From positions 1,798,001 to 1,862,000 of the forward strand of contig NZ_CP035119.1 of assembly GCF_004087835.1 (NCBI RefSeq): a stretch of DNA of 64,000 nucleotides, written 5' to 3'. The translations under genes were made by a program, and so were the position numbers. Origin of the DNA: Halorussus pelagicus. GTDB taxonomy: Archaea > Halobacteriota > Halobacteria > Halobacteriales > Haladaptataceae. Position 1 is the first letter of the stretch; each line of letters opens with the position of its first letter. The notes below the pieces were generated by a model. The model worked only from the letters and a program-made list of their open reading frames with translations, was not told the DNA's origin and did not search any database. Of this stretch, positions 1-64,000 are shown one piece after another.

Positions 1-2
1 TC

Positions 3-797
3 ATGGCAACTGACGACGCAGACGAGAAACGTAGCGAGAATCGCCGCGTCCCCGACCAGAACCGAACGCTCGACACCTACGCCAACGGAGGCCGCGCCCC
101 GATTCCCCGGACTCGCCAGCAGGCGGAGAACGCGGATGTCCGACGCGCCGGAGAGAACACCCGACGCTACGGGTCACAGCCGAACGACCCGACACCGAAT
201 CGCCGGTACGGCTCTCGGCCGCCGAGCGGCCGCGAGCCGCCTCAAAGCGGTGATTCTCCGTCGCACTCTCGAGGACGAAATGGTCAGACAGGGCGCGATT
301 CCTCGGCGAACGAGTCTCCAGGGCAAGCCGACTCCGGTCCGGAACGTTCGCCCTCCGGTACCGAGAACTCGACTCGCGCTCCTGAAGAGCATCCCCGCGG
401 TCCCGAGGAACCCGCCCGCGCTCGCGCTGAGTCCGAACGACCGCACGCGGAGTCACAGGACGAGCGCCCCGCGAGCGAGGAGACGCCGCCAAAACGGACT
501 CAACCGCTTCCGGAGTCCTCCGAGTCGCCAGCGACCTCGGTTGAGGGCGGCGAACGCGGTGAGCGCGCGGACTCGGACCGGACAGCGAGCGACGCCGACG
601 AGGGCGAGACGCCCAAGTACGGCGGTCTCTGGGACCCGGACTGGGAAGCGTCTCAAAGCGGTCCGACCGAGCGCGACGACCGACCCACCGAGCGCGAGCA
701 GAGCTGGCGAGCGTACGAGCGCCGGTTCGACCGCGAGCGGGACCGCCAGCGCGACTTCCAGCGGGACAAAAGCGGCGACAAGTATCGGCGAAAGTAG
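3..797 (+). CDS. Hypothetical disordered charged protein
   Basis: This 264-residue protein is built almost entirely of Arg, Glu, Asp, Ser, Pro and Gly, with no hydrophobic segment, no cysteine and no recognisable fold. The C-terminal 60 residues are very rich in Arg and acidic residues and contain Trp-rich patches, the only part that looks conserved in type. The ATG is the third base of the window, so a start further upstream cannot be excluded. I do not recognise the family. The codon pattern (GC-rich third positions, acidic product) supports real coding over the competing frames. It is convergent with the ABC exporter gene. Confidence 0.6.
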   Translation: MATDDADEKRSENRRVPDQNRTLDTYANGGRAPIPRTRQQAENADVRRAGENTRRYGSQPNDPTPNRRYGSRPPSGREPPQSGDSPSHSRGRNGQTGRDSSANESPGQADSGPERSPSGTENSTRAPEEHPRGPEEPARARAESERPHAESQDERPASEETPPKRTQPLPESSESPATSVEGGERGERADSDRTASDADEGETPKYGGLWDPDWEASQSGPTERDDRPTEREQSWRAYERRFDRERDRQRDFQRDKSGDKYRRK

Positions 798-857
798 GGT
801 GTGTAGAGACCGAGGACGCTGGGAAAGCGAGACGCGAAAACGCGTCGAGAAGGCCGA

Positions 858-2822
858 TCAGTCGTCGGTCTCGGTCTCGACGCTGGCGGTCCGGCGAGCC
901 GCGCGTTGGATGAACTCTTCGGGCAACTCGTCTATCTCTCCCGCCTGCACGCCCCAGAGGTGGGCGTAGAGACCGTCCTCGCCGAGCAGGTCGTCGTGGC
1001 TCCCGCGCTCGACGATTTCGCCGTCTTCGAGGACGACGATTTTGTCGGCGTCCTTGATGGTAGAGAGTCGATGCGCGATGGCGAACGTGGTCCGGTCCTC
1101 CGTGAGGTCGTCCAGGCTCCGCTGGATGAGCATCTCGGTCTCGGTGTCCACGTCGCTTGTCGCCTCGTCCAGCACGAGGATTTCGGGGTCTTTCAGCACC
1201 GCGCGGGCGATGGAGATGCGCTGGCGCTGGCCGCCCGAGAGTTTGACGCCGCGCTCGCCGACCTCGGTGTCGTAGCCCTCCGGCAGGTTCGTGATGAATT
1301 CGTGGGCCTCGGCGGCCTTCGCGGCCTCCACGATGTCCTCGTCGTCCACGTCGAAGGTACCGTAGGCGATGTTCTCCTTGACAGTCCCGTAGAACATGAA
1401 CGTGTCTTGGCTGACGTAGCCGATTGCCTGCCGAAGGCTCGGCAGACTCACGTCTCGGAGGTCGGTGTCGTCGATGCGGATGGCACCCTCGTCCACGTCG
1501 TACATCCGGAGCAGGAGCTTCAGGACCGTGGACTTGCCCGCGCCCGTGGGACCGACCAGCGCGAGGGTGTCGCCGCCCTCAACGTCGAAGCTGATGTCGT
1601 CCACGATGGTCTCCTCGTCGTCGTAGCCGAAGCTCACGTCCTCGTAGGCGACTTCGCCGTCATCGACCACGAGGTCCTCGGCGTCGGGGTCCTCCCGAAT
1701 TCGGCTCGGTTCGTCCATCAGCCCGAAGATTCGGGAACTGGACGCGTACGCGCGCTGGTACATGTTGATGATGGAGCCGAACTGCGCCATCGGCCAGATG
1801 AACCGCTGAGTCAGCAGGATGAACACGACAAACTCACCGCGGCTGAGGTTGCCCGTGAAGAACCACGGTCCCTCGCCGTTGAGGACCCACAGGCCCCCGA
1901 CGATGAACGTCAGCGCGAAGCCGAGACCCGAAAGGACCTGTAGTGACGGGAAGAACTTGATGCGGGTGACGATAGCGCCCCAGTTCGAGTCGAAGTAGTT
2001 GTTCGACACGTCCTCGACGCGGTCTGACTCGTAGCCCTCGGTGTTGCTCGTCTTGATGACCTGAATCCCGCCGAGGTTGTTCTCCAGTCGGGAGTTGACC
2101 TTCCCAACTGCCGAGCGCACGTCGGCGTATTTGGGCTGAATTATCTCGACGAACTTGTAGGTGAACAGCGCGATGAGCGGCACCGGAACCATCGCCACCA
2201 GCGCGAGTTGCCAGTTCATGCTGAACAGGATAACCGCGATGGCGACGACCATCACCGACAGACGGAACGCCGAGTTCATCCCGTCGTTGAGGAACCGCTC
2301 CAGTCGGTTCACGTCGTTCGAGAGGATGGACATCATTTCGCCGGTCTGCTTGTCGGCGAAGAAGTCCATGTTCAGGCGCTGCATCTTGTCGTACGTGTCA
2401 GTCCGAACCGAGTGCTGGATGTTCTGAGCGAAGGAGTTCCAACCCCAGTTGCGCGCCCAGTGGAACATCGCACCGAAACCGAACGCGCCCGCGACGATAG
2501 CGACGGAGAACCAGAATTGGTCGGTCCTCGCCGCGGGCGCAATCACCGCCGCGAGGTCTTCTGAGACCAGCGGGACTTGCCCCGCGAGCGCCTCCGGATA
2601 CGGAACGCTGGCGGCACCTTCCGAGAAGAGGGCGTCAATGGCGACGCCGAGGATGATGGGCGGGAGCAAGTTCAGCACTCGGGCGAAGATACTCGCCACG
2701 ACGCCCGTGACGAACGCGAACGCGTTTTCGGAGCCGTATTCGAGGAACAGCCGTTTCATCGGATTCTCGGCCTGCTCCCGTTGTTCCTCGAACGGGTCGT
2801 CGTCGTCCTCTATGAAACTCAT
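858..2822 (-). CDS. ABC exporter, fused membrane and ATPase domains
   Basis: A 654-residue half-transporter of the MsbA/multidrug exporter class. About residues 35-340 hold six membrane helices (type I exporter fold). The ATPase domain follows, with Walker A GPTGAGKS near residue 425, the ABC signature LSGGQRQR near 530 and Walker B ILVLDEAT near 550. Such proteins dimerise and export lipids or drugs; the substrate cannot be read here. I start at the ATG encoding MSFIEDDDD because the 23 codons upstream are basic and unlike a haloarchaeal N-terminus. It stands alone, with no accessory gene in the same orientation. Confidence 0.93.
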
Positions 2823-3107
2823 TATCACAGTCGAAAGGTTCGGTCGTTGAAAAACTTTCCTTCGAATCGAAACACTTGCGTCGTTTCGCAAAACTCCGTC
2901 ATCGGACTTCGAAGTGATGCAGAGACCGAACTTATGAATATCGATAGTGTGTGAAACACCCTCGTAGAAATAGGACTAGTTGCGGTCACTGTAACAGGGC
3001 GACTGCCGGTATTAACCTCTCGAACCCGGTGTTTGGAACGTAACTTCTTCAGGTGTATCGTCTACGAGAAACGAGTTCCTCCACAGTTGAACCAGTTCGT
3101 TCCCGAA
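2823..3107. other. Noncoding spacer upstream of the ABC exporter
   Basis: This stretch holds the promoter region of the exporter and, further away, sequence with no convincing reading frame. A 67-codon TTG-initiated frame on the plus strand (3033-3236) has basic, non-haloarchaeal composition and is not accepted. Confidence 0.5.
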
Positions 3108-3203
3108 CTAACTGCTGTCCGTCTCGTCGTCGCTACTTCGCCCCCAGAATTTGTCCCACATGGACCGGTCGTCGTCGTGTCGCGGGCCCTTGGACAATCT
3201 CAT
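3108..3203 (-). CDS. Candidate acidic microprotein, 31 residues
   Basis: A short frame begins with ATG and reads MRLSKGPRHDDDR, then SMWDKFWGRSSDD, and ends in a Ser/acidic tail. Its composition (acidic, two Trp, GC-rich third positions) matches haloarchaeal coding sequence. A TATA-like element, CTATTTATGC on the minus strand (3227-3236), is centred about 28 bases before the ATG, which fits a leaderless transcript of its own. It lies between the ABC exporter and the membrane protein, on the same strand as both. No function is recognised; homologue conservation would decide whether it is real. Confidence 0.5.
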   Translation of the reverse strand: MRLSKGPRHDDDRSMWDKFWGRSSDDETDSS

Positions 3204-3226
3204 TTCATTCGGATTTCGCTGGTCAA

Positions 3227-3236
3227 GCATAAATAG
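3227..3236 (-). promoter_or_regulatory. TATA box of the 31-residue microprotein
   Basis: The minus-strand sequence CTATTTATGC lies about 28 bases before the ATG at 3203, the usual archaeal TATA-to-start distance for leaderless genes. Confidence 0.45.
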
Positions 3237-3254
3237 GTTTTCCAGTCCGAGAAC

Positions 3255-4256
3255 TCAGTAGATCCAGTAATCGATAGTCACCAGTACACCGCCCGCGATA
3301 ACGAACAAGGCGAAATCGAGGGGATGAACCAACGTCAATAGTGGGTCGAGGCGCTGCGGGAACACGCCTGTGAGAACGGTCTCAGCGGGAGCAGCGACGA
3401 ACGGTATCAGCTCCGGAGGTGCAACCAAAATCACCGTGAGAACGGATACGACGACTAACGTCAGGAAGTACGAACGAGGGGACAGCCAGTTGGTTTTCCG
3501 TTGGAGCAACGAGAGCGTTAGAAAGTACAGCGAAACGTTCACCCAACCACATCCTAACATCGGCACGTCGAACAAGACGTAGGCGAAGAGAAACGGGAAT
3601 ACGACTACGATACTTCCGAGGAGGTACTTGCCTCCGGAGTACGAATCGAAGGAGAGTATCTTACTGATCCAGACGACCACTGGGAATCCCAATACGGCGA
3701 CGACGACAGCGAAAATCGAGGGCGTGGACGCATCGACCGTACTTGCGACGAACACGCCGAGAGCCACGTAGGCGAACGCATCGATGGTGAGGACCGTAGT
3801 ATACGTTATCCACTTTGCATTAGTTTGGAGGACATCATCGTTTTTGTCGAGATACTGTTGGTACTTGCTCAGGACGAGACAACGAGATTTCCACTCGTCG
3901 TGTTCGTCCCGTAGCACCTGTTTGATTTCTTCGGGACCAATTCCGGCCTGCATGTCGGATGCCCTGTAGGTGATCGCTCCGGTTGACAGCGACCCCAACA
4001 GTAGCAACACTCCAGCGACCGAGTTCATATTTATAAGATGAGCGACGCTAGTCGGTTCGTTCTTGACTGCGATAGAAACGACCCCGATGACGATACTTAG
4101 AAAGAGGATGTTCGCCCGGTAGACACGAATTGCTTTGTCGTCGATATCAGCAAGTGTCTCTAGCTGGTACTCAAGAGACTTCTCACTCTCTTCGGTGACG
4201 TTCTCTAAGACCGCAATGGACGGTGACTTGTTGCTACTGTCGTCGCTCTCCGACAT
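3255..4256 (-). CDS. Multi-pass membrane protein, unknown function
   Basis: A 333-residue protein. About 45 soluble N-terminal residues are followed by two close membrane helices (about 47-62 and 78-100), then a charged helical stretch (about 105-155), then six or so further helices to the C-terminus. The N-terminal half, with a charged helix, two membrane spans and a long charged helix, resembles the topology of SLATT-type membrane effectors, but no diagnostic motif is visible and this is only an analogy. It has no operon partner and its codon use is slightly more AT-rich than neighbours, which fits an accessory gene. Confidence 0.75.
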   Translation of the reverse strand: MSESDDSSNKSPSIAVLENVTEESEKSLEYQLETLADIDDKAIRVYRANILFLSIVIGVVSIAVKNEPTSVAHLINMNSVAGVLLLLGSLSTGAITYRASDMQAGIGPEEIKQVLRDEHDEWKSRCLVLSKYQQYLDKNDDVLQTNAKWITYTTVLTIDAFAYVALGVFVASTVDASTPSIFAVVVAVLGFPVVVWISKILSFDSYSGGKYLLGSIVVVFPFLFAYVLFDVPMLGCGWVNVSLYFLTLSLLQRKTNWLSPRSYFLTLVVVSVLTVILVAPPELIPFVAAPAETVLTGVFPQRLDPLLTLVHPLDFALFVIAGGVLVTIDYWIY

Positions 4257-4333
4257 ACTATCTCGGTATTATAGTCGAGTTTCCGAGCCGTAATTAGTCG
4301 TTCGATGTTTTACTCGGAAATAGCGCCGAGAGC

Positions 4334-4603
4334 TTACAGCGACCGCGATTCGATGTCGGGGTTCACGTCCGCTTGGGCCAAGTCCTGCCGGATGCGGTCG
4401 CGCAGGGGGTTGGGGACGGTGTCGCGGCCGACCGGCACCGCCGTCTCGCCGTCGCCTTTCACCTTCCAGTAGACGACGCACTCGCTGGGGGCGTAGAACT
4501 CGATGCTGTAGTAGTCGGTCCCGCCCTGATAGTGGACGCGGGCGGCGAACTCCTCGGCCTGCCAGCCGTCCTGTTCGGCCAGTGCCTCGACTCGTTCGTC
4601 CAT
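4334..4603 (-). CDS. Conserved-type small hypothetical protein
   Basis: An 89-residue acidic soluble protein with a central segment rich in aromatic residues and beta-prone sequence (YYSIEFYAPSECVVYW) followed by a basic/acidic helical tail. There is no signal peptide, membrane helix or metal motif. The ATG at 4603 gives a typical acidic N-terminus (MDERVEALAEQDGW). It lies between the membrane protein gene and tRNA-Val. The function is not recognisable. Confidence 0.75.
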   Translation of the reverse strand: MDERVEALAEQDGWQAEEFAARVHYQGGTDYYSIEFYAPSECVVYWKVKGDGETAVPVGRDTVPNPLRDRIRQDLAQADVNPDIESRSL

Positions 4604-4694
4604 ACCGCAGGGTGGTCGGCGGCCGTGGTAGTGGTTACGAAAGCCGACCGAGAAGGTAACAGTTATTTCTGGCGAGCGATTGTGTCCCAGTAGC

Positions 4695-4768
4695 GGGTCT
4701 GTGGTCTAGTTGGTCATGACGCGGCCTTTACAAGGCCGAAGTCGGCGGTTCGAACCCGCCCAGACCCA
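4695..4768 (+). tRNA. tRNA-Val (TAC)
   Basis: The acceptor arm GGGTCTG pairs with CAGACCC and is followed by discriminator A. The anticodon loop in GCCTTTACAAGGC gives anticodon TAC. The T arm is GGCGGTTCGAACCCGCC. The CCA end is not encoded. The molecule is 74 nt long and no intron is seen. Confidence 0.97.
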
Positions 4769-4890
4769 CTCGTTGCGGACGCGAACGTCGATTTTCTTTT
4801 CGATTCCCGAAGCCGATTTCGCGCGGAAATCCTTCCAGAGAGGTACCCTGCTTCATCTCTATCTCTTTCTCTCCTGCGAGCGCGAGTCGC

Positions 4891-6162
4891 TTACTCTCCG
4901 GACTCCAAGACGGTCAGCGTCGCTCCTGCTTCGCCGTCACTCCGATACGCCGGGAGGTAGAGCGCGTCCCCGACGGCCCCGGCCGCGTACCCCATGTTCC
5001 CCGGTTGCTGGTACGTCCAGCGCGGGTTGCCAGTCGTCGCGTCGAGTGCGTACGTCGTCACGTCGGTCGAAGGCTGTTGGGGGTGTTCGGTCGTTGCCAC
5101 CACCGCACCATTGACCACGACCGGTGTCGTCCGCAGATATCCCTCCTCGATTTCGAACTGCCAGCGCTCGTTGGCGTCCGCCCGCGAGAACGCCCGTAGC
5201 GTCTGCCCGTCGGAGACGAACACCGCGTCCTCGCCCACGGCGAGTTCGCCGAGTCCGAAATCCTCCATCACGCGCCGCCAGCGTCGGTTTCCCGTCGCGG
5301 CGTCGATGGCGTAGACCGCGCGCGTGTCGCACGCGAAGAGCGTATCTCCATCGACGGCGAGACTGTGGAAGTTCTCCCCGTGCTGGTCGGCCCAGATTTC
5401 GTCCCCAGTTTCGACCTCGACCGCCGCGAGGAGCGACGACGTGTCGTCCTCGCTTTCGCTCTGGTCGGCCTCGTCGTAGACGGACCCGACGTACGCCGTC
5501 CCGTCGGCGATGGCTGGCTCCGCGAGGAAGACGTGGCCGTCCTTGGTGTAGCGCCAGCGTTTCTCACCCTGGGTATCGACGGCGACGATGGCCTCCTGTC
5601 GGACGAAACAGAGACGATCGTCCGCGGCCGCAATCGGTTCGTTAATCGACCCGCCGAGATCGAGATGCCACCGCTTCCGGCCGGTCCGAGCGTCGAGCGC
5701 GTACATGGAGTGGTCACCGGCGTCGCCGACGTAGACCGACCCCTCGTAAATCGTCGGCGGACAGCCAGCGAATCCACCGCCGAGCGCGGGCAACGTTGTC
5801 TTCCAGCGCTGTTCTCCGGTCTCTCGGTCGAAGGCGTAGACGCCTCCGGACGCGTAGTCGGAGTCTCCTTTCTCGGGAACGCCACCGCTGACGAACACCG
5901 TGTCGCCGACGATTGCGGGGGGCGTGACACCTGCGGGGAGCGTCGCCTGCCAGCGCACGTCCGGGTTCTCGACGCTGACGTCCACATTCCGACCGAGATG
6001 AGCGGCAGTTCGTCCGAACTGTGCCCATTCCTCGCCGTCTTCACCGGGTAACGGCTCTGTCGGCGACGACTCACGTTTCGGAGAGCGAATGGAGGGGAGA
6101 CCGGACGTACAGCCAGCGAGGCCAGCACTGCCGAAAGTTGCGAGGACATGTCTACGATTCAT
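4891..6162 (-). CDS. PQQ-type beta-propeller lipoprotein
   Basis: A 423-residue exported protein. The N-terminus MNRRHVLATFGSAGLAGC carries a twin-arginine signal and a lipobox cysteine, so it is probably a Tat-exported lipoprotein facing outside. The rest consists of repeated blades with motifs such as VYALDARTGRKRW, YAIDAATGNRRW and TYALDATTGNPRW, typical of the PQQ-like/BamB propeller superfamily. Haloarchaea carry many of these; the role is usually a scaffold, and cofactor binding cannot be inferred. It points away from the replication origin region behind its start. Confidence 0.9.
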   Translation of the reverse strand: MNRRHVLATFGSAGLAGCTSGLPSIRSPKRESSPTEPLPGEDGEEWAQFGRTAAHLGRNVDVSVENPDVRWQATLPAGVTPPAIVGDTVFVSGGVPEKGDSDYASGGVYAFDRETGEQRWKTTLPALGGGFAGCPPTIYEGSVYVGDAGDHSMYALDARTGRKRWHLDLGGSINEPIAAADDRLCFVRQEAIVAVDTQGEKRWRYTKDGHVFLAEPAIADGTAYVGSVYDEADQSESEDDTSSLLAAVEVETGDEIWADQHGENFHSLAVDGDTLFACDTRAVYAIDAATGNRRWRRVMEDFGLGELAVGEDAVFVSDGQTLRAFSRADANERWQFEIEEGYLRTTPVVVNGAVVATTEHPQQPSTDVTTYALDATTGNPRWTYQQPGNMGYAAGAVGDALYLPAYRSDGEAGATLTVLESGE

Positions 6163-6390
6163 ACATTTTTACACGAGTCCGTCCGTATAAACGTTCCTGA
6201 GTGTTGTCGTCGTGCCACAGAAATCGAGGGACGTGACTCGAACGGTTCGGAGAGGGAGAGTAGGTTTCGTCTGTTCCAGTCGTCGGACTAACCGCTCTTC
6301 GGTCGCTGGCGCGGAAGCGTGTGGATAAACCTCGGCGGACGTGGGGGAAACAGAGATAGTGTGTCGGAAGGATAGAGTCTGGAAAGAGCC

Positions 6391-6427
6391 GAAGAGTAGA
6401 TTTCGTCTGTTCTTGGTAGTCGTTTCG
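6391..6427 (+). repeat. Origin repeat, copy 2
   Basis: It shares GTCTGTTCTTGGTAGTCGTT and most flanking bases with the copy at 6441-6477. These two are the longest and most similar members of the array, with cores 52 bp apart. Confidence 0.85.
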
Positions 6428-6440
6428 ATTGCGCGTCCGC

Positions 6441-6477
6441 GGAGAGAGTACGTTTCGTCTGTTCTTGGTAGTCGTTC
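6441..6477 (+). repeat. Origin repeat, copy 3
   Basis: It is nearly identical to the copy at 6391-6427, including the purine-rich lead (GAGAGAGTA here) and the TTTCGTCTGTTCTTGG core. The regular spacing suggests cooperative initiator binding. Confidence 0.85.
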
Positions 6478-6807
6478 GCGTGATCGAGTCGGGAGAGAGA
6501 AAGAGTACATTTCGTGAGTTTTCGTGAGTGAGGTCGCCGTCGGAGACAACAATTTTCGTGCATACTTCGTCCGTTTTATTGGGTGGTCTACAGATGGTGG
6601 AGTATCGACGGTGTTCGAGGAACCCGTTTCGACACATGCAGAATTCACGCTATACGAGTCCGTTTCAATACACAAATCGGACGTTTCGTCTGTTCTTCCG
6701 TGGAACGGACGTTTCTAGCTCGATATCGGGTATAAAGATAGTAATATATGTTTGTGTAGCGGCAACACCTGTCTCACGACTTCTAACGCCAACTCTATAG
6801 CGTATTT

Positions 6808-6871
6808 CTCACGAAATACTCTCCCCCTCACTAACTTAAAGAAACAAAACTCACGAAACTCAAGAACAGTA
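6808..6871 (-). repeat. Inverted origin repeats, copies 6 and 7
   Basis: On the minus strand this segment reads CTGTTCTTGAGTTTCGTGAG and then GAGAGTATTTCGTGAG, matching the core of the copy at 6492-6530 (TTTCGTGAGTTTT). The two copies face the upstream five across an AT-rich stretch, as expected for paired origin boxes. Confidence 0.7.
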
Positions 6872-6872
6872 G

Positions 6873-6882
6873 TTTTATATAC
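6873..6882 (+). promoter_or_regulatory. TATA box of orc1
   Basis: TTTTATATAC is centred about 32 bases before the orc1 ATG, so the transcript is probably leaderless or nearly so. It adjoins the last inverted origin repeat, so initiator binding there could repress its own gene. Confidence 0.65.
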
Positions 6883-6909
6883 TTTCTGTCGGAGTTCAGA
6901 CCGAGAACA

Positions 6910-8109
6910 ATGGGCGGGCTGTTCAGCGACGTCACGGACACTATCTTCCTCGACAAGGAAGTCCTCGAAGAAGAGTACCAGCCGGACGAAATCCTCGAAC
7001 GCGAGGAGGAGATCGATGAGTACAAAGCCGCGTTCAAGGACGTTCTGTTCGGTCGAAACCCCTCAAACGTCATGCTCTACGGAAAGGCTGGCGTCGGAAA
7101 GACGGCGGTCACGCGCTACGTCCTCGAAGAACTCGAAACGGAGACCGACCAGCGCGAGGAGGCCGACGACCTCTACGTCCACCGTCACAACTGCAACGGC
7201 GACACGATGTTCAGTGCCGTCCGAACCTTGGTCAACGGACTCCTCCCCGAGGGAAGCGCGCCGTTCCCGAAGAAGGGTCTCTCGACAGCAGATGCGCTCG
7301 AAGAGTTCTACAGCCAACTCGACCGCCTCGGCGGAACCCACTTGGTCGTCTTGGACGAAATCGACCACCTGCAGGACGCGAACGAACTGCTCTACGAACT
7401 CCCGCGCGCTCGCGCGAACGACTACATCTCCAAAGCCCGAATCGGCGTCATCGGCATCAGCAACAACTACACCTTCCGACAGCGCCTCTCAGCGAAAGTG
7501 CAGGACGCGCTGAAGGAAGAGGAAATCTCGTTCAGCACCTACGACGCCAACGAACTCCGGGCGATTCTCCACGACCGCGCCGAGAAGGCGCTCTCGGACG
7601 AGAGCTACTCGAACAGCGCCATCGCCAAGGCCGCCGCGGTTGCCGGACGCGACACCGGAAGCGCCCGGCAGGCCATCGATCTCCTCCGGAAGGGTGCGGA
7701 GATAGTCGAACAGAACGACGAACCGATGGTCGAGGACGACCACATCGGACTCGCGCGCGAGGCGGTCAAGCGCGGCCGTCTACAGGACAAAATCGAAGAC
7801 CAGTCGCTTCACGCCCGACTCGTCCTCGAAGCGGTCGCGCAACTCGACCACGTCGGCGAGACGCCCGCCCGCTCGAAGGAGATAATGAAGATGTATCGCC
7901 GCGTGGCCGCCAAGCGCGCCGAGGAGCCGCTTACGACGCTCAAAAGCATTCAAAACCACCTCAGCGACCTCTACATGCTCGGGTTCCTGCTCCGCCGCGA
8001 GGAGAACGAGGGCCGGAAAGGCGGGTCGTACCACGAGTACGACCTCGATATGGACCCCGACGTGGTCTTCGAGGTCTGCGACGAACTCGACAGGGAAGAG
8101 GCGGTGTAG
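6910..8109 (+). CDS. orc1: Orc1/Cdc6 replication initiator
   Basis: A 399-residue AAA+ ATPase of the archaeal Orc1/Cdc6 family, which binds origin boxes and loads the MCM helicase. The Walker A motif GKAGVGKT is at 58-65 and Walker B VVLDEIDHL near 146-154. The lid domain follows, and a C-terminal winged helix covers about 300-390. The length is typical. It starts at the ATG downstream of the TATA box. The repeats in the upstream region are the likely cognate binding sites. Haloarchaea encode several paralogues, each tied to its own origin, so the number of this one cannot be assigned. Confidence 0.96.
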   Translation: MGGLFSDVTDTIFLDKEVLEEEYQPDEILEREEEIDEYKAAFKDVLFGRNPSNVMLYGKAGVGKTAVTRYVLEELETETDQREEADDLYVHRHNCNGDTMFSAVRTLVNGLLPEGSAPFPKKGLSTADALEEFYSQLDRLGGTHLVVLDEIDHLQDANELLYELPRARANDYISKARIGVIGISNNYTFRQRLSAKVQDALKEEEISFSTYDANELRAILHDRAEKALSDESYSNSAIAKAAAVAGRDTGSARQAIDLLRKGAEIVEQNDEPMVEDDHIGLAREAVKRGRLQDKIEDQSLHARLVLEAVAQLDHVGETPARSKEIMKMYRRVAAKRAEEPLTTLKSIQNHLSDLYMLGFLLRREENEGRKGGSYHEYDLDMDPDVVFEVCDELDREEAV

Positions 8110-8300
8110 ACGTACTCGTCCCGTAACTCATCGTCTTCCCATCCAATAAGCATCTCCTGACACTGAACCACACGACAGTCCGCTTTTTGATATACTGTCG
8201 AGTAACTTGTGATAAACTCTAAAATTGTACTGTCAACGTCGGATTTCGAAGAACACACTTGAATATATAACAAACCAGACTTAATATTGGCCTATCTGAG

Positions 8301-8340
8301 TATATTTTATAGCTTAATTTAATATAGAAAAATATAAGTA
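8301..8340 (+). promoter_or_regulatory. AT-rich promoter of the short SD-led unit
   Basis: The run contains TATATTTTATAGC near 8301-8313 and AATATAAGTA just before 8341. Transcription would then begin around 8335-8341, close to the 8-codon frame. The stretch is much more AT-rich than the surroundings. Confidence 0.45.
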
Positions 8341-8367
8341 ATGTCGAGGACACATCAGTATTGTTAA
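8341..8367 (+). CDS. Possible 8-codon leader frame
   Basis: ATG opens an 8-residue frame, MSRTHQYC, that stops at TAA two bases before the Shine-Dalgarno site of the next ORF. Its ATG lies near the expected transcription start, so it could be read by leaderless initiation and feed ribosomes to the downstream ORF. It could equally be chance in an untranslated leader. Confidence 0.25.
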   Translation: MSRTHQYC

Positions 8368-8368
8368 C

Positions 8369-8376
8369 GGAGGTGA
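8369..8376 (+). promoter_or_regulatory. Strong Shine-Dalgarno site
   Basis: GGAGGTGA is an eight-base perfect complement of the archaeal 16S rRNA 3' end, six bases before ATG 8383. Most haloarchaeal genes lack such a site, so its presence before a tiny ORF is notable. Confidence 0.7.
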
Positions 8377-8382
8377 AAAATT

Positions 8383-8445
8383 ATGTTCGGAATTTGTGTT
8401 TACTACGACGACGCCGGTGTCTGTCTCGAGTACGGTAAGTGGTAA
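8383..8445 (+). CDS. Candidate 20-residue peptide
   Basis: The frame reads MFGICVYYDDAGVCLEYGKW and then TAA. It has a near-perfect Shine-Dalgarno site, two cysteines nine residues apart, and an aromatic/hydrophobic composition unlike the acidic bulk proteins. There is no export signal. The stop codon is the first part of a 10-bp hairpin stem, so termination of translation and RNA folding are physically linked. It may be a functional microprotein or a regulatory leader peptide; no family is recognised. Confidence 0.5.
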   Translation: MFGICVYYDDAGVCLEYGKW

Positions 8446-8467
8446 GTTCTGAAGCGGTTCAGAACTT
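8444..8467 (+). terminator. Perfect hairpin overlapping the peptide stop
   Basis: AAGTTCTGAA and TTCAGAACTT form a perfect 10-bp stem with a 4-base GCGG loop. It begins within the stop codon of the 20-residue frame. No T-run follows, so it may be a transcript-end or RNA-stability structure rather than a classical terminator. Confidence 0.55.
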
Positions 8468-8673
8468 GCTCTAGGCGTATCGGCTCAAAAATATCCATTT
8501 TAGCGCGCAATCGGTTAGCGGAGTTGCTGAAATCGACAACGACACAGTTCGTGTTAGTGTTTAACTCGATATATAGTTCATCAGACGTACAAACGGATTT
8601 CCGGAATTACGGACGTGTCGCCATAGAAATCACCTCACGAGTTTCCGAAAACGACGCCGGGGCGGAGATTCGC
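8468..8673. other. Spacer with no accepted gene
   Basis: A 76-codon plus-strand frame (8524-8754) runs 81 bases into the 3' end of the ABC permease gene and has no typical start context. I see no supported gene here. Confidence 0.5.
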
Positions 8674-9558
8674 TTATCCGAGGTCCGCTCGCTTGAACTG
8701 AAGGTAGCCCACTATAATTGGAAGGACGACCCAGCAGGCCAGGATGATGAGTGAAAACCACTCATCGAGGTAGAAGGGCACTTCGCCGCCGATTCGCTCG
8801 GCCAGCGTCGGCCCGACATTGCTTCCACCGCTCGTCGCACCCTGTCCCTGCGAGACGTTCACGCGAGTCGCATTGTTCGACAGAAACAGGTTTGCGGCGC
8901 TCTTGAATGCGTTCGTCGGACTCAGTCGTTTGACGAGGACGAACCACGCGGGAACAGTCGTTCCCGGAAGGTCTCCGAAGGTGACGACGAAGTAGATTCC
9001 CTGCGCGATGATGTTCCACAGCAACTCGAAGACGAAGAACACGCCAACCGCCATCGACATCGCGCGGTTCCGATTCCCGGATGCGGCAGAAATAGCCACC
9101 GCGATTCCGACGATGGCGATTCCGAGTACGACCGTGAGAACCGCGAGTAAGGCGTACGGACCGAGCGGTAACGCCCCGTAAACCGCAAATCCGACGACGG
9201 ACGTAACGAGATAACTGATGAGAATCGCAACGCTAACCACCACCGCCCGACCGAGGTACTTGCCGACCACCACATCGCGGCGAGTGTACGGAAGGCCTAG
9301 TAGCATCCGAATGCTTCCGGTGTCGCGTTCGCCCGCGATAGCGAGATAGCCAGTCACGAGCGCAGTGATTGTAACGAACGTGGCGACCGGTGCGAGCATG
9401 TACTGTGGCAGAGTCGCTGGGTCTACGTCGTTGAGGGCGACGCTCGGGAGGAAGACCGCTGCCGATGTGACGACGGTCAGAATTGCGGTTGCGACCCATA
9501 ACCCTCGAGAGCGCATCGAATCAGTAAACTCCTTCCACGCGAGGAGTTGGACGCTCAT
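8674..9558 (-). CDS. ABC-2 type permease
   Basis: A 294-residue membrane protein with about six helices and a large external loop (about residues 195-255), the fold of the ABC-2/NosY-type permeases that work with a separate ATPase. The segment AIAGERDTGSIRMLLGLPYTRRDVVVGKYLG (split about residues 73-103) is the diagnostic cytoplasmic loop that contacts the ATPase. Its start overlaps the end of the ATPase gene by 4 bp (ATGA), so the pair is translationally coupled. The substrate is unknown. Confidence 0.92.
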   Translation of the reverse strand: MSVQLLAWKEFTDSMRSRGLWVATAILTVVTSAAVFLPSVALNDVDPATLPQYMLAPVATFVTITALVTGYLAIAGERDTGSIRMLLGLPYTRRDVVVGKYLGRAVVVSVAILISYLVTSVVGFAVYGALPLGPYALLAVLTVVLGIAIVGIAVAISAASGNRNRAMSMAVGVFFVFELLWNIIAQGIYFVVTFGDLPGTTVPAWFVLVKRLSPTNAFKSAANLFLSNNATRVNVSQGQGATSGGSNVGPTLAERIGGEVPFYLDEWFSLIILACWVVLPIIVGYLQFKRADLG

Positions 9559-10478
9559 GCTTCGACCACCTCTTGACCGTCGTCCTCGGTGTAACTCTCG
9601 AACAGTTCCTCCAGCGAAGCCTCGTCTACGTCGATGTTTTGCAACGTCACGCCGGTGGACTGAACGGCGTCGATGGCTTCGCTCTTCGTCTCGTCAGCGT
9701 CACAGGTGACGATAATTTGATTCCCGTCAACCTCAACGTTGGAGACTCCCGTGATGCCCCGGAGCGAGTCGAGAGACGGTAGCTCATCAACCGTCAGTGC
9801 TACCCGTGAACCGCTACCGAGCGTCTCTCGGAGACTGTCGATACTGTCCTGTGCGACGAGAGAGCCGCTTTTCATGATACCGACGCGGTCGCACACCGCC
9901 TCGACTTGACTCAGAACGTGACTGGAGAAAAAGACGGTTGCACCGCGCTCCTGTTCTTCGTTGATAATTTCTCGCATCCGACTCACGCCGTGAGGGTCGA
10001 GTCCCGACGACGGTTCGTCGAAGATGAGCAGATCCGGCGAGTCGACGAGTGCGATGGCGAGTGACAGTCGCTGTGCCATTCCCTTCGAAAAACCACCAGC
10101 CTTGCGATCTTTCGCATCCTCCAGCCCGACCCGATCTAACAGTTCATCGACCGAGTCGTTGGCGTCCTTCGATGCGACTGCAAATTTGACGTGTTCGCGT
10201 GCGGTGAGACGGTCGTACAGACTGCCGTTGTCGGGGAGAATGCCGATTCGCTCTCGAATCTCGCGGGTCTCTCGCTGACTGTCGTACCCGAGTACGTTTA
10301 CCTCGCCTGAGGTGGCGTGAATGTAGTCCAGCATGAGGTTGATAGTTGTCGACTTTCCGGCCCCGTTCGGTCCGAGAAAGCCGAATATTTCGCCGTGCTC
10401 GACCGTCAAGTCGAGATCGTCCACGGCGACGATGTCTCCGTATCGTTTGGTCAAACCGACTGTTTCGATTGCAGGCAT
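9555..10478 (-). CDS. ABC transporter ATPase, ABC-2 system
   Basis: A 307-residue ATPase with Walker A GPNGAGKST near residue 40, a signature region GGFSKGMAQRL near 130 and Walker B LLIFDEPSSGLDP near 150. A C-terminal extension of about 80 residues is typical of DrrA/CcmA-like ATPases partnered with ABC-2 permeases. It is the first gene of a two-gene minus-strand operon with the permease. An AT-rich promoter (TTTAAATATA on the minus strand, about 10515-10525) lies upstream. Confidence 0.95.
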   Translation of the reverse strand: MPAIETVGLTKRYGDIVAVDDLDLTVEHGEIFGFLGPNGAGKSTTINLMLDYIHATSGEVNVLGYDSQRETREIRERIGILPDNGSLYDRLTAREHVKFAVASKDANDSVDELLDRVGLEDAKDRKAGGFSKGMAQRLSLAIALVDSPDLLIFDEPSSGLDPHGVSRMREIINEEQERGATVFFSSHVLSQVEAVCDRVGIMKSGSLVAQDSIDSLRETLGSGSRVALTVDELPSLDSLRGITGVSNVEVDGNQIIVTCDADETKSEAIDAVQSTGVTLQNIDVDEASLEELFESYTEDDGQEVVEA

Positions 10479-10624
10479 TGGTGAATAAGTACCGTTTGTA
10501 TCTACTATACTCTATGTTATATTTAAACGTACTCGTATAGGTCCGACGACTATTAGCTGTGATTGGGGGAGTTGTGCATCGACTCCTCACTTGAGGTCGG
10601 AGCAAAGGACCAACAACGTCTCGT

Positions 10625-11503
10625 TCAACTGGTCTCCGGGGCGCTCAGTCCGATGCGCTCGTTAACTCCGAACAGGATCGCGGCGCACATGACTAACAAG
10701 AACACGAGGGTGAGTGGTGTGTTGGTCAGGCTGACGGTGGTCCCGAGTGGTCCGGGTTCAGAGAGGACAAGGCGGAGCAACGCGGAGTCGGGGGTACCGT
10801 TCGGTCCAGTGGCCCGGACGATACGAGCGCCGAGGAAGAAGTTCCAGCCAGCGTGAACGGCGACAGCGTTCCAGAGGTTCCGAGTCCGATAGACGATCAA
10901 GCCGAATAGAACCCCGCCGACTACCGTACGACTGACAACTAACCACAGCTCAATCTGTGAGTCGGCTCGGCCCGTGTGTAGAACGCTGAAGACTAGTGCT
11001 GGCGCGATAATCGCCACGGCAGCGTTCCAGCGATCTTCGAGCAGTCGGAACAGTATTCCTCTGAAAACGAACTCCTCCAGTATCCCCGTAAACAGTCCGA
11101 TACCGATGCTTCCGACGAGCCAGAGAAGGACCGTCGAGAGGTCAGTATTAGTTTCGATTATCTCCCCGCTCTGTACGAGGAAATTCCCACCAGTCGCAAT
11201 CGCAGGCAGAGCGATGCCGATTCCGACCCACCAGAGAGTCGAGCGGTTCGGATCGCTGAACGTAAACCAACGAAGCGAACGGCGCATGACGACTCGCGCG
11301 TATATCCCGACGCCGAGGAACGTGGCGACGAGTCCGAGAATCGAATACTGTAACACGTCGGGAACTGGTGCCGAAACGAGGTCCGACAGTTGGTCCGTGG
11401 CGACGATAATGAGAAGCAAACAGATGATCGCACCGAGTGCCATCGGGACGACTTTCCAGATCGGAAGGTCGCCCAACCCCTGATCGTTGCGTGTCTCGAA
11501 CAT
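10625..11503 (-). CDS. CPBP family intramembrane metalloprotease
   Basis: A 292-residue protein with about eight membrane helices. It carries the EExxxR motif of the CPBP (CAAX protease/Abi) family in LEEFVFRG and the second conserved His motif in FSVLHTG about 40 residues later. Family members are glutamate-type intramembrane proteases; in prokaryotes some give self-immunity to peptides. The gene is on the same strand as the ABC-2 pair but is separated by about 145 bases with its own spacing, so co-function is only possible, not shown. Confidence 0.9.
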   Translation of the reverse strand: MFETRNDQGLGDLPIWKVVPMALGAIICLLLIIVATDQLSDLVSAPVPDVLQYSILGLVATFLGVGIYARVVMRRSLRWFTFSDPNRSTLWWVGIGIALPAIATGGNFLVQSGEIIETNTDLSTVLLWLVGSIGIGLFTGILEEFVFRGILFRLLEDRWNAAVAIIAPALVFSVLHTGRADSQIELWLVVSRTVVGGVLFGLIVYRTRNLWNAVAVHAGWNFFLGARIVRATGPNGTPDSALLRLVLSEPGPLGTTVSLTNTPLTLVFLLVMCAAILFGVNERIGLSAPETS

Positions 11504-11680
11504 CCTAAGAAATGTTATATTTTGTGCTTAATTATATTTTACTATTTAATTTAGAAATAGGATTATACTTGCCATCGCGCCGTTGGCTCGTTTCGACGCG
11601 ATTCAGAAGTCAGCAGACCTATATTTGCCTGCGAGTAACGCCACTGCCATGCACTGGCGCGCTAGCTACGGAGTGGTTCG

Positions 11681-12253
11681 GTGAGTCGGCGGGCGCTGGC
11701 CGCCGTGGTCGTCGTCCTCGCGTTGGCGGGCGCTGGCGTCGTGTTCGCCGGAGGAATCGACTTCGGCGACGCGTTCAACGCTCCCGCGGACGAACGGACC
11801 GCGACCGGCGCGACTACCGCGAGCGAGGTGACGAGCGGCGCGGCGAGGCAGACAACTGCGGCCGACTCCGCGACCGAATCGACCGACGAAACCGACGAGA
11901 CCCCTACGACGACTATGACCAACTCGGAGTACGCATTCGAAATCGAGAGCATCGAATCGTGTGGCAACACCTGTCGAGACGTGACGGCGCGACTGACCAA
12001 TTCCGGCGGCGAGACGCGCGAGGACGTGACGGTCACGACGGCGATGCTCGCCGACGGCGAGGTGCTGTGGTCGGGCAACGAGACGGTCGGCACGCTCGAA
12101 CCGGGCGAGTCACACGTCTCCACGGAGCGCATCGAGGTCGGCTTCTCCGGCGGCCTGCAAATCAGCGCCAACGACGGCTACGTCGCCATCGTGGCCGTGG
12201 TCGAGTCCGCCGACGGAACGTCGCGCTTCGCCGAACGCCGGAAGGTCACTTAG
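11681..12253 (+). CDS. Secreted hypothetical protein
   Basis: A 190-residue protein that starts at GTG 11681, because an in-frame TAG lies 16 bases before it. The N-terminus MSRRALAAVVVVLALAGAGVVFAGG is a signal peptide or anchor. A Thr/Ser/Ala-rich linker (about 36-80) is followed by a beta-rich domain (about 85-190) with a paired CGNTC motif and wording typical of FxLYD/CARDB-like domains (LTNSGGETREDVTV, GTLEPGESHV). It is probably a surface-anchored protein. It ends over the tail of a decayed zinc-ribbon frame on the other strand. Confidence 0.8.
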   Translation: MSRRALAAVVVVLALAGAGVVFAGGIDFGDAFNAPADERTATGATTASEVTSGAARQTTAADSATESTDETDETPTTTMTNSEYAFEIESIESCGNTCRDVTARLTNSGGETREDVTVTTAMLADGEVLWSGNETVGTLEPGESHVSTERIEVGFSGGLQISANDGYVAIVAVVESADGTSRFAERRKVT

Positions 12254-12381
12254 AAGTCTTTGAGCGTAGCCCCGAAATCCGAACACTCGTCGTCGGCGAT
12301 AGTCACCTGCGCGTCCCACTCGGGACAGAACTCGAGGTAACAGACCGGGTCACCCAGTCTATCCGTTTCGATAGTGAAGGA
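12250..12381 (-). pseudogene. Decayed zinc-ribbon gene remnant
   Basis: Minus-strand codons read CYLEFCPEWDAQVTIADDEC and then SDFGATLKDF before TAA. This has the shape of a small CPxC...CxxC zinc ribbon, but the second cysteine of each pair is replaced (Trp in CPEW, Phe in CSDF), each by a single base change from TGC. The frame has no ATG, GTG or TTG start before the upstream stop. I infer a broken small zinc-finger gene; a non-zinc descendant with an unusual start is the alternative. Confidence 0.45.
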
Positions 12382-12453
12382 TTAAGCGTTTGTCCCGACT
12401 CCCTCGTGGTGTTTCGAAACGCTTTTCCTTTTCATGTGCCTCGTATCGAATGC

Positions 12454-12527
12454 GCCGCCTTAGCTCAGACTGGGAGAGCACTCGACTGAAGATCGAGCTG
12501 TCCCCGGTTCAAATCCGGGAGGCGGCA
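12454..12527 (+). tRNA. tRNA-Phe (GAA)
   Basis: The acceptor arm GCCGCCT pairs with AGGCGGC and is followed by discriminator A. The anticodon loop CTGAAGA gives GAA. The T arm is CCCCGGTTCAAATCCGGG. The molecule is 74 nt long and has no encoded CCA. Its 3' end is duplicated about 150 bp downstream. Confidence 0.97.
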
Positions 12528-12649
12528 TACTTCTGTGGCCGACAACGTGAGCGAGCGTAGCGGGTGAGCCGTCGGCCGGGACTCTGTATCCTGACCGGTT
12601 TGAATCCTGCCAGAGGCAGCCCGCATAGCGAAGCGAGCAGGAACCGCTG

Positions 12650-12679
12650 GCTCCGGTTCAAATCCGGGGAGGCGGCATC
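12650..12679 (+). repeat. Duplicated 3' end of tRNA-Phe
   Basis: CCGGTTCAAATCCGGGGAGG and the following CGGCAT repeat the T arm and acceptor 3' strand of the tRNA at 12503-12528 with one extra G. A 3'-end tRNA copy in direct orientation is the usual footprint of tRNA-targeted integration. The 120 bases between hold a second T-arm-like stretch (GGTTTGAATCCTGCC, near 12597-12611) and no gene. Confidence 0.7.
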
Positions 12680-12728
12680 TTCCTACGACTGCTCAGGAGT
12701 GATACTCTTCCACACGACGCCGAGACAA

Positions 12729-12737
12729 GCTTTATAC
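12729..12737 (+). promoter_or_regulatory. TATA box of the J-domain/ferredoxin gene
   Basis: GCTTTATAC is centred about 29 bases before ATG 12762, which fits leaderless transcription and supports that ATG over the GTG just before it. Confidence 0.6.
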
Positions 12738-12761
12738 CTCGGATTTCGCTAGCCCAACGTG

Positions 12762-13454
12762 ATGGAGTCCCCGTTCGACGTGTTACTCGTCGATGCCGAT
12801 GCCGACGACGAGGAGATAGAGCAGGCGTACAGGCGGCGGGTGAAAGACGCCCATCCCGATCAAGGCGGTTCGGTCAAGGAGTTTCAGACGGTCCGGCGCG
12901 CGTACGAGAAGATTCAGGCTGGCTACGAGGAGAACGGGAGCGACGCCGGGACCGATTTCGCGGGACCGAAGCGCGACGCCGAACCGGAGCGGGGCGCACA
13001 ACCGGAGAGCGACCCGGAACCCGAGCGGGCGTATTCGGAGGTCGAATATCTCAACTACGACGTGCTGAGCGATTTCGGCTGGCAGACCGACGACGCCGAC
13101 CTCTTCGGGAAGGCGGCCGCCGCGGACTTGGACGAGGTCGATTACGGCGCGTTCGAGGTCCATCCCGGCGAGTCACTGCTCGAAGCGGCCGAGGACCGCG
13201 GTTTCGCGTGGCCGTTCGCCTGCCGCGGCGGGGCCTGCGCCAACTGCGCGATTCTGTTGCTCGACGGCGAACTATCGATGCCGTCCAGCCACGTCCTCCC
13301 CGAGGAGTTGATGGAGCAGGGCTTTCGGTTGTCCTGCAACGGCATGCCCATCACCGACGAGTTGCAGGTCGTCTACAACGTCAAGCACATGCCCGAACTC
13401 GACGAGTTGCTGTTGCCGCCCCAACCGTTCGAGAACGCGTATCCCGACAAGTGA
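12762..13454 (+). CDS. J domain fused to 2Fe-2S ferredoxin
   Basis: A 230-residue protein in three parts. Residues 1-55 form a DnaJ-type J domain with the HPD motif at 31-33. An acidic linker spans roughly 56-115. A plant-type [2Fe-2S] ferredoxin domain covers about 125-225, with CRGGACANC (C-x4-C-x2-C) and a fourth cysteine in LSCNGMP. Haloarchaea are known to carry such fusions. The ferredoxin probably carries electrons, while the J domain suggests docking to a DnaK-type chaperone or a structural role. GTG at 12759 directly precedes the chosen ATG and is the alternative start. Confidence 0.93.
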   Translation: MESPFDVLLVDADADDEEIEQAYRRRVKDAHPDQGGSVKEFQTVRRAYEKIQAGYEENGSDAGTDFAGPKRDAEPERGAQPESDPEPERAYSEVEYLNYDVLSDFGWQTDDADLFGKAAAADLDEVDYGAFEVHPGESLLEAAEDRGFAWPFACRGGACANCAILLLDGELSMPSSHVLPEELMEQGFRLSCNGMPITDELQVVYNVKHMPELDELLLPPQPFENAYPDK

Positions 13455-13571
13455 CGGGGTCCCGGAGACAGGACCTCTCACCGGAGTTGTCCCGTGTGTT
13501 CGGTTCACAGCACCCGTGATACCGCTTCTCTCGGAAGTCTTATCCGTTGGGCGACCCTCTCTATAGTTGCA

Positions 13572-13766
13572 ATGGCGAAAGGAACGGTTGATTTCTTCAA
13601 CGACACAGGCGGTTACGGGTTTATCGACACTGAGGACGAGGACGAGGACGTTTTCTTCCACATGGAGGACGTTGGCGGTCCTGACCTCGAAGAGGGAACG
13701 GAAATCGAATTCGACATCGAGCAGGCTGACAAGGGTCCGCGAGCGACCAACGTCCAGCGACTGTAA
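13572..13766 (+). CDS. cspA: Cold-shock domain protein
   Basis: A 64-residue single-domain nucleic-acid-binding protein, the typical length for CspA. The RNA-binding motifs are KGTVDFFNDTGGYGFI (RNP1-like) and DVFFHMEDV (RNP2-like). I choose ATG 13572 because it gives the canonical MAKGTVDFF start. A TATA-like AGTCTTATCC lies about 32 bases upstream, so the mRNA is probably leaderless. Proteins of this family melt RNA structure and are commonly multi-copy in haloarchaea. Confidence 0.96.
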   Translation: MAKGTVDFFNDTGGYGFIDTEDEDEDVFFHMEDVGGPDLEEGTEIEFDIEQADKGPRATNVQRL

Positions 13767-13874
13767 TTCGGTTCGAGTTTTCCGATACCACAATTACTTC
13801 ATTTTTCAGACGCCGAGTGACGGCGCTACCGGTCGGTCCGACTGACACTCCGAAAGCGATAGCGTAGGCGTTCG

Positions 13875-14723
13875 CTACTCGCCCAGTCGCGCCATCTCGT
13901 CGTCGGAGAGTTCGACGGCAGACGCCGCGACGTTCTGCTCCAGATGGTCCACGCTGGAGGTGCCCGGAATCGGAATCGTCACCGGCGAGTGCTGAAGAAG
14001 CCACGCGAGCGCGACCTGTCGCGGGGTCGCGTCGTGGTTCCGTGCAACGTCCTCCAGCACGGACTGCTTCTCACCCAACTCGCCGCCGCCGATTGGGAAG
14101 TACGAAATGAAGCCGATTCCGGCGTCCTCGCAGGTCTCTAGTACGTCCTCGTGCTCGCGGTTGCCGACGTTGTACTCGTTCTGAACCGTCGCTATATCGA
14201 CCATCTCGCGGGCTTGGTCCAACTGCTCGACCGAGACGTTGCTCAGGCCGACGTGGTCCACGAGTCCGTCGTCTTTGAGTTCCGCGAACGTGTTCACGGC
14301 GTCCTCGAACGAGCAGTCCACGTCGGGCGTGTGCAACTGATAGAGGTCGATGCTCTCGACGCCAAGCCTGTCGAGGCTACAGAGGACCTGATTCCGGAAG
14401 AAATCGGGGTCGCCGTGGGGTATCCAGTCGCCCGAGCGGTTGCGCAGGAGTCCGGCCTTGGTCCCGACGACGGCGTCGTCGGCGTCGATGGCTTCCCGGA
14501 CGATGCGCTCGCTGACTCCCGGTCCGTAGGAGTCGGCGGTGTCCACGAAATCGACGTTCATCTCGACTGCGCGCCGGAGAACGTCGCGGGCCTCGGCCTC
14601 GTCGTCGGGCCGACCGATGATGTCCTCGCCGGTCAGTCGCATCGCGCCGAACGCGAGACGGTGGATAGTTAGTTCGCCGCCGATGTCGAACGTGTCGCTC
14701 TGGTTCTCGCTGACTTCGACCAT
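13875..14723 (-). CDS. Aldo/keto reductase
   Basis: A 282-residue NAD(P)H-dependent oxidoreductase with the AKR barrel. The catalytic tetrad is visible in order: Asp and Tyr in VDTADSYGPG, Lys in VGTKAGL and His in YQLHTPD. The C-terminal cofactor segment is TIPIPGTSSVDHLEQN. The substrate cannot be predicted. The gene stands alone and is convergent with cspA. Confidence 0.93.
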   Translation of the reverse strand: MVEVSENQSDTFDIGGELTIHRLAFGAMRLTGEDIIGRPDDEAEARDVLRRAVEMNVDFVDTADSYGPGVSERIVREAIDADDAVVGTKAGLLRNRSGDWIPHGDPDFFRNQVLCSLDRLGVESIDLYQLHTPDVDCSFEDAVNTFAELKDDGLVDHVGLSNVSVEQLDQAREMVDIATVQNEYNVGNREHEDVLETCEDAGIGFISYFPIGGGELGEKQSVLEDVARNHDATPRQVALAWLLQHSPVTIPIPGTSSVDHLEQNVAASAVELSDDEMARLGE

Positions 14724-14889
14724 ACCGACGTGTCTCGCCGCCCGCCATTAGTGGTTCCGGCGGCCGTCGCCGACGGAAAATCTCCCCGCGAACTGCCTGC
14801 CCGGTTCGAACGCTTTGGTCGGCAGGTCTCCGAGTCGCCGGTCGAAGAGAACGGACCGGAAAAGAGATAGACTCCGCGAGCGCGAGATT

Positions 14890-15294
14890 TTACTGCACGT
14901 CGATGTCGGCCGAGTCCTCGGCCTTCTCCAACTTGACTTCGAGAACGCCGTTGTTGTAGGTAGCCGTCGCGGAGTGTTCGTCTACCTGTGCGGGCAGGCG
15001 AACGCGCTCGTCGTACTCGCGGTGGTCGCTCCCGGCGCTGATGGTCAGCACCTCGCCGTCGCACTTGAGATCGATGTCCTGTTTCTCGACGCCGGGGAGG
15101 TCAGCGATGACTCGAATTACGTCCTCGCTCTCGTGGATGTCTACGTGGGTCTCGGTTCCGAACCCGGTCTGGTCGCCAGCGTTGCCGCCGCGCTCGACGT
15201 GCATGTCGAAGTCCTCGCCCATCATCTCGTTCATCATGCGCTCTATCTCGCGGAAAAGGTCGTCGAAGGGGTCGTCGCGGTCGTCTCTTCGCAT
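14890..15294 (-). CDS. hsp20: Hsp20/alpha-crystallin small heat-shock protein
   Basis: A 134-residue ATP-independent holding chaperone. An acidic N-terminal arm rich in Met (about 1-45) precedes the alpha-crystallin domain (about 48-125), with IRVIADLPGVEKQDIDLKC and the GVLEVKL motif. ATG 15294 gives MRRDDRDDPFDDLF, the usual N-terminus; the 45 codons upstream are basic and rejected. A canonical C-terminal I-x-I is present as IDV only, so oligomer contacts may differ. Confidence 0.93.
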   Translation of the reverse strand: MRRDDRDDPFDDLFREIERMMNEMMGEDFDMHVERGGNAGDQTGFGTETHVDIHESEDVIRVIADLPGVEKQDIDLKCDGEVLTISAGSDHREYDERVRLPAQVDEHSATATYNNGVLEVKLEKAEDSADIDVQ

Positions 15295-15516
15295 GTCCGC
15301 GAGTAAGAGGTATGCAAGCAAAAGCCTTTGGCACCACCGGATTATCGCTGGCTTCCGGACAGCGACATCGGAGACCGTATCTGTGTTATGGGTGGGAACG
15401 ACCGACGGAGGCATTACGGTGTCCATCACGCAGTAACGCGATTCGTCCCGTATCGTTCCCGCTGCCCAACAGGTCCGTTTTTCAACTACCAGCGCGGTGT
15501 CGTGACGCGGCGTCCG

Positions 15517-16530
15517 TCAGATACCCATTCCGAGCGCCTCGTTGGTCTTGTGGATGCTCTCCTCGGCGTCGGCGGCGTTCGTGACCGCGCGGATGGCGTC
15601 CACGTTTTCGGGCACCACGTCGCTCTCTTGGTGGATGGCTTGGAAGAGATAGAGGTCGTCGCCCTCCATCGTGACTGATTCGCCCCAGAGACAGTTCTCC
15701 CAGATATCCCCGCGCGGGCGACCAACGTCTTGGGCGTACTCCTTCAGCTTGCCCGCGCCGTCGATGTCGAAGTGCTCGGGGATGACGAAGATGCGCGACT
15801 CGTCTTCGAGGAGTTCGCGCACCTCCTCGGCGTCGGGTTCGGCGTCGAGCGTGACGTTGACGCTGTGCATGTGCATCAGCGTCGCGGGCACCTTCAGTCC
15901 GAGCGTGTCGATGTCGAGGTCCGGGAAGATGGTGTTCACGTCCGGCCCGTGGTGAGAGGGGAGCGTGACCGGGTCCGGCGTGATGTCGTTGATGGGGCCG
16001 CGGTCGGTCTGGGCGGGGTCGCCCCCGCGCCGGACCAGCGTGGTGCGGACTTTCTCGACGCCGTACTCCTCGCGGAGGGGCGCGACGAGGCGCGAGAGAC
16101 CGGTCGTGTTACACGAGACGACGCGAACGTGGTCGGCGTCGTTGGCGTCCGAGAAGTTCGAGCGAGCGTTGAAACTCGTGTCCACGAAGTCGGCGGACTC
16201 GCCGCCCTGATACAGCGCGGGCGTGTCGTACTCGTCGTACAACTCGGCGTTCTGTTCGCCGATGCCGGAGGGACAGGCGTCCACCACCACGTCGCTCGCC
16301 TCGACCAGTTCTTCGACCATCCCGGCGAGTTCGACGCCCGCCTCGTCGAACAACTCGACGCGCTCTTCGACGGCGGCGTACAGAGGGAACCCCTTCTCGA
16401 TGGCCTGCTCGGCCTCGAAGTTGGGTCGCGTCTTGGCGACGCCGACGACCTCCATGTCCGGTTGCGCGCGGACCGCGTCCGCGACTCGCTTGCCGATGGT
16501 CCCGTATCCGTTGACTCCGACCCGTAGCAT
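15517..16530 (-). CDS. gapB: Archaeal type II glyceraldehyde-3-phosphate dehydrogenase
   Basis: A 337-residue enzyme of the archaeal GAPDH class that interconverts glyceraldehyde-3-phosphate and 1,3-bisphosphoglycerate. The N-terminal Rossmann motif is [13 protein letters not shown]. The catalytic Cys is in VVSCNTTG near residue 140. The motif [13 protein letters not shown] is typical of archaeal rather than bacterial-type GAPDH. Haloarchaea commonly hold both types, the archaeal one being linked to gluconeogenesis. I start at MLRVGVNG because the sequence before it is not homologous in character. The start faces the divergent aminopeptidase gene. Confidence 0.95.
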
Positions 16531-16797
16531 GTACTCGCAGTTCCAACGCCGACGCGCATAATGGTTTCGAGGAACGCCGCCGAGAACACAACTACGAGTC
16601 GAGTAAGTTCTGTACTCGTCTCTCCGGCGGTCTCGGTGCGCGGGCGGTTTCCGGAGAATCGGAACTCGTTGGAGTTTCCACTTGCCTCCTCTCGCTTCGC
16701 TCCCGAAGACACCGGAAGACGAACCGCTTCTTCCGAGCCTTCGGTCACTTCGTTCCCGAAGACAAGACCTAACCTGTCGCCGACCTTTCTGGCGAGC

Positions 16798-17742
16798 ATG
16801 AGCCTTCGAGACGCGGCCGAGACCGCCATCACCCAGTGTCTCGCCCTCGACGAGACCGAATCCTGTTGCATCGTCACCGACGACAAGCGCGAACCCATCG
16901 GCGAGGCGCTCTACGAGGTGGCCAGCGAGGTCACCGACGACGCGACCATCGTCCGGTTCCCGCCGGGAGCCTCCCACGGCGCGGAGCCGCCCGAACCCGT
17001 CTCGGCCGCGATGGCCGAAAGCGACGTGTTCCTCGCGCCGACGACCAAGAGCCTGAGCCACACCCGCGCCCGCGGCGACGCCAACGAGGCCGGAGCGCGC
17101 GGTGCCACGCTCCCCGGCATCACCGAGGAGGTCTTCACGACGGGTCTCGACGCGGACTACGAGACCATCGCCGACCACTGCGAGGACGTGCTGGCGCAGG
17201 TCGAGGACGCCGACGAGATTCGCGTCACCTCACCGGAAGGCACCGACATCACCTTCGAGCCGGGAAGCCGCGAGTGGCACGACGACACCGGCATCGTCCA
17301 CGACGCGGGGGACTTCTCGAACCTCCCGGCTGGCGAGGTGTTCGTCAGCCCCGAGACGGCCGACGGCACCTACGTCGTGGACGGGACGATGATGCCCCAC
17401 GGCCTGCTTGAAGAGGGCCAGACCCTCGAATTCGACGTGGAGGACGGACAGGTCACGCGCATCTCCGACGACGAGATTCGCCAGAGCGTCGAGGAGGCCG
17501 CCCAGCAAGTCGGCGACGCCGCCTACAACCTCGCGGAACTCGGTATCGGAACGAACGTCGCGGTGACGGAACTGGTCGGGTCGGTCCTGCTGGACGAGAA
17601 GGCGGGCGGCACGGTCCACATCGCCATCGGAGACGACGCGGGCATCGGCGGCGACACCGAGGCCCCCATCCACTTCGACGGGATTCTGCGCGAACCGACC
17701 GTGTACGCGGACGGCGAAGAGATCGAGCTTCCGCAACCGTAA
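16798..17742 (+). CDS. M29-like aminopeptidase
   Basis: A 314-residue protein resembling the leucyl aminopeptidase/M29 metallopeptidase family, though shorter than the bacterial enzymes of about 410. It holds the family-like segments [41 protein letters not shown] (split) and [12 protein letters not shown] followed by HFDGI, which carry the probable metal ligands (Glu, His, Asp). I start at ATG 16798, which gives [11 protein letters not shown]; the 79 codons upstream are noncoding in character. It is followed 13 bp later by a zinc-finger gene in the same direction. Confidence 0.85.
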
Positions 17743-17755
17743 TCGGTGGACAGCG

Positions 17756-18094
17756 ATGGACCGAGAAATTCACGAACAGCCAGTCCTCGGCGTCGAAGTC
17801 GGCCCGGAAACGCGGTGCGCCCACTACGACACCGACCGCGACGTGGTCGCCCTGCGGTTCGCCTGCTGTGAGGCGTACTTCCCCTGTTTTCGGTGTCACG
17901 ACGCCGAGACGGACCACGAGACCGAGCGCCTGTCGGTCGAAAGTGAGCTGTCTGCGGTGCTGTGCGGCGTCTGCGGCGCGGAACTGACGCCGCGCGAGTT
18001 CGTGGATGGAGAGCATCGATGTCCGGACTGCGGGACCGCGTTCAATCCGGGCTGTGCGGACCACTACGAGCGATATTTCGAGTTCGAGAGGTAG
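17756..18094 (+). CDS. CHY-type zinc-finger protein
   Basis: A 112-residue protein with Cys/His pairs spaced as in CHY zinc fingers: CAHYDTDRDVVALRFACC, CFRCH, then CGVCG and CPDCG, ending with FNPGCADHY. The Zn-binding residues seem complete. Family members are small metal-binding proteins of uncertain role, sometimes linked to redox or import. It is likely co-transcribed with the aminopeptidase. Confidence 0.9.
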   Translation: MDREIHEQPVLGVEVGPETRCAHYDTDRDVVALRFACCEAYFPCFRCHDAETDHETERLSVESELSAVLCGVCGAELTPREFVDGEHRCPDCGTAFNPGCADHYERYFEFER

Positions 18095-18188
18095 CTACGG
18101 ACCGGCGTTTTTGAGGGTGAGCGTCCTACCGGCGGGAGAAGAGAGATACGTCGTTGCGGTGAGTGGGTAGACCACGAGTAGCTAGCTC

Positions 18189-18354
18189 CAGGCTTGAGCC
18201 AATCATACTGCACCCGTACAGCACTGCGACCGTAAACCTCACGCCTCCCCAACCTCCTCACTCCGTCGCTACGCTCCGTCGTTCGTCCCTCGCGCGGATG
18301 GGCGCGGCCTCACACCGCGAGGCCGCGCCCGCACGCGCCGACGTGGAAAAAACA
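18189..18354 (+). repeat. Interspersed intergenic element, copy 1
   Basis: It runs from CAGGCTTGAGCCA to a CACGCGCCGACGTGGAAAA-type end and matches the element at 23428-23660 in order and at both ends. The core 18287-18329 (43 bp) is identical in both and contains an 11-bp perfect stem, GGCGCGGCCTC with GAGGCCGCGCC. No reading frame is supported. Here it lies between convergent genes. Confidence 0.8.
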
Positions 18355-18384
18355 AAAACTCGAAACGCGGCGAGGTCCACCAGT

Positions 18385-19251
18385 TTACGCTTCCGCGGTC
18401 CGACGAATCAGCCTCGCTAGTCGGTCGTAGAACCCGTCGTCGTACTTCGTCTGGGCGTCGATGGTCGGCCGGGCGTTGGTCTCGTTGACCACCGCGCGGT
18501 CGTCGCCGACGAGGATGTCAACGCCGAGGTAGTCGATACCGAGCGCGTCGGCCGTTCGCTCGGCGAGGTCCCGGAGATTCGCGGGGAGGTCCACGCCGGT
18601 CGCTTTTGCGCCGCGGTGGACGTTGTGTTTCCAGCGGTCGCCGTCGGCGTCGTCCGGAATCCGGCGCTCAACCCCGCCGACGCACTCGCCGTCCACGACC
18701 ATCGCGCGGTAGTCCGTCGCGTCCGGGACGTACTCCTGCACGAGAAATGACTTGTCGCCGGTCGCGCGGTAGTCGTGGACCAAATCGAGGTAGTCGGTCA
18801 CGCCGAGATACGAGTCGGCGTCGCCGACCTTCGCCACGCCGACGCCCCGCGTCGTGGAGTTGGGCTTGAGGACGACCGGTGGGTCGAACCGCTCGAAGGC
18901 CGCCAGCAGGTCGGACTCGTCGGCGGGGTTCGAGACGAGGACGCTCTCGGGAACGGGCACACCGGCCCGTTCGAGTGCCGCAATCGCGCCTGCCTTGTTG
19001 CGCGAGGTGAGGACGGTCTCCCGGTCGTTGACCCACGGCACGTCGATGAGGGCGTCCACGACGCCACCCTCCATCGCCCGCGAGGGGTAGACGAACCCCG
19101 CGTCGAACTCGTCGCCGCTCCACGGCGGATCAGACAACGAGATGGTTCGACTCTCGCTCGGAACGTGGTGGACCGCAATTCCGCGCTCGGCGAGGGGGTC
19201 GCGCATGCGCTCGAACGTCTCCTCTCGGTAGGCGACCGCGAGGTCCAGCAT
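18385..19251 (-). CDS. ATP-grasp ligase, RimK-like
   Basis: A 288-residue protein with an ATP-grasp fold. ATP-binding segments are visible in PPVVLKPNSTTRGVGV and FLVQEYVPD. Metal/phosphate ligands appear in DILVGDDRAVVNETNARPTI. It resembles the RimK/LysX family, which forms amide bonds between amino acids and carboxylates or proteins; the substrate is not predictable. I start at the ATG giving MLDLAVAYREETF, since the 21 upstream codons are basic. It stands alone, convergent with the zinc-finger gene. Confidence 0.88.
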   Translation of the reverse strand: MLDLAVAYREETFERMRDPLAERGIAVHHVPSESRTISLSDPPWSGDEFDAGFVYPSRAMEGGVVDALIDVPWVNDRETVLTSRNKAGAIAALERAGVPVPESVLVSNPADESDLLAAFERFDPPVVLKPNSTTRGVGVAKVGDADSYLGVTDYLDLVHDYRATGDKSFLVQEYVPDATDYRAMVVDGECVGGVERRIPDDADGDRWKHNVHRGAKATGVDLPANLRDLAERTADALGIDYLGVDILVGDDRAVVNETNARPTIDAQTKYDDGFYDRLARLIRRTAEA

Positions 19252-19414
19252 ACGCGGTTGGTGGGAGTCGGCGGGTAAAAAGGTGCGTCTATGGACTCTC
19301 GTGAGACACTGCATACTGAACCACCAGTGTAACGGAGACCTGAATCTAACCGCAGTAGAAAAATTTCACCACCAAGAATTTAACTAAGCGGTAGAAAGAA
19401 GCGTCCAAGTAAGA

Positions 19415-20560
19415 ATGAGAACGTGGAATATTAGTGAAGATGCTCCGGGGAGGCTCGTTCCGTACGGGCGACGTTCGTATTACAAACCGGAGCCGCTTCC
19501 GCCGAGCCGAGAGCTGGAATTGAGCGAGGAGTTCTACGAACTGCTCTCGGGAGCCACGTTCTGGTTGGGGAGACTGAGCGGTATCAGTGAGATGGTCGAT
19601 TTTCCCCCGATGCTCTACGCGTCTTTAGTCCGAAAGGAAGCGGTCGAATCGGCGGAAATCGAAGGCGCAGACGTAGATGTGAACGACCTGTATCGTTACG
19701 AGACGCTGAAACTCGACGACGAAGCAGACCCTGACACGCGGAAAGACATCGACGAAGTGCGAAACTACGAAACAGCGGTTCGACAGGGTGTAGAAGCCAT
19801 CGACGCCGACGACGGAATTACTATCGACTTGCTCGAATCGCTACACGAGACACTTCTCTCCGGCGTCCGAAATGAAACCGACGTTATCGGAGATTTCCGG
19901 CGGACGCCGGTCCATCTCGGGTCGTTCGTGCCACCGGCCCCTCCGTCCGTTGAGGGAGATGTAGAAGCACTCGTCTCGTATATTCGTTCCGGCGGTGCGT
20001 ATCACGACGTAATCGATACCGCACTCGTTCACTATCAGTTCGAAACGATTCATCCCTTCGGCGACGGAAACGGCCGATTGGGACGCATTCTAATCACGCT
20101 TCAGTTGTACGAGACCGGTCTACTGTCCGCACCGAATCTCTATCTCAGTGAATACTTCAACAGAAACAAGGAGACGTACGTCGAGCGAATGCGGGAAGTG
20201 AGTCGAAATGGAGCATGGGAGGAATGGCTCACGTTCTTCGTCAAGGGCGTGTTGAGACAGGCCAGAGAAGCCTACGACCGGTCGTTAGAACTCCGGGACC
20301 TCCAGCGAGAGTACGAAGAGCGGTACGGGAATTCGAGTCGAGCAGACGCACGTCTCGCACGTCGGTTGTTTCGAAACCCGTACGTCGTCGCCTCGGAGAT
20401 TGCAGCGCTGTTAGACGTGACGAAACCGACAGCGTATCGGGCGATAAACACGCTCGAAGACGAAGGTATCTTGGAAGAGGTTACCGGGAAAGAACGAAAC
20501 AAAGAGTATAGAGCGACCGAAATCTTCGAGATTCTGGAACGGCCGCCCTCGACGTACTGA
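19415..20560 (+). CDS. Fic family protein with winged helix
   Basis: A 381-residue protein. The Fic core motif HPFGDGNGRLGR is complete near residues 212-223, so AMP transfer (or another nucleotide transfer) to protein hydroxyls is likely. The N-terminal inhibitory motif (S/T)xxxE(G/N) is present as SAEIEG near residue 80, marking a self-inhibited class II enzyme. A C-terminal winged helix (about 300-375) contains ALLDVTKPTAYRAINTL. The base composition is slightly AT-richer than neighbours. No antitoxin gene is adjacent, consistent with inhibition in cis. A TATA-like TTTAACTAAG lies about 30 bases upstream. Confidence 0.95.
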   Translation: MRTWNISEDAPGRLVPYGRRSYYKPEPLPPSRELELSEEFYELLSGATFWLGRLSGISEMVDFPPMLYASLVRKEAVESAEIEGADVDVNDLYRYETLKLDDEADPDTRKDIDEVRNYETAVRQGVEAIDADDGITIDLLESLHETLLSGVRNETDVIGDFRRTPVHLGSFVPPAPPSVEGDVEALVSYIRSGGAYHDVIDTALVHYQFETIHPFGDGNGRLGRILITLQLYETGLLSAPNLYLSEYFNRNKETYVERMREVSRNGAWEEWLTFFVKGVLRQAREAYDRSLELRDLQREYEERYGNSSRADARLARRLFRNPYVVASEIAALLDVTKPTAYRAINTLEDEGILEEVTGKERNKEYRATEIFEILERPPSTY

Positions 20561-20606
20561 CGAGAAACCAACACTGGTCGTAGAAGGTCTGCTCCGCGGA
20601 GCGCGA

Positions 20607-20945
20607 CTACGCCGACGTAATCTCCACGAGTCGCCCGTCGGGGTGGCGCAGGTACGCCGACCGGCCCCAATCGTAGTCGGCCGGTTCGCGGTGGACCGCG
20701 AGATTCGTCTCCGAGAGGCGAGCGAACGCCTCGTTCACGTCCTTGACGGCGAACGTGTAGTGGTCTTCGCACGGAAGGTCACCCGGCGCGGGGTCGTAGG
20801 TCTCGTGAACGAGAACGTCCACGCCCTCTACGTCGAAGAGTGCCATCGACTCCTCGGCGACCTCGGGGTCGCCGACGACGCGCTGGTAGAACTTCGTCGT
20901 CGTTCGCACGTCGTCGGTGAAGATGGCGACCTCGCGCAGTTCCAT
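20607..20945 (-). CDS. VOC/glyoxalase-fold protein
   Basis: A 112-residue single vicinal-oxygen-chelate domain pair (beta-alpha-beta-beta-beta twice). The order ELREVAIFTDDVRTTTKFYQ, then HYTFAVKDVNEAFARL and YLRHPDGRLVEI, is typical of glyoxalase/bleomycin-resistance proteins. The metal ligands may be His (HYTFAV) and Glu (LVEI). The true reaction is unknown. It is convergent with the Fic gene. Confidence 0.88.
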   Translation of the reverse strand: MELREVAIFTDDVRTTTKFYQRVVGDPEVAEESMALFDVEGVDVLVHETYDPAPGDLPCEDHYTFAVKDVNEAFARLSETNLAVHREPADYDWGRSAYLRHPDGRLVEITSA

Positions 20946-21075
20946 ACGGGCTTACATATCACAGTTCGGCAAAACAGTTTCGGAGAACGGTGTCGGTTTC
21001 GCCCGCGGGACCGACCCCGTGAGACCTTCGGACCGTCGCGGGCGTACCAGAGATGATAACTATCCAAACCTATTT

Positions 21076-21087
21076 CTATGTTCATAG
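21076..21087. promoter_or_regulatory. Dyad CTATGTTCATAG before 21101
   Basis: CTATG and CATAG form a perfect 5-bp inverted pair around TT, 13 bases before the ATG of the next gene, in an AT-rich stretch that also holds its promoter. It may be an operator or part of the promoter; it is short and could be chance. Confidence 0.3.
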
Positions 21088-21100
21088 TTAACATGTAATT

Positions 21101-21736
21101 ATGGGAACGTGGATAGACCCGAAAGAAGACGCGGCTAGTCTGTGGGGCGGCCGAAAATCCTCGTCTGAGCAGTTGGAGCCGATGGCGGGGACTGTGGCCC
21201 GCGCCATCGAGACGACCCTCCCGTTCCAATACTCAGAGACCGCACAGTATCGGGGAACGCTTCCGGACACCGAACTCGACGGCGTTCAGTACACCTCCGC
21301 GCAAGTCACCATCAACGGAATAATCCAGAGCGACCGACATATAAAGCTCCTCTCGCGGGGATACCTCTGGACGGCAGACGACGGTGCTTCCTACGGACGG
21401 CGATTCAAGTTTCAACTCCGCCGACCCGGACCGCCGTCGGAGACGACGCCGTTCGGGTCGTACGTGGCGTGGAACCGGTATCAAACCGGAACCGTCGAGA
21501 CGACCGAGAGCGAAGACGTGGCGTTCGAACCGACACCCGACACCACCCGGACGGAACGGGGGAACGCGTCGTTCGAAGAGGTCCCGCGTCCGCTCCGCCA
21601 GCACGTCGCCGAACTCGAACTCGTTCGGAACCCGGCCTTCGCCGAGTACGTGCTTCGGGAACGGGACCAGTGGGACGACTACGGCGGGGTGTTCCGCTGG
21701 ATACCGACGGCGTTCGACCAGCGATTCCACGAGTGA
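21101..21736 (+). CDS. Hypothetical protein
   Basis: A 211-residue soluble acidic protein without signal peptide, cysteines or membrane helix. It begins MGTWIDPKEDAASLWGGRK, has a beta-rich central region (about 60-130) with repeated aromatic residues, and ends in a charged helix. No family is recognised. It is preceded by an AT-rich promoter region and is convergent with rpl10e. Confidence 0.78.
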   Translation: MGTWIDPKEDAASLWGGRKSSSEQLEPMAGTVARAIETTLPFQYSETAQYRGTLPDTELDGVQYTSAQVTINGIIQSDRHIKLLSRGYLWTADDGASYGRRFKFQLRRPGPPSETTPFGSYVAWNRYQTGTVETTESEDVAFEPTPDTTRTERGNASFEEVPRPLRQHVAELELVRNPAFAEYVLRERDQWDDYGGVFRWIPTAFDQRFHE

Positions 21737-21794
21737 CACTCGCCACAGAAACAGCTACTGGCGGGGTAGCGAAACCGGAAAAGCGGAAGTCGAG

Positions 21795-22325
21795 TTACGC
21801 GACGAGAAGCTCTTCGCCCTTCTCGACTTTGACGCGGCACGGCGGCGAAATCTTGTTGTAGGCGCGGCGGAGCGCGTCCTTCGCAACGTCGGCCTGCTCG
21901 GGCTGGCACCAGACGGTGAAGATGCGGTCGTTTCGGGGGATACGGGCCGCGGTCCCGACGACTTTCCCGAACGCTTGGCGCATTCCGTCGGAGACACGGT
22001 CCGCACCTGCACCCGTCGCCTGCTTGTTCTCCCGGATGACGTGGTGGGGGAACTTGCGGAGCATCATCTTGTAGTTGCCCTCGCCGAGTTCCTTCAGGAG
22101 GTGGCGGTTGGCCGACAGACGCGACGCTTCGAGGGCGTCGTGGCGGAGCTGACACTCTTCCTCGGTGAGGAGGCTGATCTGGATGGGGTAGTCCTCTTGG
22201 TCGGCTTCGAGGTTACCCATCTGGTGCTGTGCGATCTTCGAACCGGGAATGCCGGTGATGTACTCGCGTCGGGTGTACGGCGGCTTGCTGATTTCCCGGT
22301 ACATCGAGGCGGGTTTGTCCGACAT
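21795..22325 (-). CDS. rpl10e: 50S ribosomal protein L10e (uL16)
   Basis: A 176-residue large-subunit protein, the archaeal/eukaryotic equivalent of bacterial L16, which sits near the peptidyl transferase and GTPase centres. Diagnostic segments are [50 protein letters not shown] and [15 protein letters not shown]. It is full length and starts at [10 protein letters not shown]. It stands alone with no ribosomal operon nearby on this strand. Confidence 0.98.
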
Positions 22326-22472
22326 AGTTATTACTGGATTCTGAAGGTCACGCGGCGGATAAACCCTTCGATGCGCGATAGGGCGGTTCGGCGTCGCTCG
22401 GGGCCGAAACCTTCGGGAACGCCTCGCACGACTTCGCCCGAGTCCGAGAGGCTACGGCGGAAATCCGACGCC

Positions 22473-23327
22473 TCACCGCGGGACCGTAATCAGCGTTAGC
22501 GCCGCCAACAGCCCGCCCTCGACGAATCCCGCGCCGTGGGCGAAGATGTTGGTGAACGTGCCGTCGGCGGCGGGGTCGGCCGGGAAGAGACCGTACACCA
22601 ACCAGACGAGCAGTGCGAACACCAGCGCGACGTACAGCAGGTCGAAGCCGACCTGCTGGTAGTAGGCGTCGCCGAAGGTCCGCCCGCGCGCCCGCGAGAC
22701 GATTCCCGAGACGGCCAGCGCGAGGCCGGTCCCGATCGCCCCGCCTTCGAAGAGACCGACGCCGTCGGCGTAAATCCACAGCAGTTCCCCGAGCAAGAGC
22801 AGGACCGCGAACTGGCCGACGAAAAAGACGGTCTCGCGGGAGTACGAGCGCCGGAGGTGGACCGCCACCGCGACCAGCAGGAAGCCGCCGAAGCCCGCGA
22901 CGACGCCGGAGAACCCACGCGAGACGGGCGACGCGCCGGAGAACCGCGTTTCGAGGACGACGTAGCTGGTGAGGTTGACCGTGACGGGCAGGACGAGCAG
23001 GAAGACTGGGAGCGTCCGGCGGAACCACGCCCGACGGTCGGCGTGCAGGCAGACGAGGTAGGTGACGACCGCCAGCGAGACGTACCCGCCGAGGTTGCTC
23101 AGCAGGTGCCCGAGGTTGGCGTGGACGTAGGCAGCGGTCAGCAGACTGGCGGGGTCGAGCGCGGCGTGGTCGAACGCGAGTTGCGCGTGGACCGCCGCGG
23201 GAAGCAAGAACTCGACGCCGACGAGGACGAGCGCGGCCACCGCGATGGCCGCGAGGTCGACCGCGACTGCCGACCGAGGGTAGCCGAACGATGTCGCCGA
23301 CTCCGGAGCGACGCGCGCGTCGGACAT
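22473..23327 (-). CDS. Rhomboid family intramembrane serine protease
   Basis: A 284-residue protein with about seven membrane helices. The rhomboid landmarks are in order: HANLGHLLSNLGGY, the catalytic serine in GFSGVVAGFGG and the catalytic histidine in the last helix, FAHGAGFVEGG. The N-terminal first span is extended relative to the minimal six-helix form. I start at MSDARVAPES because the upstream 27 codons are basic. Substrates are unknown. A second, smaller rhomboid lies at 53.1 kb. Confidence 0.87.
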   Translation of the reverse strand: MSDARVAPESATSFGYPRSAVAVDLAAIAVAALVLVGVEFLLPAAVHAQLAFDHAALDPASLLTAAYVHANLGHLLSNLGGYVSLAVVTYLVCLHADRRAWFRRTLPVFLLVLPVTVNLTSYVVLETRFSGASPVSRGFSGVVAGFGGFLLVAVAVHLRRSYSRETVFFVGQFAVLLLLGELLWIYADGVGLFEGGAIGTGLALAVSGIVSRARGRTFGDAYYQQVGFDLLYVALVFALLVWLVYGLFPADPAADGTFTNIFAHGAGFVEGGLLAALTLITVPR

Positions 23328-23427
23328 GGCTATGTCCGCTTCGACGGCTACCCTCAAAAGAGTCCGCCTCGATGTGTTTCGAGGAGTCTCTCGGGAGTAG
23401 TAACGCAAAACTGAAAGAAGCTCGCTT
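23328..23427. other. Divergent promoter spacer
   Basis: The spacer is between the rhomboid start and interspersed element copy 2. No gene is seen; it must hold the rhomboid promoter. Confidence 0.5.
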
Positions 23428-23660
23428 CAGGCTTGAGCCACTCAGACCGCACGGCACCGCCACAGCACCGCATCAGCCTCACCCCTCCCCAACCGCCTGC
23501 GTTGCTCGGTCTCCGCTTCGCTCCGACCTGTGCTACTCAGCCCTCGCGCGGATGGGCGCGGCCTCACACCGCGAGGCCGCGCCGTCGGACAAACCGCGTC
23601 CGACGAGCCATGCGCTCACGTCCGTTCGCGCAGACGCCCACACGCGCCGAGATGGAAAAT
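23428..23660 (+). repeat. Interspersed intergenic element, copy 2
   Basis: It has the same ends as the copy at 18189-18354 (CAGGCTTGAGCCA and a CACGCGCCGAGATGGAAAA-type end) and the identical 43-bp hairpin core at 23541-23583. It carries about 60 extra bases after the core (23584-23640). This copy lies between divergent genes. Confidence 0.8.
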
Positions 23661-23768
23661 TAGCCCTGCGCTCGAAATGCCCCGATTTCCTCCACGCTTG
23701 CGACTCCGAACCGCGCCGCCGTCAAACTCCACGCGCTTTTACGCGCGGACGACGTAGCGTTCCACAGT

Positions 23769-24422
23769 ATGAGCGAAACTGCGGAGCGCGTCCCGGTGAC
23801 GTGCCCATCCTGTTCGCCCGACGTGGAGACAGTCCACGAGGTGCTCAAGGACGGGAGCGGGCAGTTCACCGTGCGCTGTACGGAGTGCAGTCACGTCCAC
23901 AAGACGACCATCGAGACCGAGGAGGAAGTCGAGCGCGACGTTGTGGTCTCCCAAGACGGCGAATCGTTCACGGCGACCGTGGACGCGCCGCCCGAGGAGT
24001 CCGTCGCGGTCGGCGAGGAGTTCGTCCTCGAAACGCCCGAAGCCATCATGGTCGTGCGCATCACCGACCTCCAGTTGGGCGACGAGAAGCGCACCGACGA
24101 GGCCAAAGTCGAGGACGTGGAGACGTTCTGGACCCGCGCCGTGGACAACGTCCGGGTCAACGTCACCATCAACCCCAACGACGGGCGGCGCGACGACTCT
24201 CGCGGCCTCAAAATCGACGTACCGGGCGACCACGAGTTCACGGTGGGCGAGGTCGAGGAGTTCGGCGACGAGGAGTTCGAGGTCAAGTCCATCGCGGTCC
24301 GCGACGACGCCACGGGCTACGACTTCAACCCGCTTGGCGAGGCGGGCGACACCGCGGTGGCCAAGGACATCAAGCGCGTCTACGGCGACGACAAAACCTC
24401 GTCGGCGTGGTCCGCGTGGTAA
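23769..24422 (+). CDS. HVO_0476 family zinc-finger protein
   Basis: A 217-residue protein with an N-terminal zinc ribbon (CPSC near residue 13 and CTEC near 41) followed by a beta-rich domain (about 50-215) that contains VRITDLQLGDEKR and the TFWTRAVDNVRVNVTIN stretch. Family members are conserved in haloarchaea and have no established role. It is the first gene of a run with three methyltransferases on the same strand. Confidence 0.9.
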   Translation: MSETAERVPVTCPSCSPDVETVHEVLKDGSGQFTVRCTECSHVHKTTIETEEEVERDVVVSQDGESFTATVDAPPEESVAVGEEFVLETPEAIMVVRITDLQLGDEKRTDEAKVEDVETFWTRAVDNVRVNVTINPNDGRRDDSRGLKIDVPGDHEFTVGEVEEFGDEEFEVKSIAVRDDATGYDFNPLGEAGDTAVAKDIKRVYGDDKTSSAWSAW

Positions 24423-24464
24423 GACCGGACCGACCGAACTGAGAATCGCGTTTAGGGGGGAACC

Positions 24465-25136
24465 ATGTTTGGGGGAGAAAACTCCGAGGATTCTGACTAC
24501 GAACAGGCCCGCGAGCGCATGGTCAAGCAACTCGCCGCGCGCGATGAGTTCGCCGACTCGACGCTCGCCGCAATGGGCGCTGTCCCGCGCCACGAGTTCG
24601 TGCCGTCCGCTCGACGGGACCACGCCTACGAGGACCGACCGCTTCCCATCGGGAACGACCAGACCATCAGCGCGCCCCACATGGTCGCGGCAATGGTGGA
24701 CCTGCTCGACCTCGACGCGGGCGAGTCGGTCCTCGAAATTGGCACCGGGTGCGGCTATCATGCCGCGATCACCGCCGAAATCGTCGGCCCGGAGAACGTC
24801 CACAGCGTCGAGTACCACGAGTCGCTGGCGACCGAGACCCGCGACCGACTCGACCGATTGGGCTACGGTGACATCGCTATCCGCGTCGGCGACGGTCACG
24901 AGGGATGGCCCGCCCACGCGCCCTACGACGCTGCGTACCTGACCTGCGCCGCGCCGGAGTTCCCGACCGCGGTGGTCGAACAGGTCCGTCCGGAGGGCCG
25001 ACTGCTCGGCCCGCTCGAATCTTCGACCGGTCCCGCAGGTGGCCAACGACTCGTCTTCGCGCGCCGACGCGCCGACGGGACGCTCGACCGCGATACCCAC
25101 GGCCGGGTCCGATTCGTGCCGATGCAGGAAAACTAA
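24465..25136 (+). CDS. pcm: Protein-L-isoaspartate O-methyltransferase
   Basis: A 223-residue PIMT that methylates isoaspartyl residues to start their repair. The substrate-binding motif QTISAPHMVA (catalytic Ser in TISAPH) is intact near 67-73. SAM motif I is VLEIGTGCGYHAA. The length is right for the family. It is followed by a second methyltransferase and then a divergent PIMT paralogue. Confidence 0.95.
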   Translation: MFGGENSEDSDYEQARERMVKQLAARDEFADSTLAAMGAVPRHEFVPSARRDHAYEDRPLPIGNDQTISAPHMVAAMVDLLDLDAGESVLEIGTGCGYHAAITAEIVGPENVHSVEYHESLATETRDRLDRLGYGDIAIRVGDGHEGWPAHAPYDAAYLTCAAPEFPTAVVEQVRPEGRLLGPLESSTGPAGGQRLVFARRRADGTLDRDTHGRVRFVPMQEN

Positions 25137-25161
25137 GCCGACGCCGCCACAGCGTTTTCGC

Positions 25162-26178
25162 ATGGACTACCGCGAAGCCCTGCTTCTGTGGGCCGCCCGC
25201 GAGACGGGTGTTCTGGAAGCCGTCACGACCGACGCCGAGACGCCCGCGGCAGTCGCCGACGCGACCGGCGTCACCGAGCGCGCCGCCCGCATCGTCATCG
25301 AAGCGATGGCCGAACTGGGGTATCTAGAGGCCGTCGGCGACGCCGGAAGCGTCGCCGACGGCCCGGACGCCGTCGGCGACGCCGGAAGCGTCGCCGACGG
25401 CCCGGACGCGAGCGACGACGACCGAAACCACGTCCGGTACGAAATCACGAATCGTGCGCTCGGCTTCGTCGCCAAGGCGGACGTGCGCTCCATCGGGTCG
25501 GTTCCCCACGCGCTCGACTGCGTGGACCGCTGGATTCGGCTTCCCGAGACGATGGAGACCGGCGAACCGTCCGCTCCGGAGACGGCCTCGGAGGACTGGA
25601 CGCCCAACTTCGTCGGCGCGATGGCCAACGTGGACGACGCCGCGGTCCGAGCGAGCGTCACCGCCGCAGTCCACCGAAATCCCGATGCCGAGCGCGTGCT
25701 GGACGCCGGGGGCGGGCCGGGCGTCTTCGCCAAGGAGTTCGTCCGTCGAGGGTTCGACGTGACGCTGATAGACCGACCCGAGGTCATCGACATCGACCGG
25801 CGATTCCTCGAACACGAACCCATCGAGTTGGTCGCGGGCGACGTTACCGAGGACCTCCCGGACGACGAGTTCGACCTCGTGTTCTGCTCGCGCGTCGCCC
25901 ACGGCCTGAGTCCCGACGAGAACCGGCAGTTTCTGGCCAACGCCTACGACGCCCTCGAACCGGACGGCGCGGTCGTCCTGACCGACAGGGTTCGAGGCCG
26001 GGCAGACGACGCGGCCCTCTTCGGCGCGCACATGCTCGCTCAGACCGCGGCGGGCGACACCTACACCGAAGACCAGTTCCGAGCGTGGCTTCGAGACGCC
26101 GGTTTCGAGGATGTGGAAGTCCGCGACGTACCGGGTCTCGACAGGCAGGTCATCGCCGGACGGCGGCCGGGCGATTGA
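25162..26178 (+). CDS. O-methyltransferase, family 2 type
   Basis: A 338-residue class I methyltransferase. A winged-helix N-terminal domain (about 1-110) precedes the SAM domain with VLDAGGGPGVFAKEF near residue 180 and a VLTDRV strand. The substrate is unknown. The N-domain linker holds a perfect 39-bp tandem repeat giving AVGDAGSVADGPD twice. I start at MDYREALLLWAA; upstream codons overlap the end of pcm. It lies 25 bp after pcm. Confidence 0.88.
   Translation: MDYREALLLWAARETGVLEAVTTDAETPAAVADATGVTERAARIVIEAMAELGYLEAVGDAGSVADGPDAVGDAGSVADGPDASDDDRNHVRYEITNRALGFVAKADVRSIGSVPHALDCVDRWIRLPETMETGEPSAPETASEDWTPNFVGAMANVDDAAVRASVTAAVHRNPDAERVLDAGGGPGVFAKEFVRRGFDVTLIDRPEVIDIDRRFLEHEPIELVAGDVTEDLPDDEFDLVFCSRVAHGLSPDENRQFLANAYDALEPDGAVVLTDRVRGRADDAALFGAHMLAQTAAGDTYTEDQFRAWLRDAGFEDVEVRDVPGLDRQVIAGRRPGD
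25330..25407 (+). repeat. 39-bp tandem repeat within the coding sequence
   Basis: Two perfect copies (25330-25368 and 25369-25407) are in frame, adding one 13-residue unit, AVGDAGSVADGPD. This is probably recent slippage in a flexible linker. Confidence 0.9.
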
Positions 26179-26203
26179 AGTTCTCTCGTCACCGATGGGG
26201 CGT

Positions 26204-26968
26204 ATGGAACTCGCGGTGCTGCGAGACGACATGGTCGATAGCCTCGAACACGACTCGAAGGGAGTCGTCTCCAGCGAGAGCCTCAGCGCCGCCATGCGGA
26301 CGGTCCCCCGCCACGAGTTCGTCGAGGACGACCGACTAGCCTACGCCGACCGGTCGTTCGAACACCGCGGCACGCGCGTCCTCGCGCCGAGTACCGCGGC
26401 CCGGCTGCTGGAAGCGCTCGACGTAGACGAGGACGATTCGGTCCTCGTCGTCGGCGCGGGCGTGGGCTACACCCCGGCGGTCCTCGCGGAAATCGTCGGC
26501 GAGCGCAACGTTCACGCGGTAGACATCACCCGCAACGTGGTACTGGACGCGAGAAGCAACCTCGCGTCGGCGGGCTACGAGGGGGTCTTCGTGGACTGCC
26601 GGAACGGCGCGGACGGACTCCCGGAGTACGCACCCTTCGACTGCATCCTCGTGGAGGCCGCCGCGGCCGACCCGCCGCGGCCGCTGGTGCGACAACTCGC
26701 GCCCGGCGGGCGACTCGTTATCCCGGTCGGCATCGGCGAGCAGTCCCTGACTGTCGTTCGTGACGAGGTCTCTCCGGACCCTGAGACCGAGCCGCTCGGC
26801 ACGGTGGCGTTTCAACCTCTGCTCGTGGAGGGCGAACAAGCCGGGTCCATCGAGCGCAACCGGACCGTCCGCGAGGACCGCGAGCGCGCTGAACGCGCCC
26901 ACGAACGCCGGACCGGCTGGGAACACGAGTGGATAGACTGGGACGGCGACGGCGGGCGACCGGAGTAG
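26204..26968 (+). CDS. Divergent PIMT paralogue
   Basis: A 254-residue protein with the PIMT layout: an N-terminal RTVPRHEFVED-type segment, SAM motif I VLVVGAGVGYTPAV and ERNVHAVDI. The catalytic region is altered: where pcm has QTISAPHM, this protein has TRVLAPST, so the catalytic Ser and the following His are missing. It also has a long charged C-terminus. It may have a different substrate or act as a partner. ATG 26195 (MGRMEL) is an alternative start. Confidence 0.85.
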   Translation: MELAVLRDDMVDSLEHDSKGVVSSESLSAAMRTVPRHEFVEDDRLAYADRSFEHRGTRVLAPSTAARLLEALDVDEDDSVLVVGAGVGYTPAVLAEIVGERNVHAVDITRNVVLDARSNLASAGYEGVFVDCRNGADGLPEYAPFDCILVEAAAADPPRPLVRQLAPGGRLVIPVGIGEQSLTVVRDEVSPDPETEPLGTVAFQPLLVEGEQAGSIERNRTVREDRERAERAHERRTGWEHEWIDWDGDGGRPE

Positions 26969-27013
26969 TTTTTTACGGCTTCCGCTCCCCTCTCGGGAGG
27001 GGTCGCAGTCGCC

Positions 27014-27511
27014 TCAGTCGTCGGCCAGCACCAGTATCGCGGTGTTTTCGCGCTCGTCGGCGTAGTCGCCTCCCGCGGGCGGCTTGATTCGCACGTCGAG
27101 CGTGCCCTCCTGCTGGTTCGGGCCGAGCCGGGGGTCCACCGAGAGCGTCGCCACGCCGTTCTCTCCGGTTGTCGCCGTCGCAACTCCGTCGAGAGAGGCC
27201 GTGCCGCCCGACACGACGACCGTCGCGTCGCTGACAGCGTTTCCTTCGGGGGTGACCACGGTGACCTCGACGTTCTTCTCTTCGGGACCGATTACGTCTG
27301 GCGCGGGCTTGGCGTCGAGTTCCGTGACGGTCAGACCGCCGAGACCCGAGAGCATGTTCATCATCACGCCGAGGCTGGCGACCCCGACCACGAGCGCGAT
27401 GACGAGGCGGATGGGCAGGCCCTCGATGGCCCGGTCGTCGTCGCGGAATCGGTCGAGGGAGTCGGGCGTGGCGTCCGCGAAGTAGCCGTAGTAGCCGAGT
27501 AGCGTTGGCAT
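27014..27511 (-). CDS. Membrane-anchored protein with Ig-like domain
   Basis: A 165-residue protein. A short N-terminal tail ends in DDRAIEGLPIRLVIALVVGVA, where one membrane span begins (about 33-56). A beta-sandwich domain follows (about 80-160), with DATVVVSGGTASLDG and ENGVATLSV, as in carboxypeptidase-regulatory/Ig-like folds. The N-terminal pattern is common in haloarchaeal pilin-like anchors. The role is unknown. It is convergent with the PIMT paralogue. Confidence 0.75.
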   Translation of the reverse strand: MPTLLGYYGYFADATPDSLDRFRDDDRAIEGLPIRLVIALVVGVASLGVMMNMLSGLGGLTVTELDAKPAPDVIGPEEKNVEVTVVTPEGNAVSDATVVVSGGTASLDGVATATTGENGVATLSVDPRLGPNQQEGTLDVRIKPPAGGDYADERENTAILVLADD

Positions 27512-27589
27512 GGGCCGGGTTCGGCCCGTTCCCGGATTTAAACCTTCGGGGGAGACCGAACTAATCTATGTGCCACGTGATACGGCGAT

Positions 27590-27749
27590 TTCGGGTGGTT
27601 CGGCGACTCCCTTTGCACTAGGAAACCCATCTAATTAACAAATACCGAATAGTATCCGATAAAAAATAATTCAAAGAAGCAATAACATAATATTATTTAT
27701 AGAATTAATTGAAAAAACTTATTATTTCATGCAATAAAATAGTACATGC
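27590..27749 (+). promoter_or_regulatory. AT-rich promoter region of the protease
   Basis: About 120 bases are strongly AT-rich (runs such as AATAACATAATATTATTTAT and TATTATTTCATGC), in contrast with the GC-rich genes on either side. This suggests a strong promoter with or without regulatory sites, or acquired DNA. No gene is seen. Confidence 0.5.
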
Positions 27750-28973
27750 ATGTCGAGTTACAAGACCGACGACCTTCGGAAGATGGGCCGACGACGATTC
27801 ATGGAGAGTCTCACTGCCCTCGGCGTCTCGTCCGGGGCCGCCGCCGCACTCTCCCCTGAGAAGCTTTCGCAGTTAACCGACGACCCGACCTCTGAAGTGC
27901 CACGATTAGGGTGGTACGAGTTCCAGAACAAAGACGCCGTAATCAAGGGGGCGGAGCCGCCCGAACCCGAACCGACGTACTATACTATCCCGCGTGACCA
28001 GTGGCGACAGGTCGAGGGGGCGAAACAGGCGGCGCGACAGCTGTCCTCGCGCTTCGACGACTCCAGCGTCAACACGGCGATTCGCAAGCACGACGACGGG
28101 GTAGCCGTCGAGATCCAGTACGAGCGACTCATCCGTGATGTCGATGGTCAGCAAACCGTCGCTCGTGAGCCGGGCGTAGATATCGAGCAGGTCAAGGACT
28201 CGGTTCCCGCCCGGACCTCGGCACAGGTGACGTTCGCCGACAAGACTGACACGATAGAGGACATCCCGGTAACAGTCCGAGAGAAAACCGACATCGAGGA
28301 GCGGTCCTGTGATGAACCGGCACCGTCCGACTGTTACTTCGACCGGAAGTACCGGCCAGTTGGTGGCGGTTGTGAGTTCGGTGGACACAACGAAAGTGGA
28401 TGCAACGTCACGCTGGGTCCGCCCGCGTGGTCCACCGACATCGAGGAGTACGTGATGACGACGGCCTACCACTGCGTCGATGCCGACTACGAGAACCCGG
28501 TTCACCAGCCGACCGGCGACGACAACTACCTGGGAAGCCGCTACGACTATATTAGCGGGAGCGACGGTGACGCCGCCGCTATCAGGACGGACGGATACGT
28601 GACGATGGGTATCTGCAACGACGCAGGTACTGACATGGACTACGGCGTTGCTGGCATGGTCGCTCAGGACAGAATCGAAGACATGGTTGCAAGCGACGAG
28701 TACATCTGGGTTCAGGGCCGTCGGACGGGACGCAACGGCGGTGAAATCATGTGGCACGATTCGACTCGCTCGGACCCCCGCGTCGGATACAAAATTAGCA
28801 CCGACGGCGGCGACTCCGGTGCGCCGGTCTGGGACTTCAAGGACGGCGATGCCTATATAATCGGCATCCACGCTTGGGCCGACTGCTTCGACGGCACGAA
28901 GGGCGGTCAAGGAAACACGATGTACTACGTCGAGGACCAGTTGAACCTTCAGTACTCGAATACTTGGAATTAG
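27750..28973 (+). CDS. Secreted trypsin-like serine protease
   Basis: A 407-residue protein. The Tat-type signal has GRRRFMESLTALGVSSGAAAA at the N-terminus (twin arginines near 13-15). A pro-region covers about 40-190. The protease domain has the His in TTAYHCVD (about 240), an Asp candidate in SDGDAAAI (about 274), and the Ser in DGGDSGAPV (about 355), matching the chymotrypsin fold. Eight or so cysteines (including the RSC and SDC pair and GGGCEF) suggest disulfides. It is probably secreted and self-activated. Confidence 0.9.
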   Translation: MSSYKTDDLRKMGRRRFMESLTALGVSSGAAAALSPEKLSQLTDDPTSEVPRLGWYEFQNKDAVIKGAEPPEPEPTYYTIPRDQWRQVEGAKQAARQLSSRFDDSSVNTAIRKHDDGVAVEIQYERLIRDVDGQQTVAREPGVDIEQVKDSVPARTSAQVTFADKTDTIEDIPVTVREKTDIEERSCDEPAPSDCYFDRKYRPVGGGCEFGGHNESGCNVTLGPPAWSTDIEEYVMTTAYHCVDADYENPVHQPTGDDNYLGSRYDYISGSDGDAAAIRTDGYVTMGICNDAGTDMDYGVAGMVAQDRIEDMVASDEYIWVQGRRTGRNGGEIMWHDSTRSDPRVGYKISTDGGDSGAPVWDFKDGDAYIIGIHAWADCFDGTKGGQGNTMYYVEDQLNLQYSNTWN

Positions 28974-29074
28974 AGATCCTGTCGGTCAAACCGACATCCA
29001 GACACCGGGTGTCGCCGTCATGAACGGTTATTCCGCGGCCGAAAACTGCTTTTCGACTCCGAACTCGACGACAG

Positions 29075-29530
29075 TCATTCCTGCCAGTAGATGTCCGGAC
29101 GACCGTCGCTGATTTCGACGAAGACATCGATTCCCTCCTGAACGTCGTAGTCGTCGAAGTTTATCGACGATGTCTCCGTCGAGTTCTCATCGACGCTTAC
29201 CGAGACCGTGTAGGTTCCCGGTTTGTCGATCTCCAGCGTGAACTGTCGGCGTTCGTCGGCGGCTAGGTCTACGGTGCGTTCGAAGACGACGTCGTCTGCA
29301 TTGACAGTAACCTGAACGCTATGTTGTTCGTCGTCCCTATTCACAAACACGAGATGTTGGTCGCCCGGTTGCATAGTCTCGGTCTGTCCTCCGTCGTTAT
29401 CTCCTTGTTCGATGTGCGTAGTCGTTCGGTCCGTCGTCGTGTCCGGGCCGTTTCCTTGCTCCCAACTGAGACACCCGCCAAAAGTCGTGGCGACTGCCCC
29501 GGAACACAATAAAAATTGCCTGCGTTCCAT
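29075..29530 (-). CDS. Tat lipoprotein, hypothetical
   Basis: A 151-residue exported protein. It starts MERRQFLLCSGAVATTFGGC, a twin-arginine signal with lipobox Cys. A Thr-rich linker follows, then one beta-sandwich domain with HSVQVTVNADD and KPGTYTVSVSVDE, typical of cell-surface binding folds. The function is not recognised. Confidence 0.82.
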   Translation of the reverse strand: MERRQFLLCSGAVATTFGGCLSWEQGNGPDTTTDRTTTHIEQGDNDGGQTETMQPGDQHLVFVNRDDEQHSVQVTVNADDVVFERTVDLAADERRQFTLEIDKPGTYTVSVSVDENSTETSSINFDDYDVQEGIDVFVEISDGRPDIYWQE

Positions 29531-29591
29531 ACAATCCTGTTGAAAAGCGAACCATAAAATCTTTCTGCAGGACCTCAGTAGGGTTGCCGAC

Positions 29592-29801
29592 CTATCCCAT
29601 GTCAGTTAGAGATACCAAGTTAGCAGTCGTGTCAGCAGATCCTTCGGTATCGGCAGTCGTTCGGTTTTCGCTAGAATCACTCGATTCCGCCGTTATTTCG
29701 TCGGTTTCGGATTTCGAAAATCTAGCAAGTCCGAGCGCCGCTGTCCCCGTGAGACCGAGGAGTGCACGTCTGGGCGTTCGTCCGGAGGGTTGCTCGTCCA
29801 C
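29592..29801 (-). CDS. Small Tat-signal protein
   Basis: A 69-residue product when started at GTG 29801 (MDEQPSGRTPRRALLG). It consists of a Tat signal (RRALLGLTGTAALGLARF) and about 40 Ser/Thr/Glu-rich residues. An upstream in-frame ATG (29864) would add 21 non-acidic residues. It may be a secreted small protein or a truncated relic of a larger exported one. It faces away from the HerA-like gene. Confidence 0.45.
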   Translation of the reverse strand: MDEQPSGRTPRRALLGLTGTAALGLARFSKSETDEITAESSDSSENRTTADTEGSADTTANLVSLTDMG

Positions 29802-29872
29802 GAATCCGCGAAAGCTGCTAGCTGCGATAAATGACCGAACGTTCAAGTACCAACCCGTGACCAACCGACCTC

Positions 29873-30919
29873 ATGACGCACGTCCTCGGCCGCCGCGACC
29901 CTCCCGACGAAGAACCTCCCGAAAACGCCTCGACAGGCCGACTCGGGACCTACCGCGCCCGCGACGGAAGCCCCGGCGCGGCGGTCCGAATCGACCTCGA
30001 CGGCCCTCACGCCGGACTCGTCGTCGGCAAGCGCGGCTACGGCAAGTCCTACACGCTCGGCGTCCTCGCCGAAGAACTTGCTTGCGCGGAGGGAGTCGCA
30101 CCGGTCGTCGCCGACCCGATGGGCATCTTCGGGTCGCTCGCGGCGCTCGGCACCGACATCGTCGCCGACCCCGCCGTGGCTGCCGACGCGCTCGCGCCGC
30201 GGGCGTGGTGCGACCTGCTCGGACTCGCCCCGTCGTCCTCGGCGGGCGCGCTGGTCTGGCAGGCCGCCACGGCGCGCTCGTCGCTCGCCGGAATGCGCAC
30301 GTTCGTCGCCGACGCCGACACGAAGGCCGAGCGCGCGACGCGCCGGGCGGCGGACAACCACCTCGCGCTTGCCGAGTCGTGGGGCGTCTTCGACCCCGAC
30401 GGTCTGACCGCGAGCGACCTCCTCGACGCTCCAGCGGGAGTCGTGCTTGACCTCGCGGGACTCGACGCCGCGCCCGCGAACGCGGTCCTGCGCGCGGTCG
30501 CGGGCGGTCTCTACGACCGCTGTGTCGGCGGTCGGCCGACCAGATTACCGTGGTTGCTTATCGACGAAGCCCACGCCTTCTTCGAGGGCGTCGCCGACCC
30601 CGCGCTCCGGGCCGCCCTGACTAGGGGCCGCCAACCCGGCCTGAGTCTCGTCGCGGCGACCCAGCGACCCAGCGCGCTTCCCGCGGTCGCCGTCTCGCAG
30701 GCTGACCTCCTGCTGGCCCACCGACTCACCTCGCGGGCCGACCTCGACGCGCTGGCCGAGGCCCGCCCGACCTACCTCGGGTCGCTCGAAGAGCGCCTGC
30801 CCACCGATACCGGGGAAGTCCTGCTCGTTGACGACGCTACCGAGAGCGTCCACGCCGTCCGAATCCGGGAGCGAGAAACGGGACACGGCGGCGGGAGTCC
30901 GAGCGCGAGCGAACTGTGA
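29873..30919 (+). CDS. HerA/FtsK-like P-loop ATPase
   Basis: A 348-residue ATPase. Walker A is GKRGYGKS near residue 53-60 and Walker B LLIDEAHAFF near 228. A sensor-like ATQRPSALP follows, as in HerA/VirB4 ATPases that translocate DNA. It lacks the N-terminal HAS barrel of true HerA and has no NurA neighbour. It is followed 55 bp later by the crcB pair. The role is unclear; it may be a DNA-handling ATPase. Confidence 0.83.
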   Translation: MTHVLGRRDPPDEEPPENASTGRLGTYRARDGSPGAAVRIDLDGPHAGLVVGKRGYGKSYTLGVLAEELACAEGVAPVVADPMGIFGSLAALGTDIVADPAVAADALAPRAWCDLLGLAPSSSAGALVWQAATARSSLAGMRTFVADADTKAERATRRAADNHLALAESWGVFDPDGLTASDLLDAPAGVVLDLAGLDAAPANAVLRAVAGGLYDRCVGGRPTRLPWLLIDEAHAFFEGVADPALRAALTRGRQPGLSLVAATQRPSALPAVAVSQADLLLAHRLTSRADLDALAEARPTYLGSLEERLPTDTGEVLLVDDATESVHAVRIRERETGHGGGSPSASEL

Positions 30920-30973
30920 GAACGCTCCGAAAACAGTATCCCGGTCGGCGCGCTCGTCTCGGACGAGAATCGA

Positions 30974-31378
30974 ATGTCGGAGTCGGACGCCAACGCGCTC
31001 GAACGACTGAAACCGCTCCTGCTGGTCGCGGTTGGCGGATTCGCGGGGGCGGTCCTCCGCCACGCCGTCGCCCTCGCGCTCCCCGACGGCGTTCCGTGGG
31101 GCACGCTCGCGGTCAACGTCGCAGGGAGTTTCGCGCTCGGCGCCCTGCTCTTCGAGGCGACGGTGTCAGGCCGACTCGGTCGGGAAACGCGCCTTCTCGT
31201 CGGCACCGGCTTCCTCTCGTCGTTCACGACCTACAGCACCTTCGCGCTCCAGACCGCTTCGCTGTCGCCGAAACTTGCGGTTGTCAACGTCGCCGCGAAC
31301 TACGCGTTCGGTTTCCTCGCGGTGGTGGCTGGCCGGACCGCCGTTCGCTCGCTCGCCGCGCCGGAGGTGGCCGGATGA
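30974..31378 (+). CDS. crcB: Fluoride ion channel CrcB, first subunit
   Basis: A 134-residue four-helix membrane protein of the CrcB/Fluc family, which exports fluoride. Signature pieces are GGFAGAVLRHAVAL, VNVAGSFALGALL and GTGFLSSFTTYSTF. It is followed by a second crcB gene with a 4-bp ATGA overlap, so the two are translationally coupled and probably form a heterodimer. Confidence 0.95.
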   Translation: MSESDANALERLKPLLLVAVGGFAGAVLRHAVALALPDGVPWGTLAVNVAGSFALGALLFEATVSGRLGRETRLLVGTGFLSSFTTYSTFALQTASLSPKLAVVNVAANYAFGFLAVVAGRTAVRSLAAPEVAG

Positions 31379-31722
31379 ACGCCTTCCTGCTGGTCGGCGG
31401 TGGCGGCGTCCTCGGTGCGCTCGCTCGATTCACGGTCGGGTCGGTCGTCGCGGACGGCCGCCGGGATACGTTCGCGGTGAACGTCCTCGGGAGCTTCGCG
31501 CTGGGCGCGCTGACCGCCGGTCTCGCCGCCGACGCGACGCTCCTGACGGTTTTCGGCACGGGCTTTTGCGGCGCGTTCACCACGTTTTCGAGTTTCGCGG
31601 TCGAGACCGTCGAACTGTACGAGCGGGGGGAGCGACGCGAGGCGATGGCGAACGCGACGGTGAATCTGGTCGGCGCGCTCCTCGCGGTCGGACTCGGCGG
31701 CTGGCTGGCGTCGGTGGTGTGA
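31375..31722 (+). CDS. crcB: Fluoride ion channel CrcB, second subunit
   Basis: A 115-residue four-helix partner, with GGGVLGALARFTVG, VNVLGSFALGALT and GTGFCGAFTTFSSFA. The start overlaps the upstream crcB stop (ATGA). Its length and hydrophobic pattern are typical. No fluoride riboswitch is seen before the pair. Confidence 0.95.
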   Translation: MNAFLLVGGGGVLGALARFTVGSVVADGRRDTFAVNVLGSFALGALTAGLAADATLLTVFGTGFCGAFTTFSSFAVETVELYERGERREAMANATVNLVGALLAVGLGGWLASVV

Positions 31723-31728
31723 GTTGAA

Positions 31729-31983
31729 CTACCTCACGAGGTCCCATGCCCACAGTCCGACGCCGAGGGCCACGAGGACGAGACCGAGCGCCGTAGTGAC
31801 GGGGTCGGGGACAAAAACGAGGAGAACTCCGAGGACGACGAGCGCCGGTATCAGATCTTCGTGAAGGAATTCGTCGCTGTCGTCGGCCTGCCCGTCGTCT
31901 TCGGACACTGGTGAAGTGACGACACCTTCGGAGTTATCCGTTTGGGCGGCCTGTCGAGTATCGGTCGGTGGTCGTCGGAGCAA
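31729..31983 (-). CDS. Small two-helix membrane protein
   Basis: An 84-residue protein with an acidic, disordered N-terminal half and two membrane spans (about 45-62 and 64-82: LIPALVVLGVLLVFVPDP and ALGLVLVALGVGLWAW). The exact start is uncertain. It is convergent with crcB. Unknown role; many haloarchaea have such small envelope proteins. Confidence 0.65.
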   Translation of the reverse strand: MLRRPPTDTRQAAQTDNSEGVVTSPVSEDDGQADDSDEFLHEDLIPALVVLGVLLVFVPDPVTTALGLVLVALGVGLWAWDLVR

Positions 31984-32018
31984 TCGCTTCGCAGAGGTAT
32001 CCCTTGCGAGTTAGCGGT

Positions 32019-32115
32019 CAGCAGAAAGCGCCCGAGGCGGGATTTGAACCCGCGTCACAACCGTGACAGGGTTGTATGATGGGCCACTACACCACCCGGG
32101 CTTCCGAGTGCATCC
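32019..32115. repeat. tRNA-Asp direct repeat, left unit
   Basis: The unit is CAGCAGAAAG, the tRNA and CTTCCGAGTGCAT, repeated at 32795-32889. Perfect identity beyond the tRNA ends shows a duplicated DNA segment, with the nuclease gene as the only content between. Confidence 0.8.
32029..32101 (-). tRNA. tRNA-Asp (GTC), copy 1
   Basis: On the minus strand the acceptor arm GCCCGGG pairs with CTCGGGC, followed by discriminator G. The loop CTGTCAC gives GTC. The molecule has 73 nt and no encoded CCA. Its own upstream TATA-like sequence (about 32135-32145) is different from that of copy 2. Confidence 0.97.
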
Positions 32116-32233
32116 TATCCTTTTGGACCACTCTATTAAGACCTACCGATTTTCTCCGGTATTGATTCGTGTTATCACGAATCGGAATATCGCGGTATCT
32201 TGCATAGTCTCGAAGCTTCCCGAGGACAAGTAG

Positions 32234-32653
32234 CTACGGAACCCTCCCATCGAACTCGTACTCCGTTGCCCAATTAATCGATGGATGTTCTATCTCCGCA
32301 TCGAATCGAAGCTCCATCTTCTGTTTGGTCGCCTCGTCTATGTCTATCCAATACAGCGTCTCGTCTTCTGGATAGCGTACGATGAACGCATCTACTTCAC
32401 CGTAATACGTCTTTTCGTGATACTCTCCCTCTTGGGTCGTCTGCGAGTGCGTGTTGAAACGAATCGTGTTTTGCTTGTTCTTCCAAGCGGTCTTGCATTG
32501 AATTCGGTAGAGGTCTTCGCCGTCGTCTACGATGAGGTCGTACTTGTCGTTGTCTCCAAAGGGTATCGAAACGCTACACCCATTCGAAAGTAGCTCATGG
32601 ATGATTTTCGCTTCTGACTCGTCGCCTCGATCCTTCGTATTCTCCGTCGTCAT
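32234..32653 (-). CDS. PD-(D/E)XK nuclease-like protein
   Basis: A 139-residue protein. The N-terminal helix DRGDESEAKIIHELLSNGC is followed by KYDLIVDDGEDLYRIQCKTA, the D...QxK form of the PD-(D/E)XK catalytic core, and later VDAFIVRYPEDETLYWID. This fits the small nuclease family described with group I introns (PDDEXK_5). It sits between two identical tRNA-Asp copies and points the same way. It is AT-richer than neighbours. I start at MTTENTKDRG; longer frames run into the tRNA. Confidence 0.82.
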   Translation of the reverse strand: MTTENTKDRGDESEAKIIHELLSNGCSVSIPFGDNDKYDLIVDDGEDLYRIQCKTAWKNKQNTIRFNTHSQTTQEGEYHEKTYYGEVDAFIVRYPEDETLYWIDIDEATKQKMELRFDAEIEHPSINWATEYEFDGRVP

Positions 32654-32803
32654 ACTCGTAGTTGATACTAATTGTCTCGTCCCGTAAGATTGACTATTTT
32701 GGCTCAAGACGTGACGCTGTGTTCCCACTCGTAGTCGGGCTACTTTGTTAACAGAACTACAGTGAGCAAGCCACAGGCTACGAGAATAGTTTACAGCAGA
32801 AAG

Positions 32804-32876
32804 CGCCCGAGGCGGGATTTGAACCCGCGTCACAACCGTGACAGGGTTGTATGATGGGCCACTACACCACCCGGGC
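32804..32876 (-). tRNA. tRNA-Asp (GTC), copy 2
   Basis: This is identical to copy 1 over all 73 bases, and the identity extends into the flanks (CAGCAGAAAG on one side and CTTCCGAGTGCAT on the other). It has its own TATA-like TCTTAAGTCT (about 32908-32917), so both copies should be expressed. Confidence 0.97.
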
Positions 32877-33172
32877 TTCCGAGTGCATTCCTTCGTAGTC
32901 CCCGGTTAGACTTAAGACTTCTCAAACGGAGCCGTCACGTCACTCGTTCTCGATGCGTTTGATATCGCCCACGTACGAGGTCGTCGTCGCCGCAAACGAT
33001 TTATATCCCGGCGCAGTGTGCGCTAAGTGTAGGCATTCCACTTTCACGGGGTGGGTCGAACAGCTAGCGGTGCAAAACTACTTAGCAAGTGTTAAATGGA
33101 CTCCCTGTGTAATGCCCTGTAGTATCTCGTGATAGCCATTTCTCCCTCTGCGCAGACAACCCATCGCCACAC
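32877..33172 (+). promoter_or_regulatory. Upstream region of the RNA polymerase operon
   Basis: A TATA-like ATTTATATCCC at about 32999-33008 is the best promoter candidate. It predicts a start near 33030 and an untranslated leader of about 140 bases before rpoH, long for a haloarchaeon. The leader contains only an 8-codon ATG frame (33096) and no accepted gene. Confidence 0.4.
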
Positions 33173-33400
33173 ATGGTAGACGTAAGCCAACACGACATGG
33201 TTCCGGACCACAGCATCGTTGATGACGAGGAGTTAGACGGTGTGCTGGAGGAGTACGACATCAAACCGACCGACTTACCGAAAATAAAGCGCACCGACCC
33301 CGCGATTCCCGACGACGCGGAGGTCGGTGACGTAATCAAGATCGTGCGAGATTCCCGAACGACAGACACCGCGACCACATACCGACTCGTCGTAGATTAA
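33173..33400 (+). CDS. rpoH: RNA polymerase subunit H (Rpo5)
   Basis: A 75-residue archaeal RNA polymerase subunit, the equivalent of the C-terminal part of eukaryotic Rpb5. The motif [14 protein letters not shown] is followed by [25 protein letters not shown], the conserved DNA-contacting assembly domain. It is the first gene of the polymerase operon, 2 bp before rpoB''. Confidence 0.97.
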
Positions 33401-33402
33401 TA

Positions 33403-34968
33403 ATGAACAGAGAAGACCGACGCGAGATTTCCCGAGAGTACTTCTCGAAGGAACGACTCGCAGAACACCACTATCGCTCGTTCAACAGCTTCCTGAACCG
33501 CGGCATGCAACAGGTCGTCGACGAGAAGGGCACCGTCGATACCGACATCGGCGACAAGGAAGATGAGGAACCGGTCCACGTCGAGCTGGGTGACGTTCGT
33601 ATCGTCACGCCGCGCGTGCGTGAGGCGGACGGGAGCGAAGAACTCCTCTACCCCCAAGAGGCCCGCCTCCGAAACATCACCTACGCCGCGCCCGTCTTCA
33701 TGGAAATGTCCATCGTTAAGGGCGAGGGCGAGGACGAGCGCGTCGTGGATTCGACGGAGACCAAGGTGGGCCGGATGCCCATTATGGTCGGCTCCGAGAA
33801 GTGTAACATTGCGGGCTTCTCGGACGACGAACTCATCGAAATCGGCGAGGACCCCGCCGACCCCGGCGGCTACTTCATCGTCAACGGCTCCGAGCGAGTC
33901 CTGATGACGAGCGAAGACCTCGCGCCGAACAAGATTCTCGCGGAGTACGACACCAAGTACGGCGACGAGATTCAGGTCGCCAAGACGTTCAGCCAGCGCC
34001 GGGGCTACCGCGCGCTGGTGCTGGTCGAGCGGACCCGCGACGGCCTGCTCGAAGTGTCGTTCCCCTCGGTTTCGGGGAGCGTCAACTTCGTGACGCTGGT
34101 CCGGGCGCTCGGTCTCGAATCCGACGAGGAGATCGTCCACCGGGTTTCTGACGACCCCGAGGTCGTGAAGTTCATGCTGGAGAACCTCGAAGAAGCCGAG
34201 GTCCAGACCGAAGAGGAAGCCATCGAGTCGCTGGGCAAGCGCGTCGCCTCCGGACAGGGCAAGAACTACCAGCTCAAGCGTGCCAACTACGTCATCGACC
34301 GCTACCTCCTGCCCCACCTTCACGAGGAGGGCGTCGAGGAAGAGGACGTGCGCATCAACAAGGCGTACTACCTCTGCCGGATGGCCGAGGCGTGCTTCGA
34401 ACTTGCGCTTCAGCGCCGCGAACCCGACGACAAGGACCACTACGCGAACAAGCGTCTCAAGGTCTCGGGCGACCTGATGAAAGACCTGTTCCGGACCGCG
34501 CTGAACAAGCTGGCTCGGGACGTGAAGTACCAGTTGGAGCGCGCGAACATGCGCAACCGCCAGCTATCGGTCAACACCGTGGTCCGCTCGGACGTGCTGA
34601 CCGAGCGCCTCGAACACCCGATTGCGACGGGGAACTGGGTCGGCGGCCGCTCGGGCGTCTCCCAGTTGGTTGACCGAACCGACTTCATGGGGGTCCTCTC
34701 GCACCTCCGACGGCTTCGCTCGCCGCTCTCGCGGAGCCAACCGCACTTCGAGGCGCGGGACCTCCACGCGACCCAGTGGGGTCGCATCTGTCCCTCCGAG
34801 ACGCCGGAGGGACCGAACTGTGGGCTGGTGAAGAACTTCGCGCAGGCGATGGAGCTTTCCCAGAACATCGAGGACGAACAGGGGCTGAAACGAGAACTGA
34901 CGTCGATGGGTGTCGAAGGCATCCCCGGTATCGAAGGCGTCGAACCAACTGCAAGCGCAGACGACTAA
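33403..34968 (+). CDS. rpoB2: RNA polymerase subunit B'' (Rpo2N)
   Basis: A 521-residue N-terminal half of the second largest polymerase subunit (B), including the lobe and protrusion domains. Typical segments are [18 protein letters not shown] and [21 protein letters not shown]. The junction with the B' half ends in the usual [15 protein letters not shown] region. Gene splitting of B is a shared haloarchaeal feature. Confidence 0.98.
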
Positions 34969-34969
34969 C

Positions 34970-36796
34970 ATGAGTCAGGGACGAGAAGCGAAAGTATACG
35001 TGAACGGTAGTCTGGTCGGGACCCATCCCGACCCGGAACAGCTCGCAGAACAGGTCCGGCACGCTCGCCGTCGCGGCGACGTGAGCGAGATGGTCAACGT
35101 CTCGGTCAAAGAACGGACCCGCGAGGTCATCATCAACGCGGACGCCGGGCGCGCCCGACGACCCCTGCTGGTGGTCGAGGACGGCAAACCCCTCGCCACC
35201 GAGGAGGAAGTCGAGGCGCTCAAGAACGGCGACTTGGACTTCGACGACCTCGTCGAACGCGGTAAGGTCGAGTTCATCGACGCCGAGGAGGAAGAGGACA
35301 TCTACGTCGCGGTGGACGAAGACGACCTCAGCGAGGACCACACCCACCTCGAAGTGGACCCGCAACTCATCTTCGGTATCGGTGCGGGCATGGTGCCCTA
35401 CCCCGAACACAACGCCTCGCCCCGGATTACGATGGGGTCGGGGATGATCAAGCAGTCGCTCGGGCTTCCGGCGGCTAACTACCGCATCCGGCCCGACACG
35501 CGCCAGCACCTCCTACATTACCCGCAGCTCTCGATGGTCAAGACCCAGACCACCGAGCAGATCGGCTACGACGACCGTCCGGCCGCCCAGAACTTCACGG
35601 TCGCGGTCATGTCCTACGAGGGGTTCAACATCGAGGACGCGCTCGTTCTCAACGCGGGGTCGGTTGACCGCGCGCTCGCTCGCTCGCACTTCTTCCGGAC
35701 CTACGAGGGCGAGGAACGGCGCTACCCCGGCGGACAGGAGGACCGCTTCGAGATTCCGAGCGACGACGTGCGCGGTGCGCGCGGCGAAGACGCGTACACG
35801 CACCTGGACGACGACGGTCTCGTCAACCCCGAGACCCGAGTGGACGAGAGCAGCGTCCTGCTCGGCAAGACGAGTCCGCCGCGGTTCCTCGAAGAACCGG
35901 ACGACATGGGCGGACTGTCGCCCCAGAAGCGCCGCGAAACGTCGGTCACGATGCGCTCGGGCGAATCCGGCATCGTGGACACCGTGACCCTGATGGAGGG
36001 CGAGGACGGCTCGAAGCTCTCGAAGGTCTCGGTGCGTGACGAGCGCATCCCGGAACTCGGCGACAAGTTCGCGTCTCGGCACGGCCAGAAGGGTGTCGTC
36101 GGCCACATCGCGCCCCAAGAGGACATGCCGTTCACTGAACAGGGCGTCGTGCCCGACCTCATCATCAACCCCCACGCCCTGCCGTCCCGGATGACGGTCG
36201 GCCACGTGCTGGAGATGATCGGCGGGAAGGTCGGTGCCCTCGAAGGTCGCCGCGTGGACGGGACGCCGTTCACGGGCGAGGACGAGGACGAACTCCGCGG
36301 TGGACTCGAAGAGCAGGGCTTCAAGTCCTCCGGCAAGGAGATCATGTACTCCGGCGTCACCGGAGAGAAAATCGAGGCCGAGATATTCATTGGCACCATT
36401 TTCTACCAGAAGCTCTACCACATGGTGTCGAACAAGCTCCACGCCCGCTCGCGCGGTCCGGTGCAGGTGCTGACGCGCCAGCCAACCGAGGGTCGTGCCC
36501 GCGAGGGTGGCCTTCGTGTCGGGGAGATGGAGCGCGACGTTCTCATCGGGCACGGTGCCGCCCTCACCCTGAAGGAGCGACTGCTCGACGAATCGGACCG
36601 TGAGTGGATATACGTCTGTGCCAACTGTGGCATGAGCGCGGTCGAGAACGTCGAGCAGAACCGCGTCTACTGTCCGAACTGTGACGAGGAGACCGACATC
36701 CACGAAATCGAGATGTCCTACGCGTTCAAGCTCCTGCTGGACGAGATGAAGGCGCTCGGCATCGCACCGCGACTCGAACTGGAGGACGCAGTCTAA
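34970..36796 (+). CDS. rpoB1: RNA polymerase subunit B' (Rpo2C)
   Basis: A 608-residue C-terminal half of subunit B. It carries the hybrid-binding domain ([15 protein letters not shown] region) and the C-terminal zinc clamp [19 protein letters not shown] with CPNC. I start at ATG 34970, one base after the stop of rpoB'', giving [13 protein letters not shown]; the 20 codons before belong to rpoB''. Confidence 0.98.
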
Positions 36797-36799
36797 ACC

Positions 36800-39715
36800 A
36801 TGTCAACAGGACAATCACCAATGGAGATCGGCGAAATCAGCTTCGGGCTGATGGACCCGGAGGAGTACCGAGAAATGTCGGCGACGAAGATAATCACCGC
36901 CGACACCTACGACGACGACGGCTTCCCCATCGACATGGGGCTGATGGACCCCCGGCTGGGCGTCATCGACCCCGGTCTGGAGTGCAAGACCTGCGGCAAG
37001 CACTCGGGTTCGTGTAACGGTCACTTCGGCCACATCGAACTCGCCGCGCCGGTCATCCACGTCGGGTTCACGAAGCTCATCCGCCGACTCCTTCGGGGCA
37101 CCTGTCGGAACTGCTCGAAACTCCTGCTCACCGACGACGAGAAGGAAAAGTACGTGAGCAAACTGGAGCGAACCCGAGAGCTGAGCAACGACCTCACCGA
37201 CGTGACCAAGTCGGCCATCCGGGAAGCCCGCAAGAAGGACCGCTGTCCCTACTGCGGCGAGGTCCAGTACGACATCAACCACGAGAAGCCGACGACCTAC
37301 TACGAGGTCCAACAGGTTCTCACCAGCGAGTATTCCGAGGAAATCGCCGCCGCGATGCAGGGCAACGAGGAAGAGGACCGCGACCCGGTCGCGCCACAGG
37401 AACTCGCCGACCGAACGGACATCGACCTCTCGCGCATCAACGACATCATGTCGGGCGAGTTCCGCCCGCGCGAGGACGACCGGAAGGCCATCGAGAAGGC
37501 GCTGGACCTCGATCTGACCGAGGAAGACATGAACAAACTGATGCCCAGCGACATCCGGGACTGGTTCGAGGACATCCCGGATCAGGACGTGGAAGTGCTG
37601 GGAATCAGCCCAGAGAAGTCCCGACCGGAGTGGATGATTCTGACGGTCCTGCCGGTGCCGCCGGTCACGGCCCGTCCGTCTATCACGCTCGACAACGGCC
37701 AGCGCTCCGAGGACGACCTGACGCACAAGCTGGTGGACATCATCCGCATCAACCAGCGGTTCATGGAGAACCGCGAGGCCGGTGCGCCCCAACTCATTAT
37801 CGAGGACCTCTGGGAACTGCTCCAGTACCACGTCACGACGTTCATGGACAACGAGATTTCGGGGACGCCGCCCGCCCGCCACCGCTCGGGCCGACCGCTC
37901 AAGACGCTGAGCCAGCGCCTGAAGGGCAAGGAAGGTCGCTTCCGCGGTAGCCTCTCCGGCAAGCGCGTCAACTTCTCGGCGCGTACCGTCATCTCGCCGG
38001 ACCCGACCCTCTCGCTCAACGAGGTCGGCGTCCCCGAGCGCGTGGCCCGCGAGATGACCCAGACGATGAACGTCACCGAGCGCAACAAGGAGGAGGCCCG
38101 CCGCTACGTCGCCAACGGACCGGAGGGCCACCCCGGCGCGAACTACGTCAAGCGGCCTGACGGCCGCCGTCTGAAGGTAACCGAGAAGAACTGCGAGGAA
38201 CTGTCAACGAAGGTCGAGGCCGGATGGGAGGTCAACCGTCACATGGTGGACGGCGACATCATCATCTTCAACCGCCAGCCGTCGCTCCACCGGATGTCCA
38301 TCATGGCCCACGAAGTGGTCGTGATGCCGTACAAGACGTTCCGACTCAACACCGTCGTCTGTCCGCCGTACAACGCCGACTTCGACGGCGACGAGATGAA
38401 CATGCACGCCCTGCAGAACGAGGAGGCCCGCGCGGAGGCGCGCGTCCTCATGCGCGTGCAGGAACAAATCCTGTCGCCGCGCTTCGGCGAGAACATCATC
38501 GGCGCGATTCAGGACCACATCTCCGGGACGTATCTGCTGACCAACGAGAACCCCCACTTCAACGAGACCCAAGCGCTCGACCTCCTCCGGGCGACCCGAA
38601 TCGACGAGCTTCCGGAGCCGTCGGGCACTGACGACGACGGCGAACCCTACTGGACCGGCCGAGACATCTTCTCGGAACTGCTCCCGAGCGACCTGAATCT
38701 GGAGTTCACCGGGACCGTCGGCGATGACGTAATCATCGAAGATGGCCAGCTCGTGGAAGGGACCATCGCCGAGGACGAGGTCGGCGGATTCGGCGGCGAA
38801 ATCGTGGACACGATTACGAAGGTCTACGGCAACACTCGCTCGCGCGTCTTCATCAACGAGGTGGCGGCGCTGGCGATGCGCTCGATAATGCACTTCGGGT
38901 TCTCCATCGGTATCGACGACGAGTCGGTCCCCGAGGAGGCCCAGAACCGCATCGACGAGGCCATCGACAACGCCTACGACCGGGTCGAGGAACTCATCGA
39001 GACCTACCAGAACGGCGACCTCGAATCCCTGCCCGGCCGGACCGTAGACGAGACGCTGGAGATGAAGATCATGCAGACGCTCGGCAAGGCGCGTGACTCC
39101 GCGGGTGACGTTGCGGAGGAACACTTCGCCGACGACAATCCGGCCGTGGTCATGGCCGACTCCGGCGCGCGTGGGTCGATGCTGAACCTGACCCAGATGG
39201 CTGGCTGTGTCGGCCAGCAGGCAGTTCGTGGCGAGCGCATCAACCGCGGATACGAGGACCGCACGCTGAGCCACTACAAGCCCGACGACCTCTCGGCGGA
39301 GGCCCACGGCTTCGTGGAACACTCCTACACGGGCGGACTCGACCCCCGAGAGTTCTTCTTCCACGCGATGGGTGGCCGCGAGGGACTCGTGGACACGGCA
39401 GTCCGTACGTCCAAGTCCGGCTACCTCCAGCGACGGCTCATCAACGCGCTGTCGGAACTCGAAACGCAGTACGACGGGACCGTTCGGGACACCTCCGACA
39501 CCATCGTCCAGTTCGAGTTCGGCGAGGACGGTACCAGTCCGGTGAAGGTCTCCTCGAACGAGGACACCGAAATCGACGTGGACCAGATCGCCGACCGCAT
39601 CATCGAAGAGGAGTTCGGAAGCGACGAGCGCAAACGGGAGTTCCTCGGCGAGAAGAACCCGCCGACGAACCTCTCGGAGCACGTCGACGCTCGGCAGGCC
39701 CAGAGCGACGACTGA
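36800..39715 (+). CDS. rpoA1: RNA polymerase subunit A' (Rpo1N)
   Basis: A 971-residue N-terminal part of the largest subunit. The N-terminal zinc site CKTCGKHSGSCNGHFGH and the CRNCSKLLL...CPYCG site are intact. The active-site loop NADFDGDEMNMH binds the catalytic Mg ions. The bridge-helix region is in the C-terminal third (GGLDPREFFFHAMGGREGLVD). Confidence 0.98.
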   Translation: MSTGQSPMEIGEISFGLMDPEEYREMSATKIITADTYDDDGFPIDMGLMDPRLGVIDPGLECKTCGKHSGSCNGHFGHIELAAPVIHVGFTKLIRRLLRGTCRNCSKLLLTDDEKEKYVSKLERTRELSNDLTDVTKSAIREARKKDRCPYCGEVQYDINHEKPTTYYEVQQVLTSEYSEEIAAAMQGNEEEDRDPVAPQELADRTDIDLSRINDIMSGEFRPREDDRKAIEKALDLDLTEEDMNKLMPSDIRDWFEDIPDQDVEVLGISPEKSRPEWMILTVLPVPPVTARPSITLDNGQRSEDDLTHKLVDIIRINQRFMENREAGAPQLIIEDLWELLQYHVTTFMDNEISGTPPARHRSGRPLKTLSQRLKGKEGRFRGSLSGKRVNFSARTVISPDPTLSLNEVGVPERVAREMTQTMNVTERNKEEARRYVANGPEGHPGANYVKRPDGRRLKVTEKNCEELSTKVEAGWEVNRHMVDGDIIIFNRQPSLHRMSIMAHEVVVMPYKTFRLNTVVCPPYNADFDGDEMNMHALQNEEARAEARVLMRVQEQILSPRFGENIIGAIQDHISGTYLLTNENPHFNETQALDLLRATRIDELPEPSGTDDDGEPYWTGRDIFSELLPSDLNLEFTGTVGDDVIIEDGQLVEGTIAEDEVGGFGGEIVDTITKVYGNTRSRVFINEVAALAMRSIMHFGFSIGIDDESVPEEAQNRIDEAIDNAYDRVEELIETYQNGDLESLPGRTVDETLEMKIMQTLGKARDSAGDVAEEHFADDNPAVVMADSGARGSMLNLTQMAGCVGQQAVRGERINRGYEDRTLSHYKPDDLSAEAHGFVEHSYTGGLDPREFFFHAMGGREGLVDTAVRTSKSGYLQRRLINALSELETQYDGTVRDTSDTIVQFEFGEDGTSPVKVSSNEDTEIDVDQIADRIIEEEFGSDERKREFLGEKNPPTNLSEHVDARQAQSDD

Positions 39716-39763
39716 TACCGCTTCCCGACCAACATACCCAATCAATTCGCGCCCACGCCACAC

Positions 39764-40954
39764 ATGACAGAATACGACGTATCCGAGGACATCGAGACCG
39801 TCGTCGAGGACACCGACCTCCCGCGACGGCTGAAAGACGAGGTGTACAGCACCGTAGAAGCCCGCGACGCCGTGACCGCCGAGCAGGCCGACCAGATCGC
39901 GCGCGCCGTCGAGAACCGGTATCTCGACACGCGCGTCGATCCGCTCGACCCGGTGGGAACCGTCTCGGCCCAGAGTATCGGGGAGCCGGGAACCCAGATG
40001 ACGATGAACACGTTCCACTACGCGGGCGTGGCGGAAATCGACGTGACGCAGGGTCTTCCGCGACTCATTGAGTTGGTGGACGCGCGGAAGACTCCCGACA
40101 CGCCGATGATGACGGTCCATCTGGACGACGAGTACGCGACCGACCGCGAGAAGGCCCACGAGGTCGTCTGGCAGATCGAGGCGACCAAGATTCTGGCGCT
40201 CGGTGACATCTCGACCAACGTCGCTGACATGATCGTCTCCATCGACCTCAACGAGGACACCCTCAAAGAGCGGATGATTACTCCCGACGAGATTTCGGGC
40301 ATCATCGAGGACGAACTCGGCGTCCAGACTACCCAGAAGGGCGCGGTCATCGAGTTCGGTCCGCAGGAACCGAGCTATCGGGAGCTGCTCCAACTGGTCG
40401 AACAGCTTCGGGACATCGTGTTCAAGGGCATCGAGGACATCACTCGCGTCGTCATTCGCAAAGAACAACTCGACGTGGGCGAGGAGTTCGTCCTCTACAC
40501 CGAGGGGTCGGCGTTCGGCGACGTTATCGAAATCGAGGGCGTCGATGCTTCGCGGACCACGACGAACAACATCCACGAGATTCGCAAGAATCTCGGCATC
40601 GAGGCGGCCCGCGAGTCCATCATCGAGGAGACGATGAACACCCTCGAAGAGCAGGGGCTGGACGACGTGAACATCCGGCACCTAATGTTGGTCGCCGACA
40701 TCATGACCAATCAGGGGACCATCGAGTCCATCGGTCGCCACGGCATCTCCGGGAGCAAGGATTCGGTTCTCGCGCGTGCGGCGTTCGAGGTCACGGTCAA
40801 CCACCTGCTCGACGCCGCCATCCACGGCGAGGTTGACGACCTCAACGGCGTCACTGAGAACGTCATTGTGGGCAAGCCCATCAAACTCGGGACCGGCGAC
40901 GTGGACCTCCGGATGGGGTCCAAGCCGAACACCGAACCCGAAGCCTCGGACTGA
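39764..40954 (+). CDS. rpoA2: RNA polymerase subunit A'' (Rpo1C)
   Basis: A 396-residue C-terminal part of the largest subunit. The trigger-loop region is [19 protein letters not shown] near residues 70-90. The jaw and C-terminal clamp domains follow, with [18 protein letters not shown] near the end. It lies 48 bp after rpoA', within one operon. Confidence 0.98.
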
Positions 40955-40956
40955 GC

Positions 40957-41391
40957 ATGGTCGTCACGCTCTCGGACACGGCCCGGCAGTTCATCGCCCT
41001 CTTCGAGGACGAGACGGGCGCGACCGCCCGCGACTGCGTCGTCTTCGAGGAGAGCGACGGCGACGAGCGGGTCGTCTTCCTCGTCAAACCCGGCGACATG
41101 GCCAAGGCCATCGGGTCGGGCGGCGAGACGGTCCGAGCGGTCGAGTCCCAGTTGGACCGCGAGGTCGTACTGGTCGAGGACGCCGACACGCCCGAGGCGT
41201 TCGTCGCCAACGCGCTCGCGCCCGCGGCGGTGTACAACGTCACCGTCAGCGAGGACGACGACACCATCGCGTACGCCGAGGTGGATTCGGCGGACACCGG
41301 CGTCGCCATCGGCGAGGGCGGGAAGAACATCACGACGGCGGAGAAACTGGCCAAGCGCCACTACGACATCGACGATATCCAGTTGACGTAA
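40957..41391 (+). CDS. nusA: NusA-like transcription factor
   Basis: A 144-residue archaeal NusA made of two KH RNA-binding domains only, with AKAIGSGGETVRAVE and VAIGEGGKNITTAEKLA as GxxG loops. It lacks the bacterial S1 and N-terminal domains, the archaeal state. It starts 2 bp after rpoA'' and is probably co-transcribed. Confidence 0.96.
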   Translation: MVVTLSDTARQFIALFEDETGATARDCVVFEESDGDERVVFLVKPGDMAKAIGSGGETVRAVESQLDREVVLVEDADTPEAFVANALAPAAVYNVTVSEDDDTIAYAEVDSADTGVAIGEGGKNITTAEKLAKRHYDIDDIQLT

Positions 41392-41548
41392 CCCGGCGTC
41401 GTCGCCCCCGATTTTTGGCCTGCGAGCGAATTTCCTGACCGAACCGAACCTAAGCGGCGCGCAAAACGTTTCTCTGAAACGCGCTCAGATTCCGTAATCG
41501 ACCCCGCTACAGCGATATGCGACGGTCTCGCCGTCCGGAAAGAGGGAG

Positions 41549-41557
41549 GCTTAAGTA
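41549..41557 (+). promoter_or_regulatory. TATA box for rps12
   Basis: GCTTAAGTA is centred 29 bases before the rps12 ATG, giving a leaderless start and a promoter within the operon. Confidence 0.55.
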
Positions 41558-41581
41558 GCTCGGACGGATAGCACACGTCAT

Positions 41582-42010
41582 ATGGCGAACGGCAAGTACG
41601 CAGCTCGTAAGCTACGGAAGGACCGCCAGAACCACCGGTGGTCCGACTCCGATTACGCCCGACGCGAGCGTGGTCTCGGGGAGAAGTCCGACCCCCTCGA
41701 AGGCGCGCCGCAGGGCCGAGGTATCGTTCTCGAAAAAGTGGGCATCGAGGCCAAACAGCCCAACTCCGCCATCCGGAAGTGCGTCCGGGTTCAGCTCATC
41801 AAGAACGGCAAGCAGGTCACCGCCTTCTGCCCCGGCGACGGTGCAATCTCGTTCATCGACGAACACGACGAGGTCACCATCGCGGGCATCGGTGGCGCGA
41901 AGGGTCGTGCGATGGGCGACCTCTCCGGCGTCAACTACAAGGTAGAGAAGGTTAACGGCGTGAGCATGGAAGAACTCGTCCGCGGGAACGCGGAGAAACC
42001 GGTGCGATAA
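41582..42010 (+). CDS. rps12: 30S ribosomal protein S12
   Basis: A 142-residue small-subunit protein near the decoding centre. The motif [19 protein letters not shown], with the decoding-site Lys-Gln-Pro-Asn-Ser, is intact. Full length. Confidence 0.98.
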
Positions 42011-42012
42011 TT

Positions 42013-42630
42013 ATGGCAGCAGAAGACCAGCCCGACCCCGACAAACCGGCGGGCACGGACGAAGAGGGAACGGCCGTCGCAGAGCTGTTCGGCGAGTGGG
42101 ACGTTACCAACATCGAGTACGACGACCCCTCGACCGAGCGCTACATCACGGTTACGCCGGTCGCACACACGATGGGCCGCCACGCTTCCAAGCAGTTCCA
42201 GAAGAGCGAGGTGTCCATCGCCGAGCGTCTCATCAACCGTCTGATGCAGACCGAGGAGAACACCGGCAAGAAGCAGAAGACGATGCAGATTACCCGCGAC
42301 GCGTTCCAGAAGATTCACGACCGCACCGAGGAGAACCCCGTTCAGGTTCTCGTTACCGCGGTCGAGAACGCGGCCCCGCGCGAGGAGACCGTCCGCCTGA
42401 AGTACGGTGGCATCTCCGTCCCGAAAGCAGTAGACGTGGCCCCGCAGCGCCGCGTCGATCAGGCCCTGAAGTACATCGCTGAGGGCGTCCACAGTTCGTC
42501 GTTCAAGACCTCGACCGACGCGGCCGAGGCGCTGGCCGACCAACTCGTCGGTGCGGCCAACTACGACGTACAGACCTACGCCATCAACCAGAAAGAAGAG
42601 AAAGAGCGCGTCGCGGCCGCGGCCCGCTAA
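42013..42630 (+). CDS. rps7: 30S ribosomal protein S7
   Basis: A 205-residue small-subunit protein that binds the 16S rRNA 3' domain. Typical segments are HTMGRHASKQFQKSEVSIAE and NPVQVLVTAVENAAPREETV. It starts 2 bp after rps12. Confidence 0.98.
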   Translation: MAAEDQPDPDKPAGTDEEGTAVAELFGEWDVTNIEYDDPSTERYITVTPVAHTMGRHASKQFQKSEVSIAERLINRLMQTEENTGKKQKTMQITRDAFQKIHDRTEENPVQVLVTAVENAAPREETVRLKYGGISVPKAVDVAPQRRVDQALKYIAEGVHSSSFKTSTDAAEALADQLVGAANYDVQTYAINQKEEKERVAAAAR

Positions 42631-42782
42631 CTCGGTTCTTCTCTTCAGTTCTCGCGTTTCGGTAGTTTCGACTGTCTCGAGGACCGGGCGCTCTCGATGC
42701 GACCCGCTCGTCTCGAACGGCGAGTCGCAGTCGCTCGACGGAATATCGGTATTTTTAGGTTGGCCTAAAATCACGGTCAGTC

Positions 42783-44132
42783 ATGGACGAAACCTCGACC
42801 GGACGGACGCGACGAGGATTTCTCGCCGCCGTCGGTGCGGCCGGTCTCGCCGGTTGCGGGCGACTCGCCGAGAGCGACGACGGTCCCGAGTACGAACTGA
42901 ACCACACCGCCGCGGAGTGGTCGCGCTACGACCCCGAGTGGACACCGTCGCCGGAGTCGCCGCTCGCGGCGTCGGTGACGCCCGAGGTACTGGTCGAGAA
43001 CCTCGAAATCCCGTGGGACCTCGCGTTCGCGCCGAAGGGCGAACTGTTCGTCACCGAGCGGACCGGGCGCGTCCGGCGCTTCGACGGCGATGGTCTCGAA
43101 ACGGTCGCGTCACCCGACTCGGTCATTGACGCCGAAGCGATGGCTCCCGGTCCCGACGACCAACCCCACTGGGAGACGTGGTTCCTCGAAGGCGGCGAGG
43201 GCGGGATGCTCGGCGTCGCGGTCCACCCCAAGTACCCCGACGCGCCCTACCTCTTCGTCTACTTCACCGCGAAGACCGGCGACGGTCCCGTAAACCGTGT
43301 GGTCCGGTACGACGTGGACGCCGAGGACCCCGCCAGCACCGGGCGCGTCGTCGTGGACGACATTCCGGCCGACAGCGTCCACAACGGCGGTCGAATCGCG
43401 TTCGGTCCCGAGAACTACCTCTGGATAACGACCGGCGACGCCGGACAGGGCCAACTCGCGCAGGACACGAGTTCGCTCGCCGGGAGCGTCCTCCGGGTGA
43501 ACGCGGTGGGCGACCCCGCACCGGAAAACCCCGACCTACCGGGCGACGATTCGGACTCGCGCATCTACACCTACGGCCACCGCAACCCGCAGTGTATTAC
43601 GTGGCTTCCCGACGCGACGCCGGTCATCACCGAACACGGGCCGGACGGCCACGACGAGGTGAACCTCCTCGCGCCCGGCGCGAACTACGGGTGGCCCGAG
43701 GCCCGTACGCGCGAGCAGTACGCCGGAACCGACTTCCGCCGACCGCTCGTCAACACCTCGGAGTCGTGGGGCGTCTGCGGCGGCGTCTTCTACACCGGCG
43801 ACGCGATTCCGGAGTGGCGAAACCGGTTCGTCTTCGGGGCGCTCATCGGCCAGCGAGTCAACGTCGTCACGCTGGCCGACGACGCCGACGACCTTCCGCC
43901 GGTCGGCGACGAGCGTGCGATGGCCTTCGACGCCGACTGGTTGGACGATAGCCACGCGGCGACGGCCCACTGGACGCTGACCGACGTTCTCGGTCGGGTG
44001 CGCCACGTCGAACAGGGACCGGACGGCCACCTCTACGCGCTCACATCGAACCGCGACGGCAGGCCGAAGGGCGACTCTTTCCCCCGCCAGCGCGACGACG
44101 TGCTGGTCAGACTGACCCCGGACGACGGGTAG
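42783..44132 (+). CDS. PQQ-dependent sugar dehydrogenase-like lipoprotein
   Basis: A 449-residue exported protein. It begins with a Tat signal and a lipobox in RRGFLAAVGAAGLAGCGRL. The six-bladed glucose/sorbosone dehydrogenase fold follows, with NLEIPWDLAFAPKGELFVTERTG (in part), GGEGGMLGVAVHPKY, YLFVYFTAKTG, NGGRIAFGP and HRNPQCITW. Such enzymes oxidise aldoses with PQQ; activity is not shown. It interrupts the usual S7 to EF-2 gene order. Confidence 0.9.
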   Translation: MDETSTGRTRRGFLAAVGAAGLAGCGRLAESDDGPEYELNHTAAEWSRYDPEWTPSPESPLAASVTPEVLVENLEIPWDLAFAPKGELFVTERTGRVRRFDGDGLETVASPDSVIDAEAMAPGPDDQPHWETWFLEGGEGGMLGVAVHPKYPDAPYLFVYFTAKTGDGPVNRVVRYDVDAEDPASTGRVVVDDIPADSVHNGGRIAFGPENYLWITTGDAGQGQLAQDTSSLAGSVLRVNAVGDPAPENPDLPGDDSDSRIYTYGHRNPQCITWLPDATPVITEHGPDGHDEVNLLAPGANYGWPEARTREQYAGTDFRRPLVNTSESWGVCGGVFYTGDAIPEWRNRFVFGALIGQRVNVVTLADDADDLPPVGDERAMAFDADWLDDSHAATAHWTLTDVLGRVRHVEQGPDGHLYALTSNRDGRPKGDSFPRQRDDVLVRLTPDDG

Positions 44133-44267
44133 TTTTTCGCCGGGACTAAACGAGTTCGCACTCGGTCAGCGGGTCGGTCACGTCCCGGAGCGCATCGCCG
44201 TCCTACAGTCGAACGTATCGGCGTCGCCACATCGTTGAAGTGGCTGGCGTTTGCAGACCCCGCTGTC

Positions 44268-44492
44268 ATGGACGAAGCGCTCGAAGTCGTAGACCTCGTT
44301 GCGGACGCCGGTCTCGAAGGACTCGTGACGTGGCTCCTTCGACTGGTCGGGTTGCTCGCGCTCCTCGGCGGCGTCGGTCTCTGGCTGTTCACCGAGATGG
44401 GCCTGCTCGTCGTTCCGGCCCTGCTCATTGTCGGCGGACTCGTCCTGTTGGTCGCGCCGAGCGTCCTCCTCGCGCTGGCCGAGTTTGCGTAG
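44268..44492 (+). CDS. Small membrane protein
   Basis: A 74-residue protein starting at MDEALEVVDLV. Two hydrophobic helices (about 22-40 and 42-65) fill most of it (LLRLVGLLALLGGVGLWLF, LLVVPALLIVGGLVLLVAP). It is convergent with the predicted metalloprotein. Unknown role. Confidence 0.6.
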   Translation: MDEALEVVDLVADAGLEGLVTWLLRLVGLLALLGGVGLWLFTEMGLLVVPALLIVGGLVLLVAPSVLLALAEFA

Positions 44493-44500
44493 GGCGCGAC

Positions 44501-45277
44501 TCAGTCCGCCGCCTGTTCTCCGCCGCCGACCGCGTACTCGCGGGTCGCCTCGACTAGCGAGCGCCGATACTCGCTCTCGTCGGGGTCCGGCCCGAGCGAC
44601 TTGAAGCGGTGTTTGAACGCCGAGAGGCTGACCTCTGGCGCGTCGTTCGCGGCCGCGTGCGCGAGGTCGTACAGTCGGTGGTCGGCGTCCACGAGGTCGT
44701 GGCGCTCGACCAGCGCGAGGGCGAACGCGGCGTTGACCGCGGTTATCTCTGGGTCGGCCGTGCTGGTGATTCGGAGACCCTCCCGCCCGCTGGCGGGGGC
44801 GTCCTCTCCGCTCGCGGGCCGGTCGGCGACCGCCGCGGCGAGTTCGGATTCGAGGAACGAGACGAGTTTGTCGGTCGGTCCCACACGGAGCGTGATGTCG
44901 TCGGCGTAGATGTCCTTCATGTGGTTCGCTATCTGGTAGCAGTGGGTCACCAGTCTGCGCTCGACCGACTTGCCCGAGAGCGCGAGGAACAGCACTTCCT
45001 CGGTTGATTGGGTGTGAGAGGGGTGGTCCTGCTCGTGGCGGGCCATGTGGGCGAACTCGTGGAGCGCGAGTTCGGGGGCCATCGCGCTGGTCGCGGCCTG
45101 CCGGGAGATGTTCAGGACGTGGTCGTCGGGGTGGGAAGTCCACGTCCGCTCGTCGGGGTTCTCCCGGACGCGGACGTGAACTGGCGAGTCGAGGTCGTGT
45201 TCGGTCTCGAAGATGTCGCGGGCGCGAAGGAAGGGCGCGGCCGGACCCGGACCGTGGACGTGAACCTCCATGTGCAT
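44501..45277 (-). CDS. Predicted metalloprotein with HEFAH motif
   Basis: A 258-residue soluble protein (family near DUF5781). The motif HEFAHMARHEQDH near residues 72-84 has the HExxH arrangement of zinc metallopeptidases, with His/Asp behind it. Whether it is a protease is not shown. The start could also be ATG 45271 (MEVHV). It lies directly upstream of, and opposite to, fusA, a frequent position in haloarchaea. Confidence 0.82.
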   Translation of the reverse strand: MHMEVHVHGPGPAAPFLRARDIFETEHDLDSPVHVRVRENPDERTWTSHPDDHVLNISRQAATSAMAPELALHEFAHMARHEQDHPSHTQSTEEVLFLALSGKSVERRLVTHCYQIANHMKDIYADDITLRVGPTDKLVSFLESELAAAVADRPASGEDAPASGREGLRITSTADPEITAVNAAFALALVERHDLVDADHRLYDLAHAAANDAPEVSLSAFKHRFKSLGPDPDESEYRRSLVEATREYAVGGGEQAAD

Positions 45278-45438
45278 CTATGACAAGGCTTCGACCGGTA
45301 TGACTCTTGCGTTGGTCGGGGCGCGTTGCCGGTGCCTATTACGCGCTGGACGGCGTTCAATCCGCATAAAATACCTATTCAATTTACCTGCTACGGCTAC
45401 GTCACTCCCCCACATGCACGCCCACGGCGAAACACTAC

Positions 45439-45447
45439 GCTTTTCAA
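45439..45447 (+). promoter_or_regulatory. TATA-like element of fusA
   Basis: GCTTTTCAA is centred about 29 bases before the fusA ATG, consistent with leaderless transcription of this highly expressed gene. Confidence 0.45.
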
Positions 45448-45471
45448 CTTCCTTCGGGTAGAAGACCCATA

Positions 45472-47658
45472 ATGGGAAGACGAAAGAAGATCGTCGAACA
45501 GTGCGAGCGACTGATGGACGAACCGGAGCACATCCGGAACATCGCTATCGCCGCACACGTCGACCACGGTAAGACAACGCTGACGGACAACCTTCTCGCC
45601 GGTGCAGGCATGATCGCCGATCAGGGCGAGGCGACGCAGTTGATGATGGACACCGAGGAAGACGAGCAGGAACGCGGTATCACCATCGACGCCGCGAACG
45701 TGTCCATGACCCACGAGTACGAGGACACCAACCACCTCATCAACCTCATCGACACGCCCGGCCACGTTGACTTCGGTGGCGACGTGACCCGAGCGATGCG
45801 CGCCGTTGACGGCGCGCTCGTCGTGGTGGACGCGGTCGAGGGCGCGATGCCCCAGACCGAGACCGTCCTCCGACAGGCGCTCCGCGAGGGCGTCAAGCCG
45901 ACCCTGTTCATCAACAAGGTTGACCGACTCATCTCGGAGCTTCAGGAGGGTCCCGAGGAGATGCAGCGCCGCCTGCTCAGCGTCATCGACGACGTGAACG
46001 AGCTGATTCGCGGCATGACCGAGGAGATGGACGACATCGAAGACTGGACCGTCTCCGTCGAGGAGGGAACGGTCGGCTTCGGTTCCGCCCTTTACAAGTG
46101 GGGCGTCTCGATGCCGTCGATGCAGCGCACCGGAATGGACTTCGGCGACATCATGGAACTGGAGCGCGCCGACAAGCGCCAAGAGCTTCACGAGCGTACG
46201 CCGCTCTCGGACGTTGTGCTCGACATGGTCTGTGAGCACTTCCCGAACCCCATCGACGCCCAGCCCCGTCGTATCCCGCGTATCTGGCGCGGCGACGACT
46301 CCTCGGAACTCGCCGAGGGGATGCGTCTGGTTGACGAAGAGGGCGAAGTCGTCCTGATGGTCACCGACATCGGCGTTGACCCCCACGCGGGCGAGATCGC
46401 CGCTGGCCGCGTCTTCTCGGGTACGCTGGAGAAGGGCCAAGAACTCTACGTCTCCGGTACTGCCGGGAAGAACCGCATCCAGAGCGTCGGCATCTACATG
46501 GGTGGCGAGCGCGAGGAAGTGGACCGCGTTCCCGCCGGGAACATCGCCGCCGTCACAGGTCTTAAAGACGCCATCGCCGGTTCCACGGTGTCCAGCACCG
46601 AGATGACGCCGTTCGAGTCCATCGAACACATCTCGGAGCCGGTCATCACCAAGTCCGTCGAGGCCAAGAACATGGACGACCTGCCGAAGCTCATCGAGAC
46701 GCTCCGACAGGTCTCGAAGGAGGACCCGACCATTCAGGTCACGATTAACGAGGACACCGGCGAACACCTCATCTCCGGGCAGGGCGAGCTTCACCTCGAA
46801 GTCATCACCCAGCGCATCGAGCGCAATCAGGGCATCCCGGTCAACACCGGCGAACCTATCGTCGTGTTCCGCGAGGCCATTCAGGAGATGACCGAGGTCA
46901 TCGAGGGCATCTCGCCGAACCGCCACAACCGTTTCTACATTCAGGCCCAGCCGCTCACCGAGGAGATCATCGAGAAGATCAAGCTCGGCGACGTGTCGAT
47001 GGACATGCCCGAACAGGAGCGCCGTGAGGCCCTTCAGGACGCGGGCATGCAGAAGGACATGTCCCAGAACGTCGAGCACATCCACGGGACCAACATCCTC
47101 ATCGACGACACGAAGGGTATCCAGCACCTCAACGAGACGATGGAACTCGTCATCGAGGGTCTCGAAGAGGCGCTCGACGACGGTCCGCTGGCCGCCGAAC
47201 CCGTACAGGGGACGCTTCTCCGACTGGAAGACGCCAAGCTCCACGAGGACACCATCCATCGCGGTCCGGCGCAGGTCATCCCTGCGGTCCGTAACGCGGT
47301 CCACAACGCCCTCGCTCAGGGCGAAGTTCGACTGCTCGAACCGATGCAGGACGTGCGCATCGACGTGCCCAACGAGTACATGGGTGCCGCCTCCGGCGAG
47401 ATTCAGGGTCGCCGTGGCCGCGTTGACGACATGTACCAAGAGGGCGACCTGATGGTCGTCGAGGGCATCGCGCCTGTTGACGAGATGATCGGCTTCTCCT
47501 CGGACATCCGGAGCGCGACCGAGGGTCGCGCGTCGTGGAACACCGAGAACGCCGGGTTCGAGGTCATGGCCGACAACCTCCAGACCGAGACCATCATGGA
47601 GATCCGCGAACGCAAGGGCATGAAACTCGAACTGCCCGAAGCGATCAACTACTTCTAA
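45472..47658 (+). CDS. fusA: Translation elongation factor EF-2
   Basis: A 728-residue GTPase that drives ribosome translocation. G motifs are [18 protein letters not shown] and NKVD. The diphthamide site His is in [12 protein letters not shown] near residue 600. The length is typical for archaea. It stands between the metalloprotein gene and the accessory insert. Confidence 0.98.
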
Positions 47659-47912
47659 GCGCCGCCGTCTCTCTCCGTCGTTCTTCTTCCGTTTTCGGTG
47701 TGTCCAGACCCATCTTGAGTCCGCTCCGGCGTCGCGTGACGCCGTGTACGCGCCGTAGACTCAAGCCACTCGCCAGCGCACGTCGGCTTGTCGAGACGTG
47801 TCACGATCTACCTGTCGGACTGTACCAAGCAGGCGCTGGTTCCGAACATCGTTCCGATGGACGGCCCGCACTGAAGCAGAAATCGCTCGTCTCCTTCCCT
47901 GTTGAGGTTCCG
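47659..47912. other. Spacer after fusA with inverted repeat
   Basis: CTTGAGTC (47714-47721) and GACTCAAG (47758-47765) frame an inner hairpin, GGCGTC GCGT GACGCC (47728-47743). This structure could end the fusA transcript. No reading frame is supported. Confidence 0.5.
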
Positions 47913-48215
47913 TCATCCCCGGATCTCGCTGGCAGTCTGGGCGACGGGCCGGGCGAACAGCGCCAGCACGAGGGCCGTCCAGAGTACGAACAGCACGACC
48001 GCTCCCACGTTATTTACGAACACGCTCGGTTCACCGGTCGGCGTGGGTCCGAACCAGAAAGCACGCGACTCCGCACTCCGGAGGGAATCGACGAGTACGT
48101 ACAGCCAGTAGAGTCCGGGGCCGTCCAGTACGGCGAGGCCGACAACCCATCCAATGAGGTCGCGGTACGGCGCCCATCTAGATTCCCAGTCCTTTTTAAG
48201 AAACTCGTATCCCAT
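47913..48215 (-). CDS. Small membrane protein near the Cys-rich gene
   Basis: A 100-residue protein with two membrane spans (about 20-45 and 68-92) and a short loop. It starts MGYEFLKKDWESRW after a purine-rich stretch (GAGGGGAT). The loop has Pro/Gly/Phe. It lies 304 bp after the cysteine-rich precursor gene on the same strand. It could be an immunity or export partner, but this is inference from position only. Confidence 0.65.
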   Translation of the reverse strand: MGYEFLKKDWESRWAPYRDLIGWVVGLAVLDGPGLYWLYVLVDSLRSAESRAFWFGPTPTGEPSVFVNNVGAVVLFVLWTALVLALFARPVAQTASEIRG

Positions 48216-48519
48216 ATCCCCTCATTCTATTACTGTTAGTAAAAAACAATTCGAAAGCGCTCGGACGTGGTTCCATATACGCCATCTAATAGCTCCGCCC
48301 ATCTCGGCAAAAGTTGGAATACTGCGTACTGAACTACGTAACAACAGAATGGGAGTTGCAATGGCCATCTAGCCGCGGTTCGATAGTAGAAACGGAAAGA
48401 TACGGCAGCAGTAGTTAATACAATACGTCTCTTCTGGAAGGACAAGTCGGTCAGCGGGAAGGACGGGATGAGGTATCGACCGACTGCGTCAGGCAGACGC
48501 GTTGCGAGTGCTACTCCTG
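48216..48519. other. Spacer between the two accessory genes
   Basis: Only a 97-codon minus frame (48236-48529) is open; it starts at a GTG overlapping the precursor stop, is rich in Arg/Phe/Tyr and not acidic, and is not accepted. Nothing else is seen. Confidence 0.45.
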
Positions 48520-49182
48520 TTAGACACACTCACCAGCACAGTTCAGTCCACACTCACAGCACTGGCAGTCAACGCAGGTGTAACACATCCCACAAGTGCA
48601 ACTCATACATTGGTCGCAGGGTTCGCACCCACAACAGTTACAGCACTCGTACCCACACTCCTGACAACACTTGTTGTTTGCGCAGTCGCCACAGGAGGCC
48701 TCACCGTCGACTGACTGAATCTCGACAGGGCCGTCCTCCTCGTGGGGGTTCAATACGGCGTATCCGTCCTCGACCTCTGGGAGCACGGCCACGGTGAGAA
48801 CGCCCTCCTCAAGGTTTCGGAAGAACCGAACCTCTGGAGTGAGCCTACCGTCGACCGTCTTCGCACCGTAGGTGACGCCCTCACCGTCGTACTCGGGGGC
48901 CGGTTCACGAAGTTCAGTCAACCCGAGAGCATCGACAGACGCCTCCTCAATGAGGCCTGCCTCGGCCACGTCCGCCAAGAGATCAGACTGCTCGTCGAAC
49001 GCTTGTTGGACCGCTCCGATTTCGCGGTAGCCTGCCGTGGCGCGCTCGACCTCCGTTTGCGAGATACCTTCCTCAGCCACCGCACTACTGGAAGCTGCAA
49101 AGGAGGCCATTGCCCCGCCTGCGACGCCCTTGAGGATGTTTCGCCGATTTATGCTGTCATCGCGGTTTGACTCACTAGACAT
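48520..49182 (-). CDS. Tat-exported precursor with 22-cysteine tail
   Basis: A 220-residue protein in three parts. Residues 1-38 are a Tat signal (SINRRNILKGVAGGAMASFA). Residues about 39-160 are an acidic spacer without cysteine. The last 58 residues (from about 162) hold 22 cysteines in short spacings such as NKCCQECGYECCNCCGC and CTCGMCYTC, ending GECV. The layout is that of halocin-type peptide precursors (leader, spacer, disulfide-rich tail), but the tail is far denser in Cys than halocin C8. A metal-binding protein is the alternative. Upstream is an AT-rich operator-like promoter. Confidence 0.8.
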   Translation of the reverse strand: MSSESNRDDSINRRNILKGVAGGAMASFAASSSAVAEEGISQTEVERATAGYREIGAVQQAFDEQSDLLADVAEAGLIEEASVDALGLTELREPAPEYDGEGVTYGAKTVDGRLTPEVRFFRNLEEGVLTVAVLPEVEDGYAVLNPHEEDGPVEIQSVDGEASCGDCANNKCCQECGYECCNCCGCEPCDQCMSCTCGMCYTCVDCQCCECGLNCAGECV

Positions 49183-49218
49183 ACTACATCACATAACTTC
49201 TACAGGATTTATTTAATT

Positions 49219-49234
49219 ATTTCTAACTAGAAAT
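49219..49234. promoter_or_regulatory. Perfect dyad in the Cys-rich gene promoter
   Basis: ATTTCTA AC TAGAAAT forms a perfect 7-bp inverted repeat beside ATTATATAAT (49233-49242), the probable TATA element. The position between TATA and start is right for a repressor site. The ATG is 37 bases away. Confidence 0.5.
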
Positions 49235-49357
49235 TATATAATTCTAATTTTAAATGTTATAAAATAAGTGTCTGTCAGCCAGCGGAAGGTGGCAGTTCAC
49301 GTGGGTACTCGGGGCAGTTGCGGCGTCGGAGTGGCAAAGTCTGTCGTTCCGGGAAGG

Positions 49358-49364
49358 CTTTTAC
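49358..49364 (+). promoter_or_regulatory. TATA-like element of the upstream ORF
   Basis: CTTTTAC is centred about 28 bases before ATG 49389, which would make the upstream ORF leaderless. Confidence 0.4.
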
Positions 49365-49388
49365 CCGGTCAGGGGATATACAGCATCG

Positions 49389-49511
49389 ATGTTAATGGAC
49401 GCAACCCCCAAACAGTGCATAGCGACTGAGCCAGTCGGCCGTACTTCGCCGCGGACGACAGCGTCGACGCAGTCGTCACCGGGGGTTCGTCCGGAGGTGG
49501 GCCAGACGTGA
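49389..49511 (+). CDS. Upstream ORF coupled to the ACT gene
   Basis: A 40-codon frame starts ATG TTA ATG, then MDATPKQCIATEPVGRTS and further residues, ending in a TGA that overlaps the GTG start of the ACT gene (GTGA). It has seven Thr and several Ser and Pro. The ATG lies at the predicted transcription start. It may couple or regulate translation of the ACT/hom unit; no homology is recognised. Confidence 0.45.
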   Translation: MLMDATPKQCIATEPVGRTSPRTTASTQSSPGVRPEVGQT

Positions 49512-50050
49512 GTCCATCCGAAGACACCGTGCAACCGAAACCATACACCGTCCGGTTCGAATTGGAGGACGAACCCGGAGAATTACTGCGAGCTCTGGAG
49601 CCGATTGCCGAACGGGGAGGTAACCTGCTGTCGGTCTTCCACGAGCGGGGCAACGTCACTCCGCGAGGGTACATCCCGGTCGAGGTCGATTTGGAGTGTC
49701 CGCCCGACCGCTTCGACGCAATCGTCACGGAACTTCGTGAGACTGGCGTCAACGTGATTCAGGCGGGCGCGGAGCGCTACGGCGAGGAGGTGACGGTTCT
49801 GCTCGTCGGCGATGTCATCGAGAGCGACCTCTCGGAGACGCTCTCGTCCATTGAGTCGAAGGCCGACGCCTCCGTCTCCGACGTGTCGCTGTCCGCGCCG
49901 GGCGGCACCAGCGACGTGTCGAGCGCGCGTCTCCGACTCGCGGCCGAGACCGGTTCGACCGGCGCGGTGGTCGGTGCAGTCCGAGAGGTCGCCGACAGCA
50001 AGGAGTTGCGCGTGGTCGAACCCCTGACGGAACTGGAGGGGTCCGCATGA
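49508..50050 (+). CDS. ACT-domain amino-acid-binding protein
   Basis: A 180-residue protein with an N-terminal ACT domain (PYTVRFELEDEPGELLRALE region, residues about 11-80) and a second regulatory-like domain. ACT domains bind amino acids to control enzymes. Its place before homoserine dehydrogenase suggests it senses a product of the aspartate pathway. It starts at GTG overlapping the upstream ORF stop. Confidence 0.85.
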   Translation: MSPSEDTVQPKPYTVRFELEDEPGELLRALEPIAERGGNLLSVFHERGNVTPRGYIPVEVDLECPPDRFDAIVTELRETGVNVIQAGAERYGEEVTVLLVGDVIESDLSETLSSIESKADASVSDVSLSAPGGTSDVSSARLRLAAETGSTGAVVGAVREVADSKELRVVEPLTELEGSA

Positions 50051-50166
50051 ACACCGAAAGCCGTTCCTGCTCGGTCGCTCGCTCGCGGCTTCGCCGCTTG
50101 CGTTCGCTTCCTGCGCGGGTCTGGGACTTTCGAGTTCACGCTCGCCACCGGGGGTGGCTCGCGTGA
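50051..50166. other. Apparent insertion between the ACT gene and hom
   Basis: The ACT gene ends in ATGA and hom begins in GTGA; 116 bases lie between, rich in CGCTCGCTCGCGGCTTCGCC-type repeats unlike coding sequence. A 39-codon frame from ATG 50047 to TGA 50166 spans it exactly. I infer an insertion into a former overlapping junction. Confidence 0.4.
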
Positions 50167-51107
50167 AGCTAGCGGTTCTCGGCGCGGGCGCGGTCGGCCG
50201 GTCGGTCGCCGACCTCGCCGCCGAGTACGGCCACGAGGTCACGGCGCTGGCCGACTCGACCAGCGCCGCGGTGGACGCGGACGGAATCGACGTAGCGGCC
50301 GCGCTCGCACAGAAAGAGGAGACCCGTCGCGTCGGGTCGGCCGCGCCCGCGGACGCGCTCGACGCCGAGTACGACGCGCTGGTCGAGGCCACGCCGACGA
50401 CGCTCGGCGACGCCGAACCCGGATTCGGACATGTTCGCGCGGCGCTCGAAGCGGACCGCCATGTCGTGCTGGCGAACAAGGGACCGGTCGCCGAGCGGTA
50501 CGCCGACCTTCGGGAACTGGAGCGTGACAGCGAAGGGTCGGTCATGTTCGAGGCGACGGTCGGCGGCGCGATTCCCGTCCTCTCGACGGTCGAGAGCTAC
50601 GGCCCGGACAGCATCTCGGCCGCGCGCGGCGTCCTCAACGGGACCGCGAACTTCGTCCTCTCGCGGATGGCCGCCGAGGGTCTGGGCTACGAACACGTCC
50701 TCGCGGAGGCCCAAGACCTCGGCGTCGCGGAGGCCGACCCTTCCTTCGACGTGAACGGCACCGACGCCGCGCTCAAGTGCGTCATTCTGGCGAACGTCCT
50801 CGGAGACCGAGAATACTCGCTGGGCGACGCCGACGTGGAGGGAATCGCGGAACTGCCGGGCAACGCGCTCGAACTCGCGGCCGAAGACGGGCGGACGATT
50901 CGTCTCATCGGCGAGGCGACGCCCGACGGCGTCCGGGTGGGACCGCGACTCGTCCCTGAGAACGGGACGCTGGCGGTCTCGGGGACGCGCAACATCGTCC
51001 AACTGGAGACCGACCACGCGGGGCGACTCAACCTGAGCGGACGAGGCGCGGGCGGCCCGGAGACCGCGACCGCAGTGCTCGCGGACGTGAACCGCCTCGG
51101 GAACTAA
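50154..51107 (+). CDS. hom: Homoserine dehydrogenase
   Basis: A 317-residue enzyme that reduces aspartate semialdehyde to homoserine for Thr and Met synthesis. The N-terminal Rossmann motif is VLGAGAVGRSVADLA. Catalytic segments include ANKGPVAERYADL, FEATVGGAIPVL and LNGTANFVLSRM, and the GVAEADPSFDVNGTDAALK region holds the Lys/Asp. GTG at 50163 (MKLAVLG), which overlaps the preceding TGA, is an equally likely start. The C-terminal ACT domain of some homologues is absent. Confidence 0.95.
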   Translation: MARVKLAVLGAGAVGRSVADLAAEYGHEVTALADSTSAAVDADGIDVAAALAQKEETRRVGSAAPADALDAEYDALVEATPTTLGDAEPGFGHVRAALEADRHVVLANKGPVAERYADLRELERDSEGSVMFEATVGGAIPVLSTVESYGPDSISAARGVLNGTANFVLSRMAAEGLGYEHVLAEAQDLGVAEADPSFDVNGTDAALKCVILANVLGDREYSLGDADVEGIAELPGNALELAAEDGRTIRLIGEATPDGVRVGPRLVPENGTLAVSGTRNIVQLETDHAGRLNLSGRGAGGPETATAVLADVNRLGN

Positions 51108-51286
51108 TAGGGCCGGTTCAACGGGTGGACGGGACCTCGTTTGGCTCCTCCGTTTCGGGTCGAATCATGCGGTTGTCTAGCACTAAACGCGAGACGGCGA
51201 CGGGACCGCCAGCGTAGCGTATCGAAATGGTTTTAACTGCTTCTGCCAAAAGATACCGACAGAGCGCGTCTGCGCGTGAGATACAA

Positions 51287-52552
51287 ATGAGCGACGAACA
51301 ACACCAGAATCTGGCCATCATCGGCCACGTCGACCACGGAAAGAGCACGCTCGTGGGGCGACTCCTCTACGAGACAGGGAGCGTACCCGAGCACGTCATC
51401 GAACAGCACAAAGAAGAGGCCGAGGAGAAGGGCAAGGGCGGCTTCGAGTTCGCCTACGTCATGGACAACCTCGCCGAAGAGCGAGAGCGCGGTGTCACCA
51501 TCGACATCGCCCATCAGGAGTTCAGCACGGACGCCTACGACTTCACCATCGTGGACTGTCCCGGCCACCGCGACTTCGTGAAGAACATGATCACGGGCGC
51601 GTCTCAGGCTGACAACGCGGTCCTCGTCGTCGCCGCCGACGACGGTGTCGCGCCCCAGACTCAGGAGCACGTCTTCCTGGCCCGTACCCTCGGTATCGAC
51701 GAACTCATCGTCGGCATCAACAAGATGGACCTCGTTGACTACGAGGAGTCCTCGTACAAGGAGGTCGTCTCCGAGGTTCAGGACCTGCTCAAGCAGGTTC
51801 AGTTCAACACCGACGACGCGAGCTTCATCCCGATTTCCGCCTTCGAGGGCGACAACATCGCCGAAGCGTCCGACAACACGGCTTGGTACGACGACGAGAC
51901 GCTTCTCGAGGCACTCAACGACCTTAAGCCTCCGGAACCGCCGACGGACGCGCCGCTCCGGCTTCCGATTCAGGACGTTTACACCATCTCGGGTATCGGT
52001 ACCGTCCCCGTCGGACGTATCGAGACCGGTCTGCTGAACACGGGCGACAACGTGTCGTTCCAGCCCAGCGACGTTGGTGGAGAGGTCAAGACCATCGAGA
52101 TGCACCACGAAGAGGTGCCCAAGGCCGAACCCGGTGACAACGTCGGATTCAACGTCCGCGGCATCGGCAAGGACGACATCCGTCGCGGTGACGTTTGTGG
52201 TCCCGCCGACGACCCGCCGTCGGTCGCCGAGACGTTCCAGGCCCAGATCGTCGTGATGCAGCACCCGAGCGTCATCACCGACGGTTACACGCCGGTCTTC
52301 CACGCCCACACGGCGCAGGTCGCGTGTACCATCGAATCCATCGACAAGAAGATGGACCCGTCCAGCGGTGAGGTCGCGGAGGAGAACCCCGACTTCATCC
52401 AGTCCGGCGACGCCGCGGTCGTCACGGTCCGACCGCAAAAGCCCCTCAGCATCGAGCCGTCTTCGGAGATTCCGGAACTCGGCAGCTTCGCCATCCGTGA
52501 CATGGGTCAGACCATCGCGGCTGGTAAGGTCCTCAGCGTCAACGAGCCATAA
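51287..52552 (+). CDS. tuf: Translation elongation factor EF-1alpha
   Basis: A 421-residue GTPase that brings aminoacyl-tRNA to the ribosome. G motifs are [17 protein letters not shown] and NKMD. It starts at [13 protein letters not shown]; upstream codons are noncoding. A TATA-like TTTTAAC lies near 51233, about 50 bases before the ATG. It is followed 3 bp later by rps10. Confidence 0.98.
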
Positions 52553-52555
52553 CGC

Positions 52556-52864
52556 ATGCAGCAAGCACGCGTCCGACTGGCGGGAACCAGTCCCGAAGAC
52601 CTCGACGACATCTGCGACGATGTCCGCGAAATCGCCAACAAGACCGGCGTTTCGCTCTCGGGACCCATCCCGCTTCCGACCAAGACGCTGGAAGTGCCCA
52701 CCCGAAAGTCCCCCGACGGTGAGGGGACCGCGACGTGGGAGCACTGGGAGATGCGCGTCCACAAGCGTCTCATCGACATCGACGCCGACGAACGTGCGCT
52801 CCGTCAGCTCATGCGGATTCAGGTTCCGAACGACGTGAGCATCGAGATCGTCCTCGAGGACTGA
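52556..52864 (+). CDS. rps10: 30S ribosomal protein S10
   Basis: A 102-residue small-subunit protein. Typical segments are [39 protein letters not shown] and [13 protein letters not shown]. It completes the tuf-rps10 pair. Confidence 0.98.
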
Positions 52865-52905
52865 GGGCCGGATTCCCGGTCCTGTCAGTTCGAGGGAGTT
52901 CGACC

Positions 52906-52922
52906 CCGCCGATCACCGGCGG
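52906..52922 (+). terminator. Hairpin after rps10
   Basis: CCGCCG and CGGCGG form a 6-bp stem with an ATCAC loop, then AAATTTCT follows. It is a candidate transcript end for the tuf-rps10 unit. Confidence 0.4.
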
Positions 52923-53081
52923 AAATTTCTCCATTTCTTCGCTCCGCATAGCCGCGCACGCGCGACGCTCCCCGATCTTTTTGACCGCGCCCGACGTAGT
53001 CCCATCCGTGCGACGGCGGATACGTGCGCTCCGGAACGATGTCGCAGTACCGACCAGCGACCGGTCTCGCTCCTGCTGAGG

Positions 53082-53714
53082 GTGTCGGTCGTGAGCCACC
53101 GGTATGACCCACAGTCGCCCGAGCGCGACTCCGCTGGGTGGCTCGCCGGAAGTCCGACTGTCCAGACGCTCGCGGTGTTCCTCGTCGTCTTCGCGGTCCA
53201 GTCGGTTGTCGGTCTCGTCTCTCGGAGTCTCGCACTCGGTCTGTTCGCGCTCGGTCCCTCGGTCTCGGCCCGGCCGTGGACGCTCCTCGTGAGCGTCTAC
53301 GCCCACGCGAGCGTCGGCCACCTCGTCTCGAACGCCGTCGTCCTCGTGTTGGTTGGTCTCGCCGTCGAGCGCGTGACGACGACGGTGCGGTTCCACCTGT
53401 TCTTCGCGTCCGTGGGCATGCTTGCCGGTCTCGCGCAGGTGGCAGTCGCTGGCGTCCTCGGTCCGGGAGCCGTCGTTCTCGGCGCGAGCGGTGCCGTCTT
53501 CGGCCTGCTCGGCTATCTGCTCGCGGGGAACCCCGTCACCGACGCGGTTCTCGGTCGCCTCCCGCTGAGTCCTCGGGCGCGCGTCGCGCTTTTGCTCGCG
53601 CTGGCCGGGGTCGTGACTCTGTTTACGGCGTCGCCCGGCGTCGCGCTAGTCGCGCACTTCGTCGGGTTCGCCCTCGGCGCGGTGGCCGGGCGTGCGCGAC
53701 TGCTGAACGTGTGA
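53082..53714 (+). CDS. Rhomboid family protease
   Basis: A 210-residue protein with about six membrane helices. The rhomboid motifs are HASVGHLVSNAVVL (loop with His/Asn), catalytic Ser in VLGASGAVFGLLG and catalytic His in LVAHFVGFALG. It is the minimal form. The start could also be GTG 53091 (MSHRYDPQ). Substrates are unknown. Confidence 0.9.
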   Translation: MSVVSHRYDPQSPERDSAGWLAGSPTVQTLAVFLVVFAVQSVVGLVSRSLALGLFALGPSVSARPWTLLVSVYAHASVGHLVSNAVVLVLVGLAVERVTTTVRFHLFFASVGMLAGLAQVAVAGVLGPGAVVLGASGAVFGLLGYLLAGNPVTDAVLGRLPLSPRARVALLLALAGVVTLFTASPGVALVAHFVGFALGAVAGRARLLNV

Positions 53715-53823
53715 GGTCGTGGCTCGCGCCGGACTGTGAACAGTTGGCGGGATACCCGACAACACGCCCGCACCGAAACATAAGGTTCTAATAAGTGGGC
53801 GCGTTACGAACTATTGCGTACGA

Positions 53824-53895
53824 GGGCTCGTAGATCAGCGGTAGATCGCTTCCTTCGCAAGGAAGAGGCCCGGGGTTCAAATCCCCGCGAGTCCA
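53824..53895 (+). tRNA. tRNA-Ala (CGC)
   Basis: The acceptor arm GGGCTCG pairs with CGAGTCC (one G-T pair) and is followed by discriminator A. The anticodon stem CTTCC/GGAAG encloses TTCGCAA, giving CGC. 72 nt, no intron. Confidence 0.96.
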
Positions 53896-53968
53896 CTTCT
53901 CTCGGCTCACTTCGTTCGCCTCAGCCAGCGGACTCGCCGACCCTCGCAAACAAACCGCGTTTGCTCAG

Positions 53969-53984
53969 TCCCCGTGAGTCCACT
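53969..53984 (+). repeat. Duplicated 3' end of tRNA-Ala
   Basis: TCCCCGTGAGTCCACT repeats the tRNA 3' end TCCCCGCGAGTCCACT with one change, 86 bases downstream. It may be the right side of an old integration site. The interval holds no gene. Confidence 0.5.
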
Positions 53985-54172
53985 ACATTTTCGCGGCGCA
54001 ACGATGACGAGCGGAGCATGGAGTCGTCTGCGAACGTATCGATACATCGACCGATAGCCGGTCCTCGGCCGACGCTTTTGTTCGGCGCGTCTCCCCGTCG
54101 TTTGAATCCGTCTGACGCCCGTCATACGCCGAAACACAGGGTTTACCACGGATGAACGTAAGGAAACGCACA

Positions 54173-55261
54173 ATGGCTATTCGGTGTTCGCTCCTCGGCC
54201 ACAGCTACGGGGAGACAGAAATCGAGCGGGAACGCGAGGAGCAGGGAAGCGAAGTCGTCGTCACCGTTCGGGAGTTCGAAGAGTGCGAGCGCTGTGGCGA
54301 GCGTAAAATAGTCACCGAGAACAAGGAGGTCACCGCGCTCCAGTCGCCCGCGCCCGACCTCAAAGCCGCCGAGTCCGACGCCGACGCGGAGTCGCCGTCC
54401 GACGCGTCGCGCGGGTCCGGCGCGACCGGCGAATCCCGTCCGACTGGCGGTCCCGGTGCGGGGACGGGACCGAGCGTCGAGAGCGGCCCGAACGCGGGCG
54501 CGGCCGATTCGTCCGTGGGGTCCGAAATCGGCGCGGCCACCGACGCCGAGGTCACCGCGGCCGCTGGCGAGGACGACGCCGAAATCCTCACCGACTCCTC
54601 CGACTCCGGGGCGTCCGGTGGTTCCCCCGGCAGGTCGCCGTCCGACGGCGCATCCGGGTCGGGCGGGTCCTCGTCCGGCGGCCCGAGCGCAGACGTTGAA
54701 GGAGACGAGACCACGGACGCCGCCGAGAGCGTCGAGGAGGCGTCGGCGGCCGACGACGATGGCGTCATCTTGGACGACGACGGCGAGGCCAGCGACGCCG
54801 AGGGTCGGACACCCGGCGAGTGGCCCGAGTCAGAGACGACCCATCCCGCCGAGGCCGACGACGGTCCCGGTGACTGGCCCGCGGTCGGCCGCAAGGACGC
54901 CGACGAGGGGTACGACGCGGACCCCGGCGACTCCGAGGACGCCGACGTGCAGTTCGGCGGCGGACTGACCCCCGAGTCCGCGCCCGAAGTTGACGACGAC
55001 GAAACGGGGGAAGTCGAGTTCGTCAACGCCGAGGGCGACGCGCTCCAGTCGAAAGACGCCCGACGAGACGGGACGGAACTCTCCTCGGGCATCTCTGCTG
55101 GCGCGGACGCGCCCTCGCTGTCGGGACCGGCCGACGACCCCGACGTGGATGCTGAGTTCGTCTGCCCTGAATGCGACTACAGGCAGGCCGTCGCCGGGTC
55201 GTCGCTCCGGGCGGGCGATATCTGTCCCGAGTGTGCGCGCGGGTATCTCGCACAGGAGTAG
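54173..55261 (+). CDS. Zinc-ribbon protein with long acidic linker
   Basis: A 362-residue protein. The N-terminal 60 residues carry C-x2-C (CERCGERK). Residues about 70-310 are a low-complexity Asp/Glu/Ser/Gly/Ala region. The C-terminal 45 residues hold a second ribbon, CPECDY and CPECARG. This resembles the haloarchaeal DUF7093 type. I start at MAIRCSLLGHSYG; ATG 54152 is less likely. The role is unknown. Confidence 0.85.
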   Translation: MAIRCSLLGHSYGETEIEREREEQGSEVVVTVREFEECERCGERKIVTENKEVTALQSPAPDLKAAESDADAESPSDASRGSGATGESRPTGGPGAGTGPSVESGPNAGAADSSVGSEIGAATDAEVTAAAGEDDAEILTDSSDSGASGGSPGRSPSDGASGSGGSSSGGPSADVEGDETTDAAESVEEASAADDDGVILDDDGEASDAEGRTPGEWPESETTHPAEADDGPGDWPAVGRKDADEGYDADPGDSEDADVQFGGGLTPESAPEVDDDETGEVEFVNAEGDALQSKDARRDGTELSSGISAGADAPSLSGPADDPDVDAEFVCPECDYRQAVAGSSLRAGDICPECARGYLAQE

Positions 55262-55374
55262 CGCGGTCGAACGAACCGGGCAAGCGGAGCCGAGCGAACC
55301 GAGGAAAACGTCGGATTCAAGAGGAAGAACGACGCGAAAAGGGTTTACCACACCCTATCCAAAGGGAGATTACC

Positions 55375-55770
55375 ATGAAAGAGTACAAGATGCGACGCGG
55401 CGAACATCTGGAGGACCGTATCCCGGATATGAAGGCGAAAGTCGAGGATTACTTCGGCGAGATTACCGGAACCGAGGAACACAACGGCCACGAACTCTAC
55501 GTCGTCTCGGACCCCGACAACCCGGTCTTCGACCGCATTCTCGCAGGCGCGGCCGAATACAGCGGCAAGAAGGACAAACTCGCGGTCCACTTCGAGGAGC
55601 GCGACGCCGAGGAGGTAATCGCCGAGGGCAACGCCGACGCCGCGGCCGACGCCGTTGACAAGAAAAACGACTTCCTGCTCGAAGCGACGGGCCGCGACGC
55701 CAAGGCCCGCCGCGACTCGCTGAAGCGACAGGTCGAGGACGACGCCGAAAAACCCGACGGCGTCTCATAA
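55375..55770 (+). CDS. DUF5611-type protein
   Basis: A 131-residue acidic soluble protein with mixed alpha/beta sequence, starting MKEYKMRRGEHLEDRIPDM. It matches the look of the haloarchaeal DUF5611 family. TATA-like GGTTTACC lies about 29 bases upstream, so it is leaderless. Unknown role. Confidence 0.82.
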   Translation: MKEYKMRRGEHLEDRIPDMKAKVEDYFGEITGTEEHNGHELYVVSDPDNPVFDRILAGAAEYSGKKDKLAVHFEERDAEEVIAEGNADAAADAVDKKNDFLLEATGRDAKARRDSLKRQVEDDAEKPDGVS

Positions 55771-55851
55771 TCCGGTCGCCGCGTTTTATTTTTCTCTTCT
55801 CCCGAGTCGGCCAGCGACGGTCCCGCGGAACGCGGTTCGGGAAGTCGAGTT

Positions 55852-56211
55852 TCAGAAGTGGTCGCTGTTTGGCGAGCCTTCGCCGCGCCCGCCGCGGCCG
55901 CCCTCGTTGCGGTCGATTCCCATCACGCTCTCGGGCTGGTCCACGTCCCACCCGCTCGTGCCGTCTTCGGCGACTCGGACGGTCACGTCTTCGACCGCCT
56001 CGAAGTCCTTGGCGAGGTCGATTTTGATGTTCTGGGCAGTTCGGGGGCTGATGGCACATCCCGAACAGGCCCCGCCCAACTCGACGACGACCTCGCCGCT
56101 CTCGGGGTCGGCCTTCTGGACGGCGCTCTCGCCGCCGTGCATGCTGATGATGGGCATCTGCCCGGTCAGCCACTTCTCGACGCGGGCCTTCAGGGAATCG
56201 TCGTCGGTCAT
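55852..56211 (-). CDS. NifU-like iron-sulfur scaffold
   Basis: A 119-residue protein of the NifU C-terminal (Nfu) type. The Fe-S ligands are Cys49 and Cys52 in GGACSGCAIS. The domain ends near residue 90, followed by a Gly/Arg-rich tail. It carries Fe-S clusters to targets. Confidence 0.92.
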   Translation of the reverse strand: MTDDDSLKARVEKWLTGQMPIISMHGGESAVQKADPESGEVVVELGGACSGCAISPRTAQNIKIDLAKDFEAVEDVTVRVAEDGTSGWDVDQPESVMGIDRNEGGRGGRGEGSPNSDHF

Positions 56212-56251
56212 GGCGTACGCGTAGGGTCGCAGGGGTGGTAGGACTTTGGGT

Positions 56252-57694
56252 TCACTCCCTAAACTTCCGCCACGCGCCCGCGCCCAGAAGCGCCGTGATT
56301 CCGGCAGGGACGCCGAAACCGGGGACCTCGCCGGAAGACGAGTCGTCGGACGCGCTCGTCGTGCGTTCGCCCTCGAAGGCGGCTTGCTCGGTGGTCGTCC
56401 CGGAACCGCCGCTGGCGGTTCCGCTCGCGGTCGTGGTCAGCGACGGCGGGTCCTTCTGTGGTTTGTCGGTCGCGTCCTCTATCTGGAAGGTGTAGAGACC
56501 GCCCATCTCGTTGGACTGCCGACCCATGCTACTGGCGACGAAGAACCCGGAGGTCGCGCGCTTGGCGGTCCAGAACGAGGCCTCTTCGGGTTGTCGCCAC
56601 CACGCTATCTCTCGGGGATTGGTGGGGTCCGAGATGTCGTGAATCTTCACGCCGCCCTGATACCACGACGAGAACAGTCGGTCGCCCGCGATGTCGAAGT
56701 TGTGCGAGGTCGTCCACGTCCCGGAGAACGCGCCGGGCGACCGCGGCGGGTCGATGGTCGAGAGTCGCTCCGGGTTCGTCGCGTCCGAGATGTCCCAAAG
56801 TTCGATAGCGCCCGGTTGGCCCTCGCCGTCGAACTGCCACGCCTCCTTGTTGATGCCGAGCAGGCTTCCGTTCTCGTTGGTCATCGCGTAGTGGGCGTTG
56901 CCCGGCAGTCGAAGGACCTGTCGGGACTGTTCGGCCGGGAGGTTTCGAAGTTCCTCGGCCGGTCTCCCGCCGATCCGCGAGACGAACGCCGGGTTCGCGG
57001 GGTCGCTCACGTCCACGACGTACGTTCCGGCGTCCCAGTGGGAGAGGTACGCCCGGCTGTCCTGTACCCACACGTCGTGAAGCGTCCAGAGGCTTGAGGG
57101 CACTTCCGACCACGCCGCGTTCTGGTCGGTTATCGACCAGCGACCGACCTCTTCGAGGTCGTCGTCGCTCGCGTCCACCGTCACGAGCGCGTTGGTCTCG
57201 GCACCGTTGCCGGTGAGATAGACGATGCCGTCCCGGAAACAGCAGTTGTGTATCGGAAACTGAGTCTCGTAGAACGCGACCTGCGCCGGACTCGTCGGGT
57301 CGCTCACGTCGTAGAGCGCGAACCCCTGCAACACGTCGCCTCGAAGGGGGTCGGCTGGACCCGCGACGACCAGTCGGTCGCCGTCGAGTTTCAGGTCCTG
57401 AATCTTCCGGAGCGGCCCGGTCTCGCGGTCGGCCAGCAGGTCCGTTCGCTCCGCGACCACCCGCGGGTCGCTCGGAATCTGTACGTCTACGACCGCGAAC
57501 CCGTCCGTGGTGGCGACGTAGGTGTAATCTCCCGCCGGGCCGGGAACTGCCTCCTTCGCGTTCGGTATCGAAATGCGACCCAGCGGCCGGTACGGTCCCG
57601 GATGCGCCGTCGCCGTCGCGGCCGCCGATCCGACTCCCACCGAAGCGAGTGCGACTGCCCCCGAAACCCTCCGCAGAAACTCGCGGCGATGCAT
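56252..57694 (-). CDS. LVIVD-repeat surface protein, PGF-CTERM-like tail
   Basis: A 480-residue exported protein. The Tat signal is HRREFLRRVSGAVALASVG. The body holds LVIVD-type beta-propeller repeats (YDVSDPTSPAQV, VDVSDPANPAFV, WDISDATNPERL, HDISDPTNPREI). After a Ser/Thr-rich linker the C-terminus reads EVPGFGVPAGITALLGAGAW and then RKFRE, the pattern of PGF-CTERM archaeosortase substrates. It is probably lipid-anchored to the surface layer. Confidence 0.88.
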   Translation of the reverse strand: MHRREFLRRVSGAVALASVGVGSAAATATAHPGPYRPLGRISIPNAKEAVPGPAGDYTYVATTDGFAVVDVQIPSDPRVVAERTDLLADRETGPLRKIQDLKLDGDRLVVAGPADPLRGDVLQGFALYDVSDPTSPAQVAFYETQFPIHNCCFRDGIVYLTGNGAETNALVTVDASDDDLEEVGRWSITDQNAAWSEVPSSLWTLHDVWVQDSRAYLSHWDAGTYVVDVSDPANPAFVSRIGGRPAEELRNLPAEQSRQVLRLPGNAHYAMTNENGSLLGINKEAWQFDGEGQPGAIELWDISDATNPERLSTIDPPRSPGAFSGTWTTSHNFDIAGDRLFSSWYQGGVKIHDISDPTNPREIAWWRQPEEASFWTAKRATSGFFVASSMGRQSNEMGGLYTFQIEDATDKPQKDPPSLTTTASGTASGGSGTTTEQAAFEGERTTSASDDSSSGEVPGFGVPAGITALLGAGAWRKFRE

Positions 57695-57742
57695 GGAGAG
57701 AAGATAGGTCTACAGAAGGATAAAAGGGAGGGCGAACGCGGC

Positions 57743-58720
57743 CTACGCGACCGAACTCGTCTTATCGCCCGTCCCACCTGTCAGCGCGCTAGCGATGGCT
57801 CCCTTCAGCACCACGTCGTCGCCGAGGTTCGTCAACTGCACGTCGGGGACGTTGTTGAACACGAGGTCGCCGATTCGCTCGCGGATGGGGTCAACGACCA
57901 GCGACTCGTTTTTCAGCGCGACCGCGCCGCCGACGTAGACTGCCAGCGGCGCGTACGCCTGCACGACGTTGGCCACGCCGATGGCGTTCCAGTGGGCCAC
58001 TTGGTCGATGACGTGGTCGGCGAACTCGTCCTCGCCCGCCGCCGCGAACACGTCCACCGCCGAGAAGTCGGGGTCCGAGAGTGGTAGGTCCGTGTCGAGA
58101 CTGCCCGTGTCCTCCGCGAGCAGTTTGGCGTACTCGGGGATGTTGTTGCCCGAGCAGTACGCCTCCCAGTGACCCTCGCGGCCGCACCCGCAGGTGCGTC
58201 GGCCCCGCGGGTCCACGACCATGTGGCCGACCTCGCCCGCGTTGCCGTCCCACCCCGAGAGGACTTCCCCGTCCACGCAGATTCCCGCGCCGATGCCCGA
58301 CGAGATGGTCAGATACACCATGTCGTCGGGGTTGCGGTCGCTGTAGTATCGCTCTCCGATGACGCCCGCGATGGTGTCGTTGTGGAGGTAGACGCTGTCG
58401 CTGTCGATGAGTTGTCCGACGGGACCGGTCAGCGGGATGCGGTCGATAGTGTCCGGGAGGTTCGCCGGATTATCGATTGCACCCTCCGCCAGATCCAGCG
58501 GTCCGATGGAACCGATGCCCGCGGCCAGAAGCTCGGACGGGTCGATACCGGCGGCCTCGCAGGCTTCACGGAGACACTCCAAGACGGCCTCCGTGACCGC
58601 GATGCCCGTGGGACCGTTGGGGGTGTTCGCGCGGTGGACGCTCACCACGTCCCCCTCGTCGTCGGCGACTGCCGCCCTGACGTTCGTCGCACCGAGGTCA
58701 ACGCCCGCATAGTGCGCCAT
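57743..58720 (-). CDS. ROK family sugar kinase
   Basis: A 325-residue kinase. The N-terminal ATP motif is GVDLGATNVRAAVAD. The ROK zinc signature CGCGREGHWEAYCSGN and the catalytic Asp in LHNDTIAGV (about residue 116) are intact. The likely substrate is glucose (glucokinase), as annotated for haloarchaeal homologues, but it is not shown. Confidence 0.92.
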   Translation of the reverse strand: MAHYAGVDLGATNVRAAVADDEGDVVSVHRANTPNGPTGIAVTEAVLECLREACEAAGIDPSELLAAGIGSIGPLDLAEGAIDNPANLPDTIDRIPLTGPVGQLIDSDSVYLHNDTIAGVIGERYYSDRNPDDMVYLTISSGIGAGICVDGEVLSGWDGNAGEVGHMVVDPRGRRTCGCGREGHWEAYCSGNNIPEYAKLLAEDTGSLDTDLPLSDPDFSAVDVFAAAGEDEFADHVIDQVAHWNAIGVANVVQAYAPLAVYVGGAVALKNESLVVDPIRERIGDLVFNNVPDVQLTNLGDDVVLKGAIASALTGGTGDKTSSVA

Positions 58721-58848
58721 TCACCCCGGTAGGACGGTCCGGCCGCACTTAACTACAAGCATTTACTCGCCGACGAGTATGTCATCTCGTGGCGCATTCC
58801 GGATGTCCGGGCGACAGACCTAACTCCCGACGCGTGCTACTAGTTGTC

Positions 58849-59253
58849 ATGGATTCCGACGGCGACGACCGGCCGGGCGGAGACCTCTCGGACGCGGAAG
58901 TCGATGCGCTCCACGAGGTCGAACTCGGCGTCGAGTGGTTGCACCGCGCGCACGGCCACCTCGTCCAGTTCCACCACGCGACGGGCCACGCGATGGACCA
59001 CTTCGCGGACGCCGAAGAGGGCCTGCGCGAGGCGGGCTACGACGACTTCGCCGACCGTCTGCGGGACGACCTGCTCCCCCGCGGCGCGGTCGGCGACAGG
59101 TGGACCTACGACCTACTGGAGACGTTTCAGGACGGCCCGCTGGCCGACAGCGAGTCGTTCGGCGCGGACGCCCGCGAGTCGGTCGCCGACGGTGAGCGCC
59201 ACGTCGCCGAGCGCCGACAGGAACGCGAGTGGAAGGGGCGCGCTGAAAAGTGA
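58849..59253 (+). CDS. Conserved-type hypothetical protein
   Basis: A 134-residue acidic helical protein with a His-rich region, VEWLHRAHGHLVQFHHATGH (residues about 27-46), that could bind metal. I start at MDSDGDDRPG; the upstream 20 codons are not acidic. Unknown role. Confidence 0.78.
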   Translation: MDSDGDDRPGGDLSDAEVDALHEVELGVEWLHRAHGHLVQFHHATGHAMDHFADAEEGLREAGYDDFADRLRDDLLPRGAVGDRWTYDLLETFQDGPLADSESFGADARESVADGERHVAERRQEREWKGRAEK

Positions 59254-59285
59254 GCGTGGCGGTCCTCGGAACCGAATCAGCGAAC

Positions 59286-59735
59286 TCAGCCCCCGCGGAC
59301 GAACGTCACCGGACACGGCGCGCTGAGCATGACCTCTTGGGCCGTACTACCGAAGACGGCCTTCCCGGTGGGCGAGCGCTTGCGGCCGCCGACGACCACG
59401 CGGTCGGCGTTGACCTCGTTGGCGAGGTCCACGATAGTCTCGCCGTGCGCGCCGATTCGCCCGCGGACGCTGTACTCGACGCCTGCCTCGTCGAAGGCGT
59501 CGGTGAGGTCCCGGACGGTCGCGTGCCGCGCGGCCACTTCGTCGGGGTCGATTTCGCCCGACGGGTCGTAGTCGAGTTGGCTCACGACGCCGTCGAACTC
59601 CTCGTCGGTGAAGACGTGTCCCAACACGACCTGCGCGCCGGTCGGTGCCGCGATGTCGGCGACCGCTCGGGCCAGTTCCTCGGTGCGGTCGGCGTCGCCC
59701 GGTCCGACCGCCAGTAGGATACTGCGTAGTGCCAT
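59286..59735 (-). CDS. Universal stress protein UspA
   Basis: A 149-residue single Usp domain. The ATP-binding motif is GGRKRSPTGKAVFGSTAQEV near the C-terminus, with a typical N-terminal strand ILLAVGPGDAD. Stress-related nucleotide-binding protein. Confidence 0.93.
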   Translation of the reverse strand: MALRSILLAVGPGDADRTEELARAVADIAAPTGAQVVLGHVFTDEEFDGVVSQLDYDPSGEIDPDEVAARHATVRDLTDAFDEAGVEYSVRGRIGAHGETIVDLANEVNADRVVVGGRKRSPTGKAVFGSTAQEVMLSAPCPVTFVRGG

Positions 59736-59883
59736 ACCGGCAGGTCTACCTTCCGGATATTAATGATGTGTGTCCGTGGCCGTTTTCGCGTCGTCTCGGT
59801 CCCTCCGGGGGTCGCGCGAGCGGTCGGGCGCAACTCGACGCGAAGCCTCAACACGGAAATACGACGACGCCGAACGTCCGTCC

Positions 59884-60624
59884 GTGATTCGACCCGACCT
59901 GACCGGACGGACCGCGCTCGTGACGGGAAGCGCGAAGGGCGTCGGCCGAGAGCTACTGCTCGCCTTGGCGGACTGCGGCGCGTCGGTGGCGGTCCACTAC
60001 CGCTCCAGCGCGGCGGCCGCAGAGGAAGTGGCCGACGCCGCGCGCGAGCGCGGTGCCCCGGACGCGACGACTGTACAGGCAGACGTGGCTGACCCCGACG
60101 ACGTGGACGCGATGTTCGACGCAATCGAGGACCGCCTCGACGGTGTGGACGTGCTGGTGAACAACGTCGGTCCGTTCGCGCCCGACCACTGGGAGGACAT
60201 CTCCTTCGAGAAATGGAACACCGTGCTACAGGCCAACGTCAACGGGACGTACCTCTGCTGTAAGCGCGCGCTCCCCGCGATGCGCGAGTCGTCGTGGGGC
60301 CGCATCGTGAACGTCGGCTACGCCAGTTCCGAGAAGGGGATGATCAACCCGAAGAACGCGCCGTACTTCATCGCCAAGCAGGGCGTGTTGATGTTCACCC
60401 GGATGCTCGCCAACGACACCCAGCACGAGGGAATCACGGTGAACGCGGTGTCGCCCTACGTGGTCGAGAACTCCGACGAGTTCCCCGAGGACCTGCCGCG
60501 GGGACGCCCCGCCGACTTCGAGGATATCGAGCAGTCGATGCTGTTCTTCTTGGAGGAAGACAGCGACTACATCAGCGGCGAAAATATCGAGGTGGATGGT
60601 GGGTGGTTACCCGAGGAAGTGTGA
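59884..60624 (+). CDS. Short-chain dehydrogenase/reductase
   Basis: A 246-residue SDR. The cofactor motif is TGSAKGVGRE, the structural motif VNNVGPF, and the catalytic Ser/Tyr/Lys lie in GYASSEKG and YFIAK. The C-terminal SGENIEVDGGW is typical. I start at GTG 59884 (MIRPDLTGRTALVTG); a 38-codon upstream extension is basic. Substrate unknown. Confidence 0.92.
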   Translation: MIRPDLTGRTALVTGSAKGVGRELLLALADCGASVAVHYRSSAAAAEEVADAARERGAPDATTVQADVADPDDVDAMFDAIEDRLDGVDVLVNNVGPFAPDHWEDISFEKWNTVLQANVNGTYLCCKRALPAMRESSWGRIVNVGYASSEKGMINPKNAPYFIAKQGVLMFTRMLANDTQHEGITVNAVSPYVVENSDEFPEDLPRGRPADFEDIEQSMLFFLEEDSDYISGENIEVDGGWLPEEV

Positions 60625-60636
60625 CTGTCCGGGAGT

Positions 60637-61086
60637 TCAGCGTTCTGCGGACCACGACTCCCCCTCGGCGGACCACCCCTGCCGACCCTCCTCCAGTCGG
60701 TGAGCCTCGTCTATCAGCGCCTCCTGCTCGCGCACCACGTCGGTCATCGTGAGGATGCCGACCATCTCCATTGAATCGACGACGGGGAGTTTCTTCACGT
60801 CGGCGTCGTGCATCTTCTGGACCGCCTTGCGAACCGTCGCGTCAGGCGAGACGGTGACGAGCGACCCGCTGGCGACCTTCGAGACCGGAATCTCGGCAAA
60901 CGGCCGCTCTGCGAGATACCCCGCTTTCAGTGCGTCGGTCTCGGTCACGATGCCTGCCGGAGTCCCTTCGCGCGTGACGACGGCGCTTCCGACGCCTTCG
61001 TGGAGCATCCGGCCGACCGCCTCGTGGAGCGAGGCGTCGGCCGCGACGGTGACTACGTCGGTCGTCATGGCGTCTCGAACGAGCAT
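60637..61086 (-). CDS. CBS-domain protein
   Basis: A 149-residue protein made of a CBS pair (VRDAMTTDVVTVAADASL and GSLVTVSPDATVRKAV), which binds adenine nucleotides. A C-terminal charged tail follows. I start at MLVRDAMTTDV; the longer frame upstream overlaps the next gene's end. Confidence 0.92.
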   Translation of the reverse strand: MLVRDAMTTDVVTVAADASLHEAVGRMLHEGVGSAVVTREGTPAGIVTETDALKAGYLAERPFAEIPVSKVASGSLVTVSPDATVRKAVQKMHDADVKKLPVVDSMEMVGILTMTDVVREQEALIDEAHRLEEGRQGWSAEGESWSAER

Positions 61087-61139
61087 ACCGAACGATGAGG
61101 CGGAAGGTACGACTTTGTTTGGGTCCGAACGCGCCGCGT

Positions 61140-62231
61140 CTACGAACTCGACAGCAACGTCTTCAGATGCTCCGTCGAGAAGAACGAGGTCGGCTTGTCC
61201 ATGTGGACGCCGATTTCGCCCGAAAACGCCGACAGTCCGACCTTCTGGACGCGCTCGGGGAACGAGTAACACTTCCGAATCCAGTGGCCCAACTCGATTT
61301 CTCTGCTCAAGTCCTCGCGCCACGCGTCCTCGTAGTCCGCGAGAGTCCCCGGTCGCTCGGGGTCGATGACCTTCGCGGCGTGACTCGCGGCGGTCATCCC
61401 GTAGAGGATGCCGCCGCCGGTGAACGGCTTGGTCTGGGCCGCCGCGTCGCCGACGAGGAACCCGCGGCGACTCGTCACCCTCTCCGGGGGACCGACCGGA
61501 ATCATGCCCGCGCAGAACTCCGCGGTCTCCACGTTGTAGTCCGCGGTGAACTCCTCGAAGAGGTCGTTGGCCGACGGTTCGGACCCCGGCGGGGCCGCCA
61601 GTCCGTACTCGACGCCCGCGTCGCCCCGCGGGATGCGCCACGCAAAGAATCGCGGCGCGGTCAGGTGAACGTCAACGTAGTCGCCGGGGTCGTCCTCCTC
61701 GGAGAACGCGAGGACTCCTTGTAACTTTTCGCCCGGTTCGGGCAGGCCGAGTTCCGAGCGCACGCGCGAGACCGGCCCGTCGCATCCGGCGACCATCCGG
61801 GCCTCGAACGTCTCGGTGCCGTCGGGCGTGCTGGCCGTGACCTCGACGTGGTCGCGGTGTTCCTCGACGGCCGAGACGCTGTGGTTCTCCCGGAGGTCCG
61901 CACCCGCATCGCGGGCGGCCTCCGCGAGCAGTCGGTCGAGACCCACGCGGTCGATGACGTTCGAGACGACCTCGCGCTTGTAGAAGGGGTAGTCGTCGCT
62001 TCCGGGACCGCCGACGTGAAAGCGCGCGCCGTACACCTCGTTCTGGAGAAGTTCTTCGCGCGCGCCTTCGGGCGCGAACTCCCAGATGTCGGTGCTGACG
62101 TGGCCCGAACAGGCCAGCGGTTCGCCCACCGCTCCGCGTTCGAGCGCCAGCACGTCGTACCCTCGTTCGGCCGCGCGCCGGGAGAATCGGGACCCGGCCG
62201 GACCCGCCCCGACGACTACGAAGTCGTACAT
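61140..62231 (-). CDS. Geranylgeranyl reductase family flavoprotein
   Basis: A 363-residue FAD-dependent enzyme. The N-terminal dinucleotide motif is VVVGAGPAGSRFSRRAAERG. The GD motif is RRGFLVGDAAAQTKPFTGGG. These enzymes reduce the isoprenoid chains of archaeal lipids or other compounds; which one is not determined. A CxxG-type segment near ACSGHVS is also present. Confidence 0.92.
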   Translation of the reverse strand: MYDFVVVGAGPAGSRFSRRAAERGYDVLALERGAVGEPLACSGHVSTDIWEFAPEGAREELLQNEVYGARFHVGGPGSDDYPFYKREVVSNVIDRVGLDRLLAEAARDAGADLRENHSVSAVEEHRDHVEVTASTPDGTETFEARMVAGCDGPVSRVRSELGLPEPGEKLQGVLAFSEEDDPGDYVDVHLTAPRFFAWRIPRGDAGVEYGLAAPPGSEPSANDLFEEFTADYNVETAEFCAGMIPVGPPERVTSRRGFLVGDAAAQTKPFTGGGILYGMTAASHAAKVIDPERPGTLADYEDAWREDLSREIELGHWIRKCYSFPERVQKVGLSAFSGEIGVHMDKPTSFFSTEHLKTLLSSS

Positions 62232-62381
62232 CGCTCGGGCGTACTACCCTGTGGCCCAAGTATTCACCGCTCTACGCGCGGTTCGTCCGTGGCACCCGGC
62301 GTTCCGCTTTCCGCTTGACGCGTTACTCCCGTTCGGCGCTCCGCCGCCCCTCGGCACGCCGTCTACGGTCGAGCGCGCCAC

Positions 62382-62936
62382 CTACCCCTCGACGTTCGGC
62401 GGTGCCTCCTGCTGAGCGAGTTGCCGCCGTCGCACGTAATGGGTCGCCGCCGAGAGCGCGAACGCCGCGACGATGAGGACGCCCCAGATTTCGTCGGGAA
62501 TCGCCTCGAACGGCGGGAGTCCCAGCAAGTCTCCGAGAACGAGAATCGCGCTCACGACCGCGAGTCCGAGGTAGTACCGAATCCACGGAAACTCGTCCTG
62601 CGGTCGGAGGTATCCCTCCAACTGGGCCGCGTTCCCCGACAGTTCGACGACCCCGCGGTTCTGGTTGTAATCGACGATGCCAGCGTCCGCAAGTTTCGGG
62701 AGATGCGTCTGGTACAGCGACGTGTAGACGGACTTGCGCTCGTTGGCCGACAGGCCCTCGACGGTCGTGTCGTTCTCCCACGCCGCGACCTGCTCGGCGA
62801 GTTCGCTCAGCTCGACCGGACGGTCCTGCTGCTTGAGGTAATGAAGCGTGTACCGTCGCCGCCGGTTCTTCAACACGTCGAAGATGAGGTCTTCGGACAG
62901 TGTTTCTTGTTCCGGTGAGTTGTCAGCCGAGCTCAT
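62382..62936 (-). CDS. Winged-helix membrane protein (DUF7344 type)
   Basis: A 184-residue protein. A winged-helix domain (about 10-95) with IFDVLKNRRRRYTLHYLKQ and a KLADAGIVDYNQNRGVVEL wing is followed by two membrane spans (about 120-140 and 145-165). It is probably a membrane-attached regulator. Start MSSADNSPEQ; an upstream ATG (62954) adds six residues. Confidence 0.88.
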   Translation of the reverse strand: MSSADNSPEQETLSEDLIFDVLKNRRRRYTLHYLKQQDRPVELSELAEQVAAWENDTTVEGLSANERKSVYTSLYQTHLPKLADAGIVDYNQNRGVVELSGNAAQLEGYLRPQDEFPWIRYYLGLAVVSAILVLGDLLGLPPFEAIPDEIWGVLIVAAFALSAATHYVRRRQLAQQEAPPNVEG

Positions 62937-63144
62937 GCTACGGAAATCGCTCAATCGCTTGTTGCGCCGGTGCCACCGCCACCCATCCCATCACGGTACG
63001 CCAGTTTCACCCGGACCACACTTTGTTATCCAGTCCTTAGCCCTCCACGCACATAATATAATTGTCAGGAATCCGCGGTAATACGTCTATTCCCCGAGTT
63101 AATGTGGTACTATCCGACCAGTAACGGGAAATACTGAAGAGTAT

Positions 63145-64000
63145 TCAGTCGTCGGTCGCCGGTGCGGCGCGGCGGTCGGCCCGCGGGCCGTCGATGTCAA
63201 CGTCGGGAAGCAGGTCCCGGAGGTAGCGTCCGGTGTGTGAGTCGTCGTTGCGGGCCACTTCCTCGGGAGTTCCGGAAGCGACGACCTCGCCGCCGTTCTC
63301 GCCGCCCTCCGGACCGAGGTCCACGACGTGGTCGGCGTTCTTCACGAGGTCGAGTTCGTGTTCGATGACGGCGACGGTGTTGCCCTTGTCGGTGAGTCGT
63401 TGCAGGACCTCGATGAGCTTTCGCTCGTCGGCCTTGTGGAGACCCGTGGTCGGTTCGTCAAGCAGGTAGAGCGTGTCGCCGGTGTCTTTCTTCCCTAACT
63501 CCTCGGACAACTTGACGCGCTGGGCTTCCCCGCCCGAGAGCGTCGTGGAGGGCTGACCGAGGTTCATGTAGTCGAGACCAACGTCTTTCAGCAGGCCGAG
63601 TCTGCGCGCGATGCGCTGGTCGTGTTCGAAGAAGTCGTAGGCCTCCTCGACGGACATCTCCAGCACGTCCGCGATGGTTGCGCCCTTGTAAGTCACGTCC
63701 AGCGTCTCGTCGTTGTAGCGCGCGCCGTCGCACTCTTCGCAGGGGACGTACACGTCCGAGAGGAAGTTCATCTCGATTTTCACGGTGCCCTGTCCGCCAC
63801 ACTCCTCGCACCGGCCGCCCTTCACGTTGAACGAGAACCGTCCTTTCTCGTAGCCGCGCTGTTTCGAGAGCTTCGTCTCGGCGAACAGTTCGCGGATGTA
63901 GTCGAAGACGCCGGTATAGGTCGCGGGGTTCGACCGCGGGGTCCGCCCGATGGGCGACTGGTCGATGAGTCGCACCTTCTCGACATTCTCTATCCCCTCG
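63145..64000 (-). CDS. uvrA: UvrA excinuclease subunit, C-terminal part
   Basis: The gene runs off the right edge; the visible 285 residues are the C-terminus. They include the zinc module [11 protein letters not shown]...CEEC, the second ABC signature [11 protein letters not shown], Walker [13 protein letters not shown] and the H-loop VIEHELD. UvrA recognises DNA damage with UvrB in nucleotide excision repair. Confidence 0.97.

Follow-up and report, generated by a model that had tools for sequence, protein, structure and literature searches.

A candidate replication origin in Halorussus pelagicus whose boxes carry their string purines on the opposite strand

Repeat array and initiator gene

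The window, i.e., the whole 64,000-nucleotide stretch analysed here, covers C1:1798001-1862000 of a source genome of 3.49 Mb in four contigs, and contains an orc1/cdc6 gene preceded by a 747-bp intergenic gap. Within this gap the pattern TTTCGT[CG][AT]G occurs eight times, starting at 6265, 6401, 6453, 6510, 6520 and 6684 in the forward and at 6808 and 6850 in the inverted orientation, with the copies at 6510 and 6520 overlapping at a 10-bp offset. The other 63,253 bases of the window contain no match, and a sample of 786 kb from the rest of the source genome gave 16, so that 0.015 copies would be expected in the gap. The exact form TTTCGTSWGTT matches six times in the window, all within 6265-6858; dinucleotide shuffles are expected to give 0.13 matches, and 0 of 100 reached six. 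Of the longer unit CAGACGAAAYSTACTCT, the entire genome contains three exact copies, all in the gap before orc1. The locus contains the following features, in window coordinates:

6250-6276, minus strand: ORB copy 1, wing 6265-6275, purine string 6250-6262, reading GAACAGACGAAAC-CTACTCTCCCTCTC on the minus strand
6391-6412, minus strand: ORB copy 2, wing 6401-6411, string 6391-6398
6441-6464, minus strand: ORB copy 3, wing 6453-6463, string 6441-6450
6491-6530, minus strand: ORB copy 4, wing 6510-6520, string 6491-6507, overlapping second wing 6520-6530
6668-6696, minus strand: ORB copy 5, wing 6684-6694, string degenerate here and GAGAGTAC in orthologues
6720-6760, no strand: AT-rich candidate unwinding element, 68% AT, TTTATATCTTTG-like in orthologues
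6757-6765, plus strand: TAGCGGCAA, conserved element, roughly midway between the ORBs on either side, with the inverted ORB wing about 51 bp away
6808-6831, plus strand: inverted ORB, wing CTCACGAAA at 6808-6816, string TACTCTCCCCCTCAC, aligned across seven genus members
6850-6867, plus strand: stringless promoter half-box pair, CTCACGAAA then degenerate CTCAAGAAC, 42 bp from the inverted ORB
6873-6881, plus strand: TATA-like box of orc1 (TTTTATATA), read from sequence, with a TTTTA or TTTAT core in 7/7 aligned orthologues
6910-8109, plus strand: orc1/cdc6 initiator gene, 399 aa, with AAA+ ATPase, lid, ISM hairpin (about 97-140) and C-terminal winged helix (Pfam Cdc6_C, Cdc6_lid, AAA; PDB matches)

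In the PDB, the encoded Orc best matches 2v1u and 2qby, archaeal Orc1 structures with bound DNA, and the locus is, on sequence grounds, almost certainly where a replication-initiator protein docks on the DNA. The repeats that the initial annotation placed directly before orc1 are real and adjoin an intact orc1/cdc6, with eight in the gap, none elsewhere in the window and 0.015 expected, though it counted seven (five plus two) instead of six forward and two inverted copies. Its TTTCGT(C/G)WGTT-type unit captures the core and part of the true unit, which is longer, GGGAGAGAGTAC-RTTTCGTSTGTTC. The repeats were also said to flank an AT-rich stretch, which is correct for the copy at 6684 and the inverted copies, but the other five forward wings are located well to its left. 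The stretch itself is 68% AT at 6720-6760 compared with 37% for the window, but it is modest: the most AT-rich 100-mer of the gap ranks just fifth in the window.

Some further features were recorded separately. In the AT-rich gap after orc1, a short plus-strand ORF at 8383-8445 (MFGICVYYDDAGVCLEYGKW, 20 aa) precedes an ABC-2 permease, an ABC ATPase and a Rce1/CPBP-type protease (8674-11503, minus strand); it is possibly a small exported peptide, and was absent beside the orthologous orc genes checked. At 12759-13454 (plus strand) a DnaJ domain and a 2Fe-2S ferredoxin domain are fused. About 11 kb to the left of the array, at C1:1793620, stands a lone full box, GAACAGACGAAATCTCCTGTCTGTC, which could be a titration or regulatory site. 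At C1:2697351, 376 bp upstream of another orc (L002), GAACAGACGAAACAGCGGAAATGGTGG joins a wing of the window family to the canonical box of the neighbouring Orc and adjoins a TATA-like stretch, making cross-regulation between the two initiators possible.

Box anatomy and the distribution of the Orc family

Read in ORB orientation the box is GAACAGACGAAAC-GTACTCTCTCC, with the wing first and the string second. The wing ACAGACGAAAC and the ACAGCGGAAAC box of other own-genome Orcs differ at 2 of 11 positions. In the paralogues L002 and L003, runs of the GGGGTGGG type follow wings of the ACAGCGGAAAC type, and in the paralogue L005 GGGGGG follows CTCTCGTGAAAC. The string is another matter: on the GAAAC strand, pyrimidines take the place of the expected G-run, and the purines are on the opposite strand. 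Instead of the G-string by which halophile ORBs are recognized (PMC3528665, PMC4595724), GAAAC is here followed by GTACTCTCTCC, and the G-C skew of the string is -0.53. Polarity about the AT-rich centre matches that of paralogue L003, with the wing inside and the string outside. The window box is, in short, a class in which the usual G run has moved to the opposite DNA strand. The earlier suggestion that the core is unlike the common haloarchaeal ORB applies to the string and not to the wing; because the wing is nearly that of the common ACAGCGGAAAC box, the core is less odd than it looked and the real departure is the string.

How the box is distributed was followed through loci of the same Orc family, taken from genomes and from plasmids. 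At nearly all of these loci, arrays of the window box class occupy the intergenic gaps on both sides of orc, with essentially no boxes of this class inside the orc reading frames. Around own-genome paralogues, or Orcs of other genomes at about 40% identity, no arrays were found, only stray single matches. The same box class and Orc family occur together across several haloarchaeal families, in many genera that include Halobacterium, Haloferax, Halorubrum, Natrinema, Haloarcula and Haloquadratum. This supports the proposal that the box is tied to its Orc paralogue, but does away with the idea that it is specific to one lineage. At two loci of Halocatena marina (L080, L122), nine box copies follow each other at an exact 56-bp spacing, as in iterons.

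The locus is accessory, as the gene is found at 90% identity or above in just 7 of 18 sampled genus members, the source genome included; two of the sampled members have extra-chromosomal orc copies of 68-72% identity. A member of the family is present in 3 of 15 Haloferax species, which suggests that the window Orc family is not the chromosomal orc1/orc2/orc5 set. The Orc and its box array behave as an accessory origin-initiator pair with a patchy distribution. Such pairs are described for haloarchaea in general in PMC3528665, as is the rule that ORBs are specific to Orc families; for its oriCa and oriCb families the threshold is at least 80% identity of an Orc to family members. The window Orc falls outside the oriC1 family: the own-genome Orc with oriC1-like boxes (TCCACCCGAAACGAAGGGGTC) is a different gene, C1:1378186-1379445, just 32-36% identical to the window Orc, in two pieces. 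A nucleotide search with the intergenic gap among plasmids gave no match. Conserved synteny was considered on account of a PQQ beta-propeller gene beside both the window orc and the H. mediterranei plasmid copy, and was rejected as the two are only 25% identical.

String classes and residue 122 of the ISM hairpin

Within the Orc family the string takes three states on a nearly constant wing: GAGGGGTGTG (G), GTACTGTGTG (GT), found in Halocatena and Actinarchaeum, and GTACTCTCTC (CT). The rule that separates the classes was confirmed on loci added after it was framed. In the trees the G state is that of the sister family, whose boxes read AACACTCGAAAT followed by the G-string CCGGGGTGGGG, of the clade of Halorubrum, Halobellus and Haloquadratum, and of L069; the CT state is that of the window clade and most others. 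From this placement the G-string, kept by basal members and the sister family, is most simply ancestral and has been replaced once or twice. The G-string members of the family (the Halorubrum, Halobellus and Haloquadratum loci among L060-L087 and L193-L199, and L069) share the wing ACAGACGAAAC (CTCACGAAAC in L069), and their Orcs are about 57-61% identical to the window Orc; they differ from it in the string GAGGGGTGTG and in a Thr at ISM position 122. Variation of the wing itself is seen as CACTC boxes in the Halorussus plasmid copy L018, the H. mediterranei plasmid copy L121, and L032.

Residue 122 (window numbering) is Thr in all 27 G-string rows and Lys or Arg in all 70 others, and is the only informative column out of 399 that fully separates the string classes in this 97-row table. 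The N-terminal columns 2 and 3 separate them only because nearly all G rows are gapped there. The pattern was spotted on 68 classified rows and then held on 25 newly fetched ones. L057, where both box types occur at one locus, was left out of this test, and L084, though excluded from the first discriminator scan, is part of the final table. Five of the ten best discriminating columns fall within 97-137 (hypergeometric p=0.0015, a guide only, as both the region and the length of the list were chosen post hoc). A candidate second switch at residue 112 (Arg to Leu) fitted the first set, but failed on L192, L200, L032 and L121.

An AlphaFold model (mean pLDDT 79) places residue 122 in the loop that joins helix 100-111 to helix 126-140, i.e., in the ISM hairpin. 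Reading of the G-string by the AAA+ domain and ISM is known from a few crystal structures, where the contacts are van der Waals rather than base-specific; in the crystal of A. pernix Orc1, the ISM touches the G-tract (PMC9738581). The pattern is consistent with a natural switch of initiator specificity, in which replacement of Thr at the ISM tip by Lys or Arg caused the ORB string to change from a G-run to a purine tract on the opposite strand, giving incompatible and orthogonal origin-initiator pairs that share the same wing. We hold this only tentatively, at distinctly less than even chances; if it is true, GTACTGTGTG in Halocatena and Actinarchaeum represents a further string state. The string and residue 122 require just one or two changes on the tree, so we make no statistical claim of independent co-change. 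With so few changes a paired-lineage test has no power, and since many other Orc columns also differ between the clades, residue 122 may have hitch-hiked with the string class by common descent instead of recognizing it, a serious contender that still falls somewhat short of an even chance. What hitch-hiking does not readily explain is that 122 alone among the informative columns separates all 97 rows, that the next best columns cluster in the ISM, and that Thr at this position is also found in several own-genome G-string paralogues, in the Orc of the oriC1 type, and in Sso Orc1-1.

A few loci depart from the one-class pattern. At L057 (Halalkalirubrum salinum) G-string and CT-string boxes are present at a single locus, and in genome G169 (L288) a G-type and a CT-type orc lie about 8 kb apart; given these two cases, composite origins may exist. 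An own-genome Orc paralogue outside the family, L006 (C1:495573-496721), has Arg at the aligned position 122 together with ACATCCGCGA repeats and no obvious G-string box, and is possibly an independent case of the same string and residue switch.

Origin function and relation to known systems

Taken together, the gap is probably an ORB-type replicator paired with its own Orc1/Cdc6, with a string that was switched within the Orc family and Lys or Arg at ISM position 122 as its likely reader. The locus has what archaeal ORB origins beside orc1/cdc6 have in the broad sense: an adjoining initiator gene, six plus two repeats about a centre of 68% AT, and a repeat type kept with its cognate Orc family. 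Other archaeal Orc1 proteins have been shown to open AT-rich DNA and recruit MCM with ATP. By analogy, Orc monomers would bind the left array and the inverted box, with the wing towards the AT-rich centre and the string outward, and in the presence of ATP would melt the AT-rich stretch and bring in MCM. The likely site of melting and MCM loading would be the AT-rich centre with TAGCGGCAA. The family's string would have switched from the G-string GAGGGGTGTG to GTACTCTCTC, with purines now on the opposite strand, and the ISM hairpin, where Thr122 is replaced by Lys or Arg, would be the likely reader of the new string.

The same Orc probably also binds the stringless half-boxes beside the TATA box and represses its own gene. 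The half-boxes lie 41-42 bp from the inverted wing, and a strict tandem 9-bp half-box pattern matches at 46 of 113 loci (a pattern with 4-bp spacing gave no match, the true period being 9 bp). In L018 and L121, where the ORB wings read CACTC, the promoter half-boxes likewise read CACTC. The position beside the TATA box and this matching change point to autoregulation through the half-boxes by the same Orc. Sulfolobus Orc1-2 is a transcription regulator, and half-boxes that directly adjoin the TATA box would also be expected if the Orc were a regulator whose array controls orc1 only, without any origin. Two of the four winged-helix arginines that mark initiators in PMC9738581 (the RR pair of Sso and Ape Orc1) are moreover Lys-Ser in the window Orc family. 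However, parts of the RR pair are also missing from own-genome paralogues with G-string boxes, so these arginines are no guide in haloarchaea, and as many as ten long boxes spanning some 900 bp, with inversion about an AT-rich centre and an element at fixed distance, are more than a promoter needs. We therefore consider a purely regulatory array quite improbable.

A replicator may also be maintained without firing. Predicted haloarchaeal origins can be dormant (PMC3528665, PMC4595724), and dormancy is common in the group, as is known for orc-adjacent origins of Haloferax mediterranei (PMC4595724). A degenerate or dormant origin, with boxes and Orc maintained but the site silent in normal growth, would fit the degraded string of box 5 in the source genome, the accessory distribution, and the lack of a GC-skew turn at the site within 100 kb, though the skew was also weak at the three other orc loci sampled. 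Yet the orc is intact, and the seven aligned orthologues all retain box 1, the inverted box, the box 5 next to the DUE, and the element at its usual spacing (one has TAGCGGAAA). We consider dormancy rather unlikely.

The element TAGCGGCAA is single-copy in the window. Its general form TA(G/C)CGG(C/A)AA is found upstream of orc at 13 of 113 loci, at -152 to -165 and in all three string classes, against a background of 0.015 per kb. The distance to the inverted wing is 50-52 bp in 11 of the 13 and 40 bp, about one helical turn less, in another; in the last no wing was matched. Seven of the 13 loci are close genus orthologues, so the independent evidence comes from the more distant L018, L019, L069, L086 and L088. 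As its AGCGGCAAAC resembles the AGCGGAAAC wing of another own-genome Orc, the element could be a mini-ORB for a second initiator. In Sulfolobus oriC1, with ucm and UBP (PMC12141716), a short conserved element likewise lies in the DUE between inverted ORBs, and ucm is essential there; however, ucm is an AT-rich 11-mer (oligo GCTTGGTTTAATTATACAAACTCAATATTT) and the window element is TA(G/C)CGGCAA, so the likeness is in position and not in sequence.

The probable replicator described here shares much with the haloarchaeal G-string-ORB origins of Wu et al. (2012, PMC3528665) and Wu et al. (2013, PMC3936714): the orc adjoins the repeats, inverted ORBs surround an AT-rich centre, each ORB type is paired with an Orc family, the pairs are patchy on chromosomes and plasmids, and ORBs sometimes lie on both sides of the gene. 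It differs in the string, which is a G-run after the wing in those origins and GTACTCTCTC here, with purines on the other strand. The predictions in these papers selected ORBs with a G-string. The window Orc also shares its fold, domain order and ISM hairpin with A. pernix Orc1 and with S. solfataricus Orc1-1 and Orc1-3 on origin DNA (2v1u, 2qby), but has Lys at 122 where Sso Orc1-1 has Thr, and is without the RR pair in the wH helix. In the texts of archaeal-origin papers, we found neither the letters of the box in print nor a description of an ORB class with opposite-strand string purines that sits within a group of G-string relatives and tracks a residue of the ISM; these comparisons covered running text, and the supplementary and figure logos of PMC3528665 may already depict the class.

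Family-specific ORBs are already known, and the new part suggested by these alignments is a string class with opposite-strand purines that tracks an ISM residue. Origin predictors that demand a G-string may consequently miss a whole class of boxes. TAGCGGCAA is a candidate third origin element, at a position comparable to that of the Sulfolobus ucm. The family also provides a natural series, in which the wing is nearly constant, the string has changed and one ISM residue changes alongside, and which makes origin discrimination testable.

Follow-up and report, generated by a model that had tools for sequence, protein, structure and literature searches.

What does a haloarchaeon export when a Tat-dependent precursor ends in a tail that is more than one-third cysteine, and what is such a tail for? 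The question is raised by a gene of Halorussus pelagicus in the window analyzed here, a stretch of 64,000 nucleotides (GCF_004087835.1; NZ_CP035119.1, positions 1,798,001 to 1,862,000). The features of the locus are collected in Table 1.

Table 1. Features of the precursor locus, in window coordinates
Feature	Position	Strand	Basis or remark
Gene for Cys-rich Tat precursor, 220 aa, ATG start	48520..49182	-	ORF and translation; profile and tblastn searches find intact homologues
Tat signal peptide, residues 1-36, RRNILKG...AVA/EE	49075..49182	-	R13/R14 invariance; sub-threshold signal-model matches
Cys-free folded propeptide, residues 41-157	48712..49062	-	AlphaFold2; conserved in family
VEIQ, residues 153-156, instance of [VIL]x[TVIPLS]Q	48715..48726	-	Motif enrichment; tentative processing-site lead
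Cys-rich tail, residues 164-220, with 22 Cys (enough for 11 disulfides)	48523..48693	-	Translation, Cys count and parity, orthologues with 18 and 20 tail Cys
AT-rich upstream stretch with TATA-like ttaaataaat	49183..49240	-	Sequence; putative promoter, judged by eye
Neighbouring 100-aa membrane protein	47913..48215	-	Independent resident of the fusA-ACT gap, outside the system
ACT gene	49508..50050	+	

The precursor and its setting

Near its N terminus the product carries R13-R14 in the context NRRNILKG, followed by a hydrophobic, Ala-rich segment finishing AVA/EE. Both arginines are invariant across 87 aligned family members, and the signal region has sub-threshold matches to the Pfam TAT_signal and NCBIfam formate_TAT models. 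There are no cysteines before residue 164, and all 22 lie within residues 164-219. A Tat signal, a Cys-free spacer and a Cys-dense tail had been described in the first-pass annotation and are all present; it had also counted 22 cysteines in 58 residues, of which the number is right but the span is 56 residues. This density is far beyond chance: from the first tail Cys to the last, cysteine makes up 39% of the residues, compared with 0.79% among 726 predicted genes flanking related loci, in which the richest 58-residue stretch has 10 Cys and itself comes from another Tat protein. The tail is acidic, not cationic, and has few hydrophobic residues. Upstream, ttaaataaat lies approximately 25-34 nt ahead of the ATG. 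Searches of Pfam, NCBIfam, PHROGs and PADLOC produced only sub-threshold matches and no family that covers the protein. One of these matches, to DUF7776 (PF24989), scored 19.8 bits (E 0.0012) against a cut-off of 27 bits and was found in only 1 of the 87 members; true DUF7776 proteins are unrelated haloarchaeal proteins of 300 aa lacking a Tat signal or Cys tail, and membership was rejected.

The precursor gene lies between fusA and the ACT gene with a small membrane ORF on the same strand, as first annotated, in the order fusA, membrane ORF, precursor, ACT. The product of the membrane ORF is apparently a two-helix protein and has no Pfam match. In family genomes in which both were found, fusA and the ACT gene flank the gap; the precursor is present there in two genomes (G000 and G007) and the membrane protein is kept in five genomes of the genus (G000, G003, G015, G012 and G017), the last four of which have no precursor at this place. 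This synteny rules out the membrane protein as an immunity partner and removes the link between the two genes that had been implied; they are independent accessory genes. No lanthipeptide synthetase lies beside the precursor gene, whose immediate neighbours are fusA, the membrane protein gene and the ACT gene, and, like most family loci, this one is without an ABC transporter or lipoprotein partner.

A conserved propeptide joined to many tails

A protein search of 99 relatives found, apart from the query's locus, 43 homologous places spread over 19 other genomes, a figure that includes a few chance DUF7776-type matches, and 100 related loci were fetched for comparison. Intact homologues of the reading frame in other genomes reach identities of 41-44%. 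The closest tails are those from the same place between fusA and the ACT gene in G007 (18 Cys, 41% identity) and in Actinarchaeum halophilum YIM 93972 (20 Cys, 44% identity). We then searched 392 genomes of the order with a family profile comprising signal and propeptide only, from which the tails had been removed. About 60 of these matched at E<=1e-6 (counted from the table); matches near E 1e-4 often span the Tat signal alone and were left out of the counts, and a tally of 119 genomes at E<=0.001 includes such Tat-only matches. Matches per genome ranged up to at least 10, these counts being lower bounds with 10 candidates scored in each genome. In a 295-genome sample of the phylum, matches were confined to genomes of the same order. 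The window genome has six profile matches, one of which (L110) is a halocin C8-like precursor, and hence four or five family members including the window gene; the weakest of these is L111, for which the match is partial.

The two-part architecture is kept in about 106 members found by the propeptide-only profile and is well supported: each member consists of the same Tat signal and folded propeptide joined to a different Cys-rich tail. The loci are patchy, single-gene occurrences across genomes. Neither Pfam nor NCBIfam has a family covering the 87-member alignment, and five members tested against PADLOC (anti-phage defence) and PHROGs (phage) had no matches. Some family members may already figure as predicted candidates in a 2019 survey that covered antimicrobial peptides and polymorphic toxins of archaea (doi 10.1128/mBio.00715-19). 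Viral contigs, phages and most plasmid searches yielded no family matches; a collection of genome contigs yielded none with the single window protein and, with a three-member alignment, Actinarchaeum halophilum alone. The one plasmid match is a member on pHME505 of Haloferax mediterranei ATCC 33500 (E6P09_RS17015, WP_014732775.1; L262 6055-6753, equivalent to NZ_CP039140.1 420717-421415), which has a 12-Cys tail and is annotated as a 'hypothetical protein'.

The number of cysteines per tail varies from 4 to 22 and is nearly always even. With membership decided without the tail and cysteines counted after the signal, 102 of 106 members had an even number. Among the four odd members, L193 and L197 owe their odd count to a single Cys in the propeptide region, their tails being even; L185 looks degenerate and L117 is a true exception. 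Of the 88 different Cys-spacing patterns, 86 have an even number (binomial p about 1e-23, kinship between patterns not being modelled), while control genes with at least 6 Cys were divided into 45 even and 31 odd. Related tails also differ by even steps, as seen in the window ortholog group (22, 20 and 18), between L118 and L113 (12 and 10) and in the L127 tandem pair (16 and 12). The simplest cause of these even counts is disulfide pairing of all cysteines. The conclusion that the tails are disulfide-bonded mini-proteins rather than metal clusters is therefore well supported by the sequences, which point to, rather than display, the disulfide state.

The tails do not appear to evolve quickly. 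In comparisons of close orthologues, the tail has a dN/dS well under 1, often lower than that of the propeptide, with no sign of positive selection; the tail is under purifying selection and is thus a constrained, functional part. In some paralogues, in tandem or at the same locus, the propeptide is kept and the tails are no longer similar: the L127 tandem pair has 58% propeptide identity versus 10% non-Cys identity in the tail, and the L198 pair 61% versus 19%. Judged from these comparisons, tail turnover seems to follow duplication rather than to reflect fast drift inside a lineage. The motif [VIL]x[TVIPLS]Q occurs just before the tail in 26 of 104 members, as against 5.7 expected by shuffling, with a regular expression picked after viewing the data; VEIQ of the window precursor sits in the last strand predicted by AlphaFold2. 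As a family cleavage motif it was rejected, being enriched yet not universal and chosen post hoc.

Relationship to halocin C8

The propeptide is predicted by AlphaFold2 with block means of mostly 87-97 pLDDT as three helices (residues 42-52, 55-63 and 66-74) followed by a five-strand beta meander; the tail has no confident model. No fold match to the propeptide was found in the PDB at E<=0.001, and a sequence search of the PDB was likewise empty. The nearest known system is halocin C8, whose precursor, ProC8 (PF22862 plus TIGR04449), shares with the family a Tat signal, an N domain of helices then strands, a single gene, haloarchaeal hosts and a C-terminal peptide with an even number of cysteines (10 in halocin C8). 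In PMC11509114, the C8 precursor is described as Tat exported and split into an immunity peptide and the halocin, and titles cited there speak of one gene serving both production and immunity. The general layout of halocin C8, a Tat-exported precursor with a propeptide and a Cys-containing tail, was found throughout the family. C8-like genes are present in the window genome too, where three TIGR04449 proteins lie outside the window (C1:417137, C1:1557201 and C1:2303422). A precursor elsewhere (G034:C4; L207 1501-2352, minus strand) ends in 76 residues that appear identical to halocin C8.

Could the window gene then be a true member of the halocin C8 family whose domains have diverged? The issue is one of ancestry and overlaps with, rather than excludes, the functional reading given below. 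The AlphaFold model of the C8 precursor propeptide has two helices and then five strands, in the same order as the window propeptide; against the N domain of one halocin C8-like protein, the family profile without its Tat portion reached 17.8 bits, the highest score among 726 controls being 10.0; and of ten C8-like precursors examined, half have a VxxQ-type motif ahead of the tail. However, none of the 87 members matches PF22862 (Hac8_like_N) at E<=0.01, neither the window protein nor any of the 87 matches TIGR04449 (halocin_C8_dom), hhalign of the propeptide with PF22862 gives a probability of 3%, and the Tat-less profile scores only 3.8 bits on halocin C8 itself. The tails also have many patterns instead of forming one family. 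Neither propeptide nor tail has significant sequence homology to halocin C8, and shared descent is, in our view, unlikely. Homology of the N domains is suggestive, not significant; for this reason the window gene is not filed as a halocin C8 member.

Neighbouring genes and possible function

At six family loci, one of them in the window genome (L111), a DrrA-type ATPase and an ABC-2 permease adjoin the precursor; two of the six are codirectional with it, with gaps of 15-16 bp. The ATPases match drug-resistance (DrrA) models best and have a lantibiotic-protection model in their top three, and one permease matches the lantibiotic-immunity permease MutG; all are below cut-off. This adjacency exceeds chance only modestly (about 0.015), with counts chosen after seeing the data. 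At L114, a family member is grouped with two DrrA/ABC-2 pairs and another, unrelated Tat protein. The latter (5422-6264, plus strand) has 10 clustered Cys, an unrelated propeptide and no Pfam or NCBIfam match; possibly it represents another precursor family.

We lean slightly towards reading the window gene as the precursor of a Tat-exported, halocin-like antagonistic peptide, in which the propeptide would hold the disulfide-bonded tail inactive, or give immunity, until proteolysis. The new halocin class put forward in the first-pass annotation, alongside a metal-binding exoprotein and a self/non-self factor, has gained from the two-part family, the tail divergence, the ABC neighbours and the C8 layout. 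The even cysteines and the purifying selection on the tail, as far as sequence comparisons go, and the L114 cluster are also consistent with an antagonist. On the other side stand the lack of significant halocin C8 homology, the modest ABC enrichment, the many loci without an ABC or lipoprotein partner, the acidic tail without an AlphaFold model, and orthologous tails that are conserved instead of fast-evolving.

As an antagonist, the precursor would be exported through Tat as a Cys-free folded propeptide carrying the C-terminal tail, which would fold to a compact mini-protein stabilized by some 11 disulfides. Haloarchaea route most of their secreted proteins via Tat, and the signal is therefore weak evidence for the earlier claim that the tail folds in the cytoplasm. 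An extracellular protease, for which haloarchaeal halolysins are obvious candidates, may free or expose the tail after export. Like halocin C8, the freed tail would act on, and perhaps kill, competing haloarchaea. The propeptide would hold it inactive and, because the window locus is without a dedicated partner gene, may itself supply self-protection, as HalI reportedly does for halocin C8; in some relatives an ABC transporter pair may serve for protection instead or in addition. A precedent for such activation is HmHapP (HFX_0892) and HalH4 of Haloferax mediterranei, a secreted inactive precursor activated outside the cell by the halolysin HlyR4 (PMC12893001). The likeness is one of description: HmHapP releases an active N-terminal helical fragment, and PMC12893001 mentions no cysteines or disulfides. 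The archalans, haloarchaeal lanthipeptides of Halorussus cited in that paper, are also Cys-containing antagonistic peptides; unlike them, the window precursor has a Tat-exported folded propeptide of about 110 aa and no synthetase beside its gene.

It is also conceivable that the tails are surface or signalling peptides, acting in self/non-self recognition or as pheromones or mating factors, and not toxins. Multi-copy, patchy, single-gene loci, diverse tails on a conserved carrier and conservation of tails within orthologues would all suit such a role. However, receptor or sensor genes do not recur next to the precursors, and protection-type ABC transporters would be unexpected for a signal; we regard signalling as quite unlikely. 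A secreted metal-binding protein, with a metallothionein-like tail for sequestering metals or holding metal clusters, is a shade less probable still. Metallothioneins have a similarly high Cys density in a short chain, the window tail is poor in hydrophobic residues, and CxC and CC motifs occur in tails. Unlike metallothioneins, the family has Tat export, a folded propeptide carrier and tails that are not alike, and its almost invariably even cysteines over 88 spacing patterns are not required by metal sites; the tails share no common metal-site spacing, His averages a low 1.6% across the family, and genes for metal transport or resistance are not prominent among the recurrent neighbours. Small proteins that are rich in disulfides and variable in sequence are commonly enzyme inhibitors, and HExxH-motif lipoprotein-like proteins adjoin precursors at 8 loci, but knottin-like inhibition of halolysins or other exoenzymes, with the propeptide as folding chaperone, is as improbable as metal binding: the drug/lantibiotic-protection-type ABC-2 pairs at six loci fit a toxic peptide better, and the motif is degenerate in three of the lipoproteins (L149, L167 and L206) and intact in some others. 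This lipoprotein-like family of ~400 aa is not in Pfam and is represented at L115 (2527-3762, minus strand), L141, L144, L149, L167, L168 and L206.

If the antagonist reading extends to the whole family, its members may constitute a new, widespread class of haloarchaeal antagonistic peptides, in which one conserved Tat propeptide would be carrier and immunity module for dozens of disulfide-knotted tails. We hold this broader proposal only tentatively, at somewhat less than even chance; if true, it would describe a modular toxin repertoire comparable to the polymorphic toxins, at peptide scale. To our knowledge, only a few halocins are known at the sequence level. The family is a potentially large source of archaeal disulfide mini-proteins, in which as many as 22 Cys are packed into 56 residues, and would raise the concrete question of the means by which an archaeon makes some 11 disulfides in a protein exported through Tat. 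As Haloferax mediterranei carries an unstudied member, WP_014732775.1, the antagonist idea is testable at once. An mBio 2026 study reports that further halolysin-activated precursors of this species remain unidentified (PMC12893001), and WP_014732775.1 is a candidate for one of them.
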